A DNA stretch of 64,000 bases from Aggregatimonas sangjinii. GTDB lineage: Bacteria > Bacteroidota > Bacteroidia > Flavobacteriales > Flavobacteriaceae. Positions 1-64,000 of this stretch are shown here, one piece after another. A program made the translations under genes and the position numbers. The notes beneath the pieces were generated by a model, which saw only the letters and a list, made by a program, of their open reading frames with translations, was not told the DNA's origin and did no database searches. The stretch covers positions 631,001 through 695,000 of the forward strand of contig NZ_CP040710.1 in NCBI RefSeq assembly GCF_005943945.1, in the 5' to 3' direction. Every line of letters begins with the position of its first letter. The stretch's first letter is position 1.

Positions 1-1
1 C

Positions 2-319
2 GTGTCGGCCTCTATTGTCTGGATAGTCGGCGGTGTAGATAAAGGCAATGATTATCGGCAGTTGATGCCTTTGGTAAGGGAAAAGGTAAAAGCCATCATC
101 TGCCTGGGGTCCGATAACACCAAAATCAAGGAAACCTTCGGTAATGTGGTTGATTTGATGGTAGAGACCTTTGCTATGGAGGAAGCGGTCAAAGTCGCCT
201 ACAAAATAGGGGAGCGAGGCGATACGGTATTGCTGTCACCGGCATGTGCCAGTTTCGATTTGTTCAAGAATTACGAAGATCGAGGGAATCAGTTTAAGGA
301 GGCCATAAAAAATTTATAA
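2..319 (+). CDS. murD: UDP-N-acetylmuramoylalanine--D-glutamate ligase, C-terminal fragment
   Basis: This is the last ~105 codons of MurD, the cytoplasmic ligase that adds D-glutamate to UDP-MurNAc-L-Ala; the rest lies before the window, so the GTG at position 2 is internal. Visible are the end of the Mur-ligase C-terminal Rossmann-like domain, IVGGVDKGNDY near the left edge, and the family signature LLSPACASFDLFKNYEDRG near the end (Ser, Phe and Asp residues that contact ADP/glutamate in MurD). It is followed 3 bp later by ftsW, the normal dcw order. Identification rests on that signature plus the neighbours. Confidence 0.93.
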   Translation: MSASIVWIVGGVDKGNDYRQLMPLVREKVKAIICLGSDNTKIKETFGNVVDLMVETFAMEEAVKVAYKIGERGDTVLLSPACASFDLFKNYEDRGNQFKEAIKNL

Positions 320-322
320 GCG

Positions 323-1537
323 ATGTTGGCATTGTTCAAGAACATAAAAGGGGATAAGGCACTTTGGGCTGTTGTAGCCCTCTTGGCGTTATTTTCGTTT
401 TTGCCGGTCTACAGCGCGAGTAGCAATCTCGTGTATGTCGTGGGCAAGGGCACGACCATGGGGCATTTAATGAAGCATGCGTTTCTATTGGTTCTGGGCT
501 TTGGCATAATCTACGGGGTTCACCGGATTCCAACGCGATTTTTTAAAGGTCTTTCGATCATGGCCTTACCCATCGTATTGGTATTGTTGGTGTTTACCTT
601 GGCGCAGGGTACGACCATAGGCGGTGCCAATGCAAGCCGATGGATCAGTATCCCTTTGGTGGGCATTACGTTTCAGACCTCAAATTTGGCGGCCGTGGTT
701 TTAATGATTTACGTGGCCCGCTATTTGACCAAAATCAAGGACGAGGCCGTAACGTTCAAAGAAAGCCTCATACCACTTTGGTTACCTGTTTTTTTGGTTA
801 TCGCATTGATTCTCCCAGCGAACTTCTCAACAGCGGCCATTATTTTTTCAATGGTTTTATTGTTGTGTTTTTTAGGGGGCTACCCATTTAAGTACTTAGC
901 CGGAATTGTTGGTGCGGGAGTGTTATGTCTGGCCTTGTTCATTCTTACGGCCAAAGCTTTTCCAAGTCTCTTCGAAAATAGGATCGACACTTGGGAAAAC
1001 CGTATCTCCAATTTCACCGATGGGGGCGATACCGAGGCGGATTATCAAATTGAAAGAGCCAAAATCGCCATTGCCACTGGCGGTATCATGGGTAAGGGCT
1101 CGGGCAAGAGCATACAAAAGAACTTTTTGCCTCAGAGTTCCTCCGATTTTATCTATGCCATTATCATAGAGGAATATGGTTTGGTCGGCGGGTTCCTTTT
1201 GATGTTCTTTTATTTACTGTTCCTGTTTAGGATTGTAGTGATCGCCAATGCCAACAAGACCATTTTCGGAAAATTACTAGTGCTGGGCGTAGGCCTTCCC
1301 ATTATTTTTCAGGCATTGATCAATATGGCCGTGGCAGTGGAATTATTTCCGGTGACCGGACAGACCTTGCCGTTGATCAGTAGTGGAGGTACTTCAAGTT
1401 GGATGACATGCTTGGCCATTGGAATTATCTTGAGTGCCAGCGTAAAGGAGACGGCGCGAAAACGCAAAAGTACCAGTTCAAAGCTGGATAATATGGATAT
1501 GACCAATCCTTTAGAAGTATTGAGTGGGCAATTATAA
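323..1537 (+). CDS. ftsW: Peptidoglycan glycosyltransferase FtsW (SEDS family)
   Basis: Polytopic inner-membrane SEDS protein that polymerises septal peptidoglycan from lipid II with its class B PBP partner. At 404 aa it has the expected length and about ten hydrophobic segments. The SEDS signatures are present: ASRWI at 104-108, [20 protein letters not shown] at 257-276, EEYG at 283-286, and [16 protein letters not shown] at 343-358. The ATG lies 3 bp after the murD stop and the 3' end overlaps murG by 14 bp, so translation is probably coupled. The N-terminal cytoplasmic tail is short (about 12 residues). Confidence 0.96.
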
Positions 1538-2618
1538 GTTCATATTGTCCGGTGGCGGAACAGGAGGGCACATTTATCCGGCAGTGGCGATTGCCAATGA
1601 ATTGAAGCGAAGGTATCCCGATGCCGATTTCCTATTCGTGGGTGCCAAGGATCGTATGGAGATGGAAAAAGTACCCAACGCGGGATACAAGATAGAAGGT
1701 TTATGGATTACAGGGTTACAACGGAAACTTACCCTTAAAAATGCAATGTTTCCCATAAAATTGATCAGCAGTTTGTTCAAAGCAGGTAAAATAGTGTCCC
1801 GATTCAAGCCCGATGCGGTGGTGGGTACCGGTGGTTTCGCCAGTGGTCCTTTGCTCCGCGTGGCCTCAGGCCGAAAAATACCCTGTGTGCTGCAGGAACA
1901 GAATTCCTATGCAGGCATCACGAACAAGTTGTTAAAAGATAGGGTCGCCAAAATTTGTGTGGCCTACGATGGTATGGAACGATTTTTCCCCGCGGATAAA
2001 ATCGTAAAAACCGGTAATCCGGTACGAGGCGATCTGGTGTCAATGAAAACCGAAAAGGCCGATGCATTGCGATTTTTCGACTTGGACCCGAACAAGCCGG
2101 TCCTGTTGATTCTTGGCGGAAGCTTAGGGGCAAGGCGTATTAACCAGCTGATCGAAAAAGAACTGGACTATTTTAAAAGTCTCGGTTTGCAGTTGATTTG
2201 GCAGTGCGGAAAACTGTATATAAATGACTATAAAAAATACAATTCGGATAGCGTGAAAGTCTATGATTTCCTGAACCGAATGGATCATACCTATGCCGCC
2301 GCCGATATCATCATTTCAAGGGCAGGGGCAGGTTCGGTTTCCGAACTATGTATCGTAGGTAAGCCAACGATTTTCATTCCGTCGCCCAATGTGGCGGAAG
2401 ACCATCAAACCAAGAACGCCGAAGCGTTGGTCAAGGAAAATGCGGCCATTATGCTTAACGAATCCGCCTTGGAAGAACAGTTCGAGACGGTATTTTCGGA
2501 GGTAATGCGGTCTGATGAAAGACAAACGATGTTGAGCGATAATATCAAAAAATTGGCCATGCCAAATGCCACAAAACACATTGTAGACGAAATAGAAAAA
2601 TTATTGAGGACGGCGTAG
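1524..2618 (+). CDS. murG: UDP-GlcNAc:lipid I N-acetylglucosaminyltransferase MurG
   Basis: GT-B glycosyltransferase on the cytoplasmic membrane face; it adds GlcNAc to lipid I to make lipid II, the substrate of FtsW. 364 aa, normal length. Motifs: GGGTGGH at 10-16 (N-terminal glycine loop), GTGG at 101-104, GGSLGA at 198-203, [11 protein letters not shown] at 265-275 and EDHQTKNA at 292-299 (UDP-GlcNAc binding). The start is a GTG at 1524, inside the last codons of ftsW. It puts the glycine loop at the family's usual distance from the N-terminus, and no better start exists downstream. Confidence 0.96.
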
Positions 2619-2634
2619 ATGCGCGACGCGTATT

Positions 2635-2670
2635 GTGCGTAGAGGCGCCATGCATCGCGCCTCTACGCAC
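2635..2670. repeat. REP-like perfect hairpin between murG and murC
   Basis: A perfect 14 bp inverted repeat (GTGCGTAGAGGCGC, 8 nt loop, GCGCCTCTACGCAC) fills most of the 66 bp gap between murG and murC. No T-run follows, and the genes downstream belong to the same operon, so it is more likely a mobile REP-type palindrome or a processing hairpin than a full terminator. Similar GTAGAGnCGC...GCGnCTCTAC palindromes are, to my knowledge, scattered in several bacterial phyla. No second copy was noticed in this window. Confidence 0.75.
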
Positions 2671-2684
2671 GGCAATCGAAATAA

Positions 2685-4037
2685 ATGGATTTAAAAAAAA
2701 TACATAACGTATATTTCATAGGGATTGGTGGTATTGGCATGTCCGCCTTGGCCCGGTATTTCAAGTTCTTGGATAAAAATGTGGCTGGTTATGACAAGAC
2801 AGACACACCTTTGACCAATGAACTATCGGAAATGGGCATTGCCATCCACTATGAGGATGATCTTTCAAAGGTTGACCAAATGTATAAGGACGCCGGTTCG
2901 ACTTTAATCGTTTATACCCCGGCCGTACCGAGTCAACATTCGGAATATAGATTCTTTGTGAACAACGATTTTCGGGTGCTTAAACGATCGGAAGTATTGG
3001 GTCTCGTCACCAAAGAAACGTTCTGTTTAGCCGTTGCGGGCACCCACGGTAAGACCACCACCTCATGTATTCTCGCCCATCTACTAAAAGAGACCGAAAC
3101 CCCATTGACGGCTTTTTTAGGAGGGATTTCAGAGGATTTCAATAGTAATTTTTTCTTTTCGGGCCATACGACTTCAGTGGTCGAGGCCGATGAGTTCGAT
3201 CGCTCTTTCATGCGACTGTTCCCCGATGTGGCCTGTATCACATCAATGGATGCCGACCATTTAGATATCTATGGCAATTCCGAGGAACTACAACGATCCT
3301 TTAGGGAGTTTGCTGGCAAAATTGGGGACCAGGGTAAACTCTTTGTCCGTAGTGGTTTGCCCATTAAAGGCACTACCTACGGTATTGAAGACGATTCCGA
3401 TTATTGTATAAAGAACATTAGCATAGCACAGGGTACTTATATTTTTGATTTGATTACCCCCAAGGGCGATTTCAAGGGGTTAAAGTTCAGTAAGCCTGGC
3501 AGACATAACCTATTAAACGGTTTAGTAGCATTCGCCATGGCGGTAGAGACTGGTGCAGACTCTGAACGTCTCTCTCAAGCATTAAATACGTTCAAGGGCG
3601 TGCAGCGGAGGTTTTCGTATAAAATCAAAACCAGTGATTTTGTTTTTATAGATGATTATGCGCATCACCCAACGGAAATCAATGCCATATACCAGGCCGT
3701 GGCCGAGATGCATCCCGAGCGAAAGACGTTAGTGGTCTTTCAACCGCACCTTTTTTCGAGAACACAGGATTTTGCCGACGATTTCGCGACCAGCTTAGCA
3801 CAATTCGATAGCGTGCTCTTGTTGGAAATTTATCCGGCCCGGGAAAAACCTATTGATGGCGTGACCTCGAACTGGTTGTTGGGCAAGATTGAAAATCCGG
3901 CCAAAAAAGTGGTTTCGAAGGCGGAACTCATCCATGAAATAAAAAAACAAAGTCCAGAAATTCTCATCACTCTAGGAGCAGGGGATATTGGACTGGAAGT
4001 AGCAAAAATAAAAACAGAATTGGAGTATGCATCGTAA
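2685..4037 (+). CDS. murC: UDP-N-acetylmuramate--L-alanine ligase MurC
   Basis: ATP-dependent cytoplasmic ligase that attaches L-Ala to UDP-MurNAc, the first amino acid of the stem peptide. 450 aa. GIGGIGMS at 13-20 is the N-terminal UDP-binding loop and AGTHGKTTTS at 118-127 the P-loop. DDYAHHPTE in the C-terminal third is the conserved MurC C-domain signature. The start ATG lies just after the palindrome in the murG-murC gap. The 3' end overlaps ftsQ by 11 bp, indicating coupling. The dcw order murG-murC-ftsQ-ftsA-ftsZ is as usual for Bacteroidota. Confidence 0.96.
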   Translation: MDLKKIHNVYFIGIGGIGMSALARYFKFLDKNVAGYDKTDTPLTNELSEMGIAIHYEDDLSKVDQMYKDAGSTLIVYTPAVPSQHSEYRFFVNNDFRVLKRSEVLGLVTKETFCLAVAGTHGKTTTSCILAHLLKETETPLTAFLGGISEDFNSNFFFSGHTTSVVEADEFDRSFMRLFPDVACITSMDADHLDIYGNSEELQRSFREFAGKIGDQGKLFVRSGLPIKGTTYGIEDDSDYCIKNISIAQGTYIFDLITPKGDFKGLKFSKPGRHNLLNGLVAFAMAVETGADSERLSQALNTFKGVQRRFSYKIKTSDFVFIDDYAHHPTEINAIYQAVAEMHPERKTLVVFQPHLFSRTQDFADDFATSLAQFDSVLLLEIYPAREKPIDGVTSNWLLGKIENPAKKVVSKAELIHEIKKQSPEILITLGAGDIGLEVAKIKTELEYAS

Positions 4038-4746
4038 TTTGAATTATATAAAATTGGTGGCCCTGTTGGCTATAATTAGCGGACTTTACGCGTTTTCCTC
4101 GCACAGGAGTGCTAGTAGAAATATCGATGGTATTACGGTTGAGTTCGTTGGTGACCAAAATTTATACATCACACAGGAAGCGGTTAATAAATTGTTAATA
4201 CAAAAATTCGGTGGGTTCGAAAACGTGCCCAAAGAAAAATTAGTTTTGAATGCCATGGAAAAGGTTCTCCAGACCAATGAAATGGTAAAAAATGCACAAG
4301 TTTATCTGACAGTCGATGGTAAACTTGAGTCTAAAATAGTGCAGCGCAGACCAATTGGACGCGTAGAATCAGCGACTAAATTCTATGTAGACGATGAGGG
4401 CAAACGTATGCCGCTATCCTTGAGTCATTCAGCTAGAGTTCCGATTATCACTGGTGAAGTTACGGGTGAAAGCCTCGAGGACGTGTATGAGATCTTGAAG
4501 TATATCAACGAAGATGAGTTTCTAAGAAAGAATGTCATCGGCATTCACATTCAGGCGGTAGACAAGTACCAATTAAAGTTCAGGGTAGAGAATTTTGTAG
4601 TGAGCCTCGGAAGTATCGATAACTTGGAAGAGAAGTTCAACAATTTCAAGGCCTTTTACGCCAAGGCTGATAGGGATGATACATTGGAAAAATACAAAGT
4701 GGTAAGTCTAGAATTTAACAATCAAGTGGTGTGCACCAAAATTTAA
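4027..4746 (+). CDS. ftsQ: Cell division protein FtsQ
   Basis: Bitopic inner-membrane divisome protein: a short cytoplasmic tail, one transmembrane helix at about residues 8-24, then a periplasmic POTRA-type domain (VEFVGDQNLYITQEAVNKLL, about 36-55) and a beta domain. 239 aa. Bacteroidota FtsQ sequences diverge strongly from the proteobacterial ones, so the call depends on topology plus position between murC (11 bp overlap) and ftsA (3 bp gap). It links early Z-ring proteins to FtsW and the septal transpeptidase. ATG start at 4027 is well supported by the overlap. Confidence 0.88.
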   Translation: MHRNLNYIKLVALLAIISGLYAFSSHRSASRNIDGITVEFVGDQNLYITQEAVNKLLIQKFGGFENVPKEKLVLNAMEKVLQTNEMVKNAQVYLTVDGKLESKIVQRRPIGRVESATKFYVDDEGKRMPLSLSHSARVPIITGEVTGESLEDVYEILKYINEDEFLRKNVIGIHIQAVDKYQLKFRVENFVVSLGSIDNLEEKFNNFKAFYAKADRDDTLEKYKVVSLEFNNQVVCTKI

Positions 4747-4749
4747 AGT

Positions 4750-6090
4750 ATGGAAATAGGTAATTATTCAGTCGGGTTAGATATCGGTACAACTAAAATC
4801 GTCGCCATAATCGGGAAGAAGAACGAGTACGGCAAAATCGAGGTATTGGGTATCGGAAAATCGAAAAGTTTGGGTGTTCATCGCGGAGTGGTCAACAACA
4901 TTACCCAGACGATAAAATCCATTCAGCAGGCCGTGGAAGAGGCGGAAGTCAATTCCAACCTTAAAATCGGTTCCGTGGTCGTGGGTATCGCGGGGCAGCA
5001 CATCAGGAGCTTGCAACATAGCGATTACATTACCCGTGCCGATTCGGAAGAGGTCATCAACGAAGATGATTTGGATAAGCTATGCAATCAGGTATATAAA
5101 TTGGTGATGCTTCCAGGAGAGGAGATCATTCACGTACTACCACAAGAGTACAAGGTTGATGGTCAAGCCGAGATCAAAGAGCCTATCGGGATGTATGGAG
5201 GTCGCTTAGAGGCGAACTTTCATGTTGTGGTCGGTCAGGTTTCCAGTATAAAAAATGTAGGCAGGTGTATTAAAAGTGCTGGTTTGGACCTTGGAAACAT
5301 CACTTTAGAACCGTTGGCGTCTTCCGATGCCGTGCTGAGCAAGGAAGAAAAAGAGGCGGGTGTAGCACTGATCGACATAGGAGGGGGTACGACCGATTTG
5401 GCCATTTTTAAGGACGGGATAATTCGCCACACCGCGGTAATTCCTTTCGGAGGCGGAGTTATAACGGAAGACATCAAAGAAGGGTGTTCCATTATTGAAA
5501 AGCAAGCGGAGCTATTGAAAATGAAATTCGGTTCTGCTTGGCCTGGTGAGAACAAGGATAATGAGATTGTTTCCATCCCTGGTTTAAGAGGTCGGGAGCC
5601 TAAGGAAATCACTTTGAAAAACCTTTCTAAAATCATTCATGCCAGGGTGGTCGAGATTATCGAGCAGGTATATGTCGAGATCAAGAATTACGGTCATGAG
5701 GAGCAAAAAAAGAAATTGATTGCAGGTATTGTACTTACCGGGGGAGGAAGCCAATTAAAACACCTCAAACAATTGGTCGAGTACATTACGGGTATGGATA
5801 CCAGAATAGGCTTTCCGAACGAGCATCTGGCAGGGGATTCGGATTCTGAAATAGCGAGTCCGTTGTACGCCACTGCCGTAGGCTTACTCATGAATGCCGT
5901 GCAAAACGAAACAAAGGCAAAACCATCGCAGGACAATATGGGCGAGGCCAATGTTGAAGTCGAGAACGAACTGGTTATAGCCGGTGAGGAAAGTGAAATG
6001 GTAGGTGCCCAAGTACAACAAAAAGAACGTAAATCGGTGTTCGACAAATGGTCCGAGAAATTGAAGGACTTTTTAGACAACGCAGAGTAA
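4750..6090 (+). CDS. ftsA: Cell division protein FtsA
   Basis: Actin-like ATPase that tethers FtsZ filaments to the membrane and recruits later divisome proteins. 446 aa. Actin-fold motifs: phosphate-1 DIGTTK at 11-16, phosphate-2 DIGGGTTD at 209-216, and adenosine-loop TGGGSQL in the C-terminal part. The last residues (KSVFDKWSEKLKDFLDNAE) form a plausible amphipathic membrane-targeting helix after an acidic, low-complexity linker. It sits 3 bp after ftsQ and 32 bp before ftsZ. Confidence 0.96.
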   Translation: MEIGNYSVGLDIGTTKIVAIIGKKNEYGKIEVLGIGKSKSLGVHRGVVNNITQTIKSIQQAVEEAEVNSNLKIGSVVVGIAGQHIRSLQHSDYITRADSEEVINEDDLDKLCNQVYKLVMLPGEEIIHVLPQEYKVDGQAEIKEPIGMYGGRLEANFHVVVGQVSSIKNVGRCIKSAGLDLGNITLEPLASSDAVLSKEEKEAGVALIDIGGGTTDLAIFKDGIIRHTAVIPFGGGVITEDIKEGCSIIEKQAELLKMKFGSAWPGENKDNEIVSIPGLRGREPKEITLKNLSKIIHARVVEIIEQVYVEIKNYGHEEQKKKLIAGIVLTGGGSQLKHLKQLVEYITGMDTRIGFPNEHLAGDSDSEIASPLYATAVGLLMNAVQNETKAKPSQDNMGEANVEVENELVIAGEESEMVGAQVQQKERKSVFDKWSEKLKDFLDNAE

Positions 6091-6122
6091 CATATTAAAC
6101 TATAAACCAGTAAAAAAATACT

Positions 6123-8066
6123 ATGAGCAATAACACGGAATTTGACGGAATATCGTTTGATCTGCCAAAGCATCAAAGCAATGTAATAAAGGTAATCGGC
6201 GTAGGTGGAGGTGGTAGCAACGCCATCAATCACATGTTTCAGTCTGGAATCAACGGGGTGGATTTTGTCATCCTGAATACCGATTCGCAGGCATTGAACA
6301 ATAGTTCGATACCCAATAAGATCCAATTGGGTGTTTCCCTTACAGAGGGTCTTGGTGCAGGAGCTAACCCGGAAGTAGGGGAGCAGGCTGCCATGGAAAG
6401 TATGGAGGATATTAAAGGTATGTTGGATGTCACAACTAAAATGGTGTTCATTACGGCAGGTATGGGCGGGGGAACAGGAACTGGTGCTGCTCCCGTAATC
6501 GCCAAGCAAGCAAAAGAAATGGGCATCCTTACCGTGGGGATCGTTACCATGCCTTTCTTGTTCGAAGGTAAGATGCGTTGCCAACAAGCTCAGTTGGGTA
6601 TCGAGAAATTGCGTGCAAATGTAGATTCCTTGATCGTCATCAATAATAACAAACTCCGTGAGGTTTATGGTAATCTTGGTTTTAAGGCCGGGTTTTCTAA
6701 GGCGGATGAAGTGCTTTCGACCGCTGCTCGCGGTATTGCGGAAGTAATTACACATCACTATACCCAAAATATTGACCTGCGTGATGCAAAAACGGTACTG
6801 TCCAATAGCGGAACGGCCATTATGGGTTCTGCCGTGGCCACTGGTTCGGCAAGGGCCAATGAAGCCATCATGAAAGCCTTGGATTCGCCACTGCTGAACG
6901 ACAATAAGATTGCCGGTGCCAAAAACGTGCTATTACTCATCGTTTCGGGGTCACAGGAAATTACTATCGATGAAATTGGCGAAATCAATGATCATATTCA
7001 AGTTGAGGCCGGTCATGGGGCGAATATCATTATGGGTGTTGGTGAGGATGATGATTTGGGTGAGGCCATCGCGGTAACCGTAATCGCTACCGGATTTAAT
7101 GTTGACCAGCAAGATACCATCGTAAATAGTGAATCAAAGAAAATAATACACACTTTGGAAGAGGGCCAAAAGGCACAACGTGATTTGACGCCTAAACCTA
7201 TCGTACATCATTTGATCGATGATACCGTGATAGATGAGCCGATTTCAAAGCGAGTGAACGAGGCCGATGTGGTTGATTTGGATTTGGGGATGGATTTGAT
7301 TCCGACCACGAACTACATTAAAAACTTCAATGTATTTTATGAGGAAGTAATCGAGGAAGTTGCCAAGGTGGGAGCGGAAGAGGATGATTTCATTATTATA
7401 GAAACAACACCGGCTCTAAGCAATATCAATGTGGTGGATGCGGAAGAGGTTGGCGCTTCAGGTACCGAAGAAGACCAATTCGCCATCAGTTTCGATATGC
7501 CATTATCGAATGCTTCGGAAAAGGAAGAAGCTGAAAACACCGTAACTTTTAGTTTAGAGGAAGAAGATGATGTAAAAGACTTGAAAGTAAACGACCACAT
7601 TGAGGTGATACCCGTTCTGGAATACAATAAGAACGGCGAAACACGCTATAGTCTTGACGATTACATGGAGATGGAAAACGAGCTTGAGGGAGCCAAACCG
7701 AAAGCCGAAGCGTTCGAGCCAAAAATAGTGGAAGAAGAATTGGTTTTTGAAAAGAAGGTGGTAGAAGAGGAAGAAGAGCCCCAAAAGGTGGCGCATGTAG
7801 ACCCGATGGATAGCCCGATCGAGGCTTTGCTGCGGGAAAGGGCCGATGAGCGTAGAAAGAAGCTCAAAGACTTCAACTACAAATTCCAAAACAACATCAA
7901 CAGTATCGATGAAATCGAGAAGGAGCCCGCCTACAAAAGGCAGGGTATCGATTTGAGCGACACGCCAAAAGAAAACAAAGTATCTCGAACTACTTTGAGC
8001 GAGGATAGCAATGACGAGATCCAATTGCGATCTAACAATTCGTTCTTGCACGATAACGTAGACTAA
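6123..8066 (+). CDS. ftsZ: Cell division protein FtsZ, long-tailed
   Basis: Tubulin-like GTPase forming the Z ring. The globular part (about residues 1-330) has [10 protein letters not shown] at 26-35 and the tubulin signature GGGTGTG at 115-121. The remainder is a roughly 300-residue, highly acidic, probably disordered linker, ending in a conserved-looking segment around [10 protein letters not shown] and then a Ser/Asn-rich end. At 647 aa it is much longer than the ~380-400 aa of E. coli or B. subtilis FtsZ; long linkers are usual in Bacteroidota. Last gene of the operon; a strong terminator follows within 30 bp. Confidence 0.97.
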
Positions 8067-8093
8067 TAAAACGTTACACCTTAACTAAACGGA

Positions 8094-8130
8094 CCCGAAA
8101 ATCTTTTCTATTTTCGGGTTTTGTTTTTTT
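8094..8130 (+). terminator. Rho-independent terminator of the dcw operon
   Basis: The stem CCCGAAAA (8094-8101) pairs with TTTTCGGG (8111-8118) across a 9 nt loop and is followed by a T-rich run to 8130. It lies 27 bp after the ftsZ stop, so it ends the dcw transcript. Confidence 0.9.
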
Positions 8131-8152
8131 AGAATTTTAATAGGTCGGAGGC

Positions 8153-8182
8153 TTGTTCGAAGACAGTTTATTTTTATCTTCG
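8153..8182 (+). promoter_or_regulatory. Bacteroidota-type promoter of the YqeY gene
   Basis: TTG at 8153-8155 is followed after exactly 19 bp by TATCTTCG at 8175-8182. This fits the Bacteroidota consensus (-33 TTTG/TTG, -7 TAnnTTTG). The predicted transcript start is about 12 nt before the ATG at 8202. Confidence 0.65.
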
Positions 8183-8201
8183 CAATCCAATTTAAAAACG
8201 C

Positions 8202-8651
8202 ATGGGCTTACAGGATAAGGTAATGGAGCAGATGAAAACCGCGATGAAGGCAAAGGATAAAGTTGCCTTGGAATCATTGCGTGCCATCAAATCCGCTTTG
8301 CTTCTGGCCCAGACCGAGGCTGGTTCCGGCGATGGACTCTCGGAGGAAGAAGAGGTGAAGTTGGTGCAAAAATTGGTAAAACAGCGAAAAGACAGCGCCG
8401 CTATATTTCAGGAGCAAGGTAGAAATGATTTGGCCGAACCGGAGTTGGCTCAAGTAGCCGTAATCGAGCAGTTTTTACCGGCGCAGTTGAGTGAAGATGA
8501 AATCGAAAAAGTTGTGGTTACCGTTATCGCCAATACCGGAGCGGAAGGCATGAAGGATATGGGCAAGGTCATGGGAATGGTTTCCAAGCAATTGGCCGGA
8601 CAGGCCGATGGAAAAACGATTTCTACCATTGTGAAAAGTAAGTTAGCTTGA
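8202..8651 (+). CDS. GatB/YqeY domain-containing protein
   Basis: 149 aa protein of the YqeY family, which is related to the C-terminal domain of GatB of the Asp/Glu-tRNA amidotransferase. Its role when free-standing is unclear; a tRNA-related role is inferred by homology. Seen: the helical N-terminal part (AMKAKDKVALESLRAIKSAL) and the family pattern around IEQFLPAQLSEDEIEKVV near 95-112, ending in a GKVMGMVSK segment. It has its own promoter directly after the ftsZ terminator and precedes a tRNA-Arg gene by about 80 bp. Confidence 0.92.
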   Translation: MGLQDKVMEQMKTAMKAKDKVALESLRAIKSALLLAQTEAGSGDGLSEEEEVKLVQKLVKQRKDSAAIFQEQGRNDLAEPELAQVAVIEQFLPAQLSEDEIEKVVVTVIANTGAEGMKDMGKVMGMVSKQLAGQADGKTISTIVKSKLA

Positions 8652-8729
8652 ATTATAAAGAGTTACAGCTGCAGAAGGTGTTAACCGTAATACTGTCAGC
8701 TGCCACTGCTTACTAATAACTAAATATAA

Positions 8730-8803
8730 GGCCGCGTGGCGCAACTGAATAGCGCATCAGATTTCGGCTCTGAGGGTTGGGGGTTTGAATCCCTCCGCGG
8801 TCA
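8730..8803 (+). tRNA. tRNA-Arg (anticodon TCG)
   Basis: A full cloverleaf can be drawn. The acceptor stem GGCCGCG (8730-8736) pairs with CGCGGTC (8796-8802), with one G-U pair. The D-stem is GCGC/GCGC. The anticodon stem TCAGA/TCTGA encloses the loop TTTCGGC, giving anticodon TCG, which reads CGA-type arginine codons. The variable loop is 5 nt, and the T-stem GGGGG/CCCTC encloses TTTGAAT. The discriminator base is A and CCA is not encoded. Confidence 0.93.
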
Positions 8804-8813
8804 CTACAAGCAG

Positions 8814-8845
8814 AAAACCATGCCTTTTTAGGCATGGTTTTTTGT
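8814..8845 (+). terminator. Terminator after tRNA-Arg
   Basis: AAAACCATGCC (8814-8824) pairs perfectly with GGCATGGTTTT (8831-8841) across a 6 nt loop, and the right arm runs into a T-rich stretch. It lies 10 bp after the tRNA. Confidence 0.88.
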
Positions 8846-8855
8846 TTTGCGAAAA

Positions 8856-8910
8856 GATGGAAAGCGATAGCTTTCAAATCTTGTAGCAAAACAAAGCACC
8901 AGAGCGAAAG
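8856..8910. repeat. 55 bp dispersed repeat, copy 1
   Basis: This stretch matches 12275-12328 at about 49 of 55 positions. It contains the small inverted repeat GAAAGC-GATA-GCTTTC and ends CAGAGCGAAAG. It lies just past the tRNA-Arg terminator. The two copies are direct repeats bounding about 3.4 kb that holds three lineage-specific genes. The rest of the gap up to 9101 shows nothing recognisable. Confidence 0.7.
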
Positions 8911-9101
8911 TGACCTCCTCCCGTATTTAGGTACCGGTCATAACTAGAGAATCTGGGCTGAACTTAGTTTAACGTAAAACCTGTCCTAATGAATGGGCTA
9001 TGCTCATTCTAACTTCTAAACTAAGAACTGGTGCGTTTGTATAGATTCGGTCGTTGAGAGTATGGTAAAAGAATACATTTGACAAAATTTTTAAGATTTC
9101 T

Positions 9102-10223
9102 GTGGGGAACTATAATTTCATTGATGTTTTATTGTTACTAGGAATAGCGCAGGGTTTTTTTCTTGGTGTTACACTTCCCATAGTCCATCAAAGGAATGTA
9201 AAAGCCAATAAGGTCTTGTCTGTACAACTCATACTTGCCTGTCTGACGTTGTTAACGCGACTGGTGGTTTATAAAGCTGAGGAGTTCTGGTTGATTCAAC
9301 GTTTTGTGCTTCTTGAGCCTTTAATTTTTGTTTTTGGCCCTCTGGGTTATATTTATCTAAAGCGCCTGCTTGAAAAAGACCGAGAAGAGTTTGTACTATC
9401 TTGGCACTATTATGTTCCTGCCGTATTGTATCTATCCTATCTGATTTTTATCAATACCTATACAAGTCAGGAATTTGCACGAAGTTTAAGTTCAGGTGAC
9501 TTTAGGATTCCTTTTTTTATAGCTGAATTAGCCGCTTTACTTTTTAACTTATATTTTTGGTATTTGAGTGCCCATTTCTTTTCAAAGGTTCTCAAAAAAG
9601 AAAAAGAACAGCTTTCGTTTTCGCAAACCGCCCTTGGTTTTGTAAAAGTAATTTTGGTCTGTACTGGCGTAATTCTATTTGCCTGGTCGCTGAGTTTTTG
9701 TAGTAACCACTTTTTTCGAATTGCTTTTCCTGTTGTGAACTACAATCTGGTTTGGATTTCTATTCCCGTTTTGATTTACATAGTGGGATATTTTGCATTG
9801 AGACAGCCGGAAATATTTAGAGTCTCTGCGATTGAGGAAAAAAGTAAAACCGCCATTAAACCCGTAATGGATGAACAAGAAATTCAAAAGTTGCGACGTA
9901 ATTTAACTGAACTCATGATAAATGAGAAAGTCTACTTGCACAACGAACTTACTTTGGTAGAACTTTCCCAACTTCTGAATACTTCAACCAATAAACTGTC
10001 TTGGTTTCTTAACACGGTCCATCAATCCAATTTCTATGATTTTATCAATGGATATCGAATCAAGGCATTCGTGGCAAAGTTGGAACAAAATGAGCATAAG
10101 GCAAAAACGCTTTTCTCCTTGTCGATGGAAGTAGGTTTCAATTCCAAATCAACATTTAATAAGGCCTTTAAGGCCAGTTTGAACGAAACACCAAGCAGTT
10201 ATATTAAAAAGTTAGCTGGCTGA
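9102..10223 (+). CDS. Membrane-anchored AraC-family transcriptional regulator
   Basis: 373 aa. The first ~235 residues hold about seven hydrophobic helices (for example LLLLGIAQGFFLGVTLPIV and LIFVFGPLGYIYL). The last ~110 residues form an AraC/XylS double helix-turn-helix: LTLVELSQLLNTSTNKLSWF for the first HTH, and SLSMEVGFNSKSTFNKAFKA with the usual ETPSSYIK ending for the second. Such membrane AraC proteins are common in Flavobacteriia; their signals are mostly unknown. The start is a GTG at 9102, chosen because no ATG lies before the first helix. The lipoprotein downstream may be a target or partner (inference). Confidence 0.85.
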   Translation: MGNYNFIDVLLLLGIAQGFFLGVTLPIVHQRNVKANKVLSVQLILACLTLLTRLVVYKAEEFWLIQRFVLLEPLIFVFGPLGYIYLKRLLEKDREEFVLSWHYYVPAVLYLSYLIFINTYTSQEFARSLSSGDFRIPFFIAELAALLFNLYFWYLSAHFFSKVLKKEKEQLSFSQTALGFVKVILVCTGVILFAWSLSFCSNHFFRIAFPVVNYNLVWISIPVLIYIVGYFALRQPEIFRVSAIEEKSKTAIKPVMDEQEIQKLRRNLTELMINEKVYLHNELTLVELSQLLNTSTNKLSWFLNTVHQSNFYDFINGYRIKAFVAKLEQNEHKAKTLFSLSMEVGFNSKSTFNKAFKASLNETPSSYIKKLAG

Positions 10224-10306
10224 CCATTTTGTTCTAGGCTATACAGACGGTCGATTTTCCAAATTATCTACAGTAAGATTGTTCCTTAAACCGAAATAAC
10301 AATCTT

Positions 10307-11263
10307 ATGAAAACAAGTAAAGGAGTTCAAAAAAACAACATGGTTTATGTGATGATTGTGACATGCATATTTATACAATATTCATGTTCCGATTATTATG
10401 AACAATTATTTGAAAGAAAATCCAAAAATGCCAGGGTAGAAACTTTGGTACAGGATTTTCAGGCAAGTGATGGACTTTCAGTAGATAAGAACGGTACTAT
10501 TTTTGCCAGTAACTATGCAGGTTTTATGGGTACGGAAGTCTTAAAAGTGAACCCAAGAACAGCGACCGTAGAAGTAGCCGTTAATGACCTTCGAGCACCA
10601 ACCGGAAATGTGGTCGACAGGTTCGGGAATATCTTCGTTGTCAATAATGTAAGAAGGCTTAGTCCGGATTCGAACGAATTGCAAGGTGATGTACTGAAAG
10701 TTTTGAAAGATGGTACGCGCACTGTCATTGGAACCTTACCAGGTTTTCCTTCGGGTATTACACTGGATCATAAAGGCAATGTATATGTTTCCAATTTTTA
10801 TTTTTCAGGAGTTCATAAGATTACCCCGGATGGAGAAGTGAGCGTCTTTGTACAAGATGACCGACTGTACGGAGGAGTAGGAATTGATTTTGACAACAAG
10901 GGTAATCTGTTCGTCGGTAATTTTTCTACAGGGGATATTTTAAAAATTAGTCCCGATAAATCGCTGGAAGTATTGGCAACCATCCCTACCGTTCGTGAAG
11001 GTTTTGTCATTGGCTACATCACCTATTTTGGAGAATCAATTTTTGCTACGGCTGTCGGCGAACATGTAATTTATAGGGTTTCCATGTCCGGAGAGGCCAA
11101 AATATTCGCGGGATCAGGTATTCAAGAATCTGTGGATGGTAAGCTGATGGAGGCTTCATTCGACACACCAAATGGTATTACGGCAGATCCCAAGCGAAAA
11201 GTGTTATACGTAACCGAAGGTGGGGAAAGTGCTGGTGCGCTTAGGGTTTTAAAGTTCAAATAA
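10307..11263 (+). CDS. NHL/SMP-30-like beta-propeller lipoprotein
   Basis: 318 aa. The N-terminus is hydrophobic with an SPII-type lipobox ending at Cys27 (IQYSC), predicting a lipid-anchored envelope protein; ATG at 10307 or the in-frame ATG at 10340 could be used. The rest repeats short blade-like units (DGLSVDKNGTIFASNYAG, GITLDHKGNVYVSNFY, GIDFDNKGNLFVGNFS, GITADPKRKVLYVTEGG), typical of NHL or SMP-30/gluconolactonase-type propellers. A substrate cannot be deduced. It lies 83 bp after the AraC gene, in the same direction. Confidence 0.78.
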   Translation: MKTSKGVQKNNMVYVMIVTCIFIQYSCSDYYEQLFERKSKNARVETLVQDFQASDGLSVDKNGTIFASNYAGFMGTEVLKVNPRTATVEVAVNDLRAPTGNVVDRFGNIFVVNNVRRLSPDSNELQGDVLKVLKDGTRTVIGTLPGFPSGITLDHKGNVYVSNFYFSGVHKITPDGEVSVFVQDDRLYGGVGIDFDNKGNLFVGNFSTGDILKISPDKSLEVLATIPTVREGFVIGYITYFGESIFATAVGEHVIYRVSMSGEAKIFAGSGIQESVDGKLMEASFDTPNGITADPKRKVLYVTEGGESAGALRVLKFK

Positions 11264-11294
11264 CCGTTTCCATATTTTCAATGAACAGACTTAA

Positions 11295-11337
11295 ATGGGG
11301 AGCCGGTTATATCAAAAAACCTTGCTCCCCATAGATT
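11295..11337 (+). terminator. Probable terminator after the propeller lipoprotein
   Basis: ATGGGGAGC (11295-11303) pairs perfectly with GCTCCCCAT (11324-11332), and an inner GGTT/AACC pairing shortens the loop. The T-run that follows is weak (ATTTTG), so termination may be partial. Confidence 0.5.
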
Positions 11338-11465
11338 TTGTTCTAAAAAAAGAGACTGAAGTCAAGGAACGAGAATAGTTTTCGGGCTATTTATCATCAT
11401 ATTTCTGCGTCTAAAATTTTTAAAATATTTTCTGTAGGTATTAAATAAATTCAATGAATTAAGAA

Positions 11466-12107
11466 ATGATAAAAAACAACATACTATTAATAACATTTGC
11501 TCTACTCGGTTTAATCGGTGCCCAAGCACAAGAATTAACCAAGAAAGAAGTGCTCCTGGCAGACAGTCTGGAATTTGACAAGGATATTTTAAAACTTGTA
11601 CGTTCACAGACCACAGCGACTTTTAGAGGAATTCCAAAAAATGATCGATATGAATATCCCGCCGTAGTTCTTACTATTGAGAGAAACAAAGCAAGTAAGC
11701 TTATAGACGAACTCATGCGTATAAAACATCGATTGAAGACTAAGGGTTACATTATTTTCACGAGCATGCGAAGTGATGACGGCGAGACAGATGAAGTACG
11801 CATTGTCAAAACCGATGACCCACTCTATCCCATTAAATATATGGATACACAGGGTTCTTTTCCTAAGTTATCTAATGAACAAATTTTCGATAAGATAGAA
11901 AGGTGGTATGGCAGAAAAGGTTGTGTGGTTATAGGTGCCGGACCGGACTGGATAGCAGTAAAATTTGTCTTGCCCCTTGAAAATACAGACGAATTTGCTA
12001 ATGATATGATTAACTTTTGTCCAGCTTTGGAAAGTGTTTACAGAGGGGCAGAAAGGTTAGCGGCAAAATTAAAGGAAGATAATCCTAAAATTTTATTGGA
12101 ATGGTAG
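11466..12107 (+). CDS. DUF4253-like secreted protein
   Basis: 213 aa with a cleavable signal peptide (hydrophobic LLITFALLGLIGA, then QAQ at about 20). The C-terminal half fits my memory of DUF4253: a DDPLYPIKYMDTQG segment, then a short helix before a Trp, an aromatic/GADW-like stretch (GAGPDWIAVKFVLP) and a final DEFANDMINFCPALESVY motif. DUF4253 has no assigned function. It is the third gene of the 9-12 kb group. AT-rich and lacks homology to its neighbours. Confidence 0.65.
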   Translation: MIKNNILLITFALLGLIGAQAQELTKKEVLLADSLEFDKDILKLVRSQTTATFRGIPKNDRYEYPAVVLTIERNKASKLIDELMRIKHRLKTKGYIIFTSMRSDDGETDEVRIVKTDDPLYPIKYMDTQGSFPKLSNEQIFDKIERWYGRKGCVVIGAGPDWIAVKFVLPLENTDEFANDMINFCPALESVYRGAERLAAKLKEDNPKILLEW

Positions 12108-12274
12108 TTCTAATATTGAACCTACCTGGATTTATTTTAGTTATTGTCAAATGAGAGCCAGTGCTATTTGGATATTTTTCAAATTCTAAAACTTTACGTT
12201 TGTAGTAATTTTCTATTTGCAAAGGGGAGCTTCGAGGTAAGGACGCAGCCAATCCCAAAACACTTAAGCGGAAC

Positions 12275-12328
12275 GATGAAAGCGATTGCTTTCAAATCTT
12301 GCGGAAAAACAAAGCATCAGAGCGAAAG
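12275..12328. repeat. 55 bp dispersed repeat, copy 2
   Basis: Second copy of the repeat at 8856-8910, in the same orientation: GATGAAAGCG, the hairpin GAAAGC-GATT-GCTTTC, and the end CAGAGCGAAAG are shared. It is the only recognisable item in the 313 bp between the DUF4253 gene and the convergent PD40 lipoprotein gene. Confidence 0.7.
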
Positions 12329-12420
12329 TTCGCGGTTTTCTTGTGAAGAAATTATAAAAGTTGCTCAGATTAGCTTCATAACTACTTTGAATATTCTCCA
12401 AACCGGTAGTAGCTATAGAT

Positions 12421-14148
12421 TTATTGTTTTGGTTTTGCTTTATAAATGATTTCAGTACTTACCCAATAGATATTGGCTAACCCATTCTTTCCAGCTCTTT
12501 CATCCCTGCCAAAAAACAAATACTTACCATCTGGAGTAATTCTTGGGCCTTTTTCATTAAAGCTAGAATTTATGGTGGCTCCAAGATTTATGGGTTTTGT
12601 CCACGCGCCATCATTTTGTTTAAAACAAGCATAAATATCATTGTCTTTTCGCTCTTTATCTTGACTTTTTCCAGTGAATATCAGATAATCTTGGGATGGT
12701 GAAATGAATGCATGATGGCCAAATTCGTGTTTAACTTCCTTTGGCTCTAAAAATTTACCATTTACAAAAGGGATAAAATATGTTTTGAATTTTGACAAAT
12801 TGAAATAATAAAGGTCTCCGTTTTTAGCTTGGTTGGGAAAAAATACCAAGTCATCATTTATTGGTGAATCAAGTATTATTGCTTCACTCCAAGAATCTTT
12901 TAAACGATTTGCAAACCAAATTTTTTCATCCGTAAAAGCCTCGTCGAAAGCTGTGAAATAAATCCGTTTACCATCAGGACTAATGAATGGATGCATTTCT
13001 TCCTCTTTTTCTCCCTTGGTAAAATCCATTTTTTTAATGGGAGTCCATTTATCATCTTTGAGTTTTGAGAAATAGATAGCTGTTGCATCGTCTTCATTAT
13101 CGGCTGCGAAATACATTTCTTTCAGATCGGGAGAAAACGTAACGGTGCCTTCGAACCTTCCATCAATTGAGACCATACCGGGAGCAAAGACTTCAGGAGT
13201 TAAATCAGGTGGTTTTTGACCAAAATAACGATTTTCAGGGTTTGAAGATCTTGGTCTTATCTTATCAATAATTTCTGTGCTCACCCAGTACACATTTGAT
13301 GACTCATCTTCGTTGGATCTATTATAAAACAAATATTTGCCATCTGGCGTAATACTCGGGCAGGATTCGTTGAAATTAGAATTTACTTCGTTTCCAAGAG
13401 GTATTGGTTTTGTCCATGTACCGTCTTTTTCCTTGAAGCAGACATAAATATCTTGGTCTTTATTTTCTTTGTTTCGAGTATAGACTAGCAAATACTCTTG
13501 AGATGGGGAAATAAACCCGTGATGACCAAATTCTATTTCAACTTCATGTACTTCAGGAAATTCACCATTTCTGTTAGGTGCATAATACATTTTTTCTTTT
13601 GAAATACTAGTGTAATAAAGATCTCCGTTTTTAGCTTGATTAATGTAAAAAGCGATGTCATCATTAATGGGTGAATCAAGCTGTATTGCATCACTCCAAG
13701 AATCCCCTAAACGGTTTACGTACCAAATTTTCTCATCCGAAAAAATAGAATCAAAAGCTGTGAAATAAATCCTTTTGTCATTAAGGCTAACAGATGGATA
13801 TATTTCCTCATTTTTTCCCCCATTGGTAAAATTTGCTTTTCTAACGGGAGTCCATTTATTACTTTTAAGTTTTGAGAAATAGATAGATGATGCTTCTTCA
13901 TCTTTTTCATGAGCCGAAAAATACATTTCATCTAAATCAGGAGAAAACGAAATAGTCGATGAATTCCTTCCGTTTATTGAAACAATTCCAGGAGCAAAAA
14001 TTTCAGGTATTAAACCAGGAGGTTTTTGTCCTAGATAAGATTCTTTTTTTGTTGAATTATTCTCTTTTGAGTTCGATTTTTTAGTATTGCAAGCCTTCAA
14101 AAAAAATCCTAATACTAATGCGGAAAATATAATAATGTAATTCCTCAT
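12421..14148 (-). CDS. PD40/TolB-like beta-propeller lipoprotein with internal duplication
   Basis: 575 aa from the ATG at 14148, chosen over an in-frame ATG 60 bp upstream because it gives a standard lipoprotein signal with Cys20 (GFFLKAC). The mature part is two tandem copies of a ~265-residue module. Each begins GQKPPgLtPEvFAPG, carries WD40-like PD40 units (TFSPDLKEMYF, SPDGKRIYFTAFD), then FGHHgFISPSQ and PSITPDGKYLF, and ends NVYWVSTEII. This suggests a surface or periplasmic propeller; no catalytic residues are evident. Last gene of the sigma-factor gene string. Confidence 0.8.
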   Translation of the reverse strand: MRNYIIIFSALVLGFFLKACNTKKSNSKENNSTKKESYLGQKPPGLIPEIFAPGIVSINGRNSSTISFSPDLDEMYFSAHEKDEEASSIYFSKLKSNKWTPVRKANFTNGGKNEEIYPSVSLNDKRIYFTAFDSIFSDEKIWYVNRLGDSWSDAIQLDSPINDDIAFYINQAKNGDLYYTSISKEKMYYAPNRNGEFPEVHEVEIEFGHHGFISPSQEYLLVYTRNKENKDQDIYVCFKEKDGTWTKPIPLGNEVNSNFNESCPSITPDGKYLFYNRSNEDESSNVYWVSTEIIDKIRPRSSNPENRYFGQKPPDLTPEVFAPGMVSIDGRFEGTVTFSPDLKEMYFAADNEDDATAIYFSKLKDDKWTPIKKMDFTKGEKEEEMHPFISPDGKRIYFTAFDEAFTDEKIWFANRLKDSWSEAIILDSPINDDLVFFPNQAKNGDLYYFNLSKFKTYFIPFVNGKFLEPKEVKHEFGHHAFISPSQDYLIFTGKSQDKERKDNDIYACFKQNDGAWTKPINLGATINSSFNEKGPRITPDGKYLFFGRDERAGKNGLANIYWVSTEIIYKAKPKQ

Positions 14149-14219
14149 TGTTCGATTTGTTTTAATTGATGTCAATATCAATTTAGATAGTGAAGTGTGA
14201 AAAACCATTCTTCATAAAC

Positions 14220-14402
14220 CTATTTTTTAAATAGAGCTATCAAAGTAATTACAAACCCAATAGCAGAGCACCATACACCCCAGTCAGGATGATTGCTAAA
14301 TGACAGAAAGCCTGTAATAAGCAATGTATTTCCAAAGGCAATCCATCCTTTCCTTTTCTTGACTCTCTCTTTTATTATTCCTAAAGATGTTATTGTCTTC
14401 AT
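14220..14402 (-). CDS. Small membrane protein, unknown function
   Basis: 60 aa. A basic N-terminus (KERVKKRKG) is followed by two hydrophobic helices (GNTLLITGFLSF and WCSAIGFVITLIALF) and a KK end. It starts 1 bp after the stop of the hydrolase gene, so it is translated with it. I do not recognise a family. Its tight placement argues that it is real. Confidence 0.6.
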   Translation of the reverse strand: MKTITSLGIIKERVKKRKGWIAFGNTLLITGFLSFSNHPDWGVWCSAIGFVITLIALFKK

Positions 14403-14403
14403 T

Positions 14404-15729
14404 CTAAATTTTTTCTAAAAAACTTAATACTGTTTTCCAGTATTCCTCTGCTCCTTTTTGACCTGTCCATAGGGCTTTCGACCCGTGAAATCCATCAGAT
14501 TCTGGAATGAACTGCGATTGGTTTTCCTGTAATGACACGTTTCCCAGAAGAGACGTCAGAGCGGCTGCTTCTGCTTTGGATGACGTTACTAAGAACGGTT
14601 TATCCGCTTTTGCAAAAGCGCTACTCAAAGAGGGTGCCGCATCACCAAAATAATCACCAGGACTAAAGGCGATTATGGCCTCTACCTTATCATTTGAAAC
14701 GCCTTCCAATAAAGCCAAGCTCGACGAATAGGAACTTCCCCAAACGATAACTTTCTTCTCGTATTTCTTGTTCAAAAAGTCTATTGCAGCTTCAATATCT
14801 TGTTGTGCATCAATATATTCCGTTGGCAAACCATTTTCTTTGGCTCTGTCTGCGGTAATATTTGGTTTATCTGCAAAGTTTCCGCCCGAGCGTTGGTCAA
14901 TTGCCAAGCAGTTGTAGCCCATCTCATTTAGTTTGGGGGCGATGTCGGCATACTCAAAACGGTTATAGCCTGCTTGGTGGCAAAGCAGTATAACTGGATT
15001 GTCCTTCCCAATTTCATAAAGGTTACCGTTCACCAAAAGTCCGTCTGCAGTTTCAAACTCAACCTTCTTTGGCTGGTATTTTTCACCTAAAACATCTGAA
15101 TTTGGAAGCTGGACACTTTCCTTCATTTTCTCCTGGGCTTCTAATTCCATTTTAATTAGGTTTTCTATCAACTCAATACGCGTGAATTTGTCTTCTTTGT
15201 CAAAATAAACGTGTGACTCACGAATACCCAATTCTTCAAAATCATACTTGATTTTGACTTTTCCTTTCTCGCTTTCAAGTATGGTCATTGCATTCAGTTT
15301 GGGTAAATTGGCAAAGATATTAGCAAGTATCGCTGGTGTATTTGCAACAGGGATCGGGTCAAATTTCAAAGCTGGACTCACATACGCTTCTATGGGGCTA
15401 ACAGATTTTTGAATAAAGCTTTGTTCAAAAGCATCTATTTGTTTTGAATAATCCTGAGCCATAGTACTTAATCCTGTACTAAGGGCGAGCAGTAAAATTG
15501 AAATTTTTTCAGACCCATTTTTACCAATTGATCTCTTTTTTAAGGTAGGCAGCAAGAACAGTAATGCACCAGTTAAAAATAAATAATTTGGCATATCTTC
15601 TTCTATAAAATGGCTTGCCGACAATAAGCCGATAATTTTCAACAGGATAATTCCTCCACCTATTACGATTAGAATAAAACCTATCTTTTGAATTGTCTTA
15701 AAATCTCTGAATTTTGTTGATGTGTTCAT
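14404..15729 (-). CDS. Membrane-anchored alpha/beta hydrolase
   Basis: 441 aa: two N-terminal transmembrane helices (about 15-36 and 48-61), a third hydrophobic segment near 75-90 resembling a signal sequence, a ~100-residue region like DUF3887 modules, then an alpha/beta-hydrolase domain from about 220. VILLCHQAGYNRFEY at 246-260 is the oxyanion region, GSSYS at 331-335 the nucleophile elbow (Ser333), and a His at 415 (DGFHGS) is a good catalytic candidate. The substrate is unknown; dienelactone-hydrolase-like esterases are nearest in layout. Part of the ECF sigma operon. Confidence 0.75.
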   Translation of the reverse strand: MNTSTKFRDFKTIQKIGFILIVIGGGIILLKIIGLLSASHFIEEDMPNYLFLTGALLFLLPTLKKRSIGKNGSEKISILLLALSTGLSTMAQDYSKQIDAFEQSFIQKSVSPIEAYVSPALKFDPIPVANTPAILANIFANLPKLNAMTILESEKGKVKIKYDFEELGIRESHVYFDKEDKFTRIELIENLIKMELEAQEKMKESVQLPNSDVLGEKYQPKKVEFETADGLLVNGNLYEIGKDNPVILLCHQAGYNRFEYADIAPKLNEMGYNCLAIDQRSGGNFADKPNITADRAKENGLPTEYIDAQQDIEAAIDFLNKKYEKKVIVWGSSYSSSLALLEGVSNDKVEAIIAFSPGDYFGDAAPSLSSAFAKADKPFLVTSSKAEAAALTSLLGNVSLQENQSQFIPESDGFHGSKALWTGQKGAEEYWKTVLSFLEKI

Positions 15730-15793
15730 CTGAATTTAGTATTGTTTGCCCAGTAGGTTACAATTCGCTCTTCAGAATTACACTTTCAAAGAT

Positions 15794-16444
15794 TTATTTT
15801 TCTTCGAGGTCCTTCAAGTTTGATTTTAATTGATTGAGGTAGTTGCCAAACTTCATTTTTTGCTCAATTCGGGAAAGGAAATAAAAGATAACGGCACTAA
15901 TACTAACTACACCGATAATCAAGAAAGACATCTGTAGAGTGCCTTCAACGAACCCTTTAGAATTGTTGACCAAATAGCATATCCAACCCAATGCAATGGA
16001 ATTGAATACTACACTGGAATACACGTTGAGTTTAATCGCTTGTCCCATTATACCAATAAATCTTTCTAAGGACAGTTTAACACTTGTCGGCCTCACTTGG
16101 AAATTTTGAATCTCTCGAAAAGCCTTAAAATTCCAAGACAACATTGCAGACATAAAGAGAATGATATTTGCCAAGAAAATCCTGTTATCGATATCGTCAA
16201 AGATATTTTCTAGGAAGGTGAATTTTTCTGGTGTTATAAAAGAACCAGTAAGCATCACAATACCGCCTGCCAAGGTGAGACCGCCAAACGTGAACTTGAA
16301 GTACATTACTCTTTTTATTTTGCCCAGTACAGATTTAGAATCATTTTTGATGTATTTCCCCACCACGAACTCATCGACCTTGTCTTGTGAGATTGTTTCA
16401 TCTACTACCACATCCCAAACCGATTTTAATTCCAATAGTTCCAT
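15794..16444 (-). CDS. Putative anti-sigma factor, membrane protein
   Basis: 216 aa. A soluble N-terminal ~60 residues (ELLELKSVWDVVVDETIS) precedes four hydrophobic helices, and the C-terminus is charged (KSNLKDLEEK). It starts 1 bp after the ECF sigma gene stop. That position and topology fit the membrane anti-sigma proteins that pair with ECF factors in Flavobacteriia. There is no ZAS zinc motif, so the role is inferred from context only. Confidence 0.6.
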   Translation of the reverse strand: MELLELKSVWDVVVDETISQDKVDEFVVGKYIKNDSKSVLGKIKRVMYFKFTFGGLTLAGGIVMLTGSFITPEKFTFLENIFDDIDNRIFLANIILFMSAMLSWNFKAFREIQNFQVRPTSVKLSLERFIGIMGQAIKLNVYSSVVFNSIALGWICYLVNNSKGFVEGTLQMSFLIIGVVSISAVIFYFLSRIEQKMKFGNYLNQLKSNLKDLEEK

Positions 16445-16445
16445 C

Positions 16446-16946
16446 TTATTTATTTTTTACGGTTTTTGAAAGTTTTGTCTTTATCCTGTTCATTTTTACA
16501 CGAACATAATTTTGGGTAATTCCCACGATTTCTGAAATTTCTTCGTTTGATTTCCCATCAAGATGCAACATAACGATTGCTTTTTCAACCTTATTTAAGC
16601 TAGCAATTGCCTTATGCATCAACTTTAATTTTTCATCTTGAACTTCAATTTTACTTTCTTCTGAAGCATCCTTAAATTGATTGGTCTGAAAAAAAAGATG
16701 TTTTTTCTTTTTGGTTTTTCGCAAATCCTGAATGGCGACATTAAGAGCCACACGATACATCCAAGTAGAAAATTTTGAATCCCCTCGAAATGATGGGTAC
16801 GATTTCCATAATTGAATCAGTATTTCTTGGAACAGGTCTTTGCGGTGTTCCTCATTATCACAGTACATGCGGCTCACTTTATGGATAATGCCCTGTGATT
16901 CTTGGATCCGTTCGGAAAATTCTATTTCAAGATTTTTGTTGCTCAA
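16446..16946 (-). CDS. ECF RNA polymerase sigma factor
   Basis: 166 aa, sigma-70 family group 4. Region 2 includes DLFQEILIQLWKSYPSFRG with the -10-type WMYRVALNVAIQDLRK segment (about 38-80). Region 4 is the HTH ending in EEISEIVGITQNYVRVKMNRI (about 135-155). It directs RNA polymerase to a small regulon, probably under the membrane protein encoded next. The start overlaps the upstream DUF6090 gene by 4 bp (ATGA-type), so the four or five genes down to 12.4 kb look like one transcript. Confidence 0.88.
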   Translation of the reverse strand: MSNKNLEIEFSERIQESQGIIHKVSRMYCDNEEHRKDLFQEILIQLWKSYPSFRGDSKFSTWMYRVALNVAIQDLRKTKKKKHLFFQTNQFKDASEESKIEVQDEKLKLMHKAIASLNKVEKAIVMLHLDGKSNEEISEIVGITQNYVRVKMNRIKTKLSKTVKNK

Positions 16947-17689
16947 TACGTTGTTCTGGTTTGGTCGTTCAATAGTTTTTCCAGAGCGGTAGTCTCTTCA
17001 CTCAAATTTCCATAAAGCTCTTCCTGAAAATCGTATAGTTTCAAACTCTCGGCAAGCGTGTTATTGAGTACTAAAAATTGCATAGAACCCAAATTATTTC
17101 GCCAATTTCTAACTGACGGATGTTGTTTGTCAGAATAGCCGTTCAGGTATAGCAAATCCGTGCTCTTTTTCAATTCTAAATCGTAGAGCGCAATATTCTC
17201 GATAGTTTGGGTTTCGTATGAAAAATATCTTTCCTGAAGGTTCTTCAGTTTAAGGATGGCTTCCTTTTCATTTTTGGGGAACAATGAAAGATTACCTGTG
17301 GTAATAAGGTCTTCAATGGTGTAAGTGCCCGTATAGAAAGCGCTTTTGGACGTGTTGACGCTATCCAGCCTTCCAAGCAGTATAGTTATTTCCGGATTTT
17401 TGGTACTGTAGTAATCTAGATAATGCCTAATCGATTTCCGCTTCCGCAAAAGGAATTCCTTTGATTTGTTGAGATTAATGATGTCTTGTTGCAGCTCTTG
17501 GACAAGACTTGTCCTGTAAGTCTCTAATTGAGCAAAGCGCTTTTCCTGCTCGTTCCTATTATTGATTGTTACTGCGATCAAAATACCAATAACCACCAAA
17601 AAGATTTCGCCGATGGCGTACAATATGTACTTTCCGACCCTATTTTTGACTACGTGATGGTTTCTTATTCTTCGAAAGAATTGAATCAT
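16943..17689 (-). CDS. DUF6090-type membrane protein
   Basis: 248 aa from the ATG at 17689 (MIQFFRRIR), preferred to an ATG 51 bp upstream because proteins of this flavobacterial family begin exactly so. A conserved N-terminal block (KYILYAIGEIFLVVIGILIA, about 22-41) contains one transmembrane helix, followed by a long alpha-helical extracytoplasmic region. Function unknown. It precedes the ECF sigma gene with a 4 bp overlap, which may mean a sensory or signalling role (inference). Confidence 0.72.
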   Translation of the reverse strand: MIQFFRRIRNHHVVKNRVGKYILYAIGEIFLVVIGILIAVTINNRNEQEKRFAQLETYRTSLVQELQQDIINLNKSKEFLLRKRKSIRHYLDYYSTKNPEITILLGRLDSVNTSKSAFYTGTYTIEDLITTGNLSLFPKNEKEAILKLKNLQERYFSYETQTIENIALYDLELKKSTDLLYLNGYSDKQHPSVRNWRNNLGSMQFLVLNNTLAESLKLYDFQEELYGNLSEETTALEKLLNDQTRTTY

Positions 17690-17995
17690 TTTTGGGTTCG
17701 TTATATAGTCTCTGATTGGTAAGTTATAGAAATACATCAAGAATTACATTTTCACAAAACTAATTTTGGATTTTTAGGCATGACTTTTTAACCTACATAA
17801 TATAAAAACAGGTAAGCCTGCATTCTTATCGTATTTGGCTTAAAAATTTTAGTTAGTAGGATAATCTTTCCCATGATATTCCTTTAATTTTATTGTTGGA
17901 AAATTAGGATTTATCACTTTGCAAAGTCAATGTAATTACGTTATCTGTTTTTTGGGACTAACATAGCTGATACCGATTTCAATATAAAGTAGGAA

Positions 17996-18598
17996 ATGGT
18001 TACGCTTCATAAGACAAATTATATCGGAGAGGGCACTTATCAAATGTGTTACGTTCACCCCGATTTCAATAACCTTTGTTTAAAACTCAGAAAAGGTATT
18101 CGTACAAATAAATCTCGTGTTGATCAGGAAATCAAATACTACGAGAAGATTCAAAAGCGAAATATTGGTTTTCCCTTTCTTTCAAAATATCACGGTGAAC
18201 TTGAAACAAATTTGGGAATTGCTTCTGTTTTCGATATGGTAAGAGATGAAACTACCAATGATATATCGGCCTCTATGTATGATTATCTACTAAGGGACGA
18301 TTCCCCATTTTCAGATGAGCTGTTTATTACTAAGCTGAAAGAACTTAAAGGCGTACTTGTCAAGAATAAAATCTTGATACGGGATTTAACAGCAAAGAAT
18401 ATTTGCTGTAAAGTTTTGGCTAACAAGTCGGTGGAATTAATAATTATTGATGGGGTCGGCCATAGGGATTTTATTCCTATGGTAGAATGGTTTGAAATCC
18501 TTACAAGAAGAAAGATGAATAAAATTTTCGATAGAAAAAAATTATATTCAATGACCGAGCATAGGGAGTGGTTGGCCCACAGAAATTTATTGTATTGA
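17996..18598 (+). CDS. YrbL-like (PhoP-regulatory-network family) protein
   Basis: 200 aa, matching the YrbL/PhoP_reg family, which has a protein-kinase-like fold. Seen: an IGEGTYQMCYVHP glycine-rich segment near the N-terminus, CLKLRKG (Lys at about 33-36), EIKYYEKIQKR helix, ILIRDLTAKNICCK as a catalytic-loop-like stretch (RDLxxxN), and LIIIDGVGH as a DFG-like position. In enterobacteria YrbL is a PhoP/BasR target; here no PhoP link is visible. A stand-alone gene, on the plus strand between minus-strand operons. Confidence 0.75.
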   Translation: MVTLHKTNYIGEGTYQMCYVHPDFNNLCLKLRKGIRTNKSRVDQEIKYYEKIQKRNIGFPFLSKYHGELETNLGIASVFDMVRDETTNDISASMYDYLLRDDSPFSDELFITKLKELKGVLVKNKILIRDLTAKNICCKVLANKSVELIIIDGVGHRDFIPMVEWFEILTRRKMNKIFDRKKLYSMTEHREWLAHRNLLY

Positions 18599-18689
18599 TA
18601 GCTGTTGATGAAGGCTTCAAAAACAGTGTAGCCTTTAGGAACGACCTATTTGAGATAAGTTTCGGAAGTATTAAAAAACACAAGTACAC

Positions 18690-19049
18690 TTACTTTGTTC
18701 GATAAGAACTGTAGTTAATATCATTCTTAACGAAAGCTCCTGACTTCTGGAGCAACTCATCAATTCTGAGAATATCTTTTTGGTTGTTGTTTCCCACGAT
18801 AAATACCAAGCCATAAATATCCAAACTCACTAGGATCGGCCCGTTCTGGGAGCTTAGATTTACTTGAATTTCATCGTTCATCCATAAGTTGAGCATTTCT
18901 TTTGACTTAAAACCGGCGAGACCCAGCATGTGCAATATTTCGAAAAGGAAGTATTCCGGGTCTTCCAAGCCATTAAATTCGATCAACAAACGGTCGGTGC
19001 CGTATCCTGGCCTTAGTCTATAGGTGTATTTGGGACGATTTTGTATCAT
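18690..19049 (-). CDS. Hypothetical protein
   Basis: 119 aa from the ATG at 19049 (MIQNRPKYTYR). A longer reading would overlap the lipoprotein gene upstream. No signal peptide or transmembrane helix. A regular alternation of strands and helices (LLIEFNGLEDPEYFLFEILH, VSLDIYGLVFIVGNN) suggests a small compact domain. Family not recognised. Probably cotranscribed with the lipoprotein gene 10 bp upstream. Confidence 0.55.
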   Translation of the reverse strand: MIQNRPKYTYRLRPGYGTDRLLIEFNGLEDPEYFLFEILHMLGLAGFKSKEMLNLWMNDEIQVNLSSQNGPILVSLDIYGLVFIVGNNNQKDILRIDELLQKSGAFVKNDINYSSYRTK

Positions 19050-19059
19050 AGGTTTCTTT

Positions 19060-19449
19060 TTATTCCAAATAGGCGAGTGTGTTCGGGTCTTCAAAATAGT
19101 TTTCAACTACTTCCCTGATATGGGCTTCCTTTAATGCCGAATTAGCGGTACTGTATTCCTGATGAATCAATTTCTTGGCAGGGTAGGATACACAGCTTAC
19201 CTCTTTTCCTTCTTCATCAACGACTTTTAAGGTTGCGGTGGCCTCTAAAATGGTTTTTCCGGACAGGCTGAGGGTCTGTTCCTCAAAAGCATCGTTTCCG
19301 GTTGGTAGGAAGGCACTTTTTTCGATAAGGATATCGGACTTGATCTGAGCAGTTTGTTTCGTGAGTTCAGTCTGCTTTTTGTCGTTGCTGCAGGAGATAA
19401 ATATTACAGCGATGGCTAAGGAAAAGGTTTTAAAGGTCATAGGTTTCAT
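19060..19449 (-). CDS. Small lipoprotein, unknown function
   Basis: 129 aa with an SPII signal: hydrophobic FSLAIAVIFIS ending at Cys20, then a Ser/Asn/Asp-Lys linker. The mature part has no recognisable domain; it holds a single central strand-rich region (LSGKTILEATATLKVVDEEG). An upstream ATG is not available; the start also offers Met4. Placed before the 119 aa gene as a possible two-gene unit. Confidence 0.62.
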   Translation of the reverse strand: MKPMTFKTFSLAIAVIFISCSNDKKQTELTKQTAQIKSDILIEKSAFLPTGNDAFEEQTLSLSGKTILEATATLKVVDEEGKEVSCVSYPAKKLIHQEYSTANSALKEAHIREVVENYFEDPNTLAYLE

Positions 19450-19615
19450 GATGCAGTGTTTTAAGTTGTTATTTACACTACAAAGATGAAACTAAGCCGG
19501 CTTCGCCAGATGACTTGAAAAGGTGAAAACGCATCCCCTGTATTCAGGGATGGAAAGCATTTTTTAGTACGATTTCGTGAGTTTTAGGAGCCTATGAAGT
19601 TATGATTACTAGGTG

Positions 19616-20260
19616 TCACGAATCTAAAAGCCCCATTTTAATAGCGTGTTTGGTAAGTCCCGCAAGGTTTTTGACCTGAAGTTTCGAAATCAGATTTTTG
19701 CGGTAGCTTTCGATGGTATGTTTGCTTAGAAATAAGGTATCGGCAATTTCTTGGGTGGTATTTTCTTCCGCGATAAGTTTCAAAACTTCAATCTCACGAT
19801 CGGTCAAAGAGACTTCTTCCTGTTTTTTGTTCTCGAACATGGCATCGGTATAGGCCCGTTTTATTTCGGCCGAAAAGTATTTTTCCCCGCCAAGAATGGT
19901 ACGAATGGCGTTCAGCAATTCTTCCTTTTCGGCGTTTTTGGGCACATAACCATCAACATTGTTCCGAATGAGTTTGTCGATCATCGCACCGTCAATATGC
20001 ATGCTTACGACGAGTGTTCTCAGCGAGGGGTAGTTCTCTTTCACGATTTTGTTGAGTTCAATGCCATCCATCTCGGGCATGGTGAGGTCAGTGACCAAGA
20101 GATGTAGGTCATTCACACCGTTAATATCGAGATACTTTGCGACCTGGGCGCCATTCTTTGCAGTAAGTGTTACGGCAAGGTCCGGTGCATCCTTAAGAAT
20201 ACTCATGAGACCATCTACGAACATTTTGTGGTCGTCTGCAATAATTAGATTGTATGTCAT
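19616..20260 (-). CDS. NarL/FixJ-family response regulator
   Basis: 214 aa. The receiver domain (1-125) has acidic DD at 9-10, phosphoacceptor Asp58 in LLVTDLTMPEMDG, and Lys at about 110 (VPKNAEKEE). The LuxR-type HTH (about 148-210) contains LTDREIEVLKLIAEENTTQEIA and the recognition helix SKHTIESYRKNLISKL. It is the output partner of the histidine kinase two genes upstream. The start overlaps the small membrane gene by 4 bp. The targets are unknown. Confidence 0.92.
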   Translation of the reverse strand: MTYNLIIADDHKMFVDGLMSILKDAPDLAVTLTAKNGAQVAKYLDINGVNDLHLLVTDLTMPEMDGIELNKIVKENYPSLRTLVVSMHIDGAMIDKLIRNNVDGYVPKNAEKEELLNAIRTILGGEKYFSAEIKRAYTDAMFENKKQEEVSLTDREIEVLKLIAEENTTQEIADTLFLSKHTIESYRKNLISKLQVKNLAGLTKHAIKMGLLDS

Positions 20261-20547
20261 GATATGTTTTTGCTTCGAAATTTATAAGAATAGGATAGGT
20301 GTACGATGATATTCAAACTACCGCCTAGCACTACACAAAAAAACAATATTCCAAAAATAGGCATTCCACATCCATTCTGACCATACCCAAGTATCGAAAA
20401 AATGAGTTGCGGAAAAACAAACAGTTGGGCCGCTAAAAGAAACGATAGAACCATCCATTTGGGAAAACGAACACGTTTTTTATCCATCCAAAAATAGAGC
20501 AATACTTGAATTAGCGCCACACCTATAAGTATTCCGGATTCGATCAT
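20257..20547 (-). CDS. Small membrane protein between kinase and regulator genes
   Basis: 96 aa with three hydrophobic helices (GILIGVALIQVLLYFW, WMVLSFLLAAQLFVFPQLIF, IFGILFFCVVLGGSLNIIVH). It overlaps the kinase gene upstream and the response-regulator gene downstream by 4 bp each, so expression is locked to theirs. No family recognised. It could help sensing or insulate the kinase; that is inference from position only. Confidence 0.6.
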   Translation of the reverse strand: MIESGILIGVALIQVLLYFWMDKKRVRFPKWMVLSFLLAAQLFVFPQLIFSILGYGQNGCGMPIFGILFFCVVLGGSLNIIVHLSYSYKFRSKNIS

Positions 20548-22538
20548 GCTTGAAACGGTTTGATCGGGATCTCTATGGCAACAACGGTTCCCCTTTCTAG
20601 TTGCGAATCGATACTCAGCTGTCCGTTTAATTGGGCAACCCGATGTTGAATGTTGTCAGATCCGATGCCTTTGGACGTTTTTTCAACATCAAAGCCCTTC
20701 CCGTTATCCTCGAACAAAAGCGAGAGCTCCTCCCCAATAACGTTCAAATGTATTTCAACATTGGTGGCATCGGCATGCTTTAAGGTATTCGTCATCAACT
20801 CTTGTATCACCTTAAAGAGCTCCATTTGAATATTCTCGTCAATTTGGTTTACCAACTTCTCGGGATAAGGGTGAAAGCCTATGGTCAACTCGCCTGTTCC
20901 GGAAATAGATTTGACGTACTCGGCCACCAGTTTCGTAAAGGCGTTTTGTTTGAATTTTTTCGGAATCAGGGTATGTGAGATATCCCGCACCAATTGATAG
21001 GTCTCATCCAACTGACTCCCTATATTCGATAAGGCAGTTGAATTATCGTCCATACTGGCCAGTTGTAATTTTATTCCGGCCAGATTGCCTCCAATACTAT
21101 CGTGTAATTCCTGGGCAATACGTTTGCGTTCTTCATCTTGGCCCTCTATAGATGCTTTGATCAAGTTCAGTTCCTGCTCCTGTTTCAGCGCGGCGACTTT
21201 TTGTGCATTGATTTCTTCTTGTTTTTTGGACAGCTCGCTCTGTGCTTGAATTTTTTGATAGTAGGTATACAACAACGCCATGATGGGTATTAAAATGATG
21301 AAAAACCCGATGAGAAAAGCATTTTTGATGGTTTTCTGCCGGCTTAGTTCCGCCTCCCGAACAATTTTCGCCTCCTCGAGACTCGTAATCTCCTGTTCTT
21401 TTTCCACGGTTTCGTATTGCACCTCCAGTTCCTTGATGATGGTCTGTTGCTGTTTCGAATTTATTTCGCCGATAACATTTAGGAGCTGCGTAATTACGGC
21501 ATAACCGTTTTCATAATCGTTCATTTTGGCATAGCATCTTGCTTGTACGCTCAAGGCATCCCTTTGAAATTCCAAATTTTCACGATCTATGGCGTTTATG
21601 TAGGCGAAGGATAGGGCGATATTCGCCTGTTCATAGTATCCTTCCTTAAAGTATAGTTTTCCTAAAAGCAATGTTCCCTCGAAATAGATTGCGGTAAATC
21701 CTTCTTTTAAGGCAAGATTCCTTATCGTTTCGTAATCGGCCATCGCCTTATCAATGTCGTTCAGCCCTTCTGCCAATTGCCCTTGTTTCAACCGTATGGC
21801 GAGTTCGGTTTCCAAATCCTGTTGCGACTGTGCCATCTCCTTGGCCTCCTCGTAATAGGTCTCCGCTTGTCCGTAGTTCTTTTTTTGTAGATGGGCATCT
21901 CCCAAAATAATGAGCGCCTCGTTGGTAATGGGCTTGAATTCAAGGGCGAATTCGGCAAGGGCCTCCTCGCTAATGGCTATGGCCTTGTCCGAATTTATCT
22001 TCTTTAAATTTGCCCTGGCAAGTCCTATTTTATTTCGGTATTCATACTCCTTTGCACCCACGGTATTTGCCGCTTGAATACCTTTAATATGCCACTCGAT
22101 GGCCTTGTCGAAAATTCCGTTAAAGGAACTTCCGACTCCCATAAAATAATGTGCTTTCGCGTAGTTGCGGTTTTTATCGTCCTCGGGCTTGTCCCAATTC
22201 CCGATTTCCTTTTCATAAAGGGTGGCATAATGCAGGATGGAATCGGTGTTTCCGGTTTTGCTGTGGTGTTCTGCCAACTGTTCGAAGATTGAAAAACGCT
22301 GCGTCCCAAAGGTCGCCGTTTTCAAGGCCTCGTAATAGGGTTCGAGCGACTCCTGTTTTTCGATTCGAATGGTCGAAAAAGTAATGACCTGCTCCTCCGG
22401 TATAATAGGGTCGTCTTCAATTTCCTGTGCTATTGTACACGGTACAGCAAAGCAGATAAACAACATCCAAAGAAGATGTTTCAAAAGAATGCTACGGTAA
22501 AGGGTATGGGTTATGCTATACAAGACTTTTGGTTTCAC
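20544..22538 (-). CDS. TPR-containing sensor histidine kinase (HisKA_3 type)
   Basis: 664 aa. An N-terminal signal or anchor (about 20-38) is followed by a ~330-residue helical region with tetratricopeptide-like repeats, a coiled coil (about 360-400), a transmembrane helix (405-425), a second coiled coil, the HisKA_3 dimerisation domain with phospho-His479 in AQELHDSIGG, and an HATPase_c domain (N-box NTLKHA 584-589, DNGKGFD 611-617). TPR kinases of this type pair with NarL regulators in Bacteroidota. Start uncertain: Met25 (22466) would also give a signal peptide. Confidence 0.88.
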   Translation of the reverse strand: MKPKVLYSITHTLYRSILLKHLLWMLFICFAVPCTIAQEIEDDPIIPEEQVITFSTIRIEKQESLEPYYEALKTATFGTQRFSIFEQLAEHHSKTGNTDSILHYATLYEKEIGNWDKPEDDKNRNYAKAHYFMGVGSSFNGIFDKAIEWHIKGIQAANTVGAKEYEYRNKIGLARANLKKINSDKAIAISEEALAEFALEFKPITNEALIILGDAHLQKKNYGQAETYYEEAKEMAQSQQDLETELAIRLKQGQLAEGLNDIDKAMADYETIRNLALKEGFTAIYFEGTLLLGKLYFKEGYYEQANIALSFAYINAIDRENLEFQRDALSVQARCYAKMNDYENGYAVITQLLNVIGEINSKQQQTIIKELEVQYETVEKEQEITSLEEAKIVREAELSRQKTIKNAFLIGFFIILIPIMALLYTYYQKIQAQSELSKKQEEINAQKVAALKQEQELNLIKASIEGQDEERKRIAQELHDSIGGNLAGIKLQLASMDDNSTALSNIGSQLDETYQLVRDISHTLIPKKFKQNAFTKLVAEYVKSISGTGELTIGFHPYPEKLVNQIDENIQMELFKVIQELMTNTLKHADATNVEIHLNVIGEELSLLFEDNGKGFDVEKTSKGIGSDNIQHRVAQLNGQLSIDSQLERGTVVAIEIPIKPFQA

Positions 22539-22542
22539 AAAT

Positions 22543-23046
22543 TTAGCCGGGAAGATAGATGCGTTTTAGTCCATTTCCTTCTAACTCAACAATTTTTTGG
22601 TCGATATATTTTATCAGTTCAGGGCAATCCCTTTCAAAATCATCGCAAATTACGGTTTTTGATTTTTCATTGGCTTGAAGGGTTATTTGCAGGGGACTGG
22701 TACAAGAGCTGCTGCTCTTGTAGGTAGGGTCTAGTTGCCAAAAACCATCCTGGACTATTTTCTTAATTAGATTGTTTGTTACTGCGCTATCCAAAACTCT
22801 TTGGGTCGGGCGATTGTATAGTGCATTCGGATGATCGGATTTTTCTTGGGGAATATAGCGTAAGGTATCGTCTTTCAGGATAAAACTATCGTAGTGGAAC
22901 GCGCTTCTTTCCACTTTAAGCGTGTAGGTTTTCCGTTTCTCTTGAAACTCTTCGACGGAGGCCTTTGGTTTGGTATTGCACCGCAATAACATCAAGCCGA
23001 GAAATAACATTCCTAGAAAACATAATGAGGTGTAAGGAAATTTCAT
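22543..23046 (-). CDS. Lipoprotein of unknown function
   Basis: 167 aa with a hydrophobic signal (SLCFLGMLFLGLMLL) ending in an R-C lipobox at Cys23. The mature chain has four further cysteines (SSSSCTSP, VICDDFERDCPEL) that could form disulfides. No family recognised. It lies 4 bp upstream of the kinase gene, so it is probably the first gene of that operon and may be a periplasmic accessory to signalling (inference). Confidence 0.6.
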   Translation of the reverse strand: MKFPYTSLCFLGMLFLGLMLLRCNTKPKASVEEFQEKRKTYTLKVERSAFHYDSFILKDDTLRYIPQEKSDHPNALYNRPTQRVLDSAVTNNLIKKIVQDGFWQLDPTYKSSSSCTSPLQITLQANEKSKTVICDDFERDCPELIKYIDQKIVELEGNGLKRIYLPG

Positions 23047-23115
23047 AAATAGGCATAGCTTGATATACTACAAAGATGCCAAAATGCCCCATGGTTCTAA
23101 ACACCTTTTCGTACC

Positions 23116-23143
23116 AAATAAAAACCCCTGTTTTCAGGGGTTT
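23116..23143 (-). terminator. Terminator of cphA
   Basis: The 10 bp stem AAAACCCCTG/CAGGGGTTTT (23120-23143) has a 4 nt loop. On the minus strand the stem is followed by a T-rich tract, 19 bp after the cphA stop. Confidence 0.82.
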
Positions 23144-23161
23144 TAATATCGCGTAGAAATC

Positions 23162-25792
23162 TTACGTGACGGTCTCTTTTTTATTTTCAGCTTCCTTCAG
23201 TTTTTTTACGAGCTCTAGTGCATCGGGCACGACATCGCTGCACAGTACGATCAATGAGCCCTCTTGCGCATTGTCTACGGCATAATGAATGGCTTCTTCT
23301 TCGGAAGGGATAATCGTGATTTTTTTATCCGGATGTTCCTTCAGAATCCCGTCTTTAAGCATCTTAATTAGCTCTTCCTCGGTTTTGCCCCGTAAATGCT
23401 TATCCTGACGGATGATGATCTCATCGAACATTTCGGCAGCGATTTGCCCTAGTTCGTTGTTGTCTTCTTCGCGCCGATCACCGATTCCTGCTACGATACC
23501 CACCTTTACCGAAGCTTCCATTTCACGGGTGAAATCTTGCAATGCCCGCATTCCGGCGGGGTTGTGCGCATAGTCCAACAGGATTTGAAATTTTTCGAAT
23601 TTGAACAAATTCAGCCTGCCTGGTGTTTGTGACGCCGAGGGTAAAAAGGTTTCCAGGGCCGCCTTCATATCCTCGATACTGATTCCCTTTACGTTGGCGG
23701 TGATGATGGCCGGTAATATATTCTGAATCATGAATTTGGCCTTTCCCCCGTAGGTCAATGGAATATTTTCGGCCTTCATAATGCGCATTTTCCATGCGCC
23801 GCGACAAAGGGTTACGTATCCGTTTTCATAGACTGCCGTTATTCCTCCTTTGCGTTGTAGGGCTTGGATACGTGGGTTGTTCTCATCCATTGAAAATAAG
23901 GCGACATTGCAATTCACCCCTTTTCGCATTTCGTATACCAAATCGTCATCGGCATTCAGGATAGCGTAACCATCGGGAAAAACCGTTTCGGGGACCACAG
24001 CTTTTACCTTGGCCAATTGTTCTATGGTGTGAATGCCTTTCAGACCAAGGTGGTCTGCCGATACATTGGTCACGATGCCGATATCGCAATTGGCGAAGCT
24101 TAGCCCCGCTCGGAGCATACCACCACGGGCGCATTCCAAAACCGCAAAGTTGACCGTGGGGTCTTTCAAGACGAATTCGGCGCTTTGAGGTCCTGTGCAA
24201 TCACCTTTCATCAGTAATCTATTCTGTATGTAAACACCGTCACTGGTGGTATAGCCTACGCGGTATCCACTCATTTTGGCAATATGGGAAATCAATCTGC
24301 TCGTCGTAGTTTTTCCATTGGTTCCAGTAATCGCTACAATGGGAATCTGACCGGTATCGCCCTGTTTTGGGAACAATTTATCTACCACCGGGGCCGCTAC
24401 ATTCCTAGGCAGACCGGTCGTAGGGGCGAGATGCATTCGAAAGCCTGGCCCAGCATTGACTTCCAATACCGCCCCACCGGTTTCGGATAAGGGCTTACTG
24501 ATATCGGAGGTCATAATGTCGATGCCACAGATATCCAGATCTATGATTTTTGAAATACGTTCGCACATCGATACATTTGCCGGGTGAACGATATCGGTTA
24601 CATCCTCAGCTGTTCCGCCCGTACTTAGATTGGCCGTGTCTTTAAGAATCAAGCGTTCACCTTCTTTAAGTACCGATTGCAAGGTGTAGCCTGCATCGGC
24701 AATAATGGTTTTGGTCAAATCATTAATGGTAATCGCCGTCAATTCCTTTTCATGTCCGTATCCCCGACGCGGGTCTTTGTTTACCTCGAAAACCAGTTCT
24801 TCGATGGTTAATTTACCATCACCTACTACGTGGGCGGGGGTTCGTTTTGCAGCTGCTACCAACATATTGTTGATGACCAAAATTCGGTAGTCCTCCCCGG
24901 TTATATATTTTTCTACAATGACCCTTCTGGATACCTCCCTTGCCGCGTGAAAAGCTTCCAAGGCATGTTCGTAGTCCTGTATATCGACCGTAATTCCCCT
25001 GCCATGGTTCCCATCAATAGGTTTGATGACCAATGGGTACCCGACATATTTGCAAGCGGACTCCAAACTACTCTCCCTACTTATGATATCGCCACGCGGG
25101 ACTTCTACCTCTGCTTGCTCCAATAAGTGCTTCGTATCTTCCTTATCACAGGCCAGTTCTACCCCGATGCTACTGGTTTCACTGGTTACCGTTGCCTGTA
25201 TTCGTTTTTGATTGGCACCATAACCCAGCTGACATAGGGAATATTTGTTCAAACGTATCCATGGGATTCCCCGGCTCGCCGCTTCCTCGACGATAGAGCC
25301 GGTGCTGGGCCCAAGGCGTTCGGCCTCCCGAAGCTCGCGCATCTTCTGAAGATCATCGTCTATATCATAGTCTTCCGCGGCAATCAGGGCCTCACAAATA
25401 TCGACCGCCGCTTTGGCGGCATAGCGTCCGACATTTTCTTCCATATAGGAAAAAACCACGTTGTAGACCCCTTTTTCACCATAGCCCCTCGTTCTTCCGA
25501 AACCGGTATCCATACCTGCTAGCGTCTGAATTTCGAGTGCGATGTGCTCCACCACATGCCCCATCCACGTGCCTTCATCCACACGCATGAAAAAACCGCC
25601 TTCACAGCCCTCGGAACAACGATGGGAATACATACTGGGAAACATCGCCTTTAATCGGTCGGCAAAACCACTTACCTTATTGGTGGGGTATTCTTCCATG
25701 GCCTCCAAGTCCAGCACCATCACGATAAGCTTGTGACGTCTAACCGACCAATAATTTGGCCCGCGCATGGCGTTTATTTCTCTTATTCTCAT
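23162..25792 (-). CDS. cphA: Cyanophycin synthetase
   Basis: 876 aa, the normal size of CphA, which builds the multi-L-arginyl-poly-L-aspartate storage polymer from Asp, Arg and ATP. Order: N-terminal domain (1-~160), ATP-grasp domain with KPIDGNHGRG at 258-267 that activates the Asp backbone, and a Mur-ligase-like domain with P-loop TGTNGKTTTS at 489-498 that adds Arg. The acidic motif ICGIDIM (421-427) and EVNAGPGFRMH (444-454) close the ATP-grasp site. Divergent from cphB with 89 bp between starts. Cytoplasmic. The cluster around it makes storage of nitrogen the likely function. Confidence 0.94.
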   Translation of the reverse strand: MRIREINAMRGPNYWSVRRHKLIVMVLDLEAMEEYPTNKVSGFADRLKAMFPSMYSHRCSEGCEGGFFMRVDEGTWMGHVVEHIALEIQTLAGMDTGFGRTRGYGEKGVYNVVFSYMEENVGRYAAKAAVDICEALIAAEDYDIDDDLQKMRELREAERLGPSTGSIVEEAASRGIPWIRLNKYSLCQLGYGANQKRIQATVTSETSSIGVELACDKEDTKHLLEQAEVEVPRGDIISRESSLESACKYVGYPLVIKPIDGNHGRGITVDIQDYEHALEAFHAAREVSRRVIVEKYITGEDYRILVINNMLVAAAKRTPAHVVGDGKLTIEELVFEVNKDPRRGYGHEKELTAITINDLTKTIIADAGYTLQSVLKEGERLILKDTANLSTGGTAEDVTDIVHPANVSMCERISKIIDLDICGIDIMTSDISKPLSETGGAVLEVNAGPGFRMHLAPTTGLPRNVAAPVVDKLFPKQGDTGQIPIVAITGTNGKTTTSRLISHIAKMSGYRVGYTTSDGVYIQNRLLMKGDCTGPQSAEFVLKDPTVNFAVLECARGGMLRAGLSFANCDIGIVTNVSADHLGLKGIHTIEQLAKVKAVVPETVFPDGYAILNADDDLVYEMRKGVNCNVALFSMDENNPRIQALQRKGGITAVYENGYVTLCRGAWKMRIMKAENIPLTYGGKAKFMIQNILPAIITANVKGISIEDMKAALETFLPSASQTPGRLNLFKFEKFQILLDYAHNPAGMRALQDFTREMEASVKVGIVAGIGDRREEDNNELGQIAAEMFDEIIIRQDKHLRGKTEEELIKMLKDGILKEHPDKKITIIPSEEEAIHYAVDNAQEGSLIVLCSDVVPDALELVKKLKEAENKKETVT

Positions 25793-25855
25793 TTTCAGTT
25801 GGATTTAAGTTTCGGTAATTCTTAAATATAGTACAATTTTTCGGGACGATAGCTG

Positions 25856-25863
25856 TATTTTTG
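25856..25863 (+). promoter_or_regulatory. Candidate -7 box of cphB
   Basis: TATTTTTG fits the Bacteroidota -7 consensus TAnnTTTG and lies 18 bp before the cphB ATG. No clear -33 TTTG is found at the right distance, so this is only a candidate. The 89 bp between cphA and cphB must hold both promoters. Confidence 0.4.
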
Positions 25864-25881
25864 TGCCCCAAATAGATTTAA

Positions 25882-26739
25882 ATGAGTGTAAAAGGAACCT
25901 TGATACCCATTGGTGGAAATGAGGACAAAGGTACGGATGTGCACGAGCAGTATACCCTAGAATTTATTGCCGATGGAATCTTGGCCCGTGTGGTTCAGGA
26001 AAGTGGCGGGGTAACTGCTAAAATCGTTGTCATCCCGACCGCTTCCAGTATTCCGGATGAGGTGTCTAAGAATTATCTACAAGCCTTTGGGAAATTGGGT
26101 TGTACGAATGTTCTAATATTGGATATTCGTAAACGGGAACAGTCGGAGGATAAGGAAAATATCGAGATAGTACGGCAGGCCGACTGCATCATGTTTTCAG
26201 GAGGTAACCAGTCGGAGATCTTACGTAAAATCGGCGGCACCAGTATTCATACGATTTTGAAGGAGAGGTATCAAAACGATAGTATAGTTATTGCTGGTAC
26301 CAGTGCAGGCGCTATGTGCATGTCGGAAGAGATGATTACGGGAGGTAGCAGTAAGGAGGCTTTCATTAAGGGAGCCGTCGGAATGTCTGCTGGAATGGCC
26401 TTTATTCCCAACCTGATCATCGACTCGCACTTTATACGCCGTGGGCGCTTTGGCCGTCTGGCTGAAGCAGTTGCCATATTTCCAGATCTTTTGGGAGTTG
26501 GACTCGCCGAGGATACTGGCCTGGTCATTAAAAATTGCAATACCTTCGAAGTCATCGGTTCGGGTATGGTCATACTTTTTGACCCAAGTAGGTTGAAACA
26601 CAACAATCAAAAGGTATTGGAAAAAGGGGAGCCTATTACCCTACAAAACCTGAAAACCCATATTTTGGCCAATGGGGACCGGTTCAACATCAAAAAGCGA
26701 AAACTAAAGGTCTTACCGTTGGATGCGCCTTTTGTTTAA
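25882..26739 (+). CDS. cphB: Cyanophycinase
   Basis: 285 aa serine exopeptidase of the S51 family that releases beta-Asp-Arg dipeptides from cyanophycin. The nucleophile elbow AGTSAGAM puts the catalytic Ser at 141. SGGNQ at 106-110 and the segment LIIDSHFIRRGRFGRLAEAV (about 178-197) are typical of cyanophycinases. No signal peptide, so it acts in the cytoplasm on the granules made by CphA, whose gene is transcribed divergently. The last 4 bp overlap the convergent isoaspartyl peptidase gene. Confidence 0.93.
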   Translation: MSVKGTLIPIGGNEDKGTDVHEQYTLEFIADGILARVVQESGGVTAKIVVIPTASSIPDEVSKNYLQAFGKLGCTNVLILDIRKREQSEDKENIEIVRQADCIMFSGGNQSEILRKIGGTSIHTILKERYQNDSIVIAGTSAGAMCMSEEMITGGSSKEAFIKGAVGMSAGMAFIPNLIIDSHFIRRGRFGRLAEAVAIFPDLLGVGLAEDTGLVIKNCNTFEVIGSGMVILFDPSRLKHNNQKVLEKGEPITLQNLKTHILANGDRFNIKKRKLKVLPLDAPFV

Positions 26740-27668
26740 GAGGTATAAATAGCCACGTCGGTTTCCTGATTTGAAGTCTTATAGGCACGATACATGCCTT
26801 CGGTATTGAAGGGCATCGTAAGATTTGCTTTTCCGTCAACAGCGATGAGGCCGCCGTCACCACCAATTTCCACAATACGTTTTTGTATAACCTCGGTCGC
26901 TGCTGCCTCAAGAGATAAACCTTTAAATTCCATTAAACAGGAAACATCATAGGCGACCACACCTTTGATAAAGAATTCCCCGCTCCCGGTACATGAAACC
27001 GCACAGGTTTTATTGTTCGCGTAATTTCCCGCACCGATCATCGGGCTGTCGCCAACACGGCCATACCGTTTGTTCGTCATCCCGCCGGTGGAGGTTGCTG
27101 CGGCAACATTTCCATTTTGGTCGCAGGCAACGGCGCCCACCGTACCGAATTTGGAATCTTTTTTTAGGGAGTGATCTAATTGAAAGTTATCGGTATCCTT
27201 GATGTCGAGCCACTGCTGGTACCGTAACTCGTCATAAAAATAGGTCGGTTCCTCTAGGTTAAAGTTTAATTTTTTCGCAAAACGCATGGCACCCTCCCCG
27301 GCCAGGAAAACATGTTCACTTTCTTCCATAATCGCTTTGGCAAGCCGAATCGGATTTCTGATACCCGTTATGAGAGAGACCGCTCCAGCATTTCTATTTA
27401 AGCCATCCATGATAGCCGCGTCCATTTCATGGGTGCCGTCTGCAGTGAAAACACTTCCCTTCCCTGCGTTGAACAAAGGTGAATCTTCTAGGCAGGCGAC
27501 CGTTTCGGTAACTGCTGATATGGAGGAGCCTCCTTTTTCTAAGATGGCATAGCCGACGTCCAAAGCGGATTGCAGTGCCTTTTTATAGGCGCCCTCTTTT
27601 TCGGGGGTCATCATGCCCTTGACCAAAGTGCCGGCCCCACCGTGCAATGCTAAAGCGTATTTGCTCAT
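26736..27668 (-). CDS. iaaA: Isoaspartyl peptidase / plant-type L-asparaginase
   Basis: 310 aa Ntn-hydrolase precursor from the ATG at 27668. An 81 bp longer reading is unlikely because this ATG overlaps the ypdA stop as ATGA. The N-terminus ALHGGAGT is typical. Autocleavage is expected before Thr176 (FGTVGAVA), giving alpha and beta chains. Downstream GGMTNKRYGRVGDSP and TGSGE are substrate-binding motifs. It would split the beta-Asp-Arg dipeptide from CphB into Asp and Arg, completing cyanophycin use. Beside cphB it fits that pathway better than general asparagine breakdown. Confidence 0.9.
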   Translation of the reverse strand: MSKYALALHGGAGTLVKGMMTPEKEGAYKKALQSALDVGYAILEKGGSSISAVTETVACLEDSPLFNAGKGSVFTADGTHEMDAAIMDGLNRNAGAVSLITGIRNPIRLAKAIMEESEHVFLAGEGAMRFAKKLNFNLEEPTYFYDELRYQQWLDIKDTDNFQLDHSLKKDSKFGTVGAVACDQNGNVAAATSTGGMTNKRYGRVGDSPMIGAGNYANNKTCAVSCTGSGEFFIKGVVAYDVSCLMEFKGLSLEAAATEVIQKRIVEIGGDGGLIAVDGKANLTMPFNTEGMYRAYKTSNQETDVAIYTS

Positions 27669-28648
27669 GTATCGGATTGTATGGATTGTCGTTGCAGGAT
27701 AGCCTGGACGATGATTTTCGCATGAATTCTCGAATTTTCGATAAACCACTTATGGGTTTCCATGCCACCACAAATGACCCCCGCGAGATAAAGTCCGTTT
27801 ACATTACTTTCCATCGTATCTGGATTGTACTGTGGGAGTCTTTTGTCATCGTTGGATAACTTAATTCCCATGGCCTCTAAAAAATCGAAATTAGGTCTAT
27901 ATCCGGTAAGTGCGAGCACAAAATCGTTCTCAATGGTAATTTCGCCTTTAGGGCCATTCAAAACGAGTTCCTCATTCCTAATTTTTTTGACCGTGGTATC
28001 GTAATAGGCGGTAATGCTACCTTCATCTATACGATTGATGATGTCGGGCCGAACCCAATATTTTACCCGATGTCCTACTTCTGGACCTCTGATGATAAGG
28101 GAAACCTCCGAGCCTTTTCGCCAACATTCCAAAGCGGCATCAACAGCCGAATTGCTGGCGCCGACAACAGCTAGTTTTTGACTGGCATAGAAATGAGGGT
28201 TGTCGTAATAATGGGATACCTTGGGCAATTCCTCACCTGGGACATTAAGTTTGTTGGGGAGGTCGTAAAAACCGGTTGCCACCACCGTATTTAAAGCGTT
28301 GTAAGTATTTTTGTCAGTTTCGATGATAAAAATTTCGGCTTGTTTTTCGACCCGCGCTACTTTTTCAAAGAGGTGAATGGCAAGTTTGTTACTGGTAACG
28401 ATTCGTCGATAATATTCAAGAGCCTCGTCACGTTTGGGTTTGGCCTCCTTGCTGATAAAAGGAATTTCATCGATTTCCAATTTCTCGGAGGAAGAGAAAA
28501 ACTGCATGTTCGAGGGATAATGAAAAAGGGAGTTGACGATAGGGCCCTTCTCGATGATGAGATAGTCCAATCCCTTTTTTTGGGCTTCCAAGCCACAAGC
28601 GATTCCTATCGGGCCGCCGCCAATAATTATCAGGTCGTACATCTTCAT
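27665..28648 (-). CDS. ypdA: YpdA-family bacillithiol disulfide reductase (putative)
   Basis: 327 aa flavoprotein of the thioredoxin-reductase fold. GGGPIGIACGLEA (about 10-22) binds FAD; VVGASNSAVDAAL (about 158-170) binds NADPH. No CxxC redox pair is seen, as usual for YpdA. In Firmicutes YpdA reduces bacillithiol disulfide using NADPH, and Bacteroidota generally carry the bacillithiol pathway. Start at 28648 overlaps the rpe stop by 4 bp; Met3 is possible. It is coupled on both sides (rpe and iaaA). Confidence 0.85.
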   Translation of the reverse strand: MKMYDLIIIGGGPIGIACGLEAQKKGLDYLIIEKGPIVNSLFHYPSNMQFFSSSEKLEIDEIPFISKEAKPKRDEALEYYRRIVTSNKLAIHLFEKVARVEKQAEIFIIETDKNTYNALNTVVATGFYDLPNKLNVPGEELPKVSHYYDNPHFYASQKLAVVGASNSAVDAALECWRKGSEVSLIIRGPEVGHRVKYWVRPDIINRIDEGSITAYYDTTVKKIRNEELVLNGPKGEITIENDFVLALTGYRPNFDFLEAMGIKLSNDDKRLPQYNPDTMESNVNGLYLAGVICGGMETHKWFIENSRIHAKIIVQAILQRQSIQSDT

Positions 28649-29307
28649 TCTCCTGCTATTTCCTTAAGTTCCTTAATGGTTTCTTGGGGATGGGCACTTT
28701 TAAAAACAAAACTTCCCGCTACGAGCACATCGGCACCTGCATCGGCAAGTGCCTTGGCATTTTTAGAGGACACGCCGCCGTCGATTTCGATTAAGGTACT
28801 TGCTCCCTTTCTATCAATCAATTCTTTCAATGCCTTTACCTTTTCATAGGTGTTTTCAATAAAGGATTGTCCCCCAAAACCTGGGTTGACGCTCATCAGA
28901 CAAACCACATCGATATCTTTGATGGTGTCTTCCAGCAGATGAATCGAGGTATGTGGATTCAAGGCCACCCCGGCTTTCATTCCTTCTGCTTTTATGGCTT
29001 GCAACGTTCTGTGCAAATGAGTGCAGGCTTCATAGTGTACCGTGAGTACCGTAGCGCCTAGGTCGGCAAAAGTCTTAATATACCTGTCCGGATCAACGAT
29101 CATCAAATGCACGTCCAAGGGCTTGGTTGCATGTGTTGCAATAGCCTTTATCACGGGCATTCCGTAGGAGATGTTCGGAACAAAGACGCCGTCCATCACG
29201 TCAATATGATGCCAGTCAGCCACGCTATCATTCACCATTTCAACATCACGTTGCAAATTGCCGAAATCGGCGGCTAGGAGGGAAGGGGCTATTTTTATCG
29301 AACTCAT
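28645..29307 (-). CDS. rpe: Ribulose-phosphate 3-epimerase
   Basis: 220 aa TIM-barrel enzyme of the pentose phosphate pathway interconverting ribulose-5-P and xylulose-5-P. Motifs: IAPSLLAADFGNL at the N-terminus, HIDVMDGVFVPNIS (metal His and catalytic Asp), VHLMIVDPDRYI, MSVNPGFGGQSF, and EIDGGVSSKNA (second catalytic Asp) with GADVLVAGSFVF. First gene of the rpe-ypdA-iaaA set, each joined by a 4 bp overlap. Confidence 0.96.
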   Translation of the reverse strand: MSSIKIAPSLLAADFGNLQRDVEMVNDSVADWHHIDVMDGVFVPNISYGMPVIKAIATHATKPLDVHLMIVDPDRYIKTFADLGATVLTVHYEACTHLHRTLQAIKAEGMKAGVALNPHTSIHLLEDTIKDIDVVCLMSVNPGFGGQSFIENTYEKVKALKELIDRKGASTLIEIDGGVSSKNAKALADAGADVLVAGSFVFKSAHPQETIKELKEIAGE

Positions 29308-29391
29308 TGGAAATCTACGCTTGAAATTTCTACAAAAGTAGTGAAATGATATCGTATTAGTGACCAGTGTAGCTATGGCGTCAGAAACCGG

Positions 29392-30204
29392 TTATTGTTT
29401 TTCGGCGATGATTTCGACCATCAAACAAGTGCAGATCGAAGCACCTTTTATACCCTCTAATTCCTTCAGTTCGGAAAGAGCTCGGTCTACCTCCTTAGGA
29501 GTTAAATAATCTTGAACGACCAAACGCGGTAAGTAACTTTGGAAAAATGTTTGTGGCCATTGCCACACGCCATTATCCATCGTTGCGATTTTTGACATGG
29601 GCCGGACGCTCAGTATTTTCATACCCATATCATCCAATACATAGGGCAGCTGTCTCCCAATGTCTATTTCCATATCGGAATCCTTAAAACTTTTTAACGC
29701 CATCGCAATACCTTTGGCAAGTGATTTTTTATAGGGTTCGGTCTGAAGCAAAGACCAATCATAGTATTCATGAATGACCATTTTACCCTTTGGTTTCAAG
29801 GCTTCCTGTACTTTGGCGAGTATCTCCTTGGGATTGGGAACCCAAGCCAGAGCCCATCTACAGTACATGCCATCAATGCTATTAGGGCGAAGCGCCATAT
29901 CGTCAAAATCGGCGGCGATGGCCTCAATGTTCAAATGGTACGTATCGGCTACTCGTTTCAAAAATTGGATGTACCCCTCCGACTTGTCGATACCGATGAC
30001 CTTTCCTTCACTACCCGCCAAAAAAGCCAGTTCTTTGGTGCAATAGCCAGGACCACAGCCGAGGTCTAAAAAAGTTTGACCGGCCTTGAAATTCGCAAGT
30101 CGCCAACCACGCTGCGCTTCCTCGGCCCAAACTTGATGCTGTACCCCCAATCGAAAAAGTTCTTGATTGTCGGTTCCTAAAATATATGGGCTCTCTTCGT
30201 TCAA
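29392..30204 (-). CDS. Class I SAM-dependent methyltransferase
   Basis: 270 aa. Motif I FLDLGCGPGYCTKEL (about 46-60), motif II IGIDKSEGYIQFLKR, and motif III CRWALAWVPNPKEILAK are those of class I methyltransferases acting on small molecules. The substrate cannot be told from sequence. No membrane segment. It is alone between rpe and the large propeller gene, with its own short leader. Confidence 0.82.
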   Translation of the reverse strand: MNEESPYILGTDNQELFRLGVQHQVWAEEAQRGWRLANFKAGQTFLDLGCGPGYCTKELAFLAGSEGKVIGIDKSEGYIQFLKRVADTYHLNIEAIAADFDDMALRPNSIDGMYCRWALAWVPNPKEILAKVQEALKPKGKMVIHEYYDWSLLQTEPYKKSLAKGIAMALKSFKDSDMEIDIGRQLPYVLDDMGMKILSVRPMSKIATMDNGVWQWPQTFFQSYLPRLVVQDYLTPKEVDRALSELKELEGIKGASICTCLMVEIIAEKQ

Positions 30205-30287
30205 AATATTGTTTGTCTTTTGTTATCTACTGCAACTTCCAATTCGTTCCCTATGTTCTTTTAACCGTAGCAAATCGAAAATCATAT

Positions 30288-33200
30288 TTATCCATCCAGA
30301 GGTGATTTTCCCGATTTGGTCAGGACTTTGTTTACTTTCGGTAGTTGCGCTCCCATGGTTTCGTTCAGTGCATTCAGATGGGTTTCCAGTTCTGCGGAAA
30401 GTTCTTCAAAAACCTTGTAAGCGCCATTGGTAGGTTTGGCCTCGCCGCTTTCTACACTACGTCTTAGAGAGGCTAGTCGATTGTTCAGTTTTATCGGAAA
30501 GTTCAAAGGGTCCTGGCCCGACTGATTTTTTACTTGATATAGTGCCTCCTCTATCTCCGATAGTTTTGCGATAAACGGACTGACTGTTTTCTTATAGTCC
30601 GCTTGGGAAATATCTTTTTTATGGGTGTCGAGTGTTTTCTTGATTTCCCGTATTTTGATGACCGCGTCGTTGGCCGCAGTCGTTTTCTGCATGATCTTAC
30701 TCGCCAATACAAACTGTTCGTCCAAATCTTCTTTGGTGATTCCTTTTAGGTTCGGATCCATTAGCACCTTGAAGTCGTGGGTCATTTCATAATCCTTCGT
30801 TTTCATACGCACCTTATATTCCCCTAAAGGAGCCTTTGGGCCCCTTTGCGGACGGGCGCTCCATATGATCATGCCCTCAAATTCGGATGCTCCGGGATAA
30901 CGCATGTCCCAAGTAAAGGTATTGATTCCCTTGGCGGTGGTCGGTTTCGAAGACCCTCCTTTTTGCCACCAAGGAATATCGGGATCTTCCTCGTATTCCG
31001 GTTTGCTTCCGGTATAGGTGTTGATGAGCTGGTCGTTGGCATCCAAGATTTCAAAGGTAATGGTGTCCTGTTCTGTTCCTAAATAATATTGGACCGCGAC
31101 ATCGCCGACACCTCTAATCGCATTGGATGGTTGGAATAAAACTGCCGATTGCCCCCCAAGCTCTTCTGAGTATTGGCGTAAGGGTTGAATATCGTCCAAA
31201 ATCCAAAATCCCCGCCCATGACTTCCGACGACCAGATCGTTATCCTTGACGACCAAATCCCGAATAGGGGTATCCGGTAGTTTCAATTGCAAACTTTGCC
31301 ATAGCGCTCCGTCGTTTACCGAAAAATAAACTCCATGTTCGGTCGCTAAGAATAACAGGCCCTCCCGAACGGGATCCTCACGAACGGCCCTTGCGAAATG
31401 GCCATCCTCGATGCCATTGATAATTTTTGTCCATGTTTTGCCGTAATCATGGGTTTTGAAAACATAGGGCTGACGGTCATCTACCTGATAGCGGTTGGCC
31501 GCTACAAACAATGTTCCAGGACGATGCCGAGATTCGTCAATAATACTAACTCTTGAAAATTTCGGGAGGTTCTTCGGGGTGATGTCTTTCCAGTTTTTTC
31601 CACCATCCCTGGTAATATGAATTTTACCATCGTCGGAACCTGCCCAGATAGTTTGTATATCATGGTATGAAGGTGCCAAGGCGAAAACGGTCGCGTAGAT
31701 TTCCGGCCCGTTCATATCCATGGTGATCACACCTCCTGTTTTTCCTAAGGTACCAGGGTCTGCATAAGTTAAATCGGGACTGATTTTCTCCCATGATTGC
31801 CCATCATCGGTGGTTTTCCAGACGTGCTGGGAACAGGTGTACATGACTTTTGAGTCTTGGGGTGCGAACATAATAGGGAAGGTCCATTGCCAGCGTTCTG
31901 GTAGGGCACTCGCGGGTTCGCCCGAAAAAAAACGGGGGTATACTTGAATATCCCGGGTCTGTCCATTGCTGCGGTCGTACCGTGTTAAAAGGGCACCTTG
32001 ACTTCCTGCATAAAAAATATCCTTTTTTTTGGGATGTTGGGTAATCCAACCACTTTCGCCACCTCCAACGGGGTAATACCAACCGTGGTTCGGACCTCTG
32101 GCCTGCATATGCTCCCAACCCTCACTTGGTACGGCAACGGTACTGTTGTCCTGCTGTGCTCCGGCCACGTGATACGGCACGTCACTGGTAGTCATTACGT
32201 GGTACAGTTGTGTAGTGATATAGTCCTGTTCCGTCCAGCTTTTACCGCCATTGATGCTAACGTTGCCTCCGCCGTCATTGGAGTTGATCATTCGATCGGG
32301 ATCGTTCGGGTCGATCCATAGGTCGTGATTGTCGCCATGGGGCACCTTGATGGTTGTATCGAACGTCTTTCCGCCATCGGTAGACTTGTAAAAACCGGTA
32401 TTTAAACAATAAACGATTTCTCTGTCTGAAGGGTCGGCATAAATTCGAGAATAGTAGAACGCCCTTTGTCGTAGCTTGCGTTCGTCATTGGTGCGTTCCC
32501 AAGTTTTTCCGGCATCGTCTGAACGAAAAACACCACCCTCGTTCGCTTCAACGATGGCCCAAACGCGGTTGGAATCCGCTGGGGAGACCGTTACCCCTAT
32601 TTTTCCGACGGGACCTGCCGGCATTCCGGGATTCGTGGTCAGATCGGACCAGGTATCGCCACCGTCGACCGATTTCCATAGTTTGGAATCGCCACCACCG
32701 CCCCACATCTTCCAAGCTTTGCGTTGTACTTCCCATGTACTGGCGTATAGTATTTGTGGGTTGTTTCGGTCGATGATGAGGTCTACCGCACCTGCCTTGG
32801 GGCTGGCATACAATACTTTTTTCCACGAGTTCCCGCCGTCCGTGCTTTTAAAAACACCGCGTTCCTCATTATCCCCGTAAGGATGGCCTAAAGCGGCAAC
32901 ATAAACGATATCCGGATTGGTCGGGTGAATTCGAATTCGGGCTACGGCTTGTGTTTCTTTAAGTCCGAGATGGCGCCATGTTTCTCCTCCATCGGTTGTT
33001 TTGTAAACCCCGTCGCCTTGAGTGATGCTTCCCCGAAGTTGCACCTCGCCCATACCGATATAGACAATGTCCGGATTTGTTTCCGCGACGGCGACCGCAC
33101 CGACCGAGGAGCTCGTTACTTGACCATCGGTTACCGGTTTCCATTCGGTACCACCATCAACGGTTTTCCACAGTCCGCCTCCCGTTGCCCCGAAATAATA

Positions 33201-33389
33201 TTCATTAGGCCGGCTTGGGCTTCCTGCGGCGCCTAATGAACGTCCACCCCGATATGGTCCGATATTGCGCCATTCCAATCCCTCATAAAAGGACGCTGGA
33301 ACGGAATTTGCCTTTTCAGCATTTGTTTTCTGGCCATAAAGGCCAAGGCAGGATACGATAAAAATGAGGAGTGGTAGTGTACGCAGCAT
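30288..33389 (-). CDS. Secreted BNR/sortilin-like beta-propeller protein
   Basis: 1033 aa with a signal peptide (LPLLIFIVSCLGLYG, cut near QKTNA). The next ~700 residues carry many Asp-box-like repeats (TVDGGTEW, TTDGGETW, STDGGNSW, SVDGGDTW, SDDAGKTW, STDGGKTF, TRDGGKNW), which mark sortilin/VPS10 or sialidase-type propellers. The rest is a strand-rich region and a helical C-terminal part with Lys-rich heptads. Such proteins are abundant in marine Flavobacteriia and often called glycosyl hydrolases, but no catalytic site is evident. Location probably periplasm or cell surface. Confidence 0.82.
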   Translation of the reverse strand: MLRTLPLLIFIVSCLGLYGQKTNAEKANSVPASFYEGLEWRNIGPYRGGRSLGAAGSPSRPNEYYFGATGGGLWKTVDGGTEWKPVTDGQVTSSSVGAVAVAETNPDIVYIGMGEVQLRGSITQGDGVYKTTDGGETWRHLGLKETQAVARIRIHPTNPDIVYVAALGHPYGDNEERGVFKSTDGGNSWKKVLYASPKAGAVDLIIDRNNPQILYASTWEVQRKAWKMWGGGGDSKLWKSVDGGDTWSDLTTNPGMPAGPVGKIGVTVSPADSNRVWAIVEANEGGVFRSDDAGKTWERTNDERKLRQRAFYYSRIYADPSDREIVYCLNTGFYKSTDGGKTFDTTIKVPHGDNHDLWIDPNDPDRMINSNDGGGNVSINGGKSWTEQDYITTQLYHVMTTSDVPYHVAGAQQDNSTVAVPSEGWEHMQARGPNHGWYYPVGGGESGWITQHPKKKDIFYAGSQGALLTRYDRSNGQTRDIQVYPRFFSGEPASALPERWQWTFPIMFAPQDSKVMYTCSQHVWKTTDDGQSWEKISPDLTYADPGTLGKTGGVITMDMNGPEIYATVFALAPSYHDIQTIWAGSDDGKIHITRDGGKNWKDITPKNLPKFSRVSIIDESRHRPGTLFVAANRYQVDDRQPYVFKTHDYGKTWTKIINGIEDGHFARAVREDPVREGLLFLATEHGVYFSVNDGALWQSLQLKLPDTPIRDLVVKDNDLVVGSHGRGFWILDDIQPLRQYSEELGGQSAVLFQPSNAIRGVGDVAVQYYLGTEQDTITFEILDANDQLINTYTGSKPEYEEDPDIPWWQKGGSSKPTTAKGINTFTWDMRYPGASEFEGMIIWSARPQRGPKAPLGEYKVRMKTKDYEMTHDFKVLMDPNLKGITKEDLDEQFVLASKIMQKTTAANDAVIKIREIKKTLDTHKKDISQADYKKTVSPFIAKLSEIEEALYQVKNQSGQDPLNFPIKLNNRLASLRRSVESGEAKPTNGAYKVFEELSAELETHLNALNETMGAQLPKVNKVLTKSGKSPLDG

Positions 33390-33467
33390 CGAAAAGCTAT
33401 TTTGATGGTTGAAAATTAACCTTCAATTTAACGCTTTTTGATTTTGATAAAAACTGATTGGATACTT

Positions 33468-33920
33468 TTATTTCAATTGTTTCAGGCCTTCGTATACAGC
33501 TATGCCAACGGCATTGGCAAGATTTAAACTACGGATTTCAGGACTGTAAAGTGGAATTTTGTAGCATTCGTCGCGATTGGAGGCAATCATCTCTTTTGGG
33601 AGACCAACGGATTCCTTGCCGAAAACGAGGAACATATCATCTTTAAATTCGATATCCCAATGCGTCCGTGAGGCATGACTGGAGAAAAAAACCATTTCCT
33701 TATTCCCATGGGTTGAGAAAAAATCAGCTGCACTTTCGTGAATACAAAGTGAGATATGGGGCCAATAGTCCAACCCGGCCCGTTTGAGGCGCTTGTCATT
33801 CAACTCAAAACCAAAAGGTTTCACCAAATGCAAAGTTGATCCTGTCGCCAAGGCCAACCTGCCAATATTTCCGGTATTGTTTGGTATTTCGGGTTCGATA
33901 AGTACAATATTCAAGGACAT
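33468..33920 (-). CDS. trmL: tRNA (cytidine/uridine-34-2'-O)-methyltransferase
   Basis: 150 aa minimal SPOUT enzyme that methylates the ribose of the tRNA wobble base in certain Leu tRNAs. Family motifs are all present: EIPNNTGNIGRLA near the N-terminus, DYWPH, FVFGKESVGLP-like LVFGKESVGLPKEM (about 96-109), and YSPEIRSLNLANAVGIAVYE at the knotted C-terminus. Length is standard. Confidence 0.92.
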   Translation of the reverse strand: MSLNIVLIEPEIPNNTGNIGRLALATGSTLHLVKPFGFELNDKRLKRAGLDYWPHISLCIHESAADFFSTHGNKEMVFFSSHASRTHWDIEFKDDMFLVFGKESVGLPKEMIASNRDECYKIPLYSPEIRSLNLANAVGIAVYEGLKQLK

Positions 33921-34018
33921 GGCTGTCAGGTTATGATGTTGAAAAGGTCCTATGATGATGTGAATTGAGAAGAGAGGACTTCTCGTTAATGGTGGCGTCC
34001 CACTTCTTCAGTCCTATT

Positions 34019-34258
34019 TTAATTTTTCATTCGTATGGATTTCAAATACAACTGTTCTACTTTCTCTCTTGCCCATGGTGTTCTCCTCAAAAATTTCAAG
34101 GAAGATTTTATGGAAGGATTGCTCTTGAAACAGTTGATGCTTATTCGATCGGCCAACTGCTCCCATGTGTAATGTTGGGTAAGATGCTCTAGGATGTCGA
34201 CCAACTTTACCCCGTGTAAAGGATTGTTGGGTTGTTGTTGGGCAGGTGTATCTTTCAT
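34019..34258 (-). CDS. VF530-family (DUF2132) small DNA-binding-like protein
   Basis: 79 aa from the ATG at 34258 (MKDTPAQQQ), preferred to a longer reading because the family domain starts right after it. [20 protein letters not shown], then [26 protein letters not shown] are the hallmark VF530 segments. The VF530 structure from Vibrio suggested DNA binding, but the physiological role is unknown. A rpoD terminator lies just upstream, so it probably has its own promoter. Confidence 0.85.
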
Positions 34259-34335
34259 AATGGGAGGGCCGTAAAATATGTCAAAACTTTTTAATGTAAA
34301 ATGAAACAGAACACTGTTCCCCCTAAATAGTATAA

Positions 34336-34366
34336 ATGAAAAAACTCCGGTAATCAGCCGGAGTTT
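34336..34366 (-). terminator. Terminator downstream of rpoD
   Basis: AAACTCCGG (34342-34350) pairs perfectly with CCGGAGTTT (34358-34366) with a 7 nt loop. On the minus strand it is followed by TTTTTTC. It is about 140 bp after the rpoD stop; the DNA between holds only a small hairpin at 34484-34499. Confidence 0.85.
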
Positions 34367-34502
34367 ATTCATCAATCAAAAAACGAACAGTCATGATAAC
34401 TGTTGTTATTGTTAAAATTACAACTAATATGCCATATTTCCAATATGGGAAAAGATTAACATATTAACAATAATCTGCGAGCGCCTGTTTTCTAACAGGA
34501 TC

Positions 34503-35366
34503 TTAGCCAAGATAAGTTTTCAATATCTTGCTTCGCGAGGTATGTTTTAGCCTACGAATGGCTTTTTCTTTTATTTGACGAACCCTTTCCCTGGTCAGTT
34601 CGAAGGTCTCTCCGATTTCTTCCAAGGTCATTGAATGTTGCCCTGCCAGACCAAAGTATAATCTGATGACATCCGCTTCCCTTGGGGTCAAGGTTTCTAA
34701 GGCCCTTTCGATTTCCGTGCGTAGCGATTCGTGTAACAACTCCTTATCGGGGTTGGGCGATTCTCCACTACGAAGTACATCGTAAAGATTGGAATCCTCA
34801 CCGTCGATCAACGGGGCATCCATTGATACGTGACGGCCCGAGTTCTTCAAGGATTGTTTTACATCCGCTACGGTCATATCGAGTTCCTTTGCGATTTCTT
34901 CCGGAGAGGGCTTGCGTTCGTGGGCCTGCTCTAAAAAAGCAAAGGTTTTGTTTATTTTATTGATCGAACCGATTTTGTTCAATGGCAAACGCACAATACG
35001 CGACTGTTCGGCCAAAGCTTGTAAAATCGATTGGCGTATCCACCATACGGCGTACGAGATAAATTTAAAACCTCGGGTTTCATCAAAACGTTGCGCCGCT
35101 TTAATCAATCCCAGATTTCCTTCGTTGATCAAATCGGGTAGCGTAAGACCTTGGTTCTGGTACTGCTTGGCAACCGATACCACAAATCGAAGGTTGGCCT
35201 TTGTAAGTTTTTCAAGAGCGCTATGATCGCCTGCCTTGATGCGTTGTGCCAATTCTACTTCTTCATCTGCAGTGATCAAGTCTACTTTGCCGATTTCTTG
35301 CAAGTACTTGTCCAAAGATGCGGTCTCTCTGTTGGTGACCTGTTTTGTAATCTTAAGCTGTCTCAT
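34503..35366 (-). CDS. rpoD: Primary RNA polymerase sigma factor (RpoD/SigA)
   Basis: 287 aa, short for a primary sigma factor, because regions 1.1 and the non-conserved insertion are absent, as in other Bacteroidota. Seen: region 1.2 ([20 protein letters not shown]), region 2 with [20 protein letters not shown] and [16 protein letters not shown], region 3, and region 4 HTH ([20 protein letters not shown]). It recognises the TTTG/TAnnTTTG promoters of the phylum, examples of which occur in this window at yqeY and rpsO. Confidence 0.95.
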
Positions 35367-35530
35367 GTTCGGGGATTAAATGAATATTCAATAGACTGCA
35401 TATACTTATACGTAGAAAAGTGGGAAATGTTACAAATCCACCGAAAAAATCTAGTTTATTAGATGAAGTACCTAAATCGTTGTTATGTTTGTGGCTATTT
35501 TTTTTGTAAGCACCAGGTCCAAACCAAGTT

Positions 35531-36793
35531 GTGATTAGCTGTATGCCATTTCTCCTCCGTATTATGCGGGTAATACCTGCTTTGTTCATCATGGCGGTGA
35601 GTGCGCAGGAAGATGTTGATGAACCGGCCCGCTATTTGGAATTCGATTTCTCTGTTGGGTTGTTAGGTGATTCTAACAGTAATTTCCCCGAACACAGCGC
35701 CCAAAAAAGCTTTTTTGTAGGAATGGGAAAGCGTTATGCCCAATCTGAAAAAGCTTGGGCGTATTATCTGAACAGTCCCAAAGTCGGGATTTTATTGGGA
35801 TTTTCTGATCTAGGAAATAGAAGGTCTTTGGGCTATGCGTACAGTGTGTTGCCGTATGCCGAGTTTTCGCTGCTACCGGCCAAAACGGATCGGCTTCATT
35901 TATTGGTGGCGTTCGGAGCTTCCTATTTGGATAGGGTATACGATGCCGAAACCAATCCGAACAATAAAGGAGTTTCCACTCGGTTGAATTGGGCGTATCG
36001 ATCGTACCTGTATTACGACTTTTTTAAAGGAAACAAGGGGATTTGGCGAGCGGGGATAGGCTATTTACATCATTCAAACGGTCATACGCGAAAACCGAAC
36101 AGGGGCTATAATGCCTTTCTTGTTGGGATTTCAAGTGCGTTTTCCAATAGGGAGGTTCCAAAATCATGGTCCACCAACGATGGATACAGTCCCCATAAAA
36201 GTAAGGAGTGGTTTTATACCACGCGTGTGGGTGTAGGGCAGAATTCCTTCTCGGATGTTTTCAACTCAAAGAAGGAGGTCTTTACGGCGGCGCTTTCCGT
36301 TGGAAAAATTATCAACAAGACTTTTAAGTTCGGGGGCGGATGCCATTACCGTTTTTATGAACATTACTATGATTATATTATAAATGAAGAGACGTTGATA
36401 CGGACTCAAGAACCAGGGTTTACGGAACATCCTATTGCAAACGCATCCAATTTTGGTGTTTTTGGAAGTGCGGAATTGCTTTTAGGTCATGTCGGAATGG
36501 AATTTGATTTGGGGCTCAATGTATTTAAACCTTTTTATAAAATCGATTGGCAATTGAACGAAGGCTATACTACCTTCAACAATGGTGAGGAAAATATCGT
36601 ATTGGGGGAGCTTGGTAGCTATTACCAAATCAAACGATATGTATTCAGTAGAATGGGCTTAAAATATTACTTAGTGAATACGGAACGTTCCCCAAAACAT
36701 AATATTTTTATAGGGGCATTTATCAATGCGAATTTAGGGCAGGCCGATTTTAGCGAGCTTACTACAGGGTATCGGCATCGGTTTGGGTTTTAG
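35531..36793 (+). CDS. PagL-like acyloxyacyl hydrolase / lipid A deacylase family protein
   Basis: 420 aa with a signal peptide (PALFIMAVSAQ, ~12-26). The fold looks like an outer-membrane beta barrel: alternating strands and aromatic girdles. YLHHSNGHTRKPNRG at 178-192 matches the His-Ser-containing active-site segment of lipid A 3-O-deacylase (PagL, acyloxyacyl hydrolase PF09411). At over twice PagL length, the second half adds further barrel-like strands. Role in lipid A remodelling is inferred. Divergent from rpoD. Confidence 0.75.
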   Translation: MISCMPFLLRIMRVIPALFIMAVSAQEDVDEPARYLEFDFSVGLLGDSNSNFPEHSAQKSFFVGMGKRYAQSEKAWAYYLNSPKVGILLGFSDLGNRRSLGYAYSVLPYAEFSLLPAKTDRLHLLVAFGASYLDRVYDAETNPNNKGVSTRLNWAYRSYLYYDFFKGNKGIWRAGIGYLHHSNGHTRKPNRGYNAFLVGISSAFSNREVPKSWSTNDGYSPHKSKEWFYTTRVGVGQNSFSDVFNSKKEVFTAALSVGKIINKTFKFGGGCHYRFYEHYYDYIINEETLIRTQEPGFTEHPIANASNFGVFGSAELLLGHVGMEFDLGLNVFKPFYKIDWQLNEGYTTFNNGEENIVLGELGSYYQIKRYVFSRMGLKYYLVNTERSPKHNIFIGAFINANLGQADFSELTTGYRHRFGF

Positions 36794-36836
36794 CAGGCTT
36801 GGCGGTACCATTCCCATATTCTAAGGTGTAACAAAA

Positions 36837-36866
36837 AAATCCCGCCTCTTTTCGGAGACGGGATTT
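36837..36866 (-). terminator. Terminator between convergent genes, serving pnp
   Basis: The left arm AAATCCCGCCTC (36837-36848) pairs with GAGACGGGATTT (36855-36866), one mismatch. On the minus strand the stem runs into TTTTTTTG, a good terminator for pnp. On the plus strand the T-run is weak. Confidence 0.85.
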
Positions 36867-36907
36867 CTATTTTCATCCTCTAGAAGAGGTACTTTCATTA
36901 AAGAAGT

Positions 36908-39133
36908 TTAATCCCTTCTAGGTTTACGATCTCTGTTATCGCGTCCGCCTCTGCGATCATCACGGCCACGACCACGATCATTGCTACGTGGCGGTCTTTC
37001 GACATATCCTTCCGGTTTTGGCAATAACGCTTTGCGCGATACCTTGTCTTTACGGGTACGTGGGTCGATACCGATGTATTTGATATCGAAAACATCGCCC
37101 ATATTCACTACGTCTGAAACGTTTTCGGTACGCTCCCACGCCAATTCCGATACATGAAGAAGTGTTTCGTTGCCAGGAGCATCCTGGTATTCGACTACGG
37201 CGCCAAAATCTAGCATCTTAATGACTTTTACCTCGTAAACGCTACCCACTTCGGGTTTGAACATCAGCGAATCGATTTTTGCGAGAACAGCTTGGATTCC
37301 ATCTTCCGATGTTCCCAAAATCTCTACAATACCCTCTTCGGTAACAGGGTCTTCGTTAATCACGATAGTCGTATCGGTTTCTTTCTGAAGTTCCTGGATC
37401 ACTTTTCCACCAGGACCGATCAAGGCACCGATGAATTCGTTCGGAATGACACGAGTAACCATTCGTGGCGCGTGCGGCTTCACGTCTGCATTAGGCGCGG
37501 CGATGGTATCGGTTAATTTGGTGAGAATGTGTAAACGACCGTCCCTTGCCTGCTTCAACGCCTTTACAAGAATCTCGTAGGACAATCCTTTTACCTTAAT
37601 ATCCATCTGGCAAGCGGTGATACCATCTGCAGTACCGGTTACTTTAAAGTCCATATCGCCCAAGTGATCTTCATCACCAAGGATATCCGAGAGCACGGCA
37701 TACTTTCCTGAATCGGCATCGGAAATCAATCCCATAGCGATACCGGATACCGGTTTTTTAAGTTGTACACCCGCATCCATCAAGGCCATCGTACCGGAAC
37801 ATACCGTTGCCATGGAAGAAGAACCGTTAGATTCCAATACTTCCGAAACTACACGAACCGTATAGGGGCAATCTTCCGGGATCATTCCTTTTAAAGCGCG
37901 TTGCGCCAAGTTGCCATGACCTACCTCCCTTCGTGAAGTACCACGAATGGGCCGTGCTTCACCCGTACAGAATGGCGGGAAGTTATAGTGCAGGTAAAAT
38001 GTTTCCTCGCCTTCATAGGAGGGCATGTCTATTTTGTTCGCTTCTCGCGAGGTACCTAAGGTTACCGTAGCCAAGGCCTGCGTTTCCCCTCTGGTAAATA
38101 TTGAAGAACCGTGTGTTGATGGCAGGTAATCAACCTCGCACCAAATCGGACGGATTTCATCGGTTTTTCTTCCGTCTAGACGCATACCTTCATTCAAGGT
38201 CAAATCCCGTACGGCCGCTTTCTCGGCTTTGCGGTAGTATTCGGAAATCAAATCGCCTTTTTCCTCTAATTCTTCCTCGGAATAGGTCGCTTTGATCTCA
38301 TCTTTAATTGCCGAAAATGCCTCACTGCGCTCGTGCTTGGCAGAACCAGCTTTCGCTACGGCGTACACTTTATCGTAAGCCATTTCGCGGATTTTCTTCT
38401 CCAGATCTTCGTCTTCGGTACCTTGCTCGTATTCGCGTACTTCCTTTCTTCCGAAAGCCTCGGCTAATCGTAATTGGGCGTCGATTTGCTTTTTGATGGC
38501 TTCATGGGCGAACTTGATGGCTTCGACCATTTCCTCTTCGGAAATCTCGTCCATTTCTCCTTCTACCATCATCACGGAGTCGGCAGATGCACCGATAATC
38601 ATATCGAGATCACTTTCCTCTAGCTGCGTACGGCTTGGGTTGATGATGAACTCACCGTTGATCCGGCCAACTCGCGCCTCGGAAATGGCACATTCAAACG
38701 GAAAATCAGAAAGCTGAATGGCCGCAGATGCCGCCAATCCCGCCATTGCATCCGGCATGACATCTTCGTCATTCGACATTAGCTGTATCATGACCTGGGT
38801 CTCGGCGCTATAATCCTTTGGGAAAAGGGGGCGCAAAACACGGTCTACCAGACGCATGGTCAATACTTCTCCATCGCTGGGTCGAGCTTCTCTTTTGAAA
38901 AACCCACCAGGATAACGACCGGAGGCCGCAAACTTTTCGCGATAATCGACCGTTAACGGTAGAAAAGGCAAATCTTTTTGTTCGTAATTCGACACTACCG
39001 TACACAGTAGCATACATTTTCCGGATTGAACGACCACAGAACCGTGGGCCTGCTTCGCCAATTTACCGGTCTCGATAGAAATTTCCCTACCGTCACCAAG
39101 GTCGATGACCTCTCTAAATACTTTTGGAATCAT
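36908..39133 (-). CDS. pnp: Polyribonucleotide nucleotidyltransferase (PNPase)
   Basis: 741 aa phosphorolytic 3'-5' exoribonuclease, trimeric, degradosome-type enzyme. Two RNase PH domains (about 1-210 and 310-540) are visible, with [21 protein letters not shown] in the first and [19 protein letters not shown] in the second. Then come a KH domain ([18 protein letters not shown]), an S1 domain ([16 protein letters not shown]) and an Arg/Asp/Gly-rich C-terminal tail ([17 protein letters not shown]) like RNA-binding RGG tails. Downstream of rpsO, as in many bacteria. Confidence 0.96.
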
Positions 39134-39315
39134 AAAATTGATTTAATACCCGTGTACTTCGACTGCGCTCAGCACAGGCAAAACGGGATTTTGTTAAACA
39201 ATGGTCACTCCGCCATGTTTTGGTCGGAGTTGTTGTGTTGTGTGTGTCGACCAATGAAAAACTGTGTGCAGCTTTTAGTTTGCCTTGGTAAAATGTACAA
39301 GGACTTTATAAAAGA

Positions 39316-39343
39316 TAGGGGCTGAAAACTTTCAGCCCCTATA
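39316..39343 (-). terminator. Terminator of rpsO
   Basis: ATAGGGGCTGAAA pairs with TTTCAGCCCCTAT at 39316-39343, a very stable stem 5 bp after the rpsO stop. The following minus-strand sequence (ATCTTTTAT) is moderately T-rich. Some read-through to pnp is likely, as elsewhere. Confidence 0.8.
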
Positions 39344-39347
39344 TAAA

Positions 39348-39617
39348 TTACTTTCTGATGTTCAATTCTTTGATAAGCTCACGATATTTTACAATATCCT
39401 TTTTCATCATATAATCCAGAAGACTTCTTCTTTTTCCAACGAGTTTTACCAAGGAGCGCTCGGTATTGTAATCTTTGTGGTTCTTTTTAAGGTGTCCGGT
39501 AAGGTGATTGATGCGATGTGTGAACAATGCGATCTGGCCTTCGGTAGAACCGGTGTTCTCCGCTTTGCCGCCGTGTTTTTTAAAAATCTCGGCCTTTACT
39601 TCTTTGGTTAAATACAT
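39348..39617 (-). CDS. rpsO: 30S ribosomal protein S15
   Basis: 89 aa, exact family size. The signature GSTEGQIALFTHRINHLTGH (about 23-42), HSR-type loop replaced by KKNHKDYNTERSLVKLVGKR, and LLDYMMKKDIVKYRELIKEL at the end are typical. S15 binds 16S rRNA early in 30S assembly. It is followed by pnp on the same strand; a good Bacteroidota promoter lies at 39673-39702. Confidence 0.98.
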   Translation of the reverse strand: MYLTKEVKAEIFKKHGGKAENTGSTEGQIALFTHRINHLTGHLKKNHKDYNTERSLVKLVGKRRSLLDYMMKKDIVKYRELIKELNIRK

Positions 39618-39672
39618 TCCAATATTATTTTAAATGATTTTTATGTATCGTGATTGTGTTTCAATCAGCGTG

Positions 39673-39702
39673 CAAAGATAGAAAAAAGGCGCACATATCG
39701 AA
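39673..39702 (-). promoter_or_regulatory. Bacteroidota-type promoter of rpsO
   Basis: On the minus strand TATCTTTG (39680-39673) fits TAnnTTTG exactly and is preceded by a 19 bp spacer and TTC at 39702-39700. The leader before the rpsO ATG would be about 50 nt. Confidence 0.6.
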
Positions 39703-39744
39703 GTAAAAACGATTGAAATTATGATGTGGACGACCGCTTGAGAG

Positions 39745-40242
39745 CTAAAAAGCACATCCGTCGGGCAACGGAGCTTGCTCTTGAAGGGCCGCGGCGAAAT
39801 CACTGTCTAGTTCGGCAGCCGAAAAACCATTGGCCACCGAGCCTCTTTGAGCGGTACTGCCGTATCCTGAATTGTTCATATGGGCACGAACAAAAACTTC
39901 GGTAGTTTCTGAAATAGCAACCGTTCCACCAGAACGGGTGAACGGCTGTTCGTCAACATGGCTATGGGTCAGAATTCTGCGATAGATCAAATTCCCCTCC
40001 AAGTCGACTACTTCCCACCAATCGGCATATTGGGTACAGCCTGTATCCGGACTTGCGATGGTGACGCTGAATGTGTAGGCATTCTCGTCTCCCGAAACTT
40101 CAACTTTGGTTACGGCTGCATTTTCGGCTGTCGCGGGCATCATTTCGGAGGTATCGGCCATGGCGATCATTCCTTTGTCGGTTGAGCAACAGCATAACCA
40201 GGAAATCAGGAAAAGAGCTGAGAAGGAAAATAAAAAACGCAT
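39745..40242 (-). CDS. Lipoprotein of unknown function
   Basis: 165 aa with signal FLFSFSALFLISWL and a CCCS lipobox (Cys17-19). The mature part is one compact strand-rich domain of immunoglobulin-like appearance: VTKVEVSGDENAYTFSVTIA, the Cys-containing PDTGCTQYADWWEVVD, LIYRRILTHSHVDEQPFTRS, and EVFVRAHMNNSGYG, ending in PDGCAF. I know no characterised homologue. It lies 11 bp after accD and could be its distal operon partner by chance. Confidence 0.65.
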   Translation of the reverse strand: MRFLFSFSALFLISWLCCCSTDKGMIAMADTSEMMPATAENAAVTKVEVSGDENAYTFSVTIASPDTGCTQYADWWEVVDLEGNLIYRRILTHSHVDEQPFTRSGGTVAISETTEVFVRAHMNNSGYGSTAQRGSVANGFSAAELDSDFAAALQEQAPLPDGCAF

Positions 40243-40253
40243 TGCGAGAGCAG

Positions 40254-41123
40254 TTATGTTCGAAGCGGTTGATTCTGGATCAAATCAATATATAGATTCA
40301 CTTTTTGTTTCAACTCGCTACGATGTACGATAAAGTCTAGAAAGCCGTGCTCTTTAAGGAATTCGGAAGTTTGAAAACCTTCGGGTAATTCTTTACCCGT
40401 AGCTTCCTTTACCACTCGTGGCCCGGCAAAAGCGACCAACGCCCCCGGTTCCGCGATATTGATGTCACCGAGCATTGCGTAGGATGCCGTAGTTCCGCCC
40501 GTAGTGGGGTCTGTACATAATGAGATATAGGGCAATTTGGCCTCAGCCAATTGTGCCAGTTTTGCGGACGTTTTTGCCAATTGCATTAGCGAGAGCGCTG
40601 CTTCCATCATTCGCGCCCCTCCCGATTTTGAAATCATCAGGAACGGTACTTTCTTTTTAATGGCGTAATCGATTCCTCGAGCTATTTTTTCTCCGACGAC
40701 ACTACCCATAGATCCACCGATAAAGGCGAAATCCATACAGCAAATGACCAAATCCTTTCCCATAGACTTTCCGTAACCCGTGCGCACCGCATCTTTCAGT
40801 CCGGTTTTCTTCTGGGCAGCTTTAAGGCGTTCCCCATACTTTTTGGTGTCTTCGAATTTGAGTGGGTCTTTTGACGAAAGTTTAGGGTCCAGTTCGGTGA
40901 ATTTGTTATCATCGAACAAAATTTCAAAATACTCCTTGCTGCCGATGCGCACATGGTAGTCGTCCTCGGGACTTACATAGAAGTTCTTGGCCAACACTTC
41001 CGATTCGACTATTTTGCCCGTGGGGGATTTATACCAAAGCCCCTTTGGGGTGTCTTTCTTCTCCTCGGTGGCGGTTTGTATTCCTTTTTCCTTTCTTTTG
41101 AACCAAGCGCTCATATCTTCCAT
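40254..41123 (-). CDS. accD: Acetyl-CoA carboxylase carboxyltransferase subunit beta
   Basis: 289 aa beta subunit that, with AccA, moves CO2 from carboxybiotin to acetyl-CoA to make malonyl-CoA. The crotonase-like core is clear: [32 protein letters not shown] and [18 protein letters not shown]. The N-terminal 100 residues contain no cysteine: where E. coli AccD has its four-Cys zinc ribbon, this protein reads [10 protein letters not shown] and VSPEDDYHV. My recollection is that flavobacterial AccD sequences share this loss. Start at 41123 or Met4 at 41114. Confidence 0.93.
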
Positions 41124-41147
41124 ATTAAAGGTTAGCCGAGATAAATA

Positions 41148-42215
41148 TTACAACGTATTCACATTGTTCAGGTCTTCGAAAGCCTTCTTTAGGCGTTCCA
41201 CAAAACTTTTTTCCCCTTCCCGCAACCAAACTCTAGGGTCGTAGAACTTTTTATTCGGCTCGTCGGCTCCATTGGGATTGCCGATTTGGGCTTGTAAAAA
41301 ATCCTTTTTATCCTGAATGTAATCGCGAACTCCGGCAAGAAATGCATATTGAAGGTCGGTATCGATGTTCATTTTGATTACGCCGTAGCTGATACCTTCA
41401 CGAATTTCTTCGACCGTAGAGCCTGATCCCCCATGAAAAACAAAATCGATGTGGTTGTGTTCTACTCCGTATTTCTCGCTAATGTGCTCTTGAGAATTCT
41501 TAAGGATTTTGGGCGTCAGTTTCACATTTCCAGGCTTGTATACGCCGTGTACATTTCCGAAAGCAGCCGCAATCGTAAACCGCGGACTTACCTTGGAAAG
41601 CTCTTCGTAAGCATAGGCTACTTCCTCGGGTTGGGTATATAGTTTAGAATCGTCGACATCCGAATTGTCCACACCATCTTCCTCCCCACCGGTTATGCCC
41701 AGTTCGATTTCGAGGGTCATGTTCATCTTGGCCATACGGGCCAAATATTTTTTACATATTTCGATGTTTTCCTCAATCGGTTCTTCAGAAAGGTCGATCA
41801 TATGGGAACTGAACAATGATGTGCCCGTTTCCGCGAAATGTTTCTCGCTGGCTTCTAAAAGACCGTCGATCCAAGGCAATAGTTTTTTGGCGCAGTGGTC
41901 GGTATGAAGTATGACCGTGGCCCCATAGGCTTCCGCCAATTGGTGTACGTGCTTAGCGCCCGCAACGGCACCTTGAATAGCGGCATTTTGCCCATCGTTC
42001 GAAAGACCTTTACCCGCATTGAACTGCGCACCGCCGTTTGAAAATTGGATAATTACGGGGGCGTTCAAGGCTGCGGCGGTTTCCAATACGCCGTTAATCG
42101 TATCGGAACCGATAACGTTTACAGCTGGTAGGGCGAAACCTTTTTCCTTCGCATAGTTGAAAATCGCTTGAACTTCATCACCTGTGGCGACTCCTGGTTT
42201 AATATTGTGGGCCAT
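41148..42215 (-). CDS. fbaA: Class II fructose-1,6-bisphosphate aldolase
   Basis: 355 aa zinc-dependent glycolytic aldolase. The metal/catalytic segment VILHTDHCAKKLLPW (Asp-His-Cys, about 105-119), the GVEHNHIDFVFHGGSGSTVEEI phosphate and zinc region (about 261-282) and KMNIDTDLQYAFLAG are as in E. coli FbaA. Length matches type A. A -7 box TACTTTTG lies about 50 bp upstream (42270-42263). It is followed by accD after 24 bp. Confidence 0.96.
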   Translation of the reverse strand: MAHNIKPGVATGDEVQAIFNYAKEKGFALPAVNVIGSDTINGVLETAAALNAPVIIQFSNGGAQFNAGKGLSNDGQNAAIQGAVAGAKHVHQLAEAYGATVILHTDHCAKKLLPWIDGLLEASEKHFAETGTSLFSSHMIDLSEEPIEENIEICKKYLARMAKMNMTLEIELGITGGEEDGVDNSDVDDSKLYTQPEEVAYAYEELSKVSPRFTIAAAFGNVHGVYKPGNVKLTPKILKNSQEHISEKYGVEHNHIDFVFHGGSGSTVEEIREGISYGVIKMNIDTDLQYAFLAGVRDYIQDKKDFLQAQIGNPNGADEPNKKFYDPRVWLREGEKSFVERLKKAFEDLNNVNTL

Positions 42216-42510
42216 AGTTTTTTCGGTCTGTTTAATTTAAAAAAAGTTGAATTAGTTGGGAACAAAAGTACTAAAATAATACAAGTGCAGGTTCAAGTAG
42301 TCGGTTCAAACTCAAATAAAAGTTATTCACGGGCGATACGGTCTACAACCGATTTTTCTTCATTAAATGGAGGAGTCATTTGAAGAAATAGCACCGTTCG
42401 TTTTTTAATTGCCACACTCGCGATTTACAGGATACTAAAAAAGGAAGGGTAAAGCACGAACACGGGTTGATACGCAATCGTATTTGAAAATGGGAAAATT
42501 AAACTTCCTC

Positions 42511-45114
42511 TTAAAATGGATAATTGATACCTATTTGCAGCACGGAGTTGGCAAAATTGTAATCCCTAAACCACCTCTTGGAATCCTCTTCCGCTGGGTT
42601 GTAGGTCTTGAAACCGATGTCGGCCCTAAAGACGAAATAGGTGAAATCGTAACGTATACCAAAACCGGAACCTAGGGCGATATCTTTAAAGGAGCTGACA
42701 CCATTGAATTTGGCATCCGGATCTTCCACATCGTCAAAAACGTTCCAGATATTGCCGGCATCCACAAATAACGCACCCTTGAAATCTCCCACGATCGGGA
42801 AGCGGTATTCCAGATTGAAGGCCAACTTAAAATTGGCCTCATTGAAATCCTGAAGGGCATTTGTTTTCCCAGGACCTAGGGAATAGGGAAACCACCCCCG
42901 GTTGTCGTTGGGTCCGCCTGCAAAATAACTGCGTAAGAAGGGAATGTTCGTCGAGTTGCCATACGGTACGGCGATTCCCGCGAAGGTCCTAAAAGCCAAT
43001 ACGTTCGAACGGGACAGATCCCAATACTTTACAAAATCGAATTCGGTTTTTATGTACTGCGAAAAAGGAACGTCAATAATTTCTTTCTTGCCGTTTTCTT
43101 CTCCGTAATCGATTACTCCAGAAAGGGCGGAAAGTATATTGCCCGCACTTTCTACCTTAAACCTGAACTGATAATAGTTGTTATCGGTAATGCCGGTTTT
43201 GTTGTTGAGGTTAAAGGTATAGTTGGTGGTAGTGATCAGGTTGTTCTCGGTAAGTCTTTGACGTCGTTCCTCAATTTGGTTCACACGTCTCGAATTATCG
43301 AGCGTAGCGCCCACGCGGCCACTTTGAATGGCTTCGATAAAACCTGTTGTGCCGTTGGGAATGATCAATCTCGGTTCGGTACTACCTTCCGGGGTCTCGA
43401 AGAGGTCTGGCAATACGGTTACATAATCAATCTGGTCTTGGTCATCGGTGGCGATATCGTTGAGTTGGGCATACGAGCTTCTGTAAAAACGAAAGAACTG
43501 TTCGGGTCTAACATTGTTCACATATTGCACGTTGATAAGTTCAATGGCATGTCGGGTTCGATCAGTAGGTTTCCAGTTATAACCCAGTATGGTGTTAAAG
43601 GTCTGCTTGTCGAGACCCACGTTTCTTTGGGATGTATAGCCTAGGGAGAGTCGCGTACGGGGTAAAGTATAGCCTGGAATCAACTTGGCGGTATTTACGA
43701 ACGGAAACCAGATTCTGGGAAAGTCAAGACTCAGGTCTGCACCGAATTCCTGAATGTTGAAAAACTTATTGTCCACGATATTTGGATCTCTGGAGTTACC
43801 CACGCTAAGTCTTCCCGACAAACTCAAGTTTTCAGCACCACCGAAAAGATTTCGAGCTTTAAGGGATGGACTATACCCGATTCCAATCTGTTGAATATTC
43901 GAGTGGGTAACGTCAACATTTTGCCCTAGGGAGTATTTTGGCCTAGCGGAAAGGTAGATGTTCGCCGTTAGCGTGTTGCCCGTACTATCTTTTACCGTGG
44001 TAATGGTCGGGTATCGAAATACATTAAGGTCGTTGATTCGCCTGTAGGTTCGTAGCTTGTCGATATTTCGGTACACACTGTCTTTTTCGAAGAAAATCGC
44101 ATCGGTAAGAGTCTCGGGTTTAAAACGCAGTTTCCCACGGTAGTAAATGGAATATCCCTTGTGGCGGATGAACTGCTGTTCCTTGTCGCGCTCGTCGTAT
44201 AGGAAATCGGTGTAGATATTGACGTTGTCAAACGTAAAAACCTTGTATTCTTTGGTCGTTTCCCCACCATCATCGCGGGTTTTTAAATTATCGATATTAA
44301 GCTCGGCACTGATCAACTGATCATCGGCGATTTTCGTAGTATCCCCCAAGAAATTAAAGTAAATAGAACTTTCCTGAAAGTTGTAGATACCAGTGTTCCT
44401 AAATAGGTTCGTCAATCGTTCGCGTTCCCCACTAAAATCCTCAAGGTCGATTTGATTTCCTTTCTGCACCAGGGAGCTCTCTGAATGAAGTTCGTAAATC
44501 GAGTCTAATGCGGTGGAAGCGATCCGATGCATTACCGTGTCGATCATAAATGGCTTACCCAAGGTAAGTTTGTACTTGACCTCTGCCCGTTGTTTTTTGC
44601 TCAAGGAGTCTATTTCAAAATGGGTATTATTGTTGAAATAGCCTTTGCTCCGGTAATAGGCTCCCAAGCGCTCTACCGACCTTCTCGTTAATGAGGTATC
44701 GAGTATTGCGGGTGGCTCACCAATAGATTTTAAGGTTTCGCTCAGCCCTTTTACCAAGTAGGATTCGCCTAAACGGTCAGCCTGTTTTTGAGAGAGAATA
44801 TTGGCCAGACGTTTCTCGCGCTTGGGTTTTCTGTGCAGCCATGCCTGATAGGATGAATCCGGATTTTTTTTCGCCCAATTGTAAATGTTCAATCGCACGG
44901 GATATCCGAGTACTTTGGTGTTTTCCTTCTGCAAGATCAAGGTCTCGATAGCTTCGTTCTTGATCTTGACACTATCTACTACGATAAGGTTTTTATGAAT
45001 GAGAAGTTCGTCATTTTCAACCCGTTTAAGGGTGTTGCAAGAGGTGATTGCGACCGCTAATAATAATAGGCTTATTTTAGCGTAGAATTTTTTCGTTCGC
45101 AAAGGTCTCCACAT
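42511..45114 (-). CDS. tamL: TamL: lipidated BamA/TamA-family outer membrane assembly protein
   Basis: 867 aa from the ATG at 45114. The lipobox AITSC at residue 26 predicts a lipid anchor, which separates TamL from ordinary TamA. The N-terminal half has POTRA-like repeats; the C-terminal ~400 residues are an Omp85 beta barrel ending with a Phe (QIGINYPF). GGPNDNRGWFPYSLGPG (near 760) resembles the VRGY/F-type loop-6 motif. It works with TamB in outer-membrane biogenesis. A TATTTTTG box at 45128-45121 places the transcript start almost at the ATG. Divergent from the RNA methyltransferase gene with ~34 bp between. Confidence 0.88.
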   Translation of the reverse strand: MWRPLRTKKFYAKISLLLLAVAITSCNTLKRVENDELLIHKNLIVVDSVKIKNEAIETLILQKENTKVLGYPVRLNIYNWAKKNPDSSYQAWLHRKPKREKRLANILSQKQADRLGESYLVKGLSETLKSIGEPPAILDTSLTRRSVERLGAYYRSKGYFNNNTHFEIDSLSKKQRAEVKYKLTLGKPFMIDTVMHRIASTALDSIYELHSESSLVQKGNQIDLEDFSGERERLTNLFRNTGIYNFQESSIYFNFLGDTTKIADDQLISAELNIDNLKTRDDGGETTKEYKVFTFDNVNIYTDFLYDERDKEQQFIRHKGYSIYYRGKLRFKPETLTDAIFFEKDSVYRNIDKLRTYRRINDLNVFRYPTITTVKDSTGNTLTANIYLSARPKYSLGQNVDVTHSNIQQIGIGYSPSLKARNLFGGAENLSLSGRLSVGNSRDPNIVDNKFFNIQEFGADLSLDFPRIWFPFVNTAKLIPGYTLPRTRLSLGYTSQRNVGLDKQTFNTILGYNWKPTDRTRHAIELINVQYVNNVRPEQFFRFYRSSYAQLNDIATDDQDQIDYVTVLPDLFETPEGSTEPRLIIPNGTTGFIEAIQSGRVGATLDNSRRVNQIEERRQRLTENNLITTTNYTFNLNNKTGITDNNYYQFRFKVESAGNILSALSGVIDYGEENGKKEIIDVPFSQYIKTEFDFVKYWDLSRSNVLAFRTFAGIAVPYGNSTNIPFLRSYFAGGPNDNRGWFPYSLGPGKTNALQDFNEANFKLAFNLEYRFPIVGDFKGALFVDAGNIWNVFDDVEDPDAKFNGVSSFKDIALGSGFGIRYDFTYFVFRADIGFKTYNPAEEDSKRWFRDYNFANSVLQIGINYPF

Positions 45115-45148
45115 AGAAATCAAAAATACATTAAAAACATCGATTTAT

Positions 45149-45892
45149 ATGGTTGTCAAAAACCAAATAAAGTTTATCAAAAGCTTACAACAAAAAAAGT
45201 ACCGAAATCAAAACGGCATGTTCGTTGTTGAGGGAATAAAGTCCGTTCGGGAGTTTTTGAATTCGGACTATAAAGTAGAAAAAGTGTATGTGACCAAGCC
45301 CGATATTTTTAATATGGATGCGCCTGAAATGGAGTTGGTCTCGGCTGGAGAACTTGCCCAAATGAGCGGTTTGCACAGTCCGAATTCAGTACTCGGTGTA
45401 TTCCATATACCGATTCCCAAAAAACTTGATGTCAATGATTGGATTTTGGTATTGGACGATGTTCGCGATCCTGGAAATTTGGGTACTATCATACGGCTGT
45501 GCGATTGGTTCGGTATCGAGCACTTGGTCTGTTCCGAACATACGGTAGACTGCTATAACCCAAAGGTGCTACAAGCGACCATGGGTTCCATCACGCGGGT
45601 CAACCTCGGGTATACCGATCTAACGCGTTTTTTGAGTACTATCGATTTACCCATCTTTGGAACATTTATGAACGGGGCATCTGTTTACACAAAAAAAATT
45701 CCTACTGCCGGTATCTTGATCATGGGCAACGAAGCCAACGGTATTTCAGCAACGGTGGAAAAGTTGGTAAACCATAAAATCAGTATACCCCAACCTGCCT
45801 CCCGAGCGGGAATGCATGAAAACCAAAACACCGAAAGTCTGAATGTGGCCACAGCAACCGCAATTTTCCTGAACGAAATCAGAAGAGAATAA
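45149..45892 (+). CDS. SpoU/TrmH-family RNA 2'-O-methyltransferase
   Basis: 247 aa. An N-terminal ~95-residue substrate-binding domain (FVVEGIKSVREFL) precedes the SPOUT domain with its three motifs: VLDDVRDPGNLGTIIRLCDW (about 101-120), ILIMGNEANGISATVEKLV (about 189-207), and MHENQNTESLNVATATAIFL (about 222-241), whose Asn-x-Glu binds RNA and SAM. The target, tRNA or 23S rRNA, cannot be told. It is the TsnR/RlmB-type group by length. Confidence 0.9.
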   Translation: MVVKNQIKFIKSLQQKKYRNQNGMFVVEGIKSVREFLNSDYKVEKVYVTKPDIFNMDAPEMELVSAGELAQMSGLHSPNSVLGVFHIPIPKKLDVNDWILVLDDVRDPGNLGTIIRLCDWFGIEHLVCSEHTVDCYNPKVLQATMGSITRVNLGYTDLTRFLSTIDLPIFGTFMNGASVYTKKIPTAGILIMGNEANGISATVEKLVNHKISIPQPASRAGMHENQNTESLNVATATAIFLNEIRRE

Positions 45893-46058
45893 GGAAGGTA
45901 GGGGATACGAAACCGTTTCTTTTAGGTCTTTACGATTCATTGGAATGCATGCGCTATTTCCACAGGATTAGTTATCCGAATTCTTTCAATTTGCATGATT
46001 TCGGATATGAAAATCCCTCAATCCCATAGCTTTAAGGAAACTTTTAAAATTGCGAGTT

Positions 46059-46523
46059 ATGGAAAAGTCCAAGGTTTTCAAGTTAGCTGCGTGGGATTCG
46101 GCGTACCCTATTAGTTTAATCCTAATGATTATCGCTACCCTCCTGCAATCGTGTTCAAAAACGGAAGATTTTGAGCAGCTTACCTATAGTGGCCGTGTTT
46201 TAGTATACAACGGGCCGGAAATTGGTCAATACGAAGCGTTAAACACGGTATATCTCGAGCCTTTGGCCGATGAACAAGTATTTATCTTGTCCTGTGAGCC
46301 CTGGACGGGCGCGACCGGAGGTGGTTGTACTCCTAAAGGTAGCGTTGAAGAAACGGATAGGACGAACGACAAGGGTGAATTTTCAATTTCCTTTAGGGCG
46401 AACGTCAACTTTTCGTATTACCCACAAATCGATTATCGCAGCGAATATGTTGATAGGAGCGAGGGGTATTCCGATAGACCTTACAAAGAAATTATTCTAG
46501 TACCTCGTAGCCTGATTAAATGA
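46059..46523 (+). CDS. Lipoprotein of unknown function
   Basis: 154 aa from the ATG at 46059; a TTG 9 bp upstream is less likely. The signal PISLILMIIATLLQ ends at Cys32. The mature part is a single beta-sandwich-like domain with GRVLVYNGP, YLEPLADEQVFILSCEPW and a TDRTNDKGEFSISFRAN stretch that resembles carboxypeptidase-regulatory or CNA-B-like domains. No function can be assigned. Confidence 0.6.
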   Translation: MEKSKVFKLAAWDSAYPISLILMIIATLLQSCSKTEDFEQLTYSGRVLVYNGPEIGQYEALNTVYLEPLADEQVFILSCEPWTGATGGGCTPKGSVEETDRTNDKGEFSISFRANVNFSYYPQIDYRSEYVDRSEGYSDRPYKEIILVPRSLIK

Positions 46524-46598
46524 AAGGTGGCTTATTTCACGGTCCCAAACGAAAATGGAATTAAAGGAACCCGAAAACGATAGCAGCAACTCAAATTG

Positions 46599-46620
46599 GT
46601 ACCGCTGGGTACATATTTTT
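46599..46620 (+). terminator. Weak terminator between convergent genes
   Basis: GTACC-GCTG-GGTAC (46599-46612) is followed by ATATTTTTT. The stem is only 5 bp, so the call is tentative. It sits 76 bp after the lipoprotein stop, just before the convergent porT stop. Confidence 0.4.
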
Positions 46621-46626
46621 TAGACG

Positions 46627-47337
46627 CTATTCGAAGGTAAAGTTTACAAATAGTCCTCTGGTACGCAGTGCATTAATATTACCCGTCCAGGGACTATTCG
46701 GGTCGTTGTCCGGAATAATCTCATCGTTGATGGTAAATACGCCTCGTATGCTCGGGCTAAACTTGAAATATTCCAGATAGAAATCGATTCCGAATCCGAT
46801 CTCGTAGTTATAGTTCCATTTTTTCATCCGAAACGTACCACTACTATTGTCGTCTAGATTATCTTCGTTGCTCCCCAAGTTCAAGGAAACCGAAGGTCCG
46901 GCAAGCAAAAATGGTTTAAAATTCCCAAAGCGTTTCGTACTTACTTTTACCAATAAGGGGAAATTGATATAGGTAGATTTGACCTCGCGTCTTATATTTT
47001 GGTCAGTGGCTTCCGCTCCTGTGAATCCCGGAAAGAACAGGGTTCTGGGATTGTAGAACAGACCCGGTTCGATACGAAGGTCGATGAACTCGTTAATACG
47101 CATTTCTCCAATAAGACCTACGTTGAATCCGATGCTCTTATCGACCAAGATATCCCTGCCTGTATTGTTTTCGTAATCGAATTTGAAATCGTACTGATTA
47201 AAACCTAAAAAATAGCCGTAATTCAGGAATCGCTTGTCTTTATTCTCGATATTGAGTACGGGGTCCTCATTAAACTGGGCTTGTGCGTTCGGCATCCAAA
47301 AAAGAAGTCCCAACAGCACAAAAATAGTGTTTCGCAT
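46627..47337 (-). CDS. porT: PorT-family outer membrane beta-barrel protein (type IX secretion)
   Basis: 236 aa from the ATG at 47337, 4 bp after ubiE. Signal peptide VLLGLLFWMPNAQA. The mature chain is rich in amphipathic strands (FLNYGYFLGFNQYDFKF, IDLRIEPGLFYNPRTL, YINFPLLVKVSTKR, FKPFLLAGPSVSL, YEIGFGIDFYLEYFKFSP) and ends in Phe-Glu (FVNFTFE). Type IX secretion needs PorT/SprT; the ubiE-porT pairing is, to my knowledge, a standing gene order in Flavobacteriaceae, which supports this name. Confidence 0.82.
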   Translation of the reverse strand: MRNTIFVLLGLLFWMPNAQAQFNEDPVLNIENKDKRFLNYGYFLGFNQYDFKFDYENNTGRDILVDKSIGFNVGLIGEMRINEFIDLRIEPGLFYNPRTLFFPGFTGAEATDQNIRREVKSTYINFPLLVKVSTKRFGNFKPFLLAGPSVSLNLGSNEDNLDDNSSGTFRMKKWNYNYEIGFGIDFYLEYFKFSPSIRGVFTINDEIIPDNDPNSPWTGNINALRTRGLFVNFTFE

Positions 47338-47341
47338 AAGT

Positions 47342-48070
47342 TTATTTTGTAGCCACATAAATAGATGCTACCCCAAACGTCTGGGGCTTATCGTCTACCT
47401 CTATAAACCCGATTTTGCGTAAAATATTGTTGAATTCCTCACCATGTGGAAAAACGGCCGCCGATTCGCTCAAATAGGTGTATGCGGAGCGGTCTTTTGA
47501 AAATAACCGGCCAACCAGGGGCAGTATATATTTGCTATGCAATCGATAGCCCTGTCTGTAGGGTGTCTTGGTGGGGACCGAAGTCTCTAGAATGACAAGT
47601 GTTCCCGATTTGGAGAGCACACGGTAAATTTCGGCCAACCCCTTTTCAAGCGTCTCGAAATTACGCACCCCAAAGGCTACGGTAACTGCATCAAAACTAT
47701 TGTCTTCGTAGGCGAGGTTTTCGCTATCGCCCACGACCATTTCGATAGTAGCGTTCAGCTTTTTTTCGGAAACTTTTTGTTTGCCCACTTCCAGCATTCC
47801 AGGGGAGATATCGAGGCCAACGATGCGTTTTGCCCCCGTTCTTGTCAAATTTATGGCCAAATCGCCCGTACCCGTAGCGATATCAAGAATGCTTTTAGGC
47901 TGTTTCTTTTTGAGGATGTTGACCACCCTATTACGCCATTTGATGTCGATTCCAAATGAGATTACGCGGTTTAGGCCGTCGTAATTCCTGCTGATGTTGT
48001 CGAACATCTTGGTTACCTGTTCTTTTTTTCCACCCTCTGAGGCACCATAGGGGGTAACTTTCTCGGCCAT
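47342..48070 (-). CDS. ubiE: Demethylmenaquinone methyltransferase
   Basis: 242 aa from the ATG at 48070 (MAEKVTPYGASEG). This start is backed by a TATCTTTG -7 box only 16 bp upstream and by normal family length; a 51-codon longer reading is unlikely. VTKMFDNISRNYDGLNRVIS, ILDIATGTGDLAINL (SAM motif I), DAVTVAFGVRNFE and YRQGYRLHSKYILPLVGRLF-type blocks are all UbiE/MenG. It makes menaquinone, the quinone of flavobacteria. Confidence 0.94.
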   Translation of the reverse strand: MAEKVTPYGASEGGKKEQVTKMFDNISRNYDGLNRVISFGIDIKWRNRVVNILKKKQPKSILDIATGTGDLAINLTRTGAKRIVGLDISPGMLEVGKQKVSEKKLNATIEMVVGDSENLAYEDNSFDAVTVAFGVRNFETLEKGLAEIYRVLSKSGTLVILETSVPTKTPYRQGYRLHSKYILPLVGRLFSKDRSAYTYLSESAAVFPHGEEFNNILRKIGFIEVDDKPQTFGVASIYVATK

Positions 48071-48085
48071 GTGAACAATTTTGGA

Positions 48086-48093
48086 CAAAGATA
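48086..48093 (-). promoter_or_regulatory. -7 box of ubiE
   Basis: On the minus strand TATCTTTG matches the TAnnTTTG consensus. It sits 15 bp before the ATG, so the leader is only about 8-10 nt. No good -33 element at the standard spacing. Confidence 0.45.
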
Positions 48094-48456
48094 CGACTTC
48101 AGTGCCTGACCTTGTCGCAAGTATCTGCTTTGGATGGAAAATTTTTGGCTTTGGGGTACAAAACCTTGTCTTCCAAATACAACGGCTGGCATAATAGATT
48201 GAAAACCATAGCTGAAAAAACAAATCGCGATATGTTCCTTATAAAAGCCTTCCACTTAATACAATAATGGAGCCGTTATTATGTTTAATTCTATTGGAAA
48301 TTCTTTAGATGTGCCTATTAAAATTTGTAATTTTGCAACGCATTTAAATGTAAATCCTTTCAAAACGGAAACTGCGATAAAGCCACACCGATGATGGCAT
48401 TCCTTTCTTACGGGCCACTAAACTGTAGCCTTATGCATTCAATTTTAACTGAATAG
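48094..48456. other. Intergenic region between ubiE and trkA
   Basis: About 360 bp without a convincing gene. TAATTTTG at 48328-48335, with TTTAG 19 bp upstream, is a fair candidate promoter for trkA, leaving a ~115 nt leader. Nothing else is recognisable. Confidence 0.5.
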
Positions 48457-49806
48457 ATGAAGATACTAATTGCCGGGGCGGGCGAAGTAGGTTTCCATTT
48501 GGCGAAACTACTCTCTTATGAATCCCAGGATATTACATTAATAGACAATGACAAGGTGAGTTTGGCCTATGCCGACAGCCATCTAGACATTCGGGTGCTG
48601 CGCGGCGATGCCACTTCGATAGAGGTATTGCGTGATGCGCGGGTAGAATCTTCCGATTTGGTCATTGGGGTAACTTCCTCCGAAACTACCAATATAACGC
48701 TATGTTTGCTTGCCAAGCAATTGGGATGTAAACGTACCATAGCGCGAATCTCGAACACCGAGTTTATCGATAACAAAGAAATCTTGAAGTTCGACGAGCT
48801 GGGTATCGACGAACTAATTTCTCCCGAAGAGCTGGCCGCTATGGAAATACAGATGTTGTTGAACAAAAGTGCGTTCAACGATACTTATGAGTTTGAAGAC
48901 GGCAAGTTGATTATGGTGGGGGTGTTACTGCCCTCCTCTGCACCTTTTGTCGGGAAAATGGTGAAAGAGGCCGCGAATATTTTTCCGGAGCTCCATTTTA
49001 TGCCCATCGCTTTGCAGCGAATGGGTACACAGTTTACGGTTATTCCTCGTGGGGATACGGTCTTCAAGGAAGGCGATCAGGTGTATTTCATTACGGTAAA
49101 AGAAGGGGTTGACGAACTGTATAAGCTTACCGGAAAGAAGAAAGAAGAAATCAAGAATGTTATGATTCTCGGTGGAAGCAAAGTCGGTTTCAAGGCTGCG
49201 CGGGATTTATGTGCAAAAAAATTCAACGTCAAGCTTATCGAGAAGAATAAAGAAAAAGCTTTTGATTTGGCCGATGATCTTCCGAACGCCTTGGTCATCA
49301 ATGCCGACGGTCGCAATGTTGAATTGCTGGAGGAGGAAAGCCTTGAATCTATGGATGCCTTTATTGCGGTGACCGGAAACTCGGAAACCAACATCATGTC
49401 ATGCCTCGTGGCGAAGTCGAAACGCATTAAAAAGACCATTGCCTTGGTCGAGAATATGGACTATTTTCAATTGTCCCATTCCATAGGTATCGACACGCTG
49501 ATCAATAAGAAATTATTGGCCGCGAACAATATTTTCAGGCACATCCGAAAGGGGGAAGTGGTGGCGTTAATGCGCATCAATAACCTCAATGCCGAAATAC
49601 TTGAATTTGTAGTTAAATCCAACTCTAAGGTCACCGGTAAGGTGATCCGCGAAATGAATTTTCCCAAATCGGCTACTATCGGTGGCGTGGTGCGTAACGA
49701 CGAAGGAATTATCGCCTTGGGTGGATTCCAAATTCAGGAAGGAGATAGGGTAGTGGTCTGCTGCCTCCCAGAAGTTATTCCTGTAATCGAACGATTATTC
49801 CTATAG
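48457..49806 (+). CDS. trkA: Trk potassium uptake regulatory protein TrkA
   Basis: 449 aa cytoplasmic RCK protein with the duplicated layout: RCK-N (ILIAGAGEVGFHLAKLL, NAD-type glycine loop at about 3-19), RCK-C, then a second RCK-N (MILGGSKVGFKAARDL at about 232) and RCK-C ending near 449. It gates the TrkH channel in response to nucleotides. The stop codon is immediately followed, with no gap, by the trkH start. Confidence 0.94.
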   Translation: MKILIAGAGEVGFHLAKLLSYESQDITLIDNDKVSLAYADSHLDIRVLRGDATSIEVLRDARVESSDLVIGVTSSETTNITLCLLAKQLGCKRTIARISNTEFIDNKEILKFDELGIDELISPEELAAMEIQMLLNKSAFNDTYEFEDGKLIMVGVLLPSSAPFVGKMVKEAANIFPELHFMPIALQRMGTQFTVIPRGDTVFKEGDQVYFITVKEGVDELYKLTGKKKEEIKNVMILGGSKVGFKAARDLCAKKFNVKLIEKNKEKAFDLADDLPNALVINADGRNVELLEEESLESMDAFIAVTGNSETNIMSCLVAKSKRIKKTIALVENMDYFQLSHSIGIDTLINKKLLAANNIFRHIRKGEVVALMRINNLNAEILEFVVKSNSKVTGKVIREMNFPKSATIGGVVRNDEGIIALGGFQIQEGDRVVVCCLPEVIPVIERLFL

Positions 49807-51297
49807 ATGCGTCTTAACTCCAGAATCATATTTCACATACTTGGGCTGCTCTTACTTTGTAATGGTGGCTTTATGTTGTTCGCCCTTTTAACGAGTGCCA
49901 TTTATGGTGATGGTGCCACGCTAGGTATTGGGGTGGCCGCGCTGACCGCTATTTTTTTAGGCAGTAGTGCCATGTTTATTACCCGAAATCACAAAAAGGA
50001 GGTCAAACGGAAAGAAGGCTATATTATCGTGACTTTTGGCTGGCTTTGTCTCTCGATTTCGGGCATGCTGCCCTATGTATTTACAGATGCCATTCCAGAT
50101 GTGACGAATGCCTTCTTCGAGACGATTTCCGGTTACACCACGACAGGGGCTTCGATTTTGGACGATATCGAGTCGCTGCCCGAAGGTATTCTCTTATGGC
50201 GTAGCCTCACGCATTGGATCGGAGGTATGGGTATTATCGTCCTGGCCATCGCCATATTGCCACTGCTGGGCATCGGGGGAATGCAGCTTTTCGCTGCCGA
50301 AGCTCCTGGCCCCAATGCCGATAAATTGCACCCTAGGATTACCGATACGGCCAAAAGACTTTGGTTGATTTATGTGGGTTATACGGTTGCCGAAACCGTC
50401 TTGCTGAAAGTAGCGGGGATGACATTTTTCGATGCGATCAACCATTCTTTGGCAACCTTGTCTACAGGTGGTTTTTCAACGAAGAATGCCAGTCTTGCCT
50501 ACTGGAACGACCAACCACTAATTCAATATATCGTGATATTGTTCATGTTCTTAGCCGGTACCAATTTCGTGCTCAGCTATTTTGCATTCAAGGGGAAGGT
50601 GCAAAAGGTATTGATGGACGAAGAATTTAGGTTCTATGCGCTCTTTGTTGTGGCATTTAGCATAATGGTCGCTTTGGTAGTGTATTTCAAGGCGGATGTA
50701 CCCGTTACGGAATATCACCCGATGCCGTATGGTGCCATGGAAAGTTCGATTCGGCACGGACTATTTCAAATCATTGCGGTGATTACCACCACTGGCTTCG
50801 TAACGGCCGATTTTACCGCGTGGACACCTTTTCTTACGATTTTCTTTTTCGGACTCATGTTCTTGGGCGGCTCGGCCGGTTCTACTTCTGGAGGCATAAA
50901 GGTTATGCGCCACCTGATTATCTTTAAGAACGCCATATTGGAATTTAAGAGAACCCTGCATACCAATGCTGTTATTCCGCTTCGATACAGCAATAAGACG
51001 GTGAAGGAAGATATCGTATATAATATCATCGGCTTTTTCGTGCTCTACATGCTGCTGTTTATAATCGGGGCTCTGGTGCTTGGAGCTTTAGGACTCGATT
51101 TTATGACCGCTGTGGGCGGTGCGGCATCGTCTTTGGGTAATGTAGGCCCAGCCTTTGGTAGCCTAAACCCGCTCAGTAACTTTAACGGACTGCCCGATTT
51201 TGGCAAATGGTGGTGTTGCTTCTTGATGCTTGCCGGGCGTTTGGAGCTGTTCACGGTACTGATTCTTTTAACGCCCTATTTTTGGAGACGAACCTAA
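49807..51297 (+). CDS. trkH: Trk potassium uptake transporter TrkH
   Basis: 496 aa polytopic membrane protein of the SKT superfamily with four M1-P-M2 repeats. Pore-helix selectivity segments are seen as TISGYTTTGAS (about 100), LATLSTGGFSTKNAS (about 217), ITTTGFVTAD (about 324) and SSLGNVGPAFG (about 440); GGSAGSTSGGIKVMRH (about 357-372) is the conserved loop after a pore segment. It takes up K+ with TrkA as regulator. Its last 30 bp overlap the convergent DUF1801 gene. Confidence 0.94.
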   Translation: MRLNSRIIFHILGLLLLCNGGFMLFALLTSAIYGDGATLGIGVAALTAIFLGSSAMFITRNHKKEVKRKEGYIIVTFGWLCLSISGMLPYVFTDAIPDVTNAFFETISGYTTTGASILDDIESLPEGILLWRSLTHWIGGMGIIVLAIAILPLLGIGGMQLFAAEAPGPNADKLHPRITDTAKRLWLIYVGYTVAETVLLKVAGMTFFDAINHSLATLSTGGFSTKNASLAYWNDQPLIQYIVILFMFLAGTNFVLSYFAFKGKVQKVLMDEEFRFYALFVVAFSIMVALVVYFKADVPVTEYHPMPYGAMESSIRHGLFQIIAVITTTGFVTADFTAWTPFLTIFFFGLMFLGGSAGSTSGGIKVMRHLIIFKNAILEFKRTLHTNAVIPLRYSNKTVKEDIVYNIIGFFVLYMLLFIIGALVLGALGLDFMTAVGGAASSLGNVGPAFGSLNPLSNFNGLPDFGKWWCCFLMLAGRLELFTVLILLTPYFWRRT

Positions 51298-51714
51298 TAA
51301 CGGTAAATTTTTGAGGGTGTGGTAATTTAGAGCCATTCCGATACATTCCTTTAATTCCATCTGTGGGACGTTGTCATTCAGACGAAATAGTATTGCTCGG
51401 TTCTTTTCATAAGAGAACGTATCGCCGAAGACTTCTTTAAAAGTAGACACCAACTTACTGGTACATTTGAAATACATGGCGTATTGCTCCGGGGTTTTGG
51501 TTTTCCAATCGATACGGATCGTGCTTCCCTTTTTGACCAAGCAACTGGGTTCGCCCCATTTTAGGGTTTCTTCTAGTTCGGAAATGTTTTCATCGGTTGT
51601 GGCCACTTCTACAATGAGGTTGCGCAAGGCCGTCAATTTGGTATGGATTACCGTTGGATAGGTCTCGAACTTCGATTTAACCTTAGGGTCGGTAAGTACT
51701 TTTAAATGCTTCAT
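51268..51714 (-). CDS. DUF1801 (YdhG-like) protein
   Basis: 148 aa cytoplasmic protein. Its pattern (LTALRNLIVEVATT, ELEETLKWGEPSCLVKKGST, IRIDWKTKTPEQYAMYFKC) and a C-terminal NRAILFRLNDNVPQMELKECI stretch fit DUF1801. No biochemical role is established for this group. It ends inside trkH on the other strand, a 30 bp tail-to-tail overlap. Confidence 0.8.
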   Translation of the reverse strand: MKHLKVLTDPKVKSKFETYPTVIHTKLTALRNLIVEVATTDENISELEETLKWGEPSCLVKKGSTIRIDWKTKTPEQYAMYFKCTSKLVSTFKEVFGDTFSYEKNRAILFRLNDNVPQMELKECIGMALNYHTLKNLPLLGSSPKIGR

Positions 51715-51922
51715 CGTAGTGATTTGGTGTCAAAAAGAACGGGAGTGTCCGTTCAAGCTATGCATGCAACCGGGATTTTATTCTTAATATGGGAAATATT
51801 TATTTCTCTTATTCAGAGTTGGGTTCTATTAAAAATAGCCAAAATGGCCATTTTAAAGCTAATAATCATCGTTCGCTAGGTTTGTAAAATAATGGATGGA
51901 TTACATCCTTATATCCATATTT

Positions 51923-52765
51923 CTACCGTGCGAAAAGACTAAAAAATTCAGTGGCATCCTTGATGTCTTCCAGACCTAAAATCCAACAAACTTCGGATAA
52001 GTCGGAGAAGTCCAGCCCGCCGGCAGCGATAGCTTTGTTGTTGTAGCGTTCATCCTTACCGTTGTAGGTCTTCGATAGCGCTATCGCAAGCTCCCAAATA
52101 GCGTTCAATTGCGGATCTGTTACTGTAACGTTCCAAGGTATCGATTCCGCAGTGCGAAAACCGGGTGTGCCATTTTCGATTGCGTTTCCGTCCGATATTT
52201 TATTGTATTCGGTGTTCTCTTTTACGAATTGAAGGCTTTCTTCGGAAGTTGATTTTTCATTCCAATCGCTATGCTGCACCACGTGAATGCGTTGTGCAAT
52301 GTTCAGTTCAGGTAGATCGGCTTGAATGGCTTTTATGAGTGCCGCGGTAAAATCCGATTGACCCGCCTCCGCGATCCAAATATTACCTTCTTCGGCAAGC
52401 GTTGCCTTTACCTTTGCCTTTACCTGGTTTACAGCGGCTTCTACATTTTCATGGGCATCGGTCCAATTGTCCCCGAATGCCAGTTGAAACAAATCGTTCG
52501 GGGGAACATAGAGTCCCTTCTGAACCCCATAGGTTCCGGCAACGGCATGATACTGTAGTTCCGAATACCTAGGGTCGGCAAGCAATGTAGCCAGGGCAGC
52601 GACGGTGTGAAGGTCGTCTACATCCGTTTTGCAATCAAATTGGGCTAGCAAAAGGTCTTTTTCGATATTGAATCGACCCTCGTCTAAAAACGTATGGGCT
52701 GCGTTCATTTGAAAAGAAAAGAAACTGGCAAGTGTGAAAAAAAGGAAAAAAGATTTTGGTTTCAT
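51923..52765 (-). CDS. Secreted nucleoside-hydrolase-like protein
   Basis: 280 aa with a signal peptide (FFLFFTLASFFSFQMNA). QFDCKTDVDDLHTVAALATLL at about 42-62 resembles the Asp cluster that binds calcium in nucleoside hydrolases (normally DxDxxxDD), and a later IHVVQHSDWNEKS region may hold a further acid/His pair. Overall length is near that family. The fit is partial, so it may be an inactive or divergent relative. It is the last gene before the accessory island. Confidence 0.55.
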   Translation of the reverse strand: MKPKSFFLFFTLASFFSFQMNAAHTFLDEGRFNIEKDLLLAQFDCKTDVDDLHTVAALATLLADPRYSELQYHAVAGTYGVQKGLYVPPNDLFQLAFGDNWTDAHENVEAAVNQVKAKVKATLAEEGNIWIAEAGQSDFTAALIKAIQADLPELNIAQRIHVVQHSDWNEKSTSEESLQFVKENTEYNKISDGNAIENGTPGFRTAESIPWNVTVTDPQLNAIWELAIALSKTYNGKDERYNNKAIAAGGLDFSDLSEVCWILGLEDIKDATEFFSLFAR

Positions 52766-53052
52766 AATGTATAGGATTGATTAGGATTGTAATGGTACCA
52801 AGGGTATATTTTTTGTGACGCTGGGCAGTATGGCTTTCATTTTAATTTATTGGTCCGACCTTTGTGAGCGCATTACTCACAAAAGCTGTTCGGATAAGTT
52901 TCGATAAGCATTTCAGTAACCAAGGTTTTAGGTCTATGAAAATATAACAATGTTCCGATTTATCGTTCGAATAGCCTTATAAATATATAACAAAACTAAA
53001 TTGATTGGAATCTCATTGAAATGAATGAAAACAGCCGGGATTTTCAAGCTAT
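52766..53052. other. Gene-free DNA at island border
   Basis: No gene, tRNA or convincing repeat was found here. This is AT-rich DNA between the last core-like gene and the first transposase remnant. Confidence 0.5.
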
Positions 53053-53142
53053 GACCGGTACTTAAATACGGGAGGCGGTCAAACGGAACATCGCACGGGT
53101 CGAAGGCTCGCAGGGTAAGTACGCGAAGGGCATGCGCCCGCT
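53053..53142 (+). pseudogene. Relic of an IS1182-type transposase
   Basis: Read in one frame, this stretch gives R-N-I-A-R-V-E-G-S-Q-G-K around 53092-53127, which aligns with RNIARVESPQGR of the intact transposase at 59322-60890. Upstream residues align more weakly and include a TAA where the intact protein has Tyr. Only about 30 codons survive and no element ends are visible. It shows an older insertion by a related, not identical, element. Confidence 0.65.
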
Positions 53143-53400
53143 ATTTTTCATTTACATACTTCATGAGATAGTGCTATTAAAAGGGTTCATTTTCGGTCTT
53201 ATACCTTATTTAAGGGCCGAAAGGGCCTTTCTAAATGAAGGATATCCGCCTCCGATATACTAATATCCCACTTGGAAATCGATGTGCAGAAGGGCTATTT
53301 TGGGATTGGGATATCAATTTTTAGGTCTGGTGTAACGGTTACCGATGTTGGCAACAGTTTTTTTCCGTTCTGCTACCTTTCTACTGTAAAATATTTATTT

Positions 53401-53925
53401 TTATAATTTTTCAATACTGTTTATCGTAACTCCAATAAAGCAATCATCCGCACAACCGTTTTCCACATAACCACAAGTCGAAATCATTCCATTGTTTTTC
53501 GTTTCGAAGTATATTTTAGCATTCTCCCTCTTCTTTAACCATTCTCTTTGGGCTTTATCATATATTTCGTCTAATGTCAGAGCATCAGCACCCACAAATT
53601 CGTGAGTTCCTATTTCCGCTTCATTTTCAGTCCATTCCAATTCTTCTTCCGTAACGTTTTCGGCTAAACCTTCGGTAACGGTATACTTGAAATGTCTACC
53701 AATCAGTTTTCCATTCGATACGGTTAAAGTCGTTTCCCACGAAAAGCCAACCCAAGACCCTCCGACAACTATATATTTGTAGGAATTATTGGTCGATTCT
53801 TTAAAATCCAACCAAGCTTTACGACTATCCTCGAAGTCGTTTTGATATTCTGAATCATCTTTTTCACAAGATGATGATAAGCCTGCAATTAGCAATAAAG
53901 CTATAAAATAGAATTTGCCTTTCAT
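53401..53925 (-). CDS. Lipoprotein of unknown function
   Basis: 174 aa from the ATG at 53925 (MKGKFYFIALLL). A longer reading would run into the repeat at 53996. The lipobox SSSC ends at Cys20, followed by an acidic linker. The mature region carries DFKESTNNSYKYIVVGGSWVG and ends with a Cys-rich CGYVENGCADDCFIGV stretch that could form two disulfides. No family recognised. First gene of the accessory island, on the same strand as most of its genes. Confidence 0.65.
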   Translation of the reverse strand: MKGKFYFIALLLIAGLSSSCEKDDSEYQNDFEDSRKAWLDFKESTNNSYKYIVVGGSWVGFSWETTLTVSNGKLIGRHFKYTVTEGLAENVTEEELEWTENEAEIGTHEFVGADALTLDEIYDKAQREWLKKRENAKIYFETKNNGMISTCGYVENGCADDCFIGVTINSIEKL

Positions 53926-53995
53926 TTTCTTATGTATATCAGTTAATTGTATCATAGATGGATTTTTTCTATTTGGTTGCGTCCAAATTGTTGCC

Positions 53996-54041
53996 AACGC
54001 CGCGCTATCCTCCAAAGGCGGACTACACATAGCGCTGCGTT
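53996..54041. repeat. Palindromic island repeat, 'GCAGCGCTAT' family, copy 1
   Basis: AACGCCGCGCTAT (53996-54008) and ATAGCGCTGCGTT (54029-54041) are inverted copies with one mismatch; the loop CCTCCAAAGGCGG is itself nearly self-complementary. Related copies at 54740, 55377 and 57667 carry the block CTATCCTCCAAAGGC. This copy separates the lipoprotein gene from the antitoxin gene. Confidence 0.75.
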
Positions 54042-54055
54042 GTGGTGCGTTTTTT

Positions 54056-54340
54056 TTATACCGATAACGGTTTTACGCTGATCTGTCCTCCCACTGCTTT
54101 CAGCACTTTCATTATTGTCCCGAACTGTGGTTTGGCACCGTCCGACAATGCCTTGTAAAGGCTCGGTCGGCTCATTCCGGTCTCCTCGGCTATTTTGGTC
54201 ATTCCGATCGCCTTAGCGATATGGCCGATGGCGACCACAAGGTCCGAGCTGTCGCCTTCTTCAAGTGTCGTGTTCAGGTATTCCGCTATCATTTCATTGC
54301 TGTCCAAATAGTCCGCTATGTCGAATTTTGTCGTTGTCAT
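54056..54340 (-). CDS. HTH antitoxin of a RelE/HigB-type toxin-antitoxin pair
   Basis: 94 aa. LVVAIGHIAKAIGMTKIAEE then GMSRPSLYKALSDG is a Cro/C1-type helix-turn-helix, and PQFGTIMKVLKAVGG closes it; this is the pattern of the 'addiction module antidote' family that pairs with HigB-like killers. It would bind the toxin and repress the operon. It begins 1 bp after the stop of the broken toxin gene, the toxin-first order usual for this family. The reading frame is intact. Confidence 0.85.
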   Translation of the reverse strand: MTTTKFDIADYLDSNEMIAEYLNTTLEEGDSSDLVVAIGHIAKAIGMTKIAEETGMSRPSLYKALSDGAKPQFGTIMKVLKAVGGQISVKPLSV

Positions 54341-54341
54341 A

Positions 54342-54644
54342 TCATTCGTCTTTGATTCCGTTCCAGATTTTCTTCGCTTTTTTGATGTCCTCTTTTTGGG
54401 TCGATTTGGTTCCTCCGATCAGAAGTATCACGATTTGGCTTTCCGTCTCCTTGAAATAGACCCTGTAGCCTTTCGCATAATTGATCCGCATTTCGTGGAT
54501 TCCGTTACCGACAGATTTACAGTCGCCAAGGTGTCCGCTGTCCTCGAGTTTCTGTAATCGGAAAAGTATCTTGGCCTTCGCCCTTAGGTCCCTGATTTTT
54601 TAGAACCATCTGTCGAATTCGGTGGTCTTTTTTATAATGGCCAT
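54342..54644 (-). pseudogene. RelE/HigB-type toxin gene with premature stop
   Basis: Translation from the ATG at 54644 gives M-A-I-I-K-K-T-T-E-F-D-R-W-F and then TAA at 54602-54600 (codon 15). The same frame continues open for 85 more codons to TGA at 54344-54342, with family motifs KAKILFRLQKLEDSGHLGDC, GNGIHEMRINYAKGYRVYF and ILLIGGTKSTQKEDIKKAKK. Total length (100 aa) is normal for the family. So one nonsense codon breaks an otherwise complete toxin. No internal start could give an active protein. Read-through or a sequencing error are the alternatives. Confidence 0.88.
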
Positions 54645-54739
54645 CTAAAGTGTATCCGTTCAGATACAAATTTAATTGATTTCAAGGAATTCCAAAAGAA
54701 AAGTTTCAATTAATCTGGTGGTCGATTTAAATGCACCAC

Positions 54740-54799
54740 AACGCAGCGCTATCCTCCAAAGGCATACAAGTTGTGTAGCCTGTCTGCCGGCAGACAGGC
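54740..54799. repeat. Island repeat copy 2 with perfect 22 bp palindrome
   Basis: AACGCAGCGCTAT at 54740-54752 starts the block shared with other copies (CTATCCTCCAAAGGC...CAAGTTGTGTAGCCTG). It ends in GCCTGTCTGCC/GGCAGACAGGC at 54778-54799, a perfect palindrome. The two IS110 copies sit inside palindromes of this kind, so this one can be read as an unoccupied target. Confidence 0.75.
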
Positions 54800-54870
54800 C
54801 TGTCTGCCAGCAGGTATACCTACCAAACGGTAGGCAGGTCCGCGCAATATTATGGAAATATAGTGAAATC
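54795..54870. repeat. 76 bp exact repeat, copy 1
   Basis: These 76 bp recur exactly at 56736-56811 in the same orientation. They include a CCTACC/GGTAGG hairpin and the start of the long hairpin element described at 54840-54930. Confidence 0.85.
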
Positions 54871-54930
54871 TTTTTTTGGATTTCGACGCCTGCCCGCCTC
54901 TGGAGGGGTATTGGGAATAAGATTGTGTGG
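54840..54930. repeat. Long hairpin element, copy 1
   Basis: CCGCGCAAT (54840-54848) faces ATTGTGTGG (54922-54930), pairing through two G-U contacts. An inner GAAATC/GATTTC stem lies between. Homologous to 61604-61674 and 63196-63263, where the arms differ yet still pair. An open reading frame across 54672-54990 is made only of these repeats and is not a gene. Confidence 0.65.
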
Positions 54931-55011
54931 TCCTTCCGAGCGCAGCGAACACATGAATACCTCATTGAAAATAAACAGGGCATGAACTAAATTACATACC
55001 CGCCTGCCAGC

Positions 55012-55046
55012 AATGTAGCCTTCCCTAAAAAGAAGAAGGCTACATT
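55012..55046. repeat. 12 bp perfect hairpin at the end of a small gene
   Basis: AATGTAGCCTTC (55012-55023) and GAAGGCTACATT (55035-55046) are perfect inverted copies; the right arm overlaps the stop codon of the minus-strand membrane-protein gene. It may act as its transcript end, though no T-run follows. Confidence 0.6.
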
Positions 55047-55302
55047 AAATATTGAGTAAATGACAAATTAAGATAAACAGACTTACTGCTAAAAATAAAA
55101 TATTTAGAGTGATATTTTTTTTATCAGACTTCTTAATCATATTGCTGATTATTAGAATTATAAAGAAAAGCGAATATGCAAAAGAAATTTTTGGTGAGTA
55201 TTTATAATAAAAATTATAACAATCATTGGTAAATAAACAAATTAACATTGCTACTATATAGATAGCGAAAGATATTTTTATGATGACTATTGTTTTTTTC
55301 AT
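55045..55302 (-). CDS. Small membrane protein, unknown function
   Basis: 85 aa, very AT-rich, three predicted helices (IIKISFAIYIVAMLICLF, ISFAYSLFFIILIISNMI, ITLNILFLAVSLFILICHL). No family is recognised. Placed between two island repeats, on the same strand as neighbouring island genes. Base composition differs sharply from the IS110 gene next to it. Confidence 0.6.
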   Translation of the reverse strand: MKKTIVIIKISFAIYIVAMLICLFTNDCYNFYYKYSPKISFAYSLFFIILIISNMIKKSDKKNITLNILFLAVSLFILICHLLNI

Positions 55303-55376
55303 AAACCATAAATTAAAACTGTAATTTGAGTAAACTGGTTGGACTTTTCTGTCTGGTTTTTTTAAATGTGTGGCAC

Positions 55377-55421
55377 CGCAGCGCTATCCTCCAAAGGCGG
55401 ACAAGTTGTGTAGCCTGCCTG
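55377..55421. repeat. Island repeat copy 3, broken by IS110
   Basis: CGCAGCGCTAT (55377-55387), the block CCTCCAAAGGCGGACAAG and TTGTGTAGCCTG match copies 2 and 4. The terminal palindrome survives only as CCTGCCTG (55414-55421); its other half is at 56728-56740, on the far side of the IS110 element. Confidence 0.7.
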
Positions 55422-55463
55422 TATCCTATGGTTAAAACAAATATTCTTCATAAATTTTTTCTA

Positions 55464-56459
55464 TCATGAGATGAATTTCATGGTATCGACATACGGTGTG
55501 CCGCGCCTTACCACTGCGAACGCCCTGGCCAGTACCTTGTTCCTTATGATGTTCATTGTGGACATTTTGTCCTTTCCCTCACCGATCCTTTTTTCATAGT
55601 ATCTTTTCATTTCGTGGCTGTACTGTACGGCGGTACATGCGCACATGTTCAACAGCACCTTTCCTTCCTTGTTGGCCATCCTGTTGACCTTCGTCCTTCC
55701 CTTGAGACTGGTCCCGGAGGTATTGGGGAAGGGTGCGATCCCGACGTAGGAGGCGAACTTCCTCCAGCTTGCGAACCACTTGAACCCATTGGTGTACACG
55801 ATAAGGAACCTTGCCGTGACCTTTCCGATGCCCTTGACGGTGAGCAATAGGGTGAACATCCCATTGAGCTTCGGGTCCCGTGCGATAAGCCCGTCGATAT
55901 CGCTCTCCAACGCCGCAATCTCTTTGTCCAGGCAGTCGATGATGGCCTTTTGACAGCTGTACAGGCGTTGGTGCGGGTCTCCGCCCAATACCCTTCGCTG
56001 CTCACCCAGGTTCGCGATATGGCCCGCCCGTTGGGCGACCAGTTTCCTGCGCAGGGACATGAGCCTTTTCATGTCCGCCAGTTTCGCATCCGGTCTTTGG
56101 CGCGGTACGAATTCCTCCCTAGTGCGCCATCCGTAAAGGGCTATCCGCTTTGCGTCCGCCCTGTCGTCCTTTCCCCTGGCAATGCCAAGGGAGCGTTTGA
56201 TCTCCAGGCCGGGAACGATACGGTAGGGCAGCCTCGCCGTATCGAGGAACTCTTCGAGCGTGTCGCTATAGAGCCCCGTGTGCTCGAATACGAAAAGAAG
56301 GCCGTCCATGGCCGGGCCAAGGTTCTCATTTGCCCATACGCACATTTCCTTGATGCCATCCACGGTATTGGTGAACCTTTCCGCAACGCCTTTTAAGTGG
56401 ATGTGGGCGTCCAATGTTAATTTACTCACGTCGATACCGATAATTTCCTTGATTTCCAT
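55464..56459 (-). CDS. IS110-family transposase (DEDD recombinase)
   Basis: 331 aa. N-terminal RuvC-like DEDD domain: Asp10 in GIDVSK, Glu59 in FEHTG, Asp99 and Asp102 in KDDRADAKR. A central coiled region (about 125-190) precedes the C-terminal Transposase_20 domain: TVKGIGKVTA at about 207-216 and FASYVGIAPFPNTSG at 235-249, where Ser248 is the likely catalytic serine. It performs RNA-guided recombination in the related IS621 system. GC and codon use are higher than in the adjacent island genes. Confidence 0.93.
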   Translation of the reverse strand: MEIKEIIGIDVSKLTLDAHIHLKGVAERFTNTVDGIKEMCVWANENLGPAMDGLLFVFEHTGLYSDTLEEFLDTARLPYRIVPGLEIKRSLGIARGKDDRADAKRIALYGWRTREEFVPRQRPDAKLADMKRLMSLRRKLVAQRAGHIANLGEQRRVLGGDPHQRLYSCQKAIIDCLDKEIAALESDIDGLIARDPKLNGMFTLLLTVKGIGKVTARFLIVYTNGFKWFASWRKFASYVGIAPFPNTSGTSLKGRTKVNRMANKEGKVLLNMCACTAVQYSHEMKRYYEKRIGEGKDKMSTMNIIRNKVLARAFAVVRRGTPYVDTMKFIS

Positions 56460-56480
56460 AATTTTACCATGTTTGAAAAT

Positions 56481-56613
56481 GGTCGCTTAAACTAAGACCT
56501 TTAAAAGTCGAGGCTGAAATCCTATATGGTTCTGGGCGACCGGTTAGAAGAACGGGGACTGATACAGGCAATAGGTCGTCAACCTTGGCCGACAGAAAGT
56601 TCACCCCGTTCTT
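56481..56613 (-). ncRNA. Candidate IS110 bridge RNA, copy 1
   Basis: Mirror copy of 63404-63536 inside the IS110 leader. Two stem-loops: the outer stem AAGAACGGGG/CCCCGTTCTT encloses a loop with an apical AGGT-TGACG-ACCT hairpin, and the outer stem GGTCGC/GCGACC encloses a second loop. The order and position (5' of the recombinase gene) match the target- and donor-binding loops of IS621. Transcription is not shown by the sequence. Confidence 0.7.
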
Positions 56614-56735
56614 TTTTTATGTTTCAATAAAGTTATGAACATTTATAGGAGTTATGAGTCTCCCCCGGACCCCCTCTTTTCAACACGATCATCATAATAG
56701 ATTTTATCTATAAGGCAAATCTAAAGGCCGGTAGG

Positions 56736-56811
56736 CAGGCCTGTCTGCCAGCAGGTATACCTACCAAACGGTAGGCAGGTCCGCGCAATATTATGGAAAT
56801 ATAGTGAAATC
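56736..56811. repeat. 76 bp exact repeat, copy 2
   Basis: Identical to 54795-54870. It abuts the left end of the IS110 element. The hairpin element that begins here (CCGCGCAATATT) has no right arm, so this copy is truncated. Confidence 0.85.
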
Positions 56812-56862
56812 CTTTTCGGATTTCGACGCGTGACCGTCTCAGGACAGGATCACATTTTATAG

Positions 56863-57000
56863 CAAGTGACCGGGTCTATTATAGCTTATGATCATACAGA
56901 TGCTGGTGAACCCGATAACGGAGTATCACATATAGGAGTGGGGGCAAGTTATATGAAAAGAAAAAAAGGTGGTTTAAGGCAAAAAGAAAATATTGACTAA
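56863..57000 (+). pseudogene. Possible gene fragment
   Basis: An open stretch of 45 codons without a start codon: ...GSIIAYDHTDAGEPDNG, VSHIGVGASYMKRKKGG, ending ENID and TAA. The composition looks protein-like, and the frame is closed upstream by a TAG, which suggests the 3' end of a lost gene. I do not recognise the family. It could also be chance. Confidence 0.3.
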
Positions 57001-57053
57001 CTTTAAAGAACTGGACTAAGGCCTTTCATAGGAGGTTGTGTTGGGTGTAGTTT

Positions 57054-57353
57054 TTATTCCAGGATTTTATTTTCCAAGTCCATCCGTTCGTGCAATATTC
57101 TGGTTACTTCAATCTCATTTTTAGCGGTTTGCCTATAAAATATGATATGTCTGTTAGTTCTTAATCCGAACAAATTTTCCGTAATCCCGTTATAGTTTTT
57201 GCCCAAATTCGGATTTTTTGCGATTCTTTTACAATTCGCTAATAACATATCATAATAAGTGTCCGCTTGTTTTTCCGACCACTCTTCAAAAGTATAATTC
57301 CATATATGAGCTAAATCTTCAACTGCCTTTTTAGTCAAATTGTATTTAGCCAT
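57054..57353 (-). CDS. parE: ParE/RelE-superfamily toxin
   Basis: 99 aa. MAKYNLTKKAVEDLAHIWNY is the usual ParE N-terminus, with RIAKNPNLGKNYNGI, then FGLRTNRHIIFYRQ and VTRILHERMDLENKI, which close the RelE-fold. ParE toxins poison gyrase, while RelE types cut mRNA; ParD as partner favours the former. It overlaps the antitoxin gene by 8 bp. The gene is intact, unlike the toxin at 54.3 kb. Confidence 0.88.
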   Translation of the reverse strand: MAKYNLTKKAVEDLAHIWNYTFEEWSEKQADTYYDMLLANCKRIAKNPNLGKNYNGITENLFGLRTNRHIIFYRQTAKNEIEVTRILHERMDLENKILE

Positions 57354-57597
57354 TCGAACGCTTATTAGCTTTTAGAGATTCCAAATGCTTTTTTGGGTCG
57401 AAATCATGGGCAATTCCGCTTTCTATTCCTTCTTGAATAGCGCTGCGTAGTGCTCTGACCTTGTTTTCCTCTTCCTCTAAAAGCCTTAGTCCAGCACGAA
57501 CTACTTCGCTGACGTTCTTAAACCTTCCTTCCGAAATTCGATTATGGATAAATTGGTCGAAATAATTCCCGAGTGATATTGAAGTGTTTTTACTCAT
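57346..57597 (-). CDS. parD: ParD-like antitoxin
   Basis: 83 aa ribbon-helix-helix protein: SISLGNYFDQFIHNRISEGR and NVSEVVRAGLRLLEEEENK are the ParD/CopG signature; the disordered C-terminus (HDFDPKKHLESLKANKRSN) would wrap the toxin. It is first in the operon and would repress it. A perfect palindrome lies in the leader (57621-57635). Confidence 0.9.
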   Translation of the reverse strand: MSKNTSISLGNYFDQFIHNRISEGRFKNVSEVVRAGLRLLEEEENKVRALRSAIQEGIESGIAHDFDPKKHLESLKANKRSNG

Positions 57598-57620
57598 TTT
57601 AGTATGATTTTACTCAAATA

Positions 57621-57635
57621 TACCAAAAATTGGTA
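57621..57635. promoter_or_regulatory. Candidate ParD operator
   Basis: TACCAA-AAA-TTGGTA is a perfect 15 bp palindrome, 24 bp before the parD ATG. RHH antitoxins bind such short palindromes in their own promoters. The assignment is by position. Confidence 0.5.
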
Positions 57636-57666
57636 AAAATGGCAAATTTTGCAAATTACACCGAAG

Positions 57667-57721
57667 GCAGCGCTATCCTCCAAAGGCGAACAAGTTGTGT
57701 AGCCTGTCTGCCGGCAGGCAG
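57667..57721. repeat. Island repeat copy 4 with unoccupied palindrome
   Basis: GCAGCGCTATCCTCCAAAGG (57667-57686) and TTGTGTAGCCTG match copies 2 and 3. It ends in CCTGTCTGCCGGCAGGCAG (57703-57721), which is the uninterrupted form of the palindrome split by IS110 elsewhere. Confidence 0.75.
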
Positions 57722-57776
57722 TTAGAGTTTGATATGTCTTGCCTCCGATGAGCACAGCGAGAGGAAGGCACACGGT

Positions 57777-57970
57777 CCGTCGTGGCGTTGTGGGCAGGAA
57801 TACCTAACGCCTACGCCCTTATGTGATCTGTCCCCGACCCTTCGGGGCTGCGATGATGTAGCATTTCCCTCTTGCATCCGACGAACCTTTTTTGGTGAGA
57901 GGAATGCACTCGGGAATCGAGGTACGAGATGTAGCCTATAGGGTCGCCACAGGCGAATGCTACATCATCG
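57777..57970. repeat. MITE-like repeat with 15 bp inverted repeats, copy 1
   Basis: Shared with 61715-61864: CCGTCGTGGCGTTGT, GAATACCTA, GCCTACGCCCTTATGTGATC, then CGATGATGTAGCATT (57851-57865) and its perfect inverse AATGCTACATCATCG (57956-57970). A third GATGTAGC unit inside allows alternative pairing. Copy 1 has extra DNA between the arms. No gene inside; a reading frame at 57729-57941 is an artefact of this repeat. Confidence 0.75.
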
Positions 57971-57975
57971 GATCG

Positions 57976-58230
57976 GCTAAGCGTAGTGCGGGGGCAAGGA
58001 AACTTTTCGTTTCCGTCTGCGCACGAAGCTAAAGCTTTTGGTTTAGTTTTATTTTTTCTTGTCCAAAGCTAAATCGATAAGATTTAGCGACATTATAAAT
58101 ATACACAGACCTTTCGATTTTGCCCTAAAGTCCGCATTACGTTTAGGCATTATTACCCAACGTTTTTTTTCGTCCGAGTTAGCTTTTTCGTACGATTTAT
58201 AAGTCCATCAGCATAACAGTTGCGTTTGAG
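57976..58230. repeat. Cassette-flanking repeat, copy 1 (R1)
   Basis: About 255 bp shared with R2 (59072-59247 plus 60972-61054): GCTAAGCGTAGTGCGG, CTGCGCACGAAGCTAAAGC, TAAGATTTAGCGAC, GCATTACGTTTAGGCATT, TTACCCAACGTTTTTT, and AAGTCCATCA...AACAGTTGCGTTTGAGT. It lies directly downstream (3') of the DUF2199 gene unit. Confidence 0.8.
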
Positions 58231-58254
58231 TAAGTAGTCCATTCGTATGATGTT

Positions 58255-58791
58255 TTACTCAATGTTTTTTAGCATTTCATCTATTCGATTTTCAGCTTCT
58301 TTTTTTGATATTCCAGCATAGTAATCCTTTACAAAAGGATGGTCGAAATCTTGATGAGGAAAGATTTCAGGTCTATCATTTCCAGTTTTAGTCATAACAT
58401 CACATGGAATTGAAGAAGTGTCTCCATATTGGGCGATATTGCTACATAACCAACCAAAATAACCAGTTTCGTGATTCGAATTATCATAGTTTTCTTGATA
58501 ATCTAGATAGCTTTTTTCACTTAAAGAAACCCAAAGTCCATATTCTAGAGTTTCGCAAGCATCATATAGTTTTTGAGTAAGCGTTACTCTTATAAAGCGG
58601 TCAATTTGGTCTTCGTGATGAATTTCGCAAAAGTCCGTATCTAATTTTCCGATTTCCGATTTTTGTTTCTCTGAAAGGTAATGATAATTGGACGGTGCTT
58701 TAAAAGCTAATGCTGGCCATTCCGAATGTGCCTGACCACATTGAGAGCATTTAAATTCGGTTGTTTTATTTTTTTTCTTTCTCCAGAACAT
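58255..58791 (-). CDS. DUF2199 domain protein
   Basis: 178 aa. CSQCGQAHSEWPALAFKAP near the N-terminus (CxxC), a conserved HYLSEKQ, FCEIHHEDQIDRFIRV stretch, LEYGLWVSLSEKSY and GYFGWLCSNIAQYGDT are the DUF2199 pattern. This family occurs in many accessory regions; its role is unknown. It starts at the stop of the small membrane gene upstream (no gap), forming a two-gene unit inside the R1/R2 repeats. Confidence 0.82.
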   Translation of the reverse strand: MFWRKKKNKTTEFKCSQCGQAHSEWPALAFKAPSNYHYLSEKQKSEIGKLDTDFCEIHHEDQIDRFIRVTLTQKLYDACETLEYGLWVSLSEKSYLDYQENYDNSNHETGYFGWLCSNIAQYGDTSSIPCDVMTKTGNDRPEIFPHQDFDHPFVKDYYAGISKKEAENRIDEMLKNIE

Positions 58792-59031
58792 TTATTCACT
58801 TGGTATTGTTACAAAACCTGTCCAAATCATAAGTATATAAATTAAACACATTATTGATGCTCCTTTAAAAAATAGAGTGAAAACTTTAAAATTGATTGGT
58901 GCTTTTTCGACTAAACCTGTTTTATTTCTGGTATGGAAATCTTTTAGTTTTCCAGTAATTATTGGACCAGTTATCCTAAAAAAGAAGAACCCGAAAAGGA
59001 AAAATATTGAAAGTCCAATTTTAAATTTCAA
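58792..59031 (-). CDS. Small membrane protein paired with the DUF2199 gene
   Basis: 79 aa with two helices (IGLSIFFLFGFFFFRIT at the N-terminus, FFKGASIMCLIYILMIWTGF near the C-terminus). The middle is basic (KLKDFHTRNK). No family is recognised. The ATG at 59031 is 20 bp from the conserved flank AAATGTTGGGTAACG (59052-59066, plus strand). Cotranscribed with the DUF2199 gene. Confidence 0.6.
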   Translation of the reverse strand: MKFKIGLSIFFLFGFFFFRITGPIITGKLKDFHTRNKTGLVEKAPINFKVFTLFFKGASIMCLIYILMIWTGFVTIPSE

Positions 59032-59071
59032 ATTCTATGTTTTTTTGTTCTAAATGTTGGGTAACGGCTGA

Positions 59072-59247
59072 GCTAAGCGTAGTGCGGTAGTAAGGAAATT
59101 TTTCGTTTCCGACTGCGCACGAAGCTAAAGCTTTTGGTTTTGCTTTTTCTTTTTTTGTCCAAAGCTAAATCCATAAGATTTAGCGACTTCATAAATATAC
59201 ACAGACCATTCGGTTTTGCCCTAAACTCCGCATTACGTTTAGGCATT
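59072..59247. repeat. Cassette-flanking repeat, copy 2 (R2), first part
   Basis: Homologous to 57976-58151. It ends in GGCATT at 59242-59247, the point where the IS1182-type element is inserted; the second part resumes at 60972. Confidence 0.8.
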
Positions 59248-59321
59248 GTGCCTGTTGCACAAGTTAGCGAAAAAGTCCGTTTTGATCATTGCCGATCCGA
59301 TGATCGATCGTAACTTTATGT

Positions 59322-60890
59322 ATGCAGGGAAAAAAGGATTACCAAGAAAAGCTGTTCGCCCATTTCCAGTTGAGCGAACGGATTCCGAAGGACAATTTCT
59401 ACAGGCGTTTGAAAAGCGCCATCGATTTGGATTTCCTCTACAAACTGACCAAGGGATATTATGGCGATAGCGGCCAGAAGAGCATCGACCCGGTCGTGTT
59501 CTTCAAACTATGTCTGGTGTGCTATCTGGAGAACATCATCAGCGACCGCAAGCTTATCGACCATTGTTCGATGCGCTTGGACATCCTCTATTTTATCGGT
59601 TACGGTATCGACGAGGAACTTCCCTGGCACAGTACGATAAGCAGGACGCGGCAGCTGTTCCCGGAGTGCGTTTTCGAGGAGGTCTTCACAAGGGTATTGG
59701 CCCTGTGCGTTGAAAAAGGAATGGTCGGCGGCCACACCCAGGCCATCGACTCGGCACCGGTGAAGGCCAATGCGAGCATGGATACCCTGGAGCTGAAGGT
59801 GCCCGAAGAGGAACTGGACGAACACCTAAGAAAGGTACGTGCTCTCAGTTCGATGGACAGGGAGGAGCCGCACAGAAAGTCCAAGAACGACAGGTCCGAC
59901 AAGGGACAGCGCAGCGTGACCGCCAACAAGAAGGAACTCGATGCGGTAAAGGGTCGCACCAAGAAGTGGGCCAAGGACCAGGACCAACGTCCCGGTGCGG
60001 GAAACAAAGGTTCGAAATACACAAGTAACAAAACGCATTACAGTCCCACGGACCCCGATGCCAGGATAAGCGTCAAGCCGGGCAAGGCGCGCAAGCTGAA
60101 CTACCTCTCACAACTGAGCGTGGATACGGCACACCATGTCATAACGGATATCAGGGCCTACCATGCCGATGGGAAGGACAACCAACAGCTTCCCGATATC
60201 GTCAAGAGACTTAAGAAACGGTTGTGGGAGCAAGGACTTGTATGGGAGAACTGCGTGGCGGACACCGGCTACAGTAGCGGGGAGAACTACCGTTTTCTAG
60301 AAGAAAGGAACCTTAAAAGTTTCATTCCACCGCACGGTACGTATAAGGGCGGCCCCGATGGTTTTGTGTACGTTGAAGAACATGACCATTATATATGCCC
60401 CCGGGGCAAGGTGATCCCTTTTACCAAAGTTTTCCTTGACAGTCGCACCAGGACAAAGAAGAAGGAGTACCGTGCGCGGAAACATGTCTGCCTGGGCTGC
60501 CCCATACGGGAACGGTGCCTGGGCAAGTCGGCACAGGAGAAGAAGTTCAGCGTTACCTATTACCGTGATGAGTATGAAAGGAACATAGCAAGGGTCGAAA
60601 GCCCGCAGGGCAGGCACATGAAGGGCAAGCGGCAAAGTACGGTCGAGCCCGTGTTCGGCACGCTCACACAGTTCATGGGGCTACGAAAGATAAATACCAT
60701 CGGCCTCGCACAGGCGAACAAAGGCATGCATCTGTCCGCTATGGCCTACAACTTGAAAAAGTACCTTAAGTTCGAACAAAAACGCTCGAAAAGCGGGGCG
60801 GGCCAACTCACTTTGGCCACTTTGTCGAAAAGCACCCTTGGGTTCCTCTTCGGGGCTCCGGGCGAGCATCCGAAATTTAACCTTCACTAA
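59322..60890 (+). CDS. IS1182-family transposase
   Basis: 522 aa DDE transposase. An N-terminal helical domain (DFLYKLTKGYYGDSGQKSID, PVVFFKLCLVCYLE, ELPWHSTISRTRQLFPE) precedes the first catalytic Asp in AIDSAPVKANAS; a charged insertion (about 165-240) separates it from the second Asp (VADTGYSSGENYRFLEE). A Cys cluster (HYICPRGK, CLGCPIRERCLG) is typical of the family. The final Glu lies in STVEPVFGTLTQFMGLR. The frame is intact and the ends are good, so the element may be active. Confidence 0.93.
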   Translation: MQGKKDYQEKLFAHFQLSERIPKDNFYRRLKSAIDLDFLYKLTKGYYGDSGQKSIDPVVFFKLCLVCYLENIISDRKLIDHCSMRLDILYFIGYGIDEELPWHSTISRTRQLFPECVFEEVFTRVLALCVEKGMVGGHTQAIDSAPVKANASMDTLELKVPEEELDEHLRKVRALSSMDREEPHRKSKNDRSDKGQRSVTANKKELDAVKGRTKKWAKDQDQRPGAGNKGSKYTSNKTHYSPTDPDARISVKPGKARKLNYLSQLSVDTAHHVITDIRAYHADGKDNQQLPDIVKRLKKRLWEQGLVWENCVADTGYSSGENYRFLEERNLKSFIPPHGTYKGGPDGFVYVEEHDHYICPRGKVIPFTKVFLDSRTRTKKKEYRARKHVCLGCPIRERCLGKSAQEKKFSVTYYRDEYERNIARVESPQGRHMKGKRQSTVEPVFGTLTQFMGLRKINTIGLAQANKGMHLSAMAYNLKKYLKFEQKRSKSGAGQLTLATLSKSTLGFLFGAPGEHPKFNLH

Positions 60891-60906
60891 TGATGGGACA
60901 ATAAAA

Positions 60907-60925
60907 AAGCCCCGAAAAGGGGCTT
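60907..60925 (+). terminator. Hairpin at the 3' end of the IS1182 transposase gene
   Basis: AAGCCCC-GAAAA-GGGGCTT lies 17 bp after the transposase stop, within the element. The T-run downstream is weak on the plus strand, but the minus strand has TTTTTTAT, so it may also block transcription coming in from outside. Confidence 0.65.
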
Positions 60926-60971
60926 ATAATAATCCGTTTTCTTGCTGATCAAGGGCTTGTGCAACGGTTAC

Positions 60972-61054
60972 CATTGTTACCCAACGTTTTTTCCGTCCAA
61001 GTTGGCTTTTCGGCATTTTTGGTAAGTCCATCAACACAACAGTTGCGTTTGAGT
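60972..61054. repeat. Cassette-flanking repeat, copy 2 (R2), second part
   Basis: Homologous to 58148-58230: TTACCCAACGTTTTTT, AAGTCCATCA, then AACAGTTGCGTTTGAGT. It continues R2 after the IS insertion and abuts the 3' end of the next, unrelated gene. Confidence 0.8.
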
Positions 61055-61088
61055 GAACTCCATCTGCGCAATTTTATATAAAAGTTGG

Positions 61089-61568
61089 TTAATCTCTCTT
61101 TTCCATTTTGATTATTATTCCCTCAGTTTCTATTCGCACAGCTATAGAATCTTTTTCAAAACCTTCAGAGTATTTTTTTCGTTTTTGCGGAAAGAATGTT
61201 GGTATTCTTGTGGTACGGAGTGTGAGGTTTTCTTCATTTAGATTTTCAATTGTGTACATTATTCCATAATCATCGAGCATCACACCTAGCTCTTTATTAT
61301 TAGTTACTGAAAACGACTGTGGATGATTGCATAATTGATTCATTTCAGCATCGAATACCTTAAATTGTTTATTTTCAGAAAATTGAAAAACAGTCCCTAA
61401 ATTTAGTTTTCCGCAATGCTTGAAATGTTCAAAAGGAAATATATTAAGCTCTTTAACTTTCCATTCGCCATAAATCTCAGTAGGGATTACATAATTCTGT
61501 GCTACAGCATTTTTTTTAGAACCGCAACTTGTGATAAAAACAATAATAATTGATAATGTTAATCGCAT
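61089..61568 (-). CDS. Lipoprotein of unknown function
   Basis: 159 aa. Signal LTLSIIIVFITSC with lipobox Cys15, then GSKKN. The mature chain looks like a small lipocalin-type barrel (IYGEWKVKELNIFPFEHFKHCG, GTVFQFSENKQFKVFD, NEENLTLRTTRIPTFF), a common build for flavobacterial 'lipocalin-like' lipoproteins. The ATG is 4 bp from the conserved flank AAATGTTGGGTAACG (61573-61587), and the 3' side meets R2. Confidence 0.65.
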   Translation of the reverse strand: MRLTLSIIIVFITSCGSKKNAVAQNYVIPTEIYGEWKVKELNIFPFEHFKHCGKLNLGTVFQFSENKQFKVFDAEMNQLCNHPQSFSVTNNKELGVMLDDYGIMYTIENLNEENLTLRTTRIPTFFPQKRKKYSEGFEKDSIAVRIETEGIIIKMEKRD

Positions 61569-61603
61569 CTGAAAATGTTGGGTAACGCAGCGCTATGTGT
61601 AGT

Positions 61604-61674
61604 CCGCGCAATTCCATGGAAATATAGTGAAATCCTTTTGGGATTTCGACGGTATTGGGAATGGAATTGCGCGG
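61604..61674. repeat. Long hairpin element, copy 2
   Basis: CCGCGCAATTCCAT (61604-61617) and ATGGAATTGCGCGG (61661-61674) are perfect 14 bp inverse copies. An inner GAAATCC/GGATTTC stem (61629-61647) sits inside. Flanked by CGCAGCGCTATGTGTAGTCC on the left and GGTCCAGATTACAT on the right, both shared with 63177-63276. Confidence 0.8.
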
Positions 61675-61714
61675 TCCAGATTACATATAGTGCATGATAT
61701 GTGGCGTTCATGGG

Positions 61715-61864
61715 CCGTCGTGGCGTTGTCGGCGGGAATACCTAGGGCCTACGCCCTTATGTGATCTGTCATAGCGCTGCGATGATGTAGCATTTCCCTA
61801 TGGGCGGGAATCGAGGTACGAGATGTAGCCTATAGGGTCGCCACAGGCGAATGCTACATCATCG
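61715..61864. repeat. MITE-like repeat with 15 bp inverted repeats, copy 2
   Basis: Second, shorter copy of 57777-57970. The perfect arms are CGATGATGTAGCATT (61780-61794) and AATGCTACATCATCG (61850-61864), only 85 bp end to end. ATAGCGCTGCG just before the left arm links it with the GCAGCGCTAT family. Confidence 0.75.
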
Positions 61865-61898
61865 GTCTCGTATAACCGCAGTAGCTGTTTTTTAAAGA

Positions 61899-62675
61899 TT
61901 AATTTTCAGCTTTAGATTGATTATTGTTTTCTGCTTTAACTTCAAGTTTAGAACTAATTCCAGCTATTGCGGTTATACATTGTTGGGCGTTAGTGCTTTC
62001 TTTGTCATTTTCAGATTCTACTTCTCTTAAAGTCATTATGTCAATTTTCTTGCCGTCAGTTTCAATTGTCAGTACTCGACAGTGTTTATTAGCAGGATTG
62101 TCAACTAACGAAACTTCTTCTAATTCCATTTCAGTTATTACTCGGCAACATATCTCTCCATTATACAACTTGCCTTTTAAATGACTACACTTTCCATATT
62201 TTTCATTGCAAATTGAACAATGACTTTTTTTAATTATTCCTCCCGCACTTTGAAAAAAGAGATTTGGAAACAAAAGCTTTTCATAATTTGCTAATCTTTC
62301 TAAATAGCCTATTTCAGATTCAAGTTCAAAAGGATAATTTCTTACTACAGTTCCGTAAGTAACTTGGGCATTAACAAGATTTCCCCAAGCTTCACTCATT
62401 TTATCTTGTTTAATGTTTACCAACATCTGTAGCTCGTATTGCAAGGCTAAAAGAGAATTATCTATACAGTATACTAAATTAGCTTCGTTTTCTAATTTTC
62501 GTTTTTTAAAGTCTTCTTTAAGTTGTGATAGTTCTTGTCTGTAACTTATCAAATTGTCTATTTCATCCTTTTGGATTTCAATTCCGATTGTGATAAATGC
62601 TTTTTTTTGAACCCTTGAAGCAACTTCATTAAATTCTTTAATTAATAAGTTTGGATTTTCTATAAAGACCATCAT
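61899..62675 (-). CDS. Hypothetical protein with Cys/His cluster and VDNPAN motif
   Basis: 258 aa. The N-terminal ~150 residues are helical, with a coiled-coil-like stretch (SYRQELSQLKEDFKKRKLEN). Then a possible metal site, CSICNEKYGKCSHLKGK followed by a CC pair (EICCRVI), and EVSLVDNPANKHCRV, which recalls the 'V-D-x-P-A-N' motif of phage head-maturation proteins. That resemblance is short and may be chance. The C-terminal tail is polar and low-complexity. It overlaps the upstream gene by 4 bp. No function assigned. Confidence 0.6.
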   Translation of the reverse strand: MMVFIENPNLLIKEFNEVASRVQKKAFITIGIEIQKDEIDNLISYRQELSQLKEDFKKRKLENEANLVYCIDNSLLALQYELQMLVNIKQDKMSEAWGNLVNAQVTYGTVVRNYPFELESEIGYLERLANYEKLLFPNLFFQSAGGIIKKSHCSICNEKYGKCSHLKGKLYNGEICCRVITEMELEEVSLVDNPANKHCRVLTIETDGKKIDIMTLREVESENDKESTNAQQCITAIAGISSKLEVKAENNNQSKAEN

Positions 62676-63151
62676 TTCATTGCCTTAATAACCTTTTCTA
62701 AACCTTTCAAACCCTCAACATCTCCTTTGTAATTAATCTTTTTTAATTTACCTTTTGCTTTCGTTTCGATATGAAATTCCACGTGTGCTTTCTTTTTTCC
62801 AACGGTTCCTTTTAGAGCATCGTAAACGTAATTTGATAACACATTCAACGCAACTGGCACAACAGCAGAATTTTCTGTGATAGTAGATAAACTAAAGAAT
62901 ATTGCAGGCAAATAAATATCTGCGTTTTTTCTACTTCTGTATAGTTCAGTGTCACCTCCAAGAACGGATAATTCCAATTCATTTAATTTAAAATGCTTAT
63001 TCAATTCTATCATATTATCCGTAAAAATGAATTCAGCTTTCTTTTCGGCAGTTGACAAATTCTCTGGAAAAAAAGAAATCTTATCAGGTAATGATAAATT
63101 CAATTTTTCAAGTTTGTCCTCAACTTTATATTCCTCTATTGTGTAGCTCAT
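62672..63151 (-). CDS. Hypothetical protein, first gene of a two-gene operon
   Basis: 159 aa without signal peptide. An N-terminal strand-rich part (LSLPDKISFFPENL) leads to a central helix, VVPVALNVLSNYVYDALKG. The C-terminal part is KKKAHVEFHIETKAKGKL followed by KINYKGDVEGLKGLEKVIK. The layout, a hydrophobic helix followed by a basic strand pair and a short helix, resembles adaptor-like components seen next to effector genes, but I cannot name a family. Coupled to the next gene by ATGA overlap. Confidence 0.6.
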   Translation of the reverse strand: MSYTIEEYKVEDKLEKLNLSLPDKISFFPENLSTAEKKAEFIFTDNMIELNKHFKLNELELSVLGGDTELYRSRKNADIYLPAIFFSLSTITENSAVVPVALNVLSNYVYDALKGTVGKKKAHVEFHIETKAKGKLKKINYKGDVEGLKGLEKVIKAMK

Positions 63152-63195
63152 TTGGTTTTTCTTGCATTACGCCCAACGCAGCGCTATGTGTAGTC

Positions 63196-63263
63196 CTGCG
63201 CATTTTGTGGAAATATAGGGAAAACTTTTTCTGTTTTTCCGGTATTGGGAACGAAATGGGCAG
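63196..63263. repeat. Long hairpin element, copy 3
   Basis: CTGCGCATTT (63196-63205) faces AAATGGGCAG (63254-63263), one mismatch, with an inner GGAAAA/TTTTCC stem. Both arms differ from copy 2 (CCGCGCAATT) while pairing is kept. Outer flanks CGCAGCGCTATGTGTAGTCC (63177-63196) and GGTCCAGATTACAT (63263-63276) are identical to copy 2. Confidence 0.75.
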
Positions 63264-63403
63264 GTCCAGATTACATACCTGCCTGCCGGCCTTTAGATTT
63301 GCCTTATAGATAAAATCTATTATGATGATCGTGTTGAAAAGAGGGGGTCCGGGGGAGACTCATAACTCCTATAAATGTTCATAACTTTATTGAAACATAA
63401 AAA

Positions 63404-63536
63404 AAGAACGGGGTGAACTTTCTGTCGGCCAAGGTTGACGACCTATTGCCTGTATCAGTCCCCGTTCTTCTAACCGGTCGCCCAGAACCATATAGGATTT
63501 CAGCCTCGACTTTTAAAGGTCTTAGTTTAAGCGACC
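63404..63536 (+). ncRNA. Candidate IS110 bridge RNA, copy 2
   Basis: Loop 1: the outer stem is 63404-63413 with 63460-63469 and the apical hairpin 63432-63444. The 5' side CTGTCGGCC (63422-63430) resembles the left target/junction CTGCCGGCC. The 3' side TGCCTGTATC (63447-63456) exactly matches the bottom strand of the right junction (55416-55425). Loop 2: the outer stem is 63476-63481 with 63531-63536. AACCATA (63486-63492) equals the element's right-end AACCATA, and TAAAGGTC (63514-63521) is complementary to left-end GGCCTTTA with one G-U. The pairings were found by hand. Confidence 0.7.
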
Positions 63537-63557
63537 ATTTTCAAACATGGTAAAATT

Positions 63558-64000
63558 ATGGAAATCAAGGAAATTATCGGTATCGACGTGAGTAAATTAA
63601 CATTGGACGCCCACATCCACTTAAAAGGCGTTGCGGAAAGGTTCACCAATACCGTGGATGGCATCAAGGAAATGTGCGTATGGGCAAATGAGAACCTTGG
63701 CCCGGCCATGGACGGCCTTCTTTTCGTATTCGAGCACACGGGGCTCTATAGCGACACGCTCGAAGAGTTCCTCGATACGGCGAGGCTGCCCTACCGTATC
63801 GTTCCCGGCCTGGAGATCAAACGCTCCCTTGGCATTGCCAGGGGAAAGGACGACAGGGCGGACGCAAAGCGGATAGCCCTTTACGGATGGCGCACTAGGG
63901 AGGAATTCGTACCGCGCCAAAGACCGGATGCGAAACTGGCGGACATGAAAAGGCTCATGTCCCTGCGCAGGAAACTGGTCGCCCAACGGGCGGGCCATAT
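63558..64000 (+). CDS. IS110-family transposase, N-terminal part (runs off window)
   Basis: The first ~147 codons of a second copy of the transposase at 55464-56459. The DEDD residues Asp10, Glu59, Asp99 and Asp102 are all included, and the sequence appears identical. The ATG at 63558 follows the candidate bridge RNA by 21 bp. The remainder lies beyond position 64000, so intactness is unknown. Confidence 0.92.
   Translation, partial: MEIKEIIGIDVSKLTLDAHIHLKGVAERFTNTVDGIKEMCVWANENLGPAMDGLLFVFEHTGLYSDTLEEFLDTARLPYRIVPGLEIKRSLGIARGKDDRADAKRIALYGWRTREEFVPRQRPDAKLADMKRLMSLRRKLVAQRAGH

Follow-up and report, generated by a model that had tools for sequence, protein, structure and literature searches.

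A probable bridge RNA in the leader of an IS110-group insertion sequence of Aggregatimonas sangjinii

The element and its recombinase

The stretch of DNA analysed here, 64,000 nucleotides and referred to below as the window, is G000:C1:631001-695000 of the genome of A. sangjinii (G000), a single contig of 4.72 Mb. An IS110-group insertion sequence, 1306 bp long, is present in it as one whole copy and as the opening 710 bp of another. Two further copies are near 3.66 Mb, and all four are identical letter for letter, so this genome displays the spread of the element and not its variation. The two leaders inside the window form part of a 728-nt inverted repeat (100% identical).

55421..56726, minus strand: IS110 element copy 1, complete (1306 bp), from inverted-repeat and joined-flank comparison
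63291..64000, plus strand: IS110 element copy 2, first 710 of 1306 bp, continuing beyond the window end, from its joined flanks compared with an uninterrupted paralogous repeat
55464..56459, minus strand: IS110 recombinase gene of copy 1, 331 aa, with PF01548 and PF02371, residues D10, E59, D99 and D102, and an SGTS motif at 248-251
63558..64000, plus strand: IS110 recombinase gene of copy 2, truncated where the window stops

The recombinase matches PF01548 (E 1e-14) and PF02371 (E 3.5e-16). Its acidic residues and SG-S motif align with those of IS621, and both a DEDD RuvC-like set and a Tnp-domain serine are present. Similarity to the IS621 transposase (8wt6) is distant (E 5.9e-17, 64.8 bits), and the ISCro4 transposase (PDB 9t56) is also homologous (E 5.1e-16). 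A recombinase 90% identical occurs in an uncultured Flavobacteriaceae; a scan of named genomes with the protein gave 2 loci, and a plasmid search gave 6 records, each less than 60% identical to it. The left end of the element is long, with 267 bp upstream of the gene, and the right end short, with 43 bp downstream of the stop codon. In the IS1111 group, by contrast, the RNA is in a long right end, whereas the guide RNA proposed below is upstream of the gene.

The surroundings are an integron-like array (53400-63280 of the window and L044:1-10700) of small genes, mostly on the minus strand, with long palindromic repeats beginning AACGCAGCGCTATG. At its edge is a 355-aa tyrosine recombinase (L044:9560-10627) that scores below the integron-integrase cut-off. 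Integron attC was considered as the setting of the target and set aside: the integron-integrase model matched under its cut-off (265 bits) in two pieces that omit positions 180-238, and such sub-cut-off matches appear in 14 of 14 control genomes. Past the window are two 351-aa ORFs (L044:1117-2172 and L044:7640-8695), the first of which is an IS110-family recombinase outside the close relatives found in this genome. An S15-Flavobacteria leader was also detected in the host DNA.

Ends of the element

When the flanks of copy 2 are split at C/CTTTAG and GGATAC/ (a slash marks a boundary) and joined, only 1 letter of 135 sets them apart from a paralogous repeat that stands uninterrupted at G000:700,859. 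This repeat gives the boundaries as CTGCCGGC/element/AGGCAGG and, because it fixes the ends and lacks GGATA, assigns GGATAC to the element. By the same comparison of filled and uninterrupted sites within this genome, insertion is precise, with no target duplication beyond the core. In the relative G144 the site at L136 is uninterrupted and the left junction at L109 filled, with the same letters in both up to the boundary; this second pair sets the left boundary at the same place.

Right ends were compared in 13 close elements (recombinase more than about 45% identical and a right end found near the gene; L074 merged with L054): ten have CATAGAATAC and three, including the present element together with L115 and L116, have CATAGGATAC. 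More distant elements end in TTGGAATAC, or in TTAGAACAC for L062; the end of L063 is altered, and L051 and L075 have no recognisable one. The letters following the terminal C vary between elements, and GRATAC is constant as the closing of relatives that are inserted in other targets. GGATACAGGCAGG occurs in this genome at the four element ends only; elsewhere, it closes a related element of G007 in three copies and is present once in G397, not at such an end. From the joined-flank, target-pattern (see below), right-end and G144 comparisons it follows that the element is 1306 bp long, with crossover at a core whose second base is C.

Target site and core

63283..63290, plus strand: left target and core at copy 2, CTGCCG-GC, from the sequence
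56727..56734, minus strand: left target and core at copy 1, CTACCG-GC, from the sequence
55414..55420, minus strand: right target at copy 1, AGGCAGG, from the sequence

The element copies are inserted in long palindromic repeats between small genes, and the right flank AGGCAGG is common to all four. Written as a degenerate pattern, CYDMCSGCAGGCAGG, the uninterrupted target has 23 matches in this genome (a reversed-pattern control has 0), 15 of them exactly CTGCCGGCAGGCAGG, with overlapping pairs on both strands at 9 places. It is the middle of CCTGCCTGCCGGCAGGCAGG, a near-palindrome, which is why target sites are found on both strands a few letters apart and why both orientations of insertion are possible. 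The four copies make up two head-to-head inverted pairs, at 0.687/0.694 Mb and 3.662/3.664 Mb, with spacings of 6.6 and 2.0 kb. For IS621, 144 of 173 mapped insertions are reported to be in palindromic REP elements (PMC11208160, in the sections available).

On this reading the target has GC as its core and the donor AC, the C alone being common to both. The first core base varies among targets (GC, AC, TC, with TT or AT in a few distant elements), and the second is C in most and T in some distant elements. A CT core shared by target and donor, as in IS621, was not found, the donor core being AC; the available part of PMC11208158 describes CT for IS621 and related orthologues and not as a defining feature of the family.

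The initial annotation proposed a bridge RNA with a GG core, the right target GGATACAGGCAGG (13 nt) and the donor guides AACCATA and TAAAGGTC. GG does stand at both junctions in 4 of 4 copies of this genome, and the string matches are real. GG is nevertheless mistaken for a core because GGATAC is part of the element: GRATAC closes relatives across different targets, the uninterrupted paralog is without GGATA, GGATACAGGCAGG is confined here to element ends while the uninterrupted target is found 23 times, and relatives have GA, TT or AG at the GG position of their left junctions. CYKRCCGGATACAGG, moreover, is without an exact match in this genome (29 matches, all with 1 or 2 mismatches). A bridge RNA so constituted is very improbable, and the core with C as its second base is used in what follows.

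Structure of the leader

63306..63320, plus strand: possible 5′ stem-loop ATAGAT-AAA-ATCTAT, just past the expected transcription start, read from the sequence
63404..63469, plus strand: target-binding stem-loop of the putative bridge RNA, with a covarying stem; model R2 gives 80.9 bits at 63401-63470, this sequence being included in the building of the model
56547..56616, minus strand: target-binding loop of copy 1 (model R2, 80.9 bits)
63422..63429, plus strand: left target guide CTGTCG and core GC, tracking the left flank in 30 + 7 elements
63447..63453, plus strand: right target guide TGCCT and core GT, from the right-guide tracking test
63476..63536, plus strand: donor-binding stem-loop, outer stem GGTCGC / GCGACC, from the comparison of stem arms

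That the leader folds into two large stem-loops, as the initial annotation had it, is weakly supported by energy alone. A 145-nt piece gives the two stem-loops at -38.6 kcal/mol (z -1.73), and 10 of 200 shuffles fold equally well, and the two are not seen together in the minimum-energy fold of the whole 272-nt leader (z -1.56; 16 of 200 shuffles). It is the comparison of relatives that carries the claim. Over 18 aligned rows, 95.4% of cells in the target loop pair, a value as high being reached by 0 of 500 shuffles; 9 of its 17 pairs are changed on both sides (1 of 500 shuffles), its covariation score is reached by 0 of 500, and the count of further pair types stands out less (22 of 500). When each arm of the outer stems was matched with its own partner and with those of other elements (30 elements), the means were 7.73 of 8 against 7.11 for the target stem and 5.77 of 6 against 5.14 for the donor stem (0 of 20,000 permutations each, kinship ignored). 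Given the full alignment A1, RNAalifold recovered the target stem-loop and not the donor stem, an absence that we attribute to misaligned donor arms; the arm test is alignment-free. What the relatives conserve is an RNA with two stem-loops that carry internal loops. It matched no Rfam family, even at E up to 1, and a family-wide search with an earlier model, R1 (its structure string one column off), gave a match in 24 of 397 genomes.

Tracking of the flanks by the target guides

The strings quoted in the initial annotation are all present where it placed them. CTGTCGGCC matches the left junction, CTGCCGGCC, in 8 of 9 letters, and TGCCTGTATC is the exact complement of GATACAGGCA at the right junction. 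The latter 10-nt match is real and yet is not one guide: TGCCT reads the target, GT is the core and ATC matches the element's own right end, so that the right target guide (5 nt), the core and the candidate handshake guide discussed below make up a single run. The claims that the target loop precedes the donor loop, and that left guides have the sequence of the top strand and right guides its complement, both hold. The first loop thus has a left guide for the bottom strand and a right guide for the top strand, both of them covarying with the targets, the right side weakly in one subgroup.

For the left guide, the 8 letters that precede CTTTA were slid along the 5′ half of each target loop and scored at every position (where a left end had several CTTTA candidates, the choice was made by eye from the following letters and the distance to the loop). 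In 30 elements, the present one included, the cognate mean was 7.12 of 8 against 4.43 for non-cognate loops (0 of 100,000 permutations, kinship ignored), and the element's own loop was best or equal best in 23 of 30. The right guide in 28 elements gave 4.59 of 6 against 3.71 (again 0 of 100,000, kinship ignored), with the own fit best or equal best in just 16 of 28. Of the loci without a recognised right end (L051, L063 and L075), L051 and L075 are in the left test only and L063 shares a row with a sister copy, L076, in which that end is present. The right-guide fit is weak, 3 of 6, in L066 and L069 of the subgroup with AACG targets. In a reduced set of 19 elements for the left and 17 for the right, with most members of two shared-target groups dropped, both sides still gave 0 of 100,000.

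A later model search of 395 genomes of the order found a match in 16 and yielded elements not used before. The 25 loci included two copies of the present element (L206, L211), six without a parsable loop (L190, L198, L199, L200, L203, L209) and two without a left end (L195, L196); the other 15 represent seven elements, for which the left side gave 6.94 against 4.73 (2 of 5040 permutations, the true pairing included and kinship ignored). The second permutation to reach the observed value is presumably the swap of G748 and G658, which have the same guide. Failure of the guides to follow the ends of relatives would have told against the proposal, and in these 30 + 7 elements they do follow them. 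Among the copies in this genome, the expected match to the first loop is good in three (7 exact and 1 wobble of 8 in two copies, 6 and 2 in one) and weak in the fourth (G000:3,664,419, TGACCGGC), with 4 exact and 2 wobbles in register.

The tracking bears on two other accounts of the leader. It might be merely a structured 5′ UTR that controls translation of the recombinase, with incidental matches to the flanks; it is directly upstream of the gene and its donor stem-loop ends 21 nt before the start codon, but guides that follow outside flanks over 30 + 7 elements are unexpected of a UTR, and we give this account very little chance, though some translational control in addition to a bridge RNA role is possible. 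Alternatively, the elements could have copied flanking DNA into their leaders, the loops having no part in the choice of target. The direction of cause is not readable from sequence alone, but separate copies share the target letters and not the wider flank, and the polarity of the guides is opposite on the two sides, which leaves a copied flank a negligible probability. According to the portions of PMC11208160 available, altering the guides retargets IS621. We regard it as very probable that the leader encodes a genuine bridge RNA for its IS110 element, as the initial annotation proposed; the recombinase domains, the tracking of flanks by guides and the covarying stems all support this.

Donor loop and candidate handshake guide

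63492..63498, plus strand: left donor guide ATAGGAT, covarying with the right end of the element
63514..63520, plus strand: right donor guide TAAAG and core GT, exact complement of AC/CTTTA, read by eye
63454..63456, plus strand: candidate handshake guide ATC, complementary to the GAT just before the donor core, from alignment A2 with the concept taken from PMC11208158 (seen in part)

Judged from the loop and the revised ends, the donor guides are AUAGGAU on the left and UAAAGGU on the right, the latter an exact complement with no need of G-U pairs. They take the place of AACCATA and TAAAGGTC, whose observed matches are true as strings: AACCATA is present in the second loop and near the right end, and TAAAGGTC pairs with GGCCTTTA with one G-U. 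The left donor guide was compared with the 7 letters before the donor core in 27 elements, with a cognate mean of 6.96 of 7 against 5.84 (0 of 50,000 permutations, kinship ignored). In a rough pattern tally of 28 rows, ends of the forms ATAGGAT, ATAGAAT and TTGGAAT match the loop letters in 22; of the other rows, one has a TTAGAAC end with a TTAGAAT loop, and in the rest an earlier look-alike was taken by the pattern. The second loop thus pairs with the joined ends, by test for its left guide and by eye for its right.

In the 18 rows of alignment A2 the letters after the right-guide core are ATT in 14, ATC in 2, and AGC and ACC in one each. ATC and ATT are able to pair (G-U allowed) with the GAT or AAT that precedes the donor core, and the handshake guide of IS621 is described as pairing likewise (PMC11208158, in the part available); AGC and ACC (G104 and G258) do not fit as a handshake guide.

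A candidate promoter across the joined ends

55438..55441, minus strand: right-end TTTG of copy 1, a candidate for the -33 box of a junction promoter
63294..63301, plus strand: TAGATTTG, matching the Bacteroidota -7 box TANNTTTG, 20 nt past the right-end TTTG once the ends are joined

In 11 of the 13 close elements TTG is exactly 17 nt upstream of the junction, and in 8 it is TTTG, frequencies that 0 of 10,000 shuffles reach for either. From TTG to a TAnnTT[TA]G box in the left end there are 20 nt in 8 of the 13, and 19 in L060; the motif is incomplete in L057 and L061 (box missing) and in L052 and L058 (TTG missing at that place). Counting all 25 junctions, both boxes are matched in at least 11, none of them from the distant group (the L062 row not counted). 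The Bacteroidetes consensus is given as TTTG/TANNTTTG, its -33 part being weak in Flavobacterium johnsoniae (PMC6847099, portions available), and a promoter spanning the joined ends is described for IS621 in the sections of PMC11208160 to hand. Joining of the ends would form a promoter motif of Bacteroidota type here, and its use as a promoter may be inferred.

Proposed mechanism and known systems

In our judgement the 1306-bp element is, with high probability, an autonomous insertion sequence of the IS110 group that transposes in circular form under the guidance of its own bridge RNA. Excision would join the right end (..TTTG-TTTTAACCATAGGATAC) to the left end (CTTTAGATTTG..), giving, under the revised ends, the circle junction ATAGGATAC/CTTTAG and a promoter reading into the leader. 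The transcript would fold into target and donor loops and bind the DEDD/Ser recombinase. Its target loop would read CTGCCG-GC-AGGCA, the middle of an abundant palindromic intergenic repeat, with the left guide CUGUCG-GC on the bottom strand and the right guide UGCCU-GU on the top strand, and its donor loop ATAGGAT-AC-CTTTA, the joined ends of the element. Recombination at the two-base core would then insert the element with no duplication beyond the shared C, and after strand exchange TGCCT-GT-ATC could pair with the new right junction in the manner of IS621 handshake pairing.

As far as the available parts of PMC11208160 and PMC11208158 describe IS621, the two systems share an RNA in a long left end, a target loop followed by a donor loop, split guides of the same polarity, a two-base core with a conserved second base, a repetitive palindromic target, a homologous DEDD/Ser recombinase, and a promoter across the joined ends, here known as a motif alone. 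Unlike IS621, with its CT core and sigma-70 junction promoter, the present element has NC in the target and AC in the donor and a Bacteroidota-type promoter motif; its donor (ATAGGAT-AC-CTTTA) and target (CTGCCGGCAGGCA) are its own, and its recombinase is only distantly similar. The seekRNA of ISEc21, in what is accessible of PMC11187229, is likewise from an upstream non-coding region, with a bottom-strand match followed by a top-strand one, a circle with a junction promoter and no target duplication; its target and ends are different, and it is short (74 nt) with marked target matches.

By comparison, then, the logic of a bridge RNA is also seen in Bacteroidota, in a lineage far removed from that of IS621, where the core differs and the junction promoter motif is appropriate to the host. 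The natural guide-target sets from this one order number 37 for the left side, 28 of them with the right side too, so core preference, handshake guides and guide length become testable by comparison.

Relatives with two target loops

In three relatives, from three genera, with recombinases 58-60% identical (G104, G258 and G144) the leader is about 100 bp longer and has a second target hairpin before the usual one; this is 3 of 31 recombinase loci, one of them weakly. Model R2, which was built without these hairpins, gives 43.8 bits (E 1e-7) for that of G104 and 41.8 bits (3e-7) for that of G258, and for G144 21.1 bits (E 0.036), no better than opposite-strand noise at 22. Compared with shuffled sequences, folding is better in G104 (z -3.32) and G258 (z -2.75) and not in G144 (z -0.59). 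The 8-bp stem is GGTAGGTG/CACCTACC, GATAGGGC/GCCCTATC and GGTGGGGC/GCCCTACC (one G-U), with paired base changes that preserve it.

Each of the two loops has its own left and right guides, and it is in the first base of the target that the right guides disagree. That of the first loop reads TCTAT(G): an intact copy lies 192-193 bp inside the right end of each of the three elements, G144 has it as its right flank, and it also stands uninterrupted at another place in G144. In G104 and G258 the second loop reads ACTAT, which is what actually flanks both elements on the right. With guide registers set by hand, the fit of the left guides to the outer flanks is good to fair, and at the internal sites both left guides match poorly, with 5 to 7 of 10 exact. 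The right ends are 3.8, 3.1 and 1.9 kb from the left ends, and these elements may be composite remnants. In G104 and G258 the interval from the recombinase to the right end (L117:8529-10507, L118:8707-9888) has, by eye, metal-responsive regulator-like and mercury-transport-like genes, with a cation-efflux-like gene in addition in G104.

We put forward tentatively, as a possibility on the doubtful side of even, that this branch has a bridge RNA with two target loops, one RNA serving two variants of a repeat target and perhaps an internal site beside cargo; the poor fit of both left guides to the internal sites tells against this last part. If functional, it would be a natural multi-target bridge RNA. 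In the open-licence PubMed Central literature, as far as its available text goes, and in a word search of PMC11208160, nothing on a pair of target loops was found. Searches of viral contigs with the G104 recombinase, of plasmids with the G104 leader and of viral contigs with the single target-loop pattern gave no match. A second target-loop match (38.3 bits) is also present at L063:3464-3534, about 1 kb past the L063 element, whose right end is atypical (TTGGACGGTTTTG).

A segment of the left end around GAGGGGGTCCGGGGGAGACT (63341-63360 of the window) is nearly constant in several IS110 relatives; its occurrences include L097 and L098 and the genomes G212, G100, G104, G144 and G258. Within one mismatch the 20-mer is found in 7 of 299 family genomes, its reversed control having 0 among the matches listed. 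A segment of 47-59 nt at 85-89% is also, by eye, beside an apparently different transposase family (L097). It is readable either as a short peptide (..LKRGGPGETHN) or as a DNA or RNA motif.
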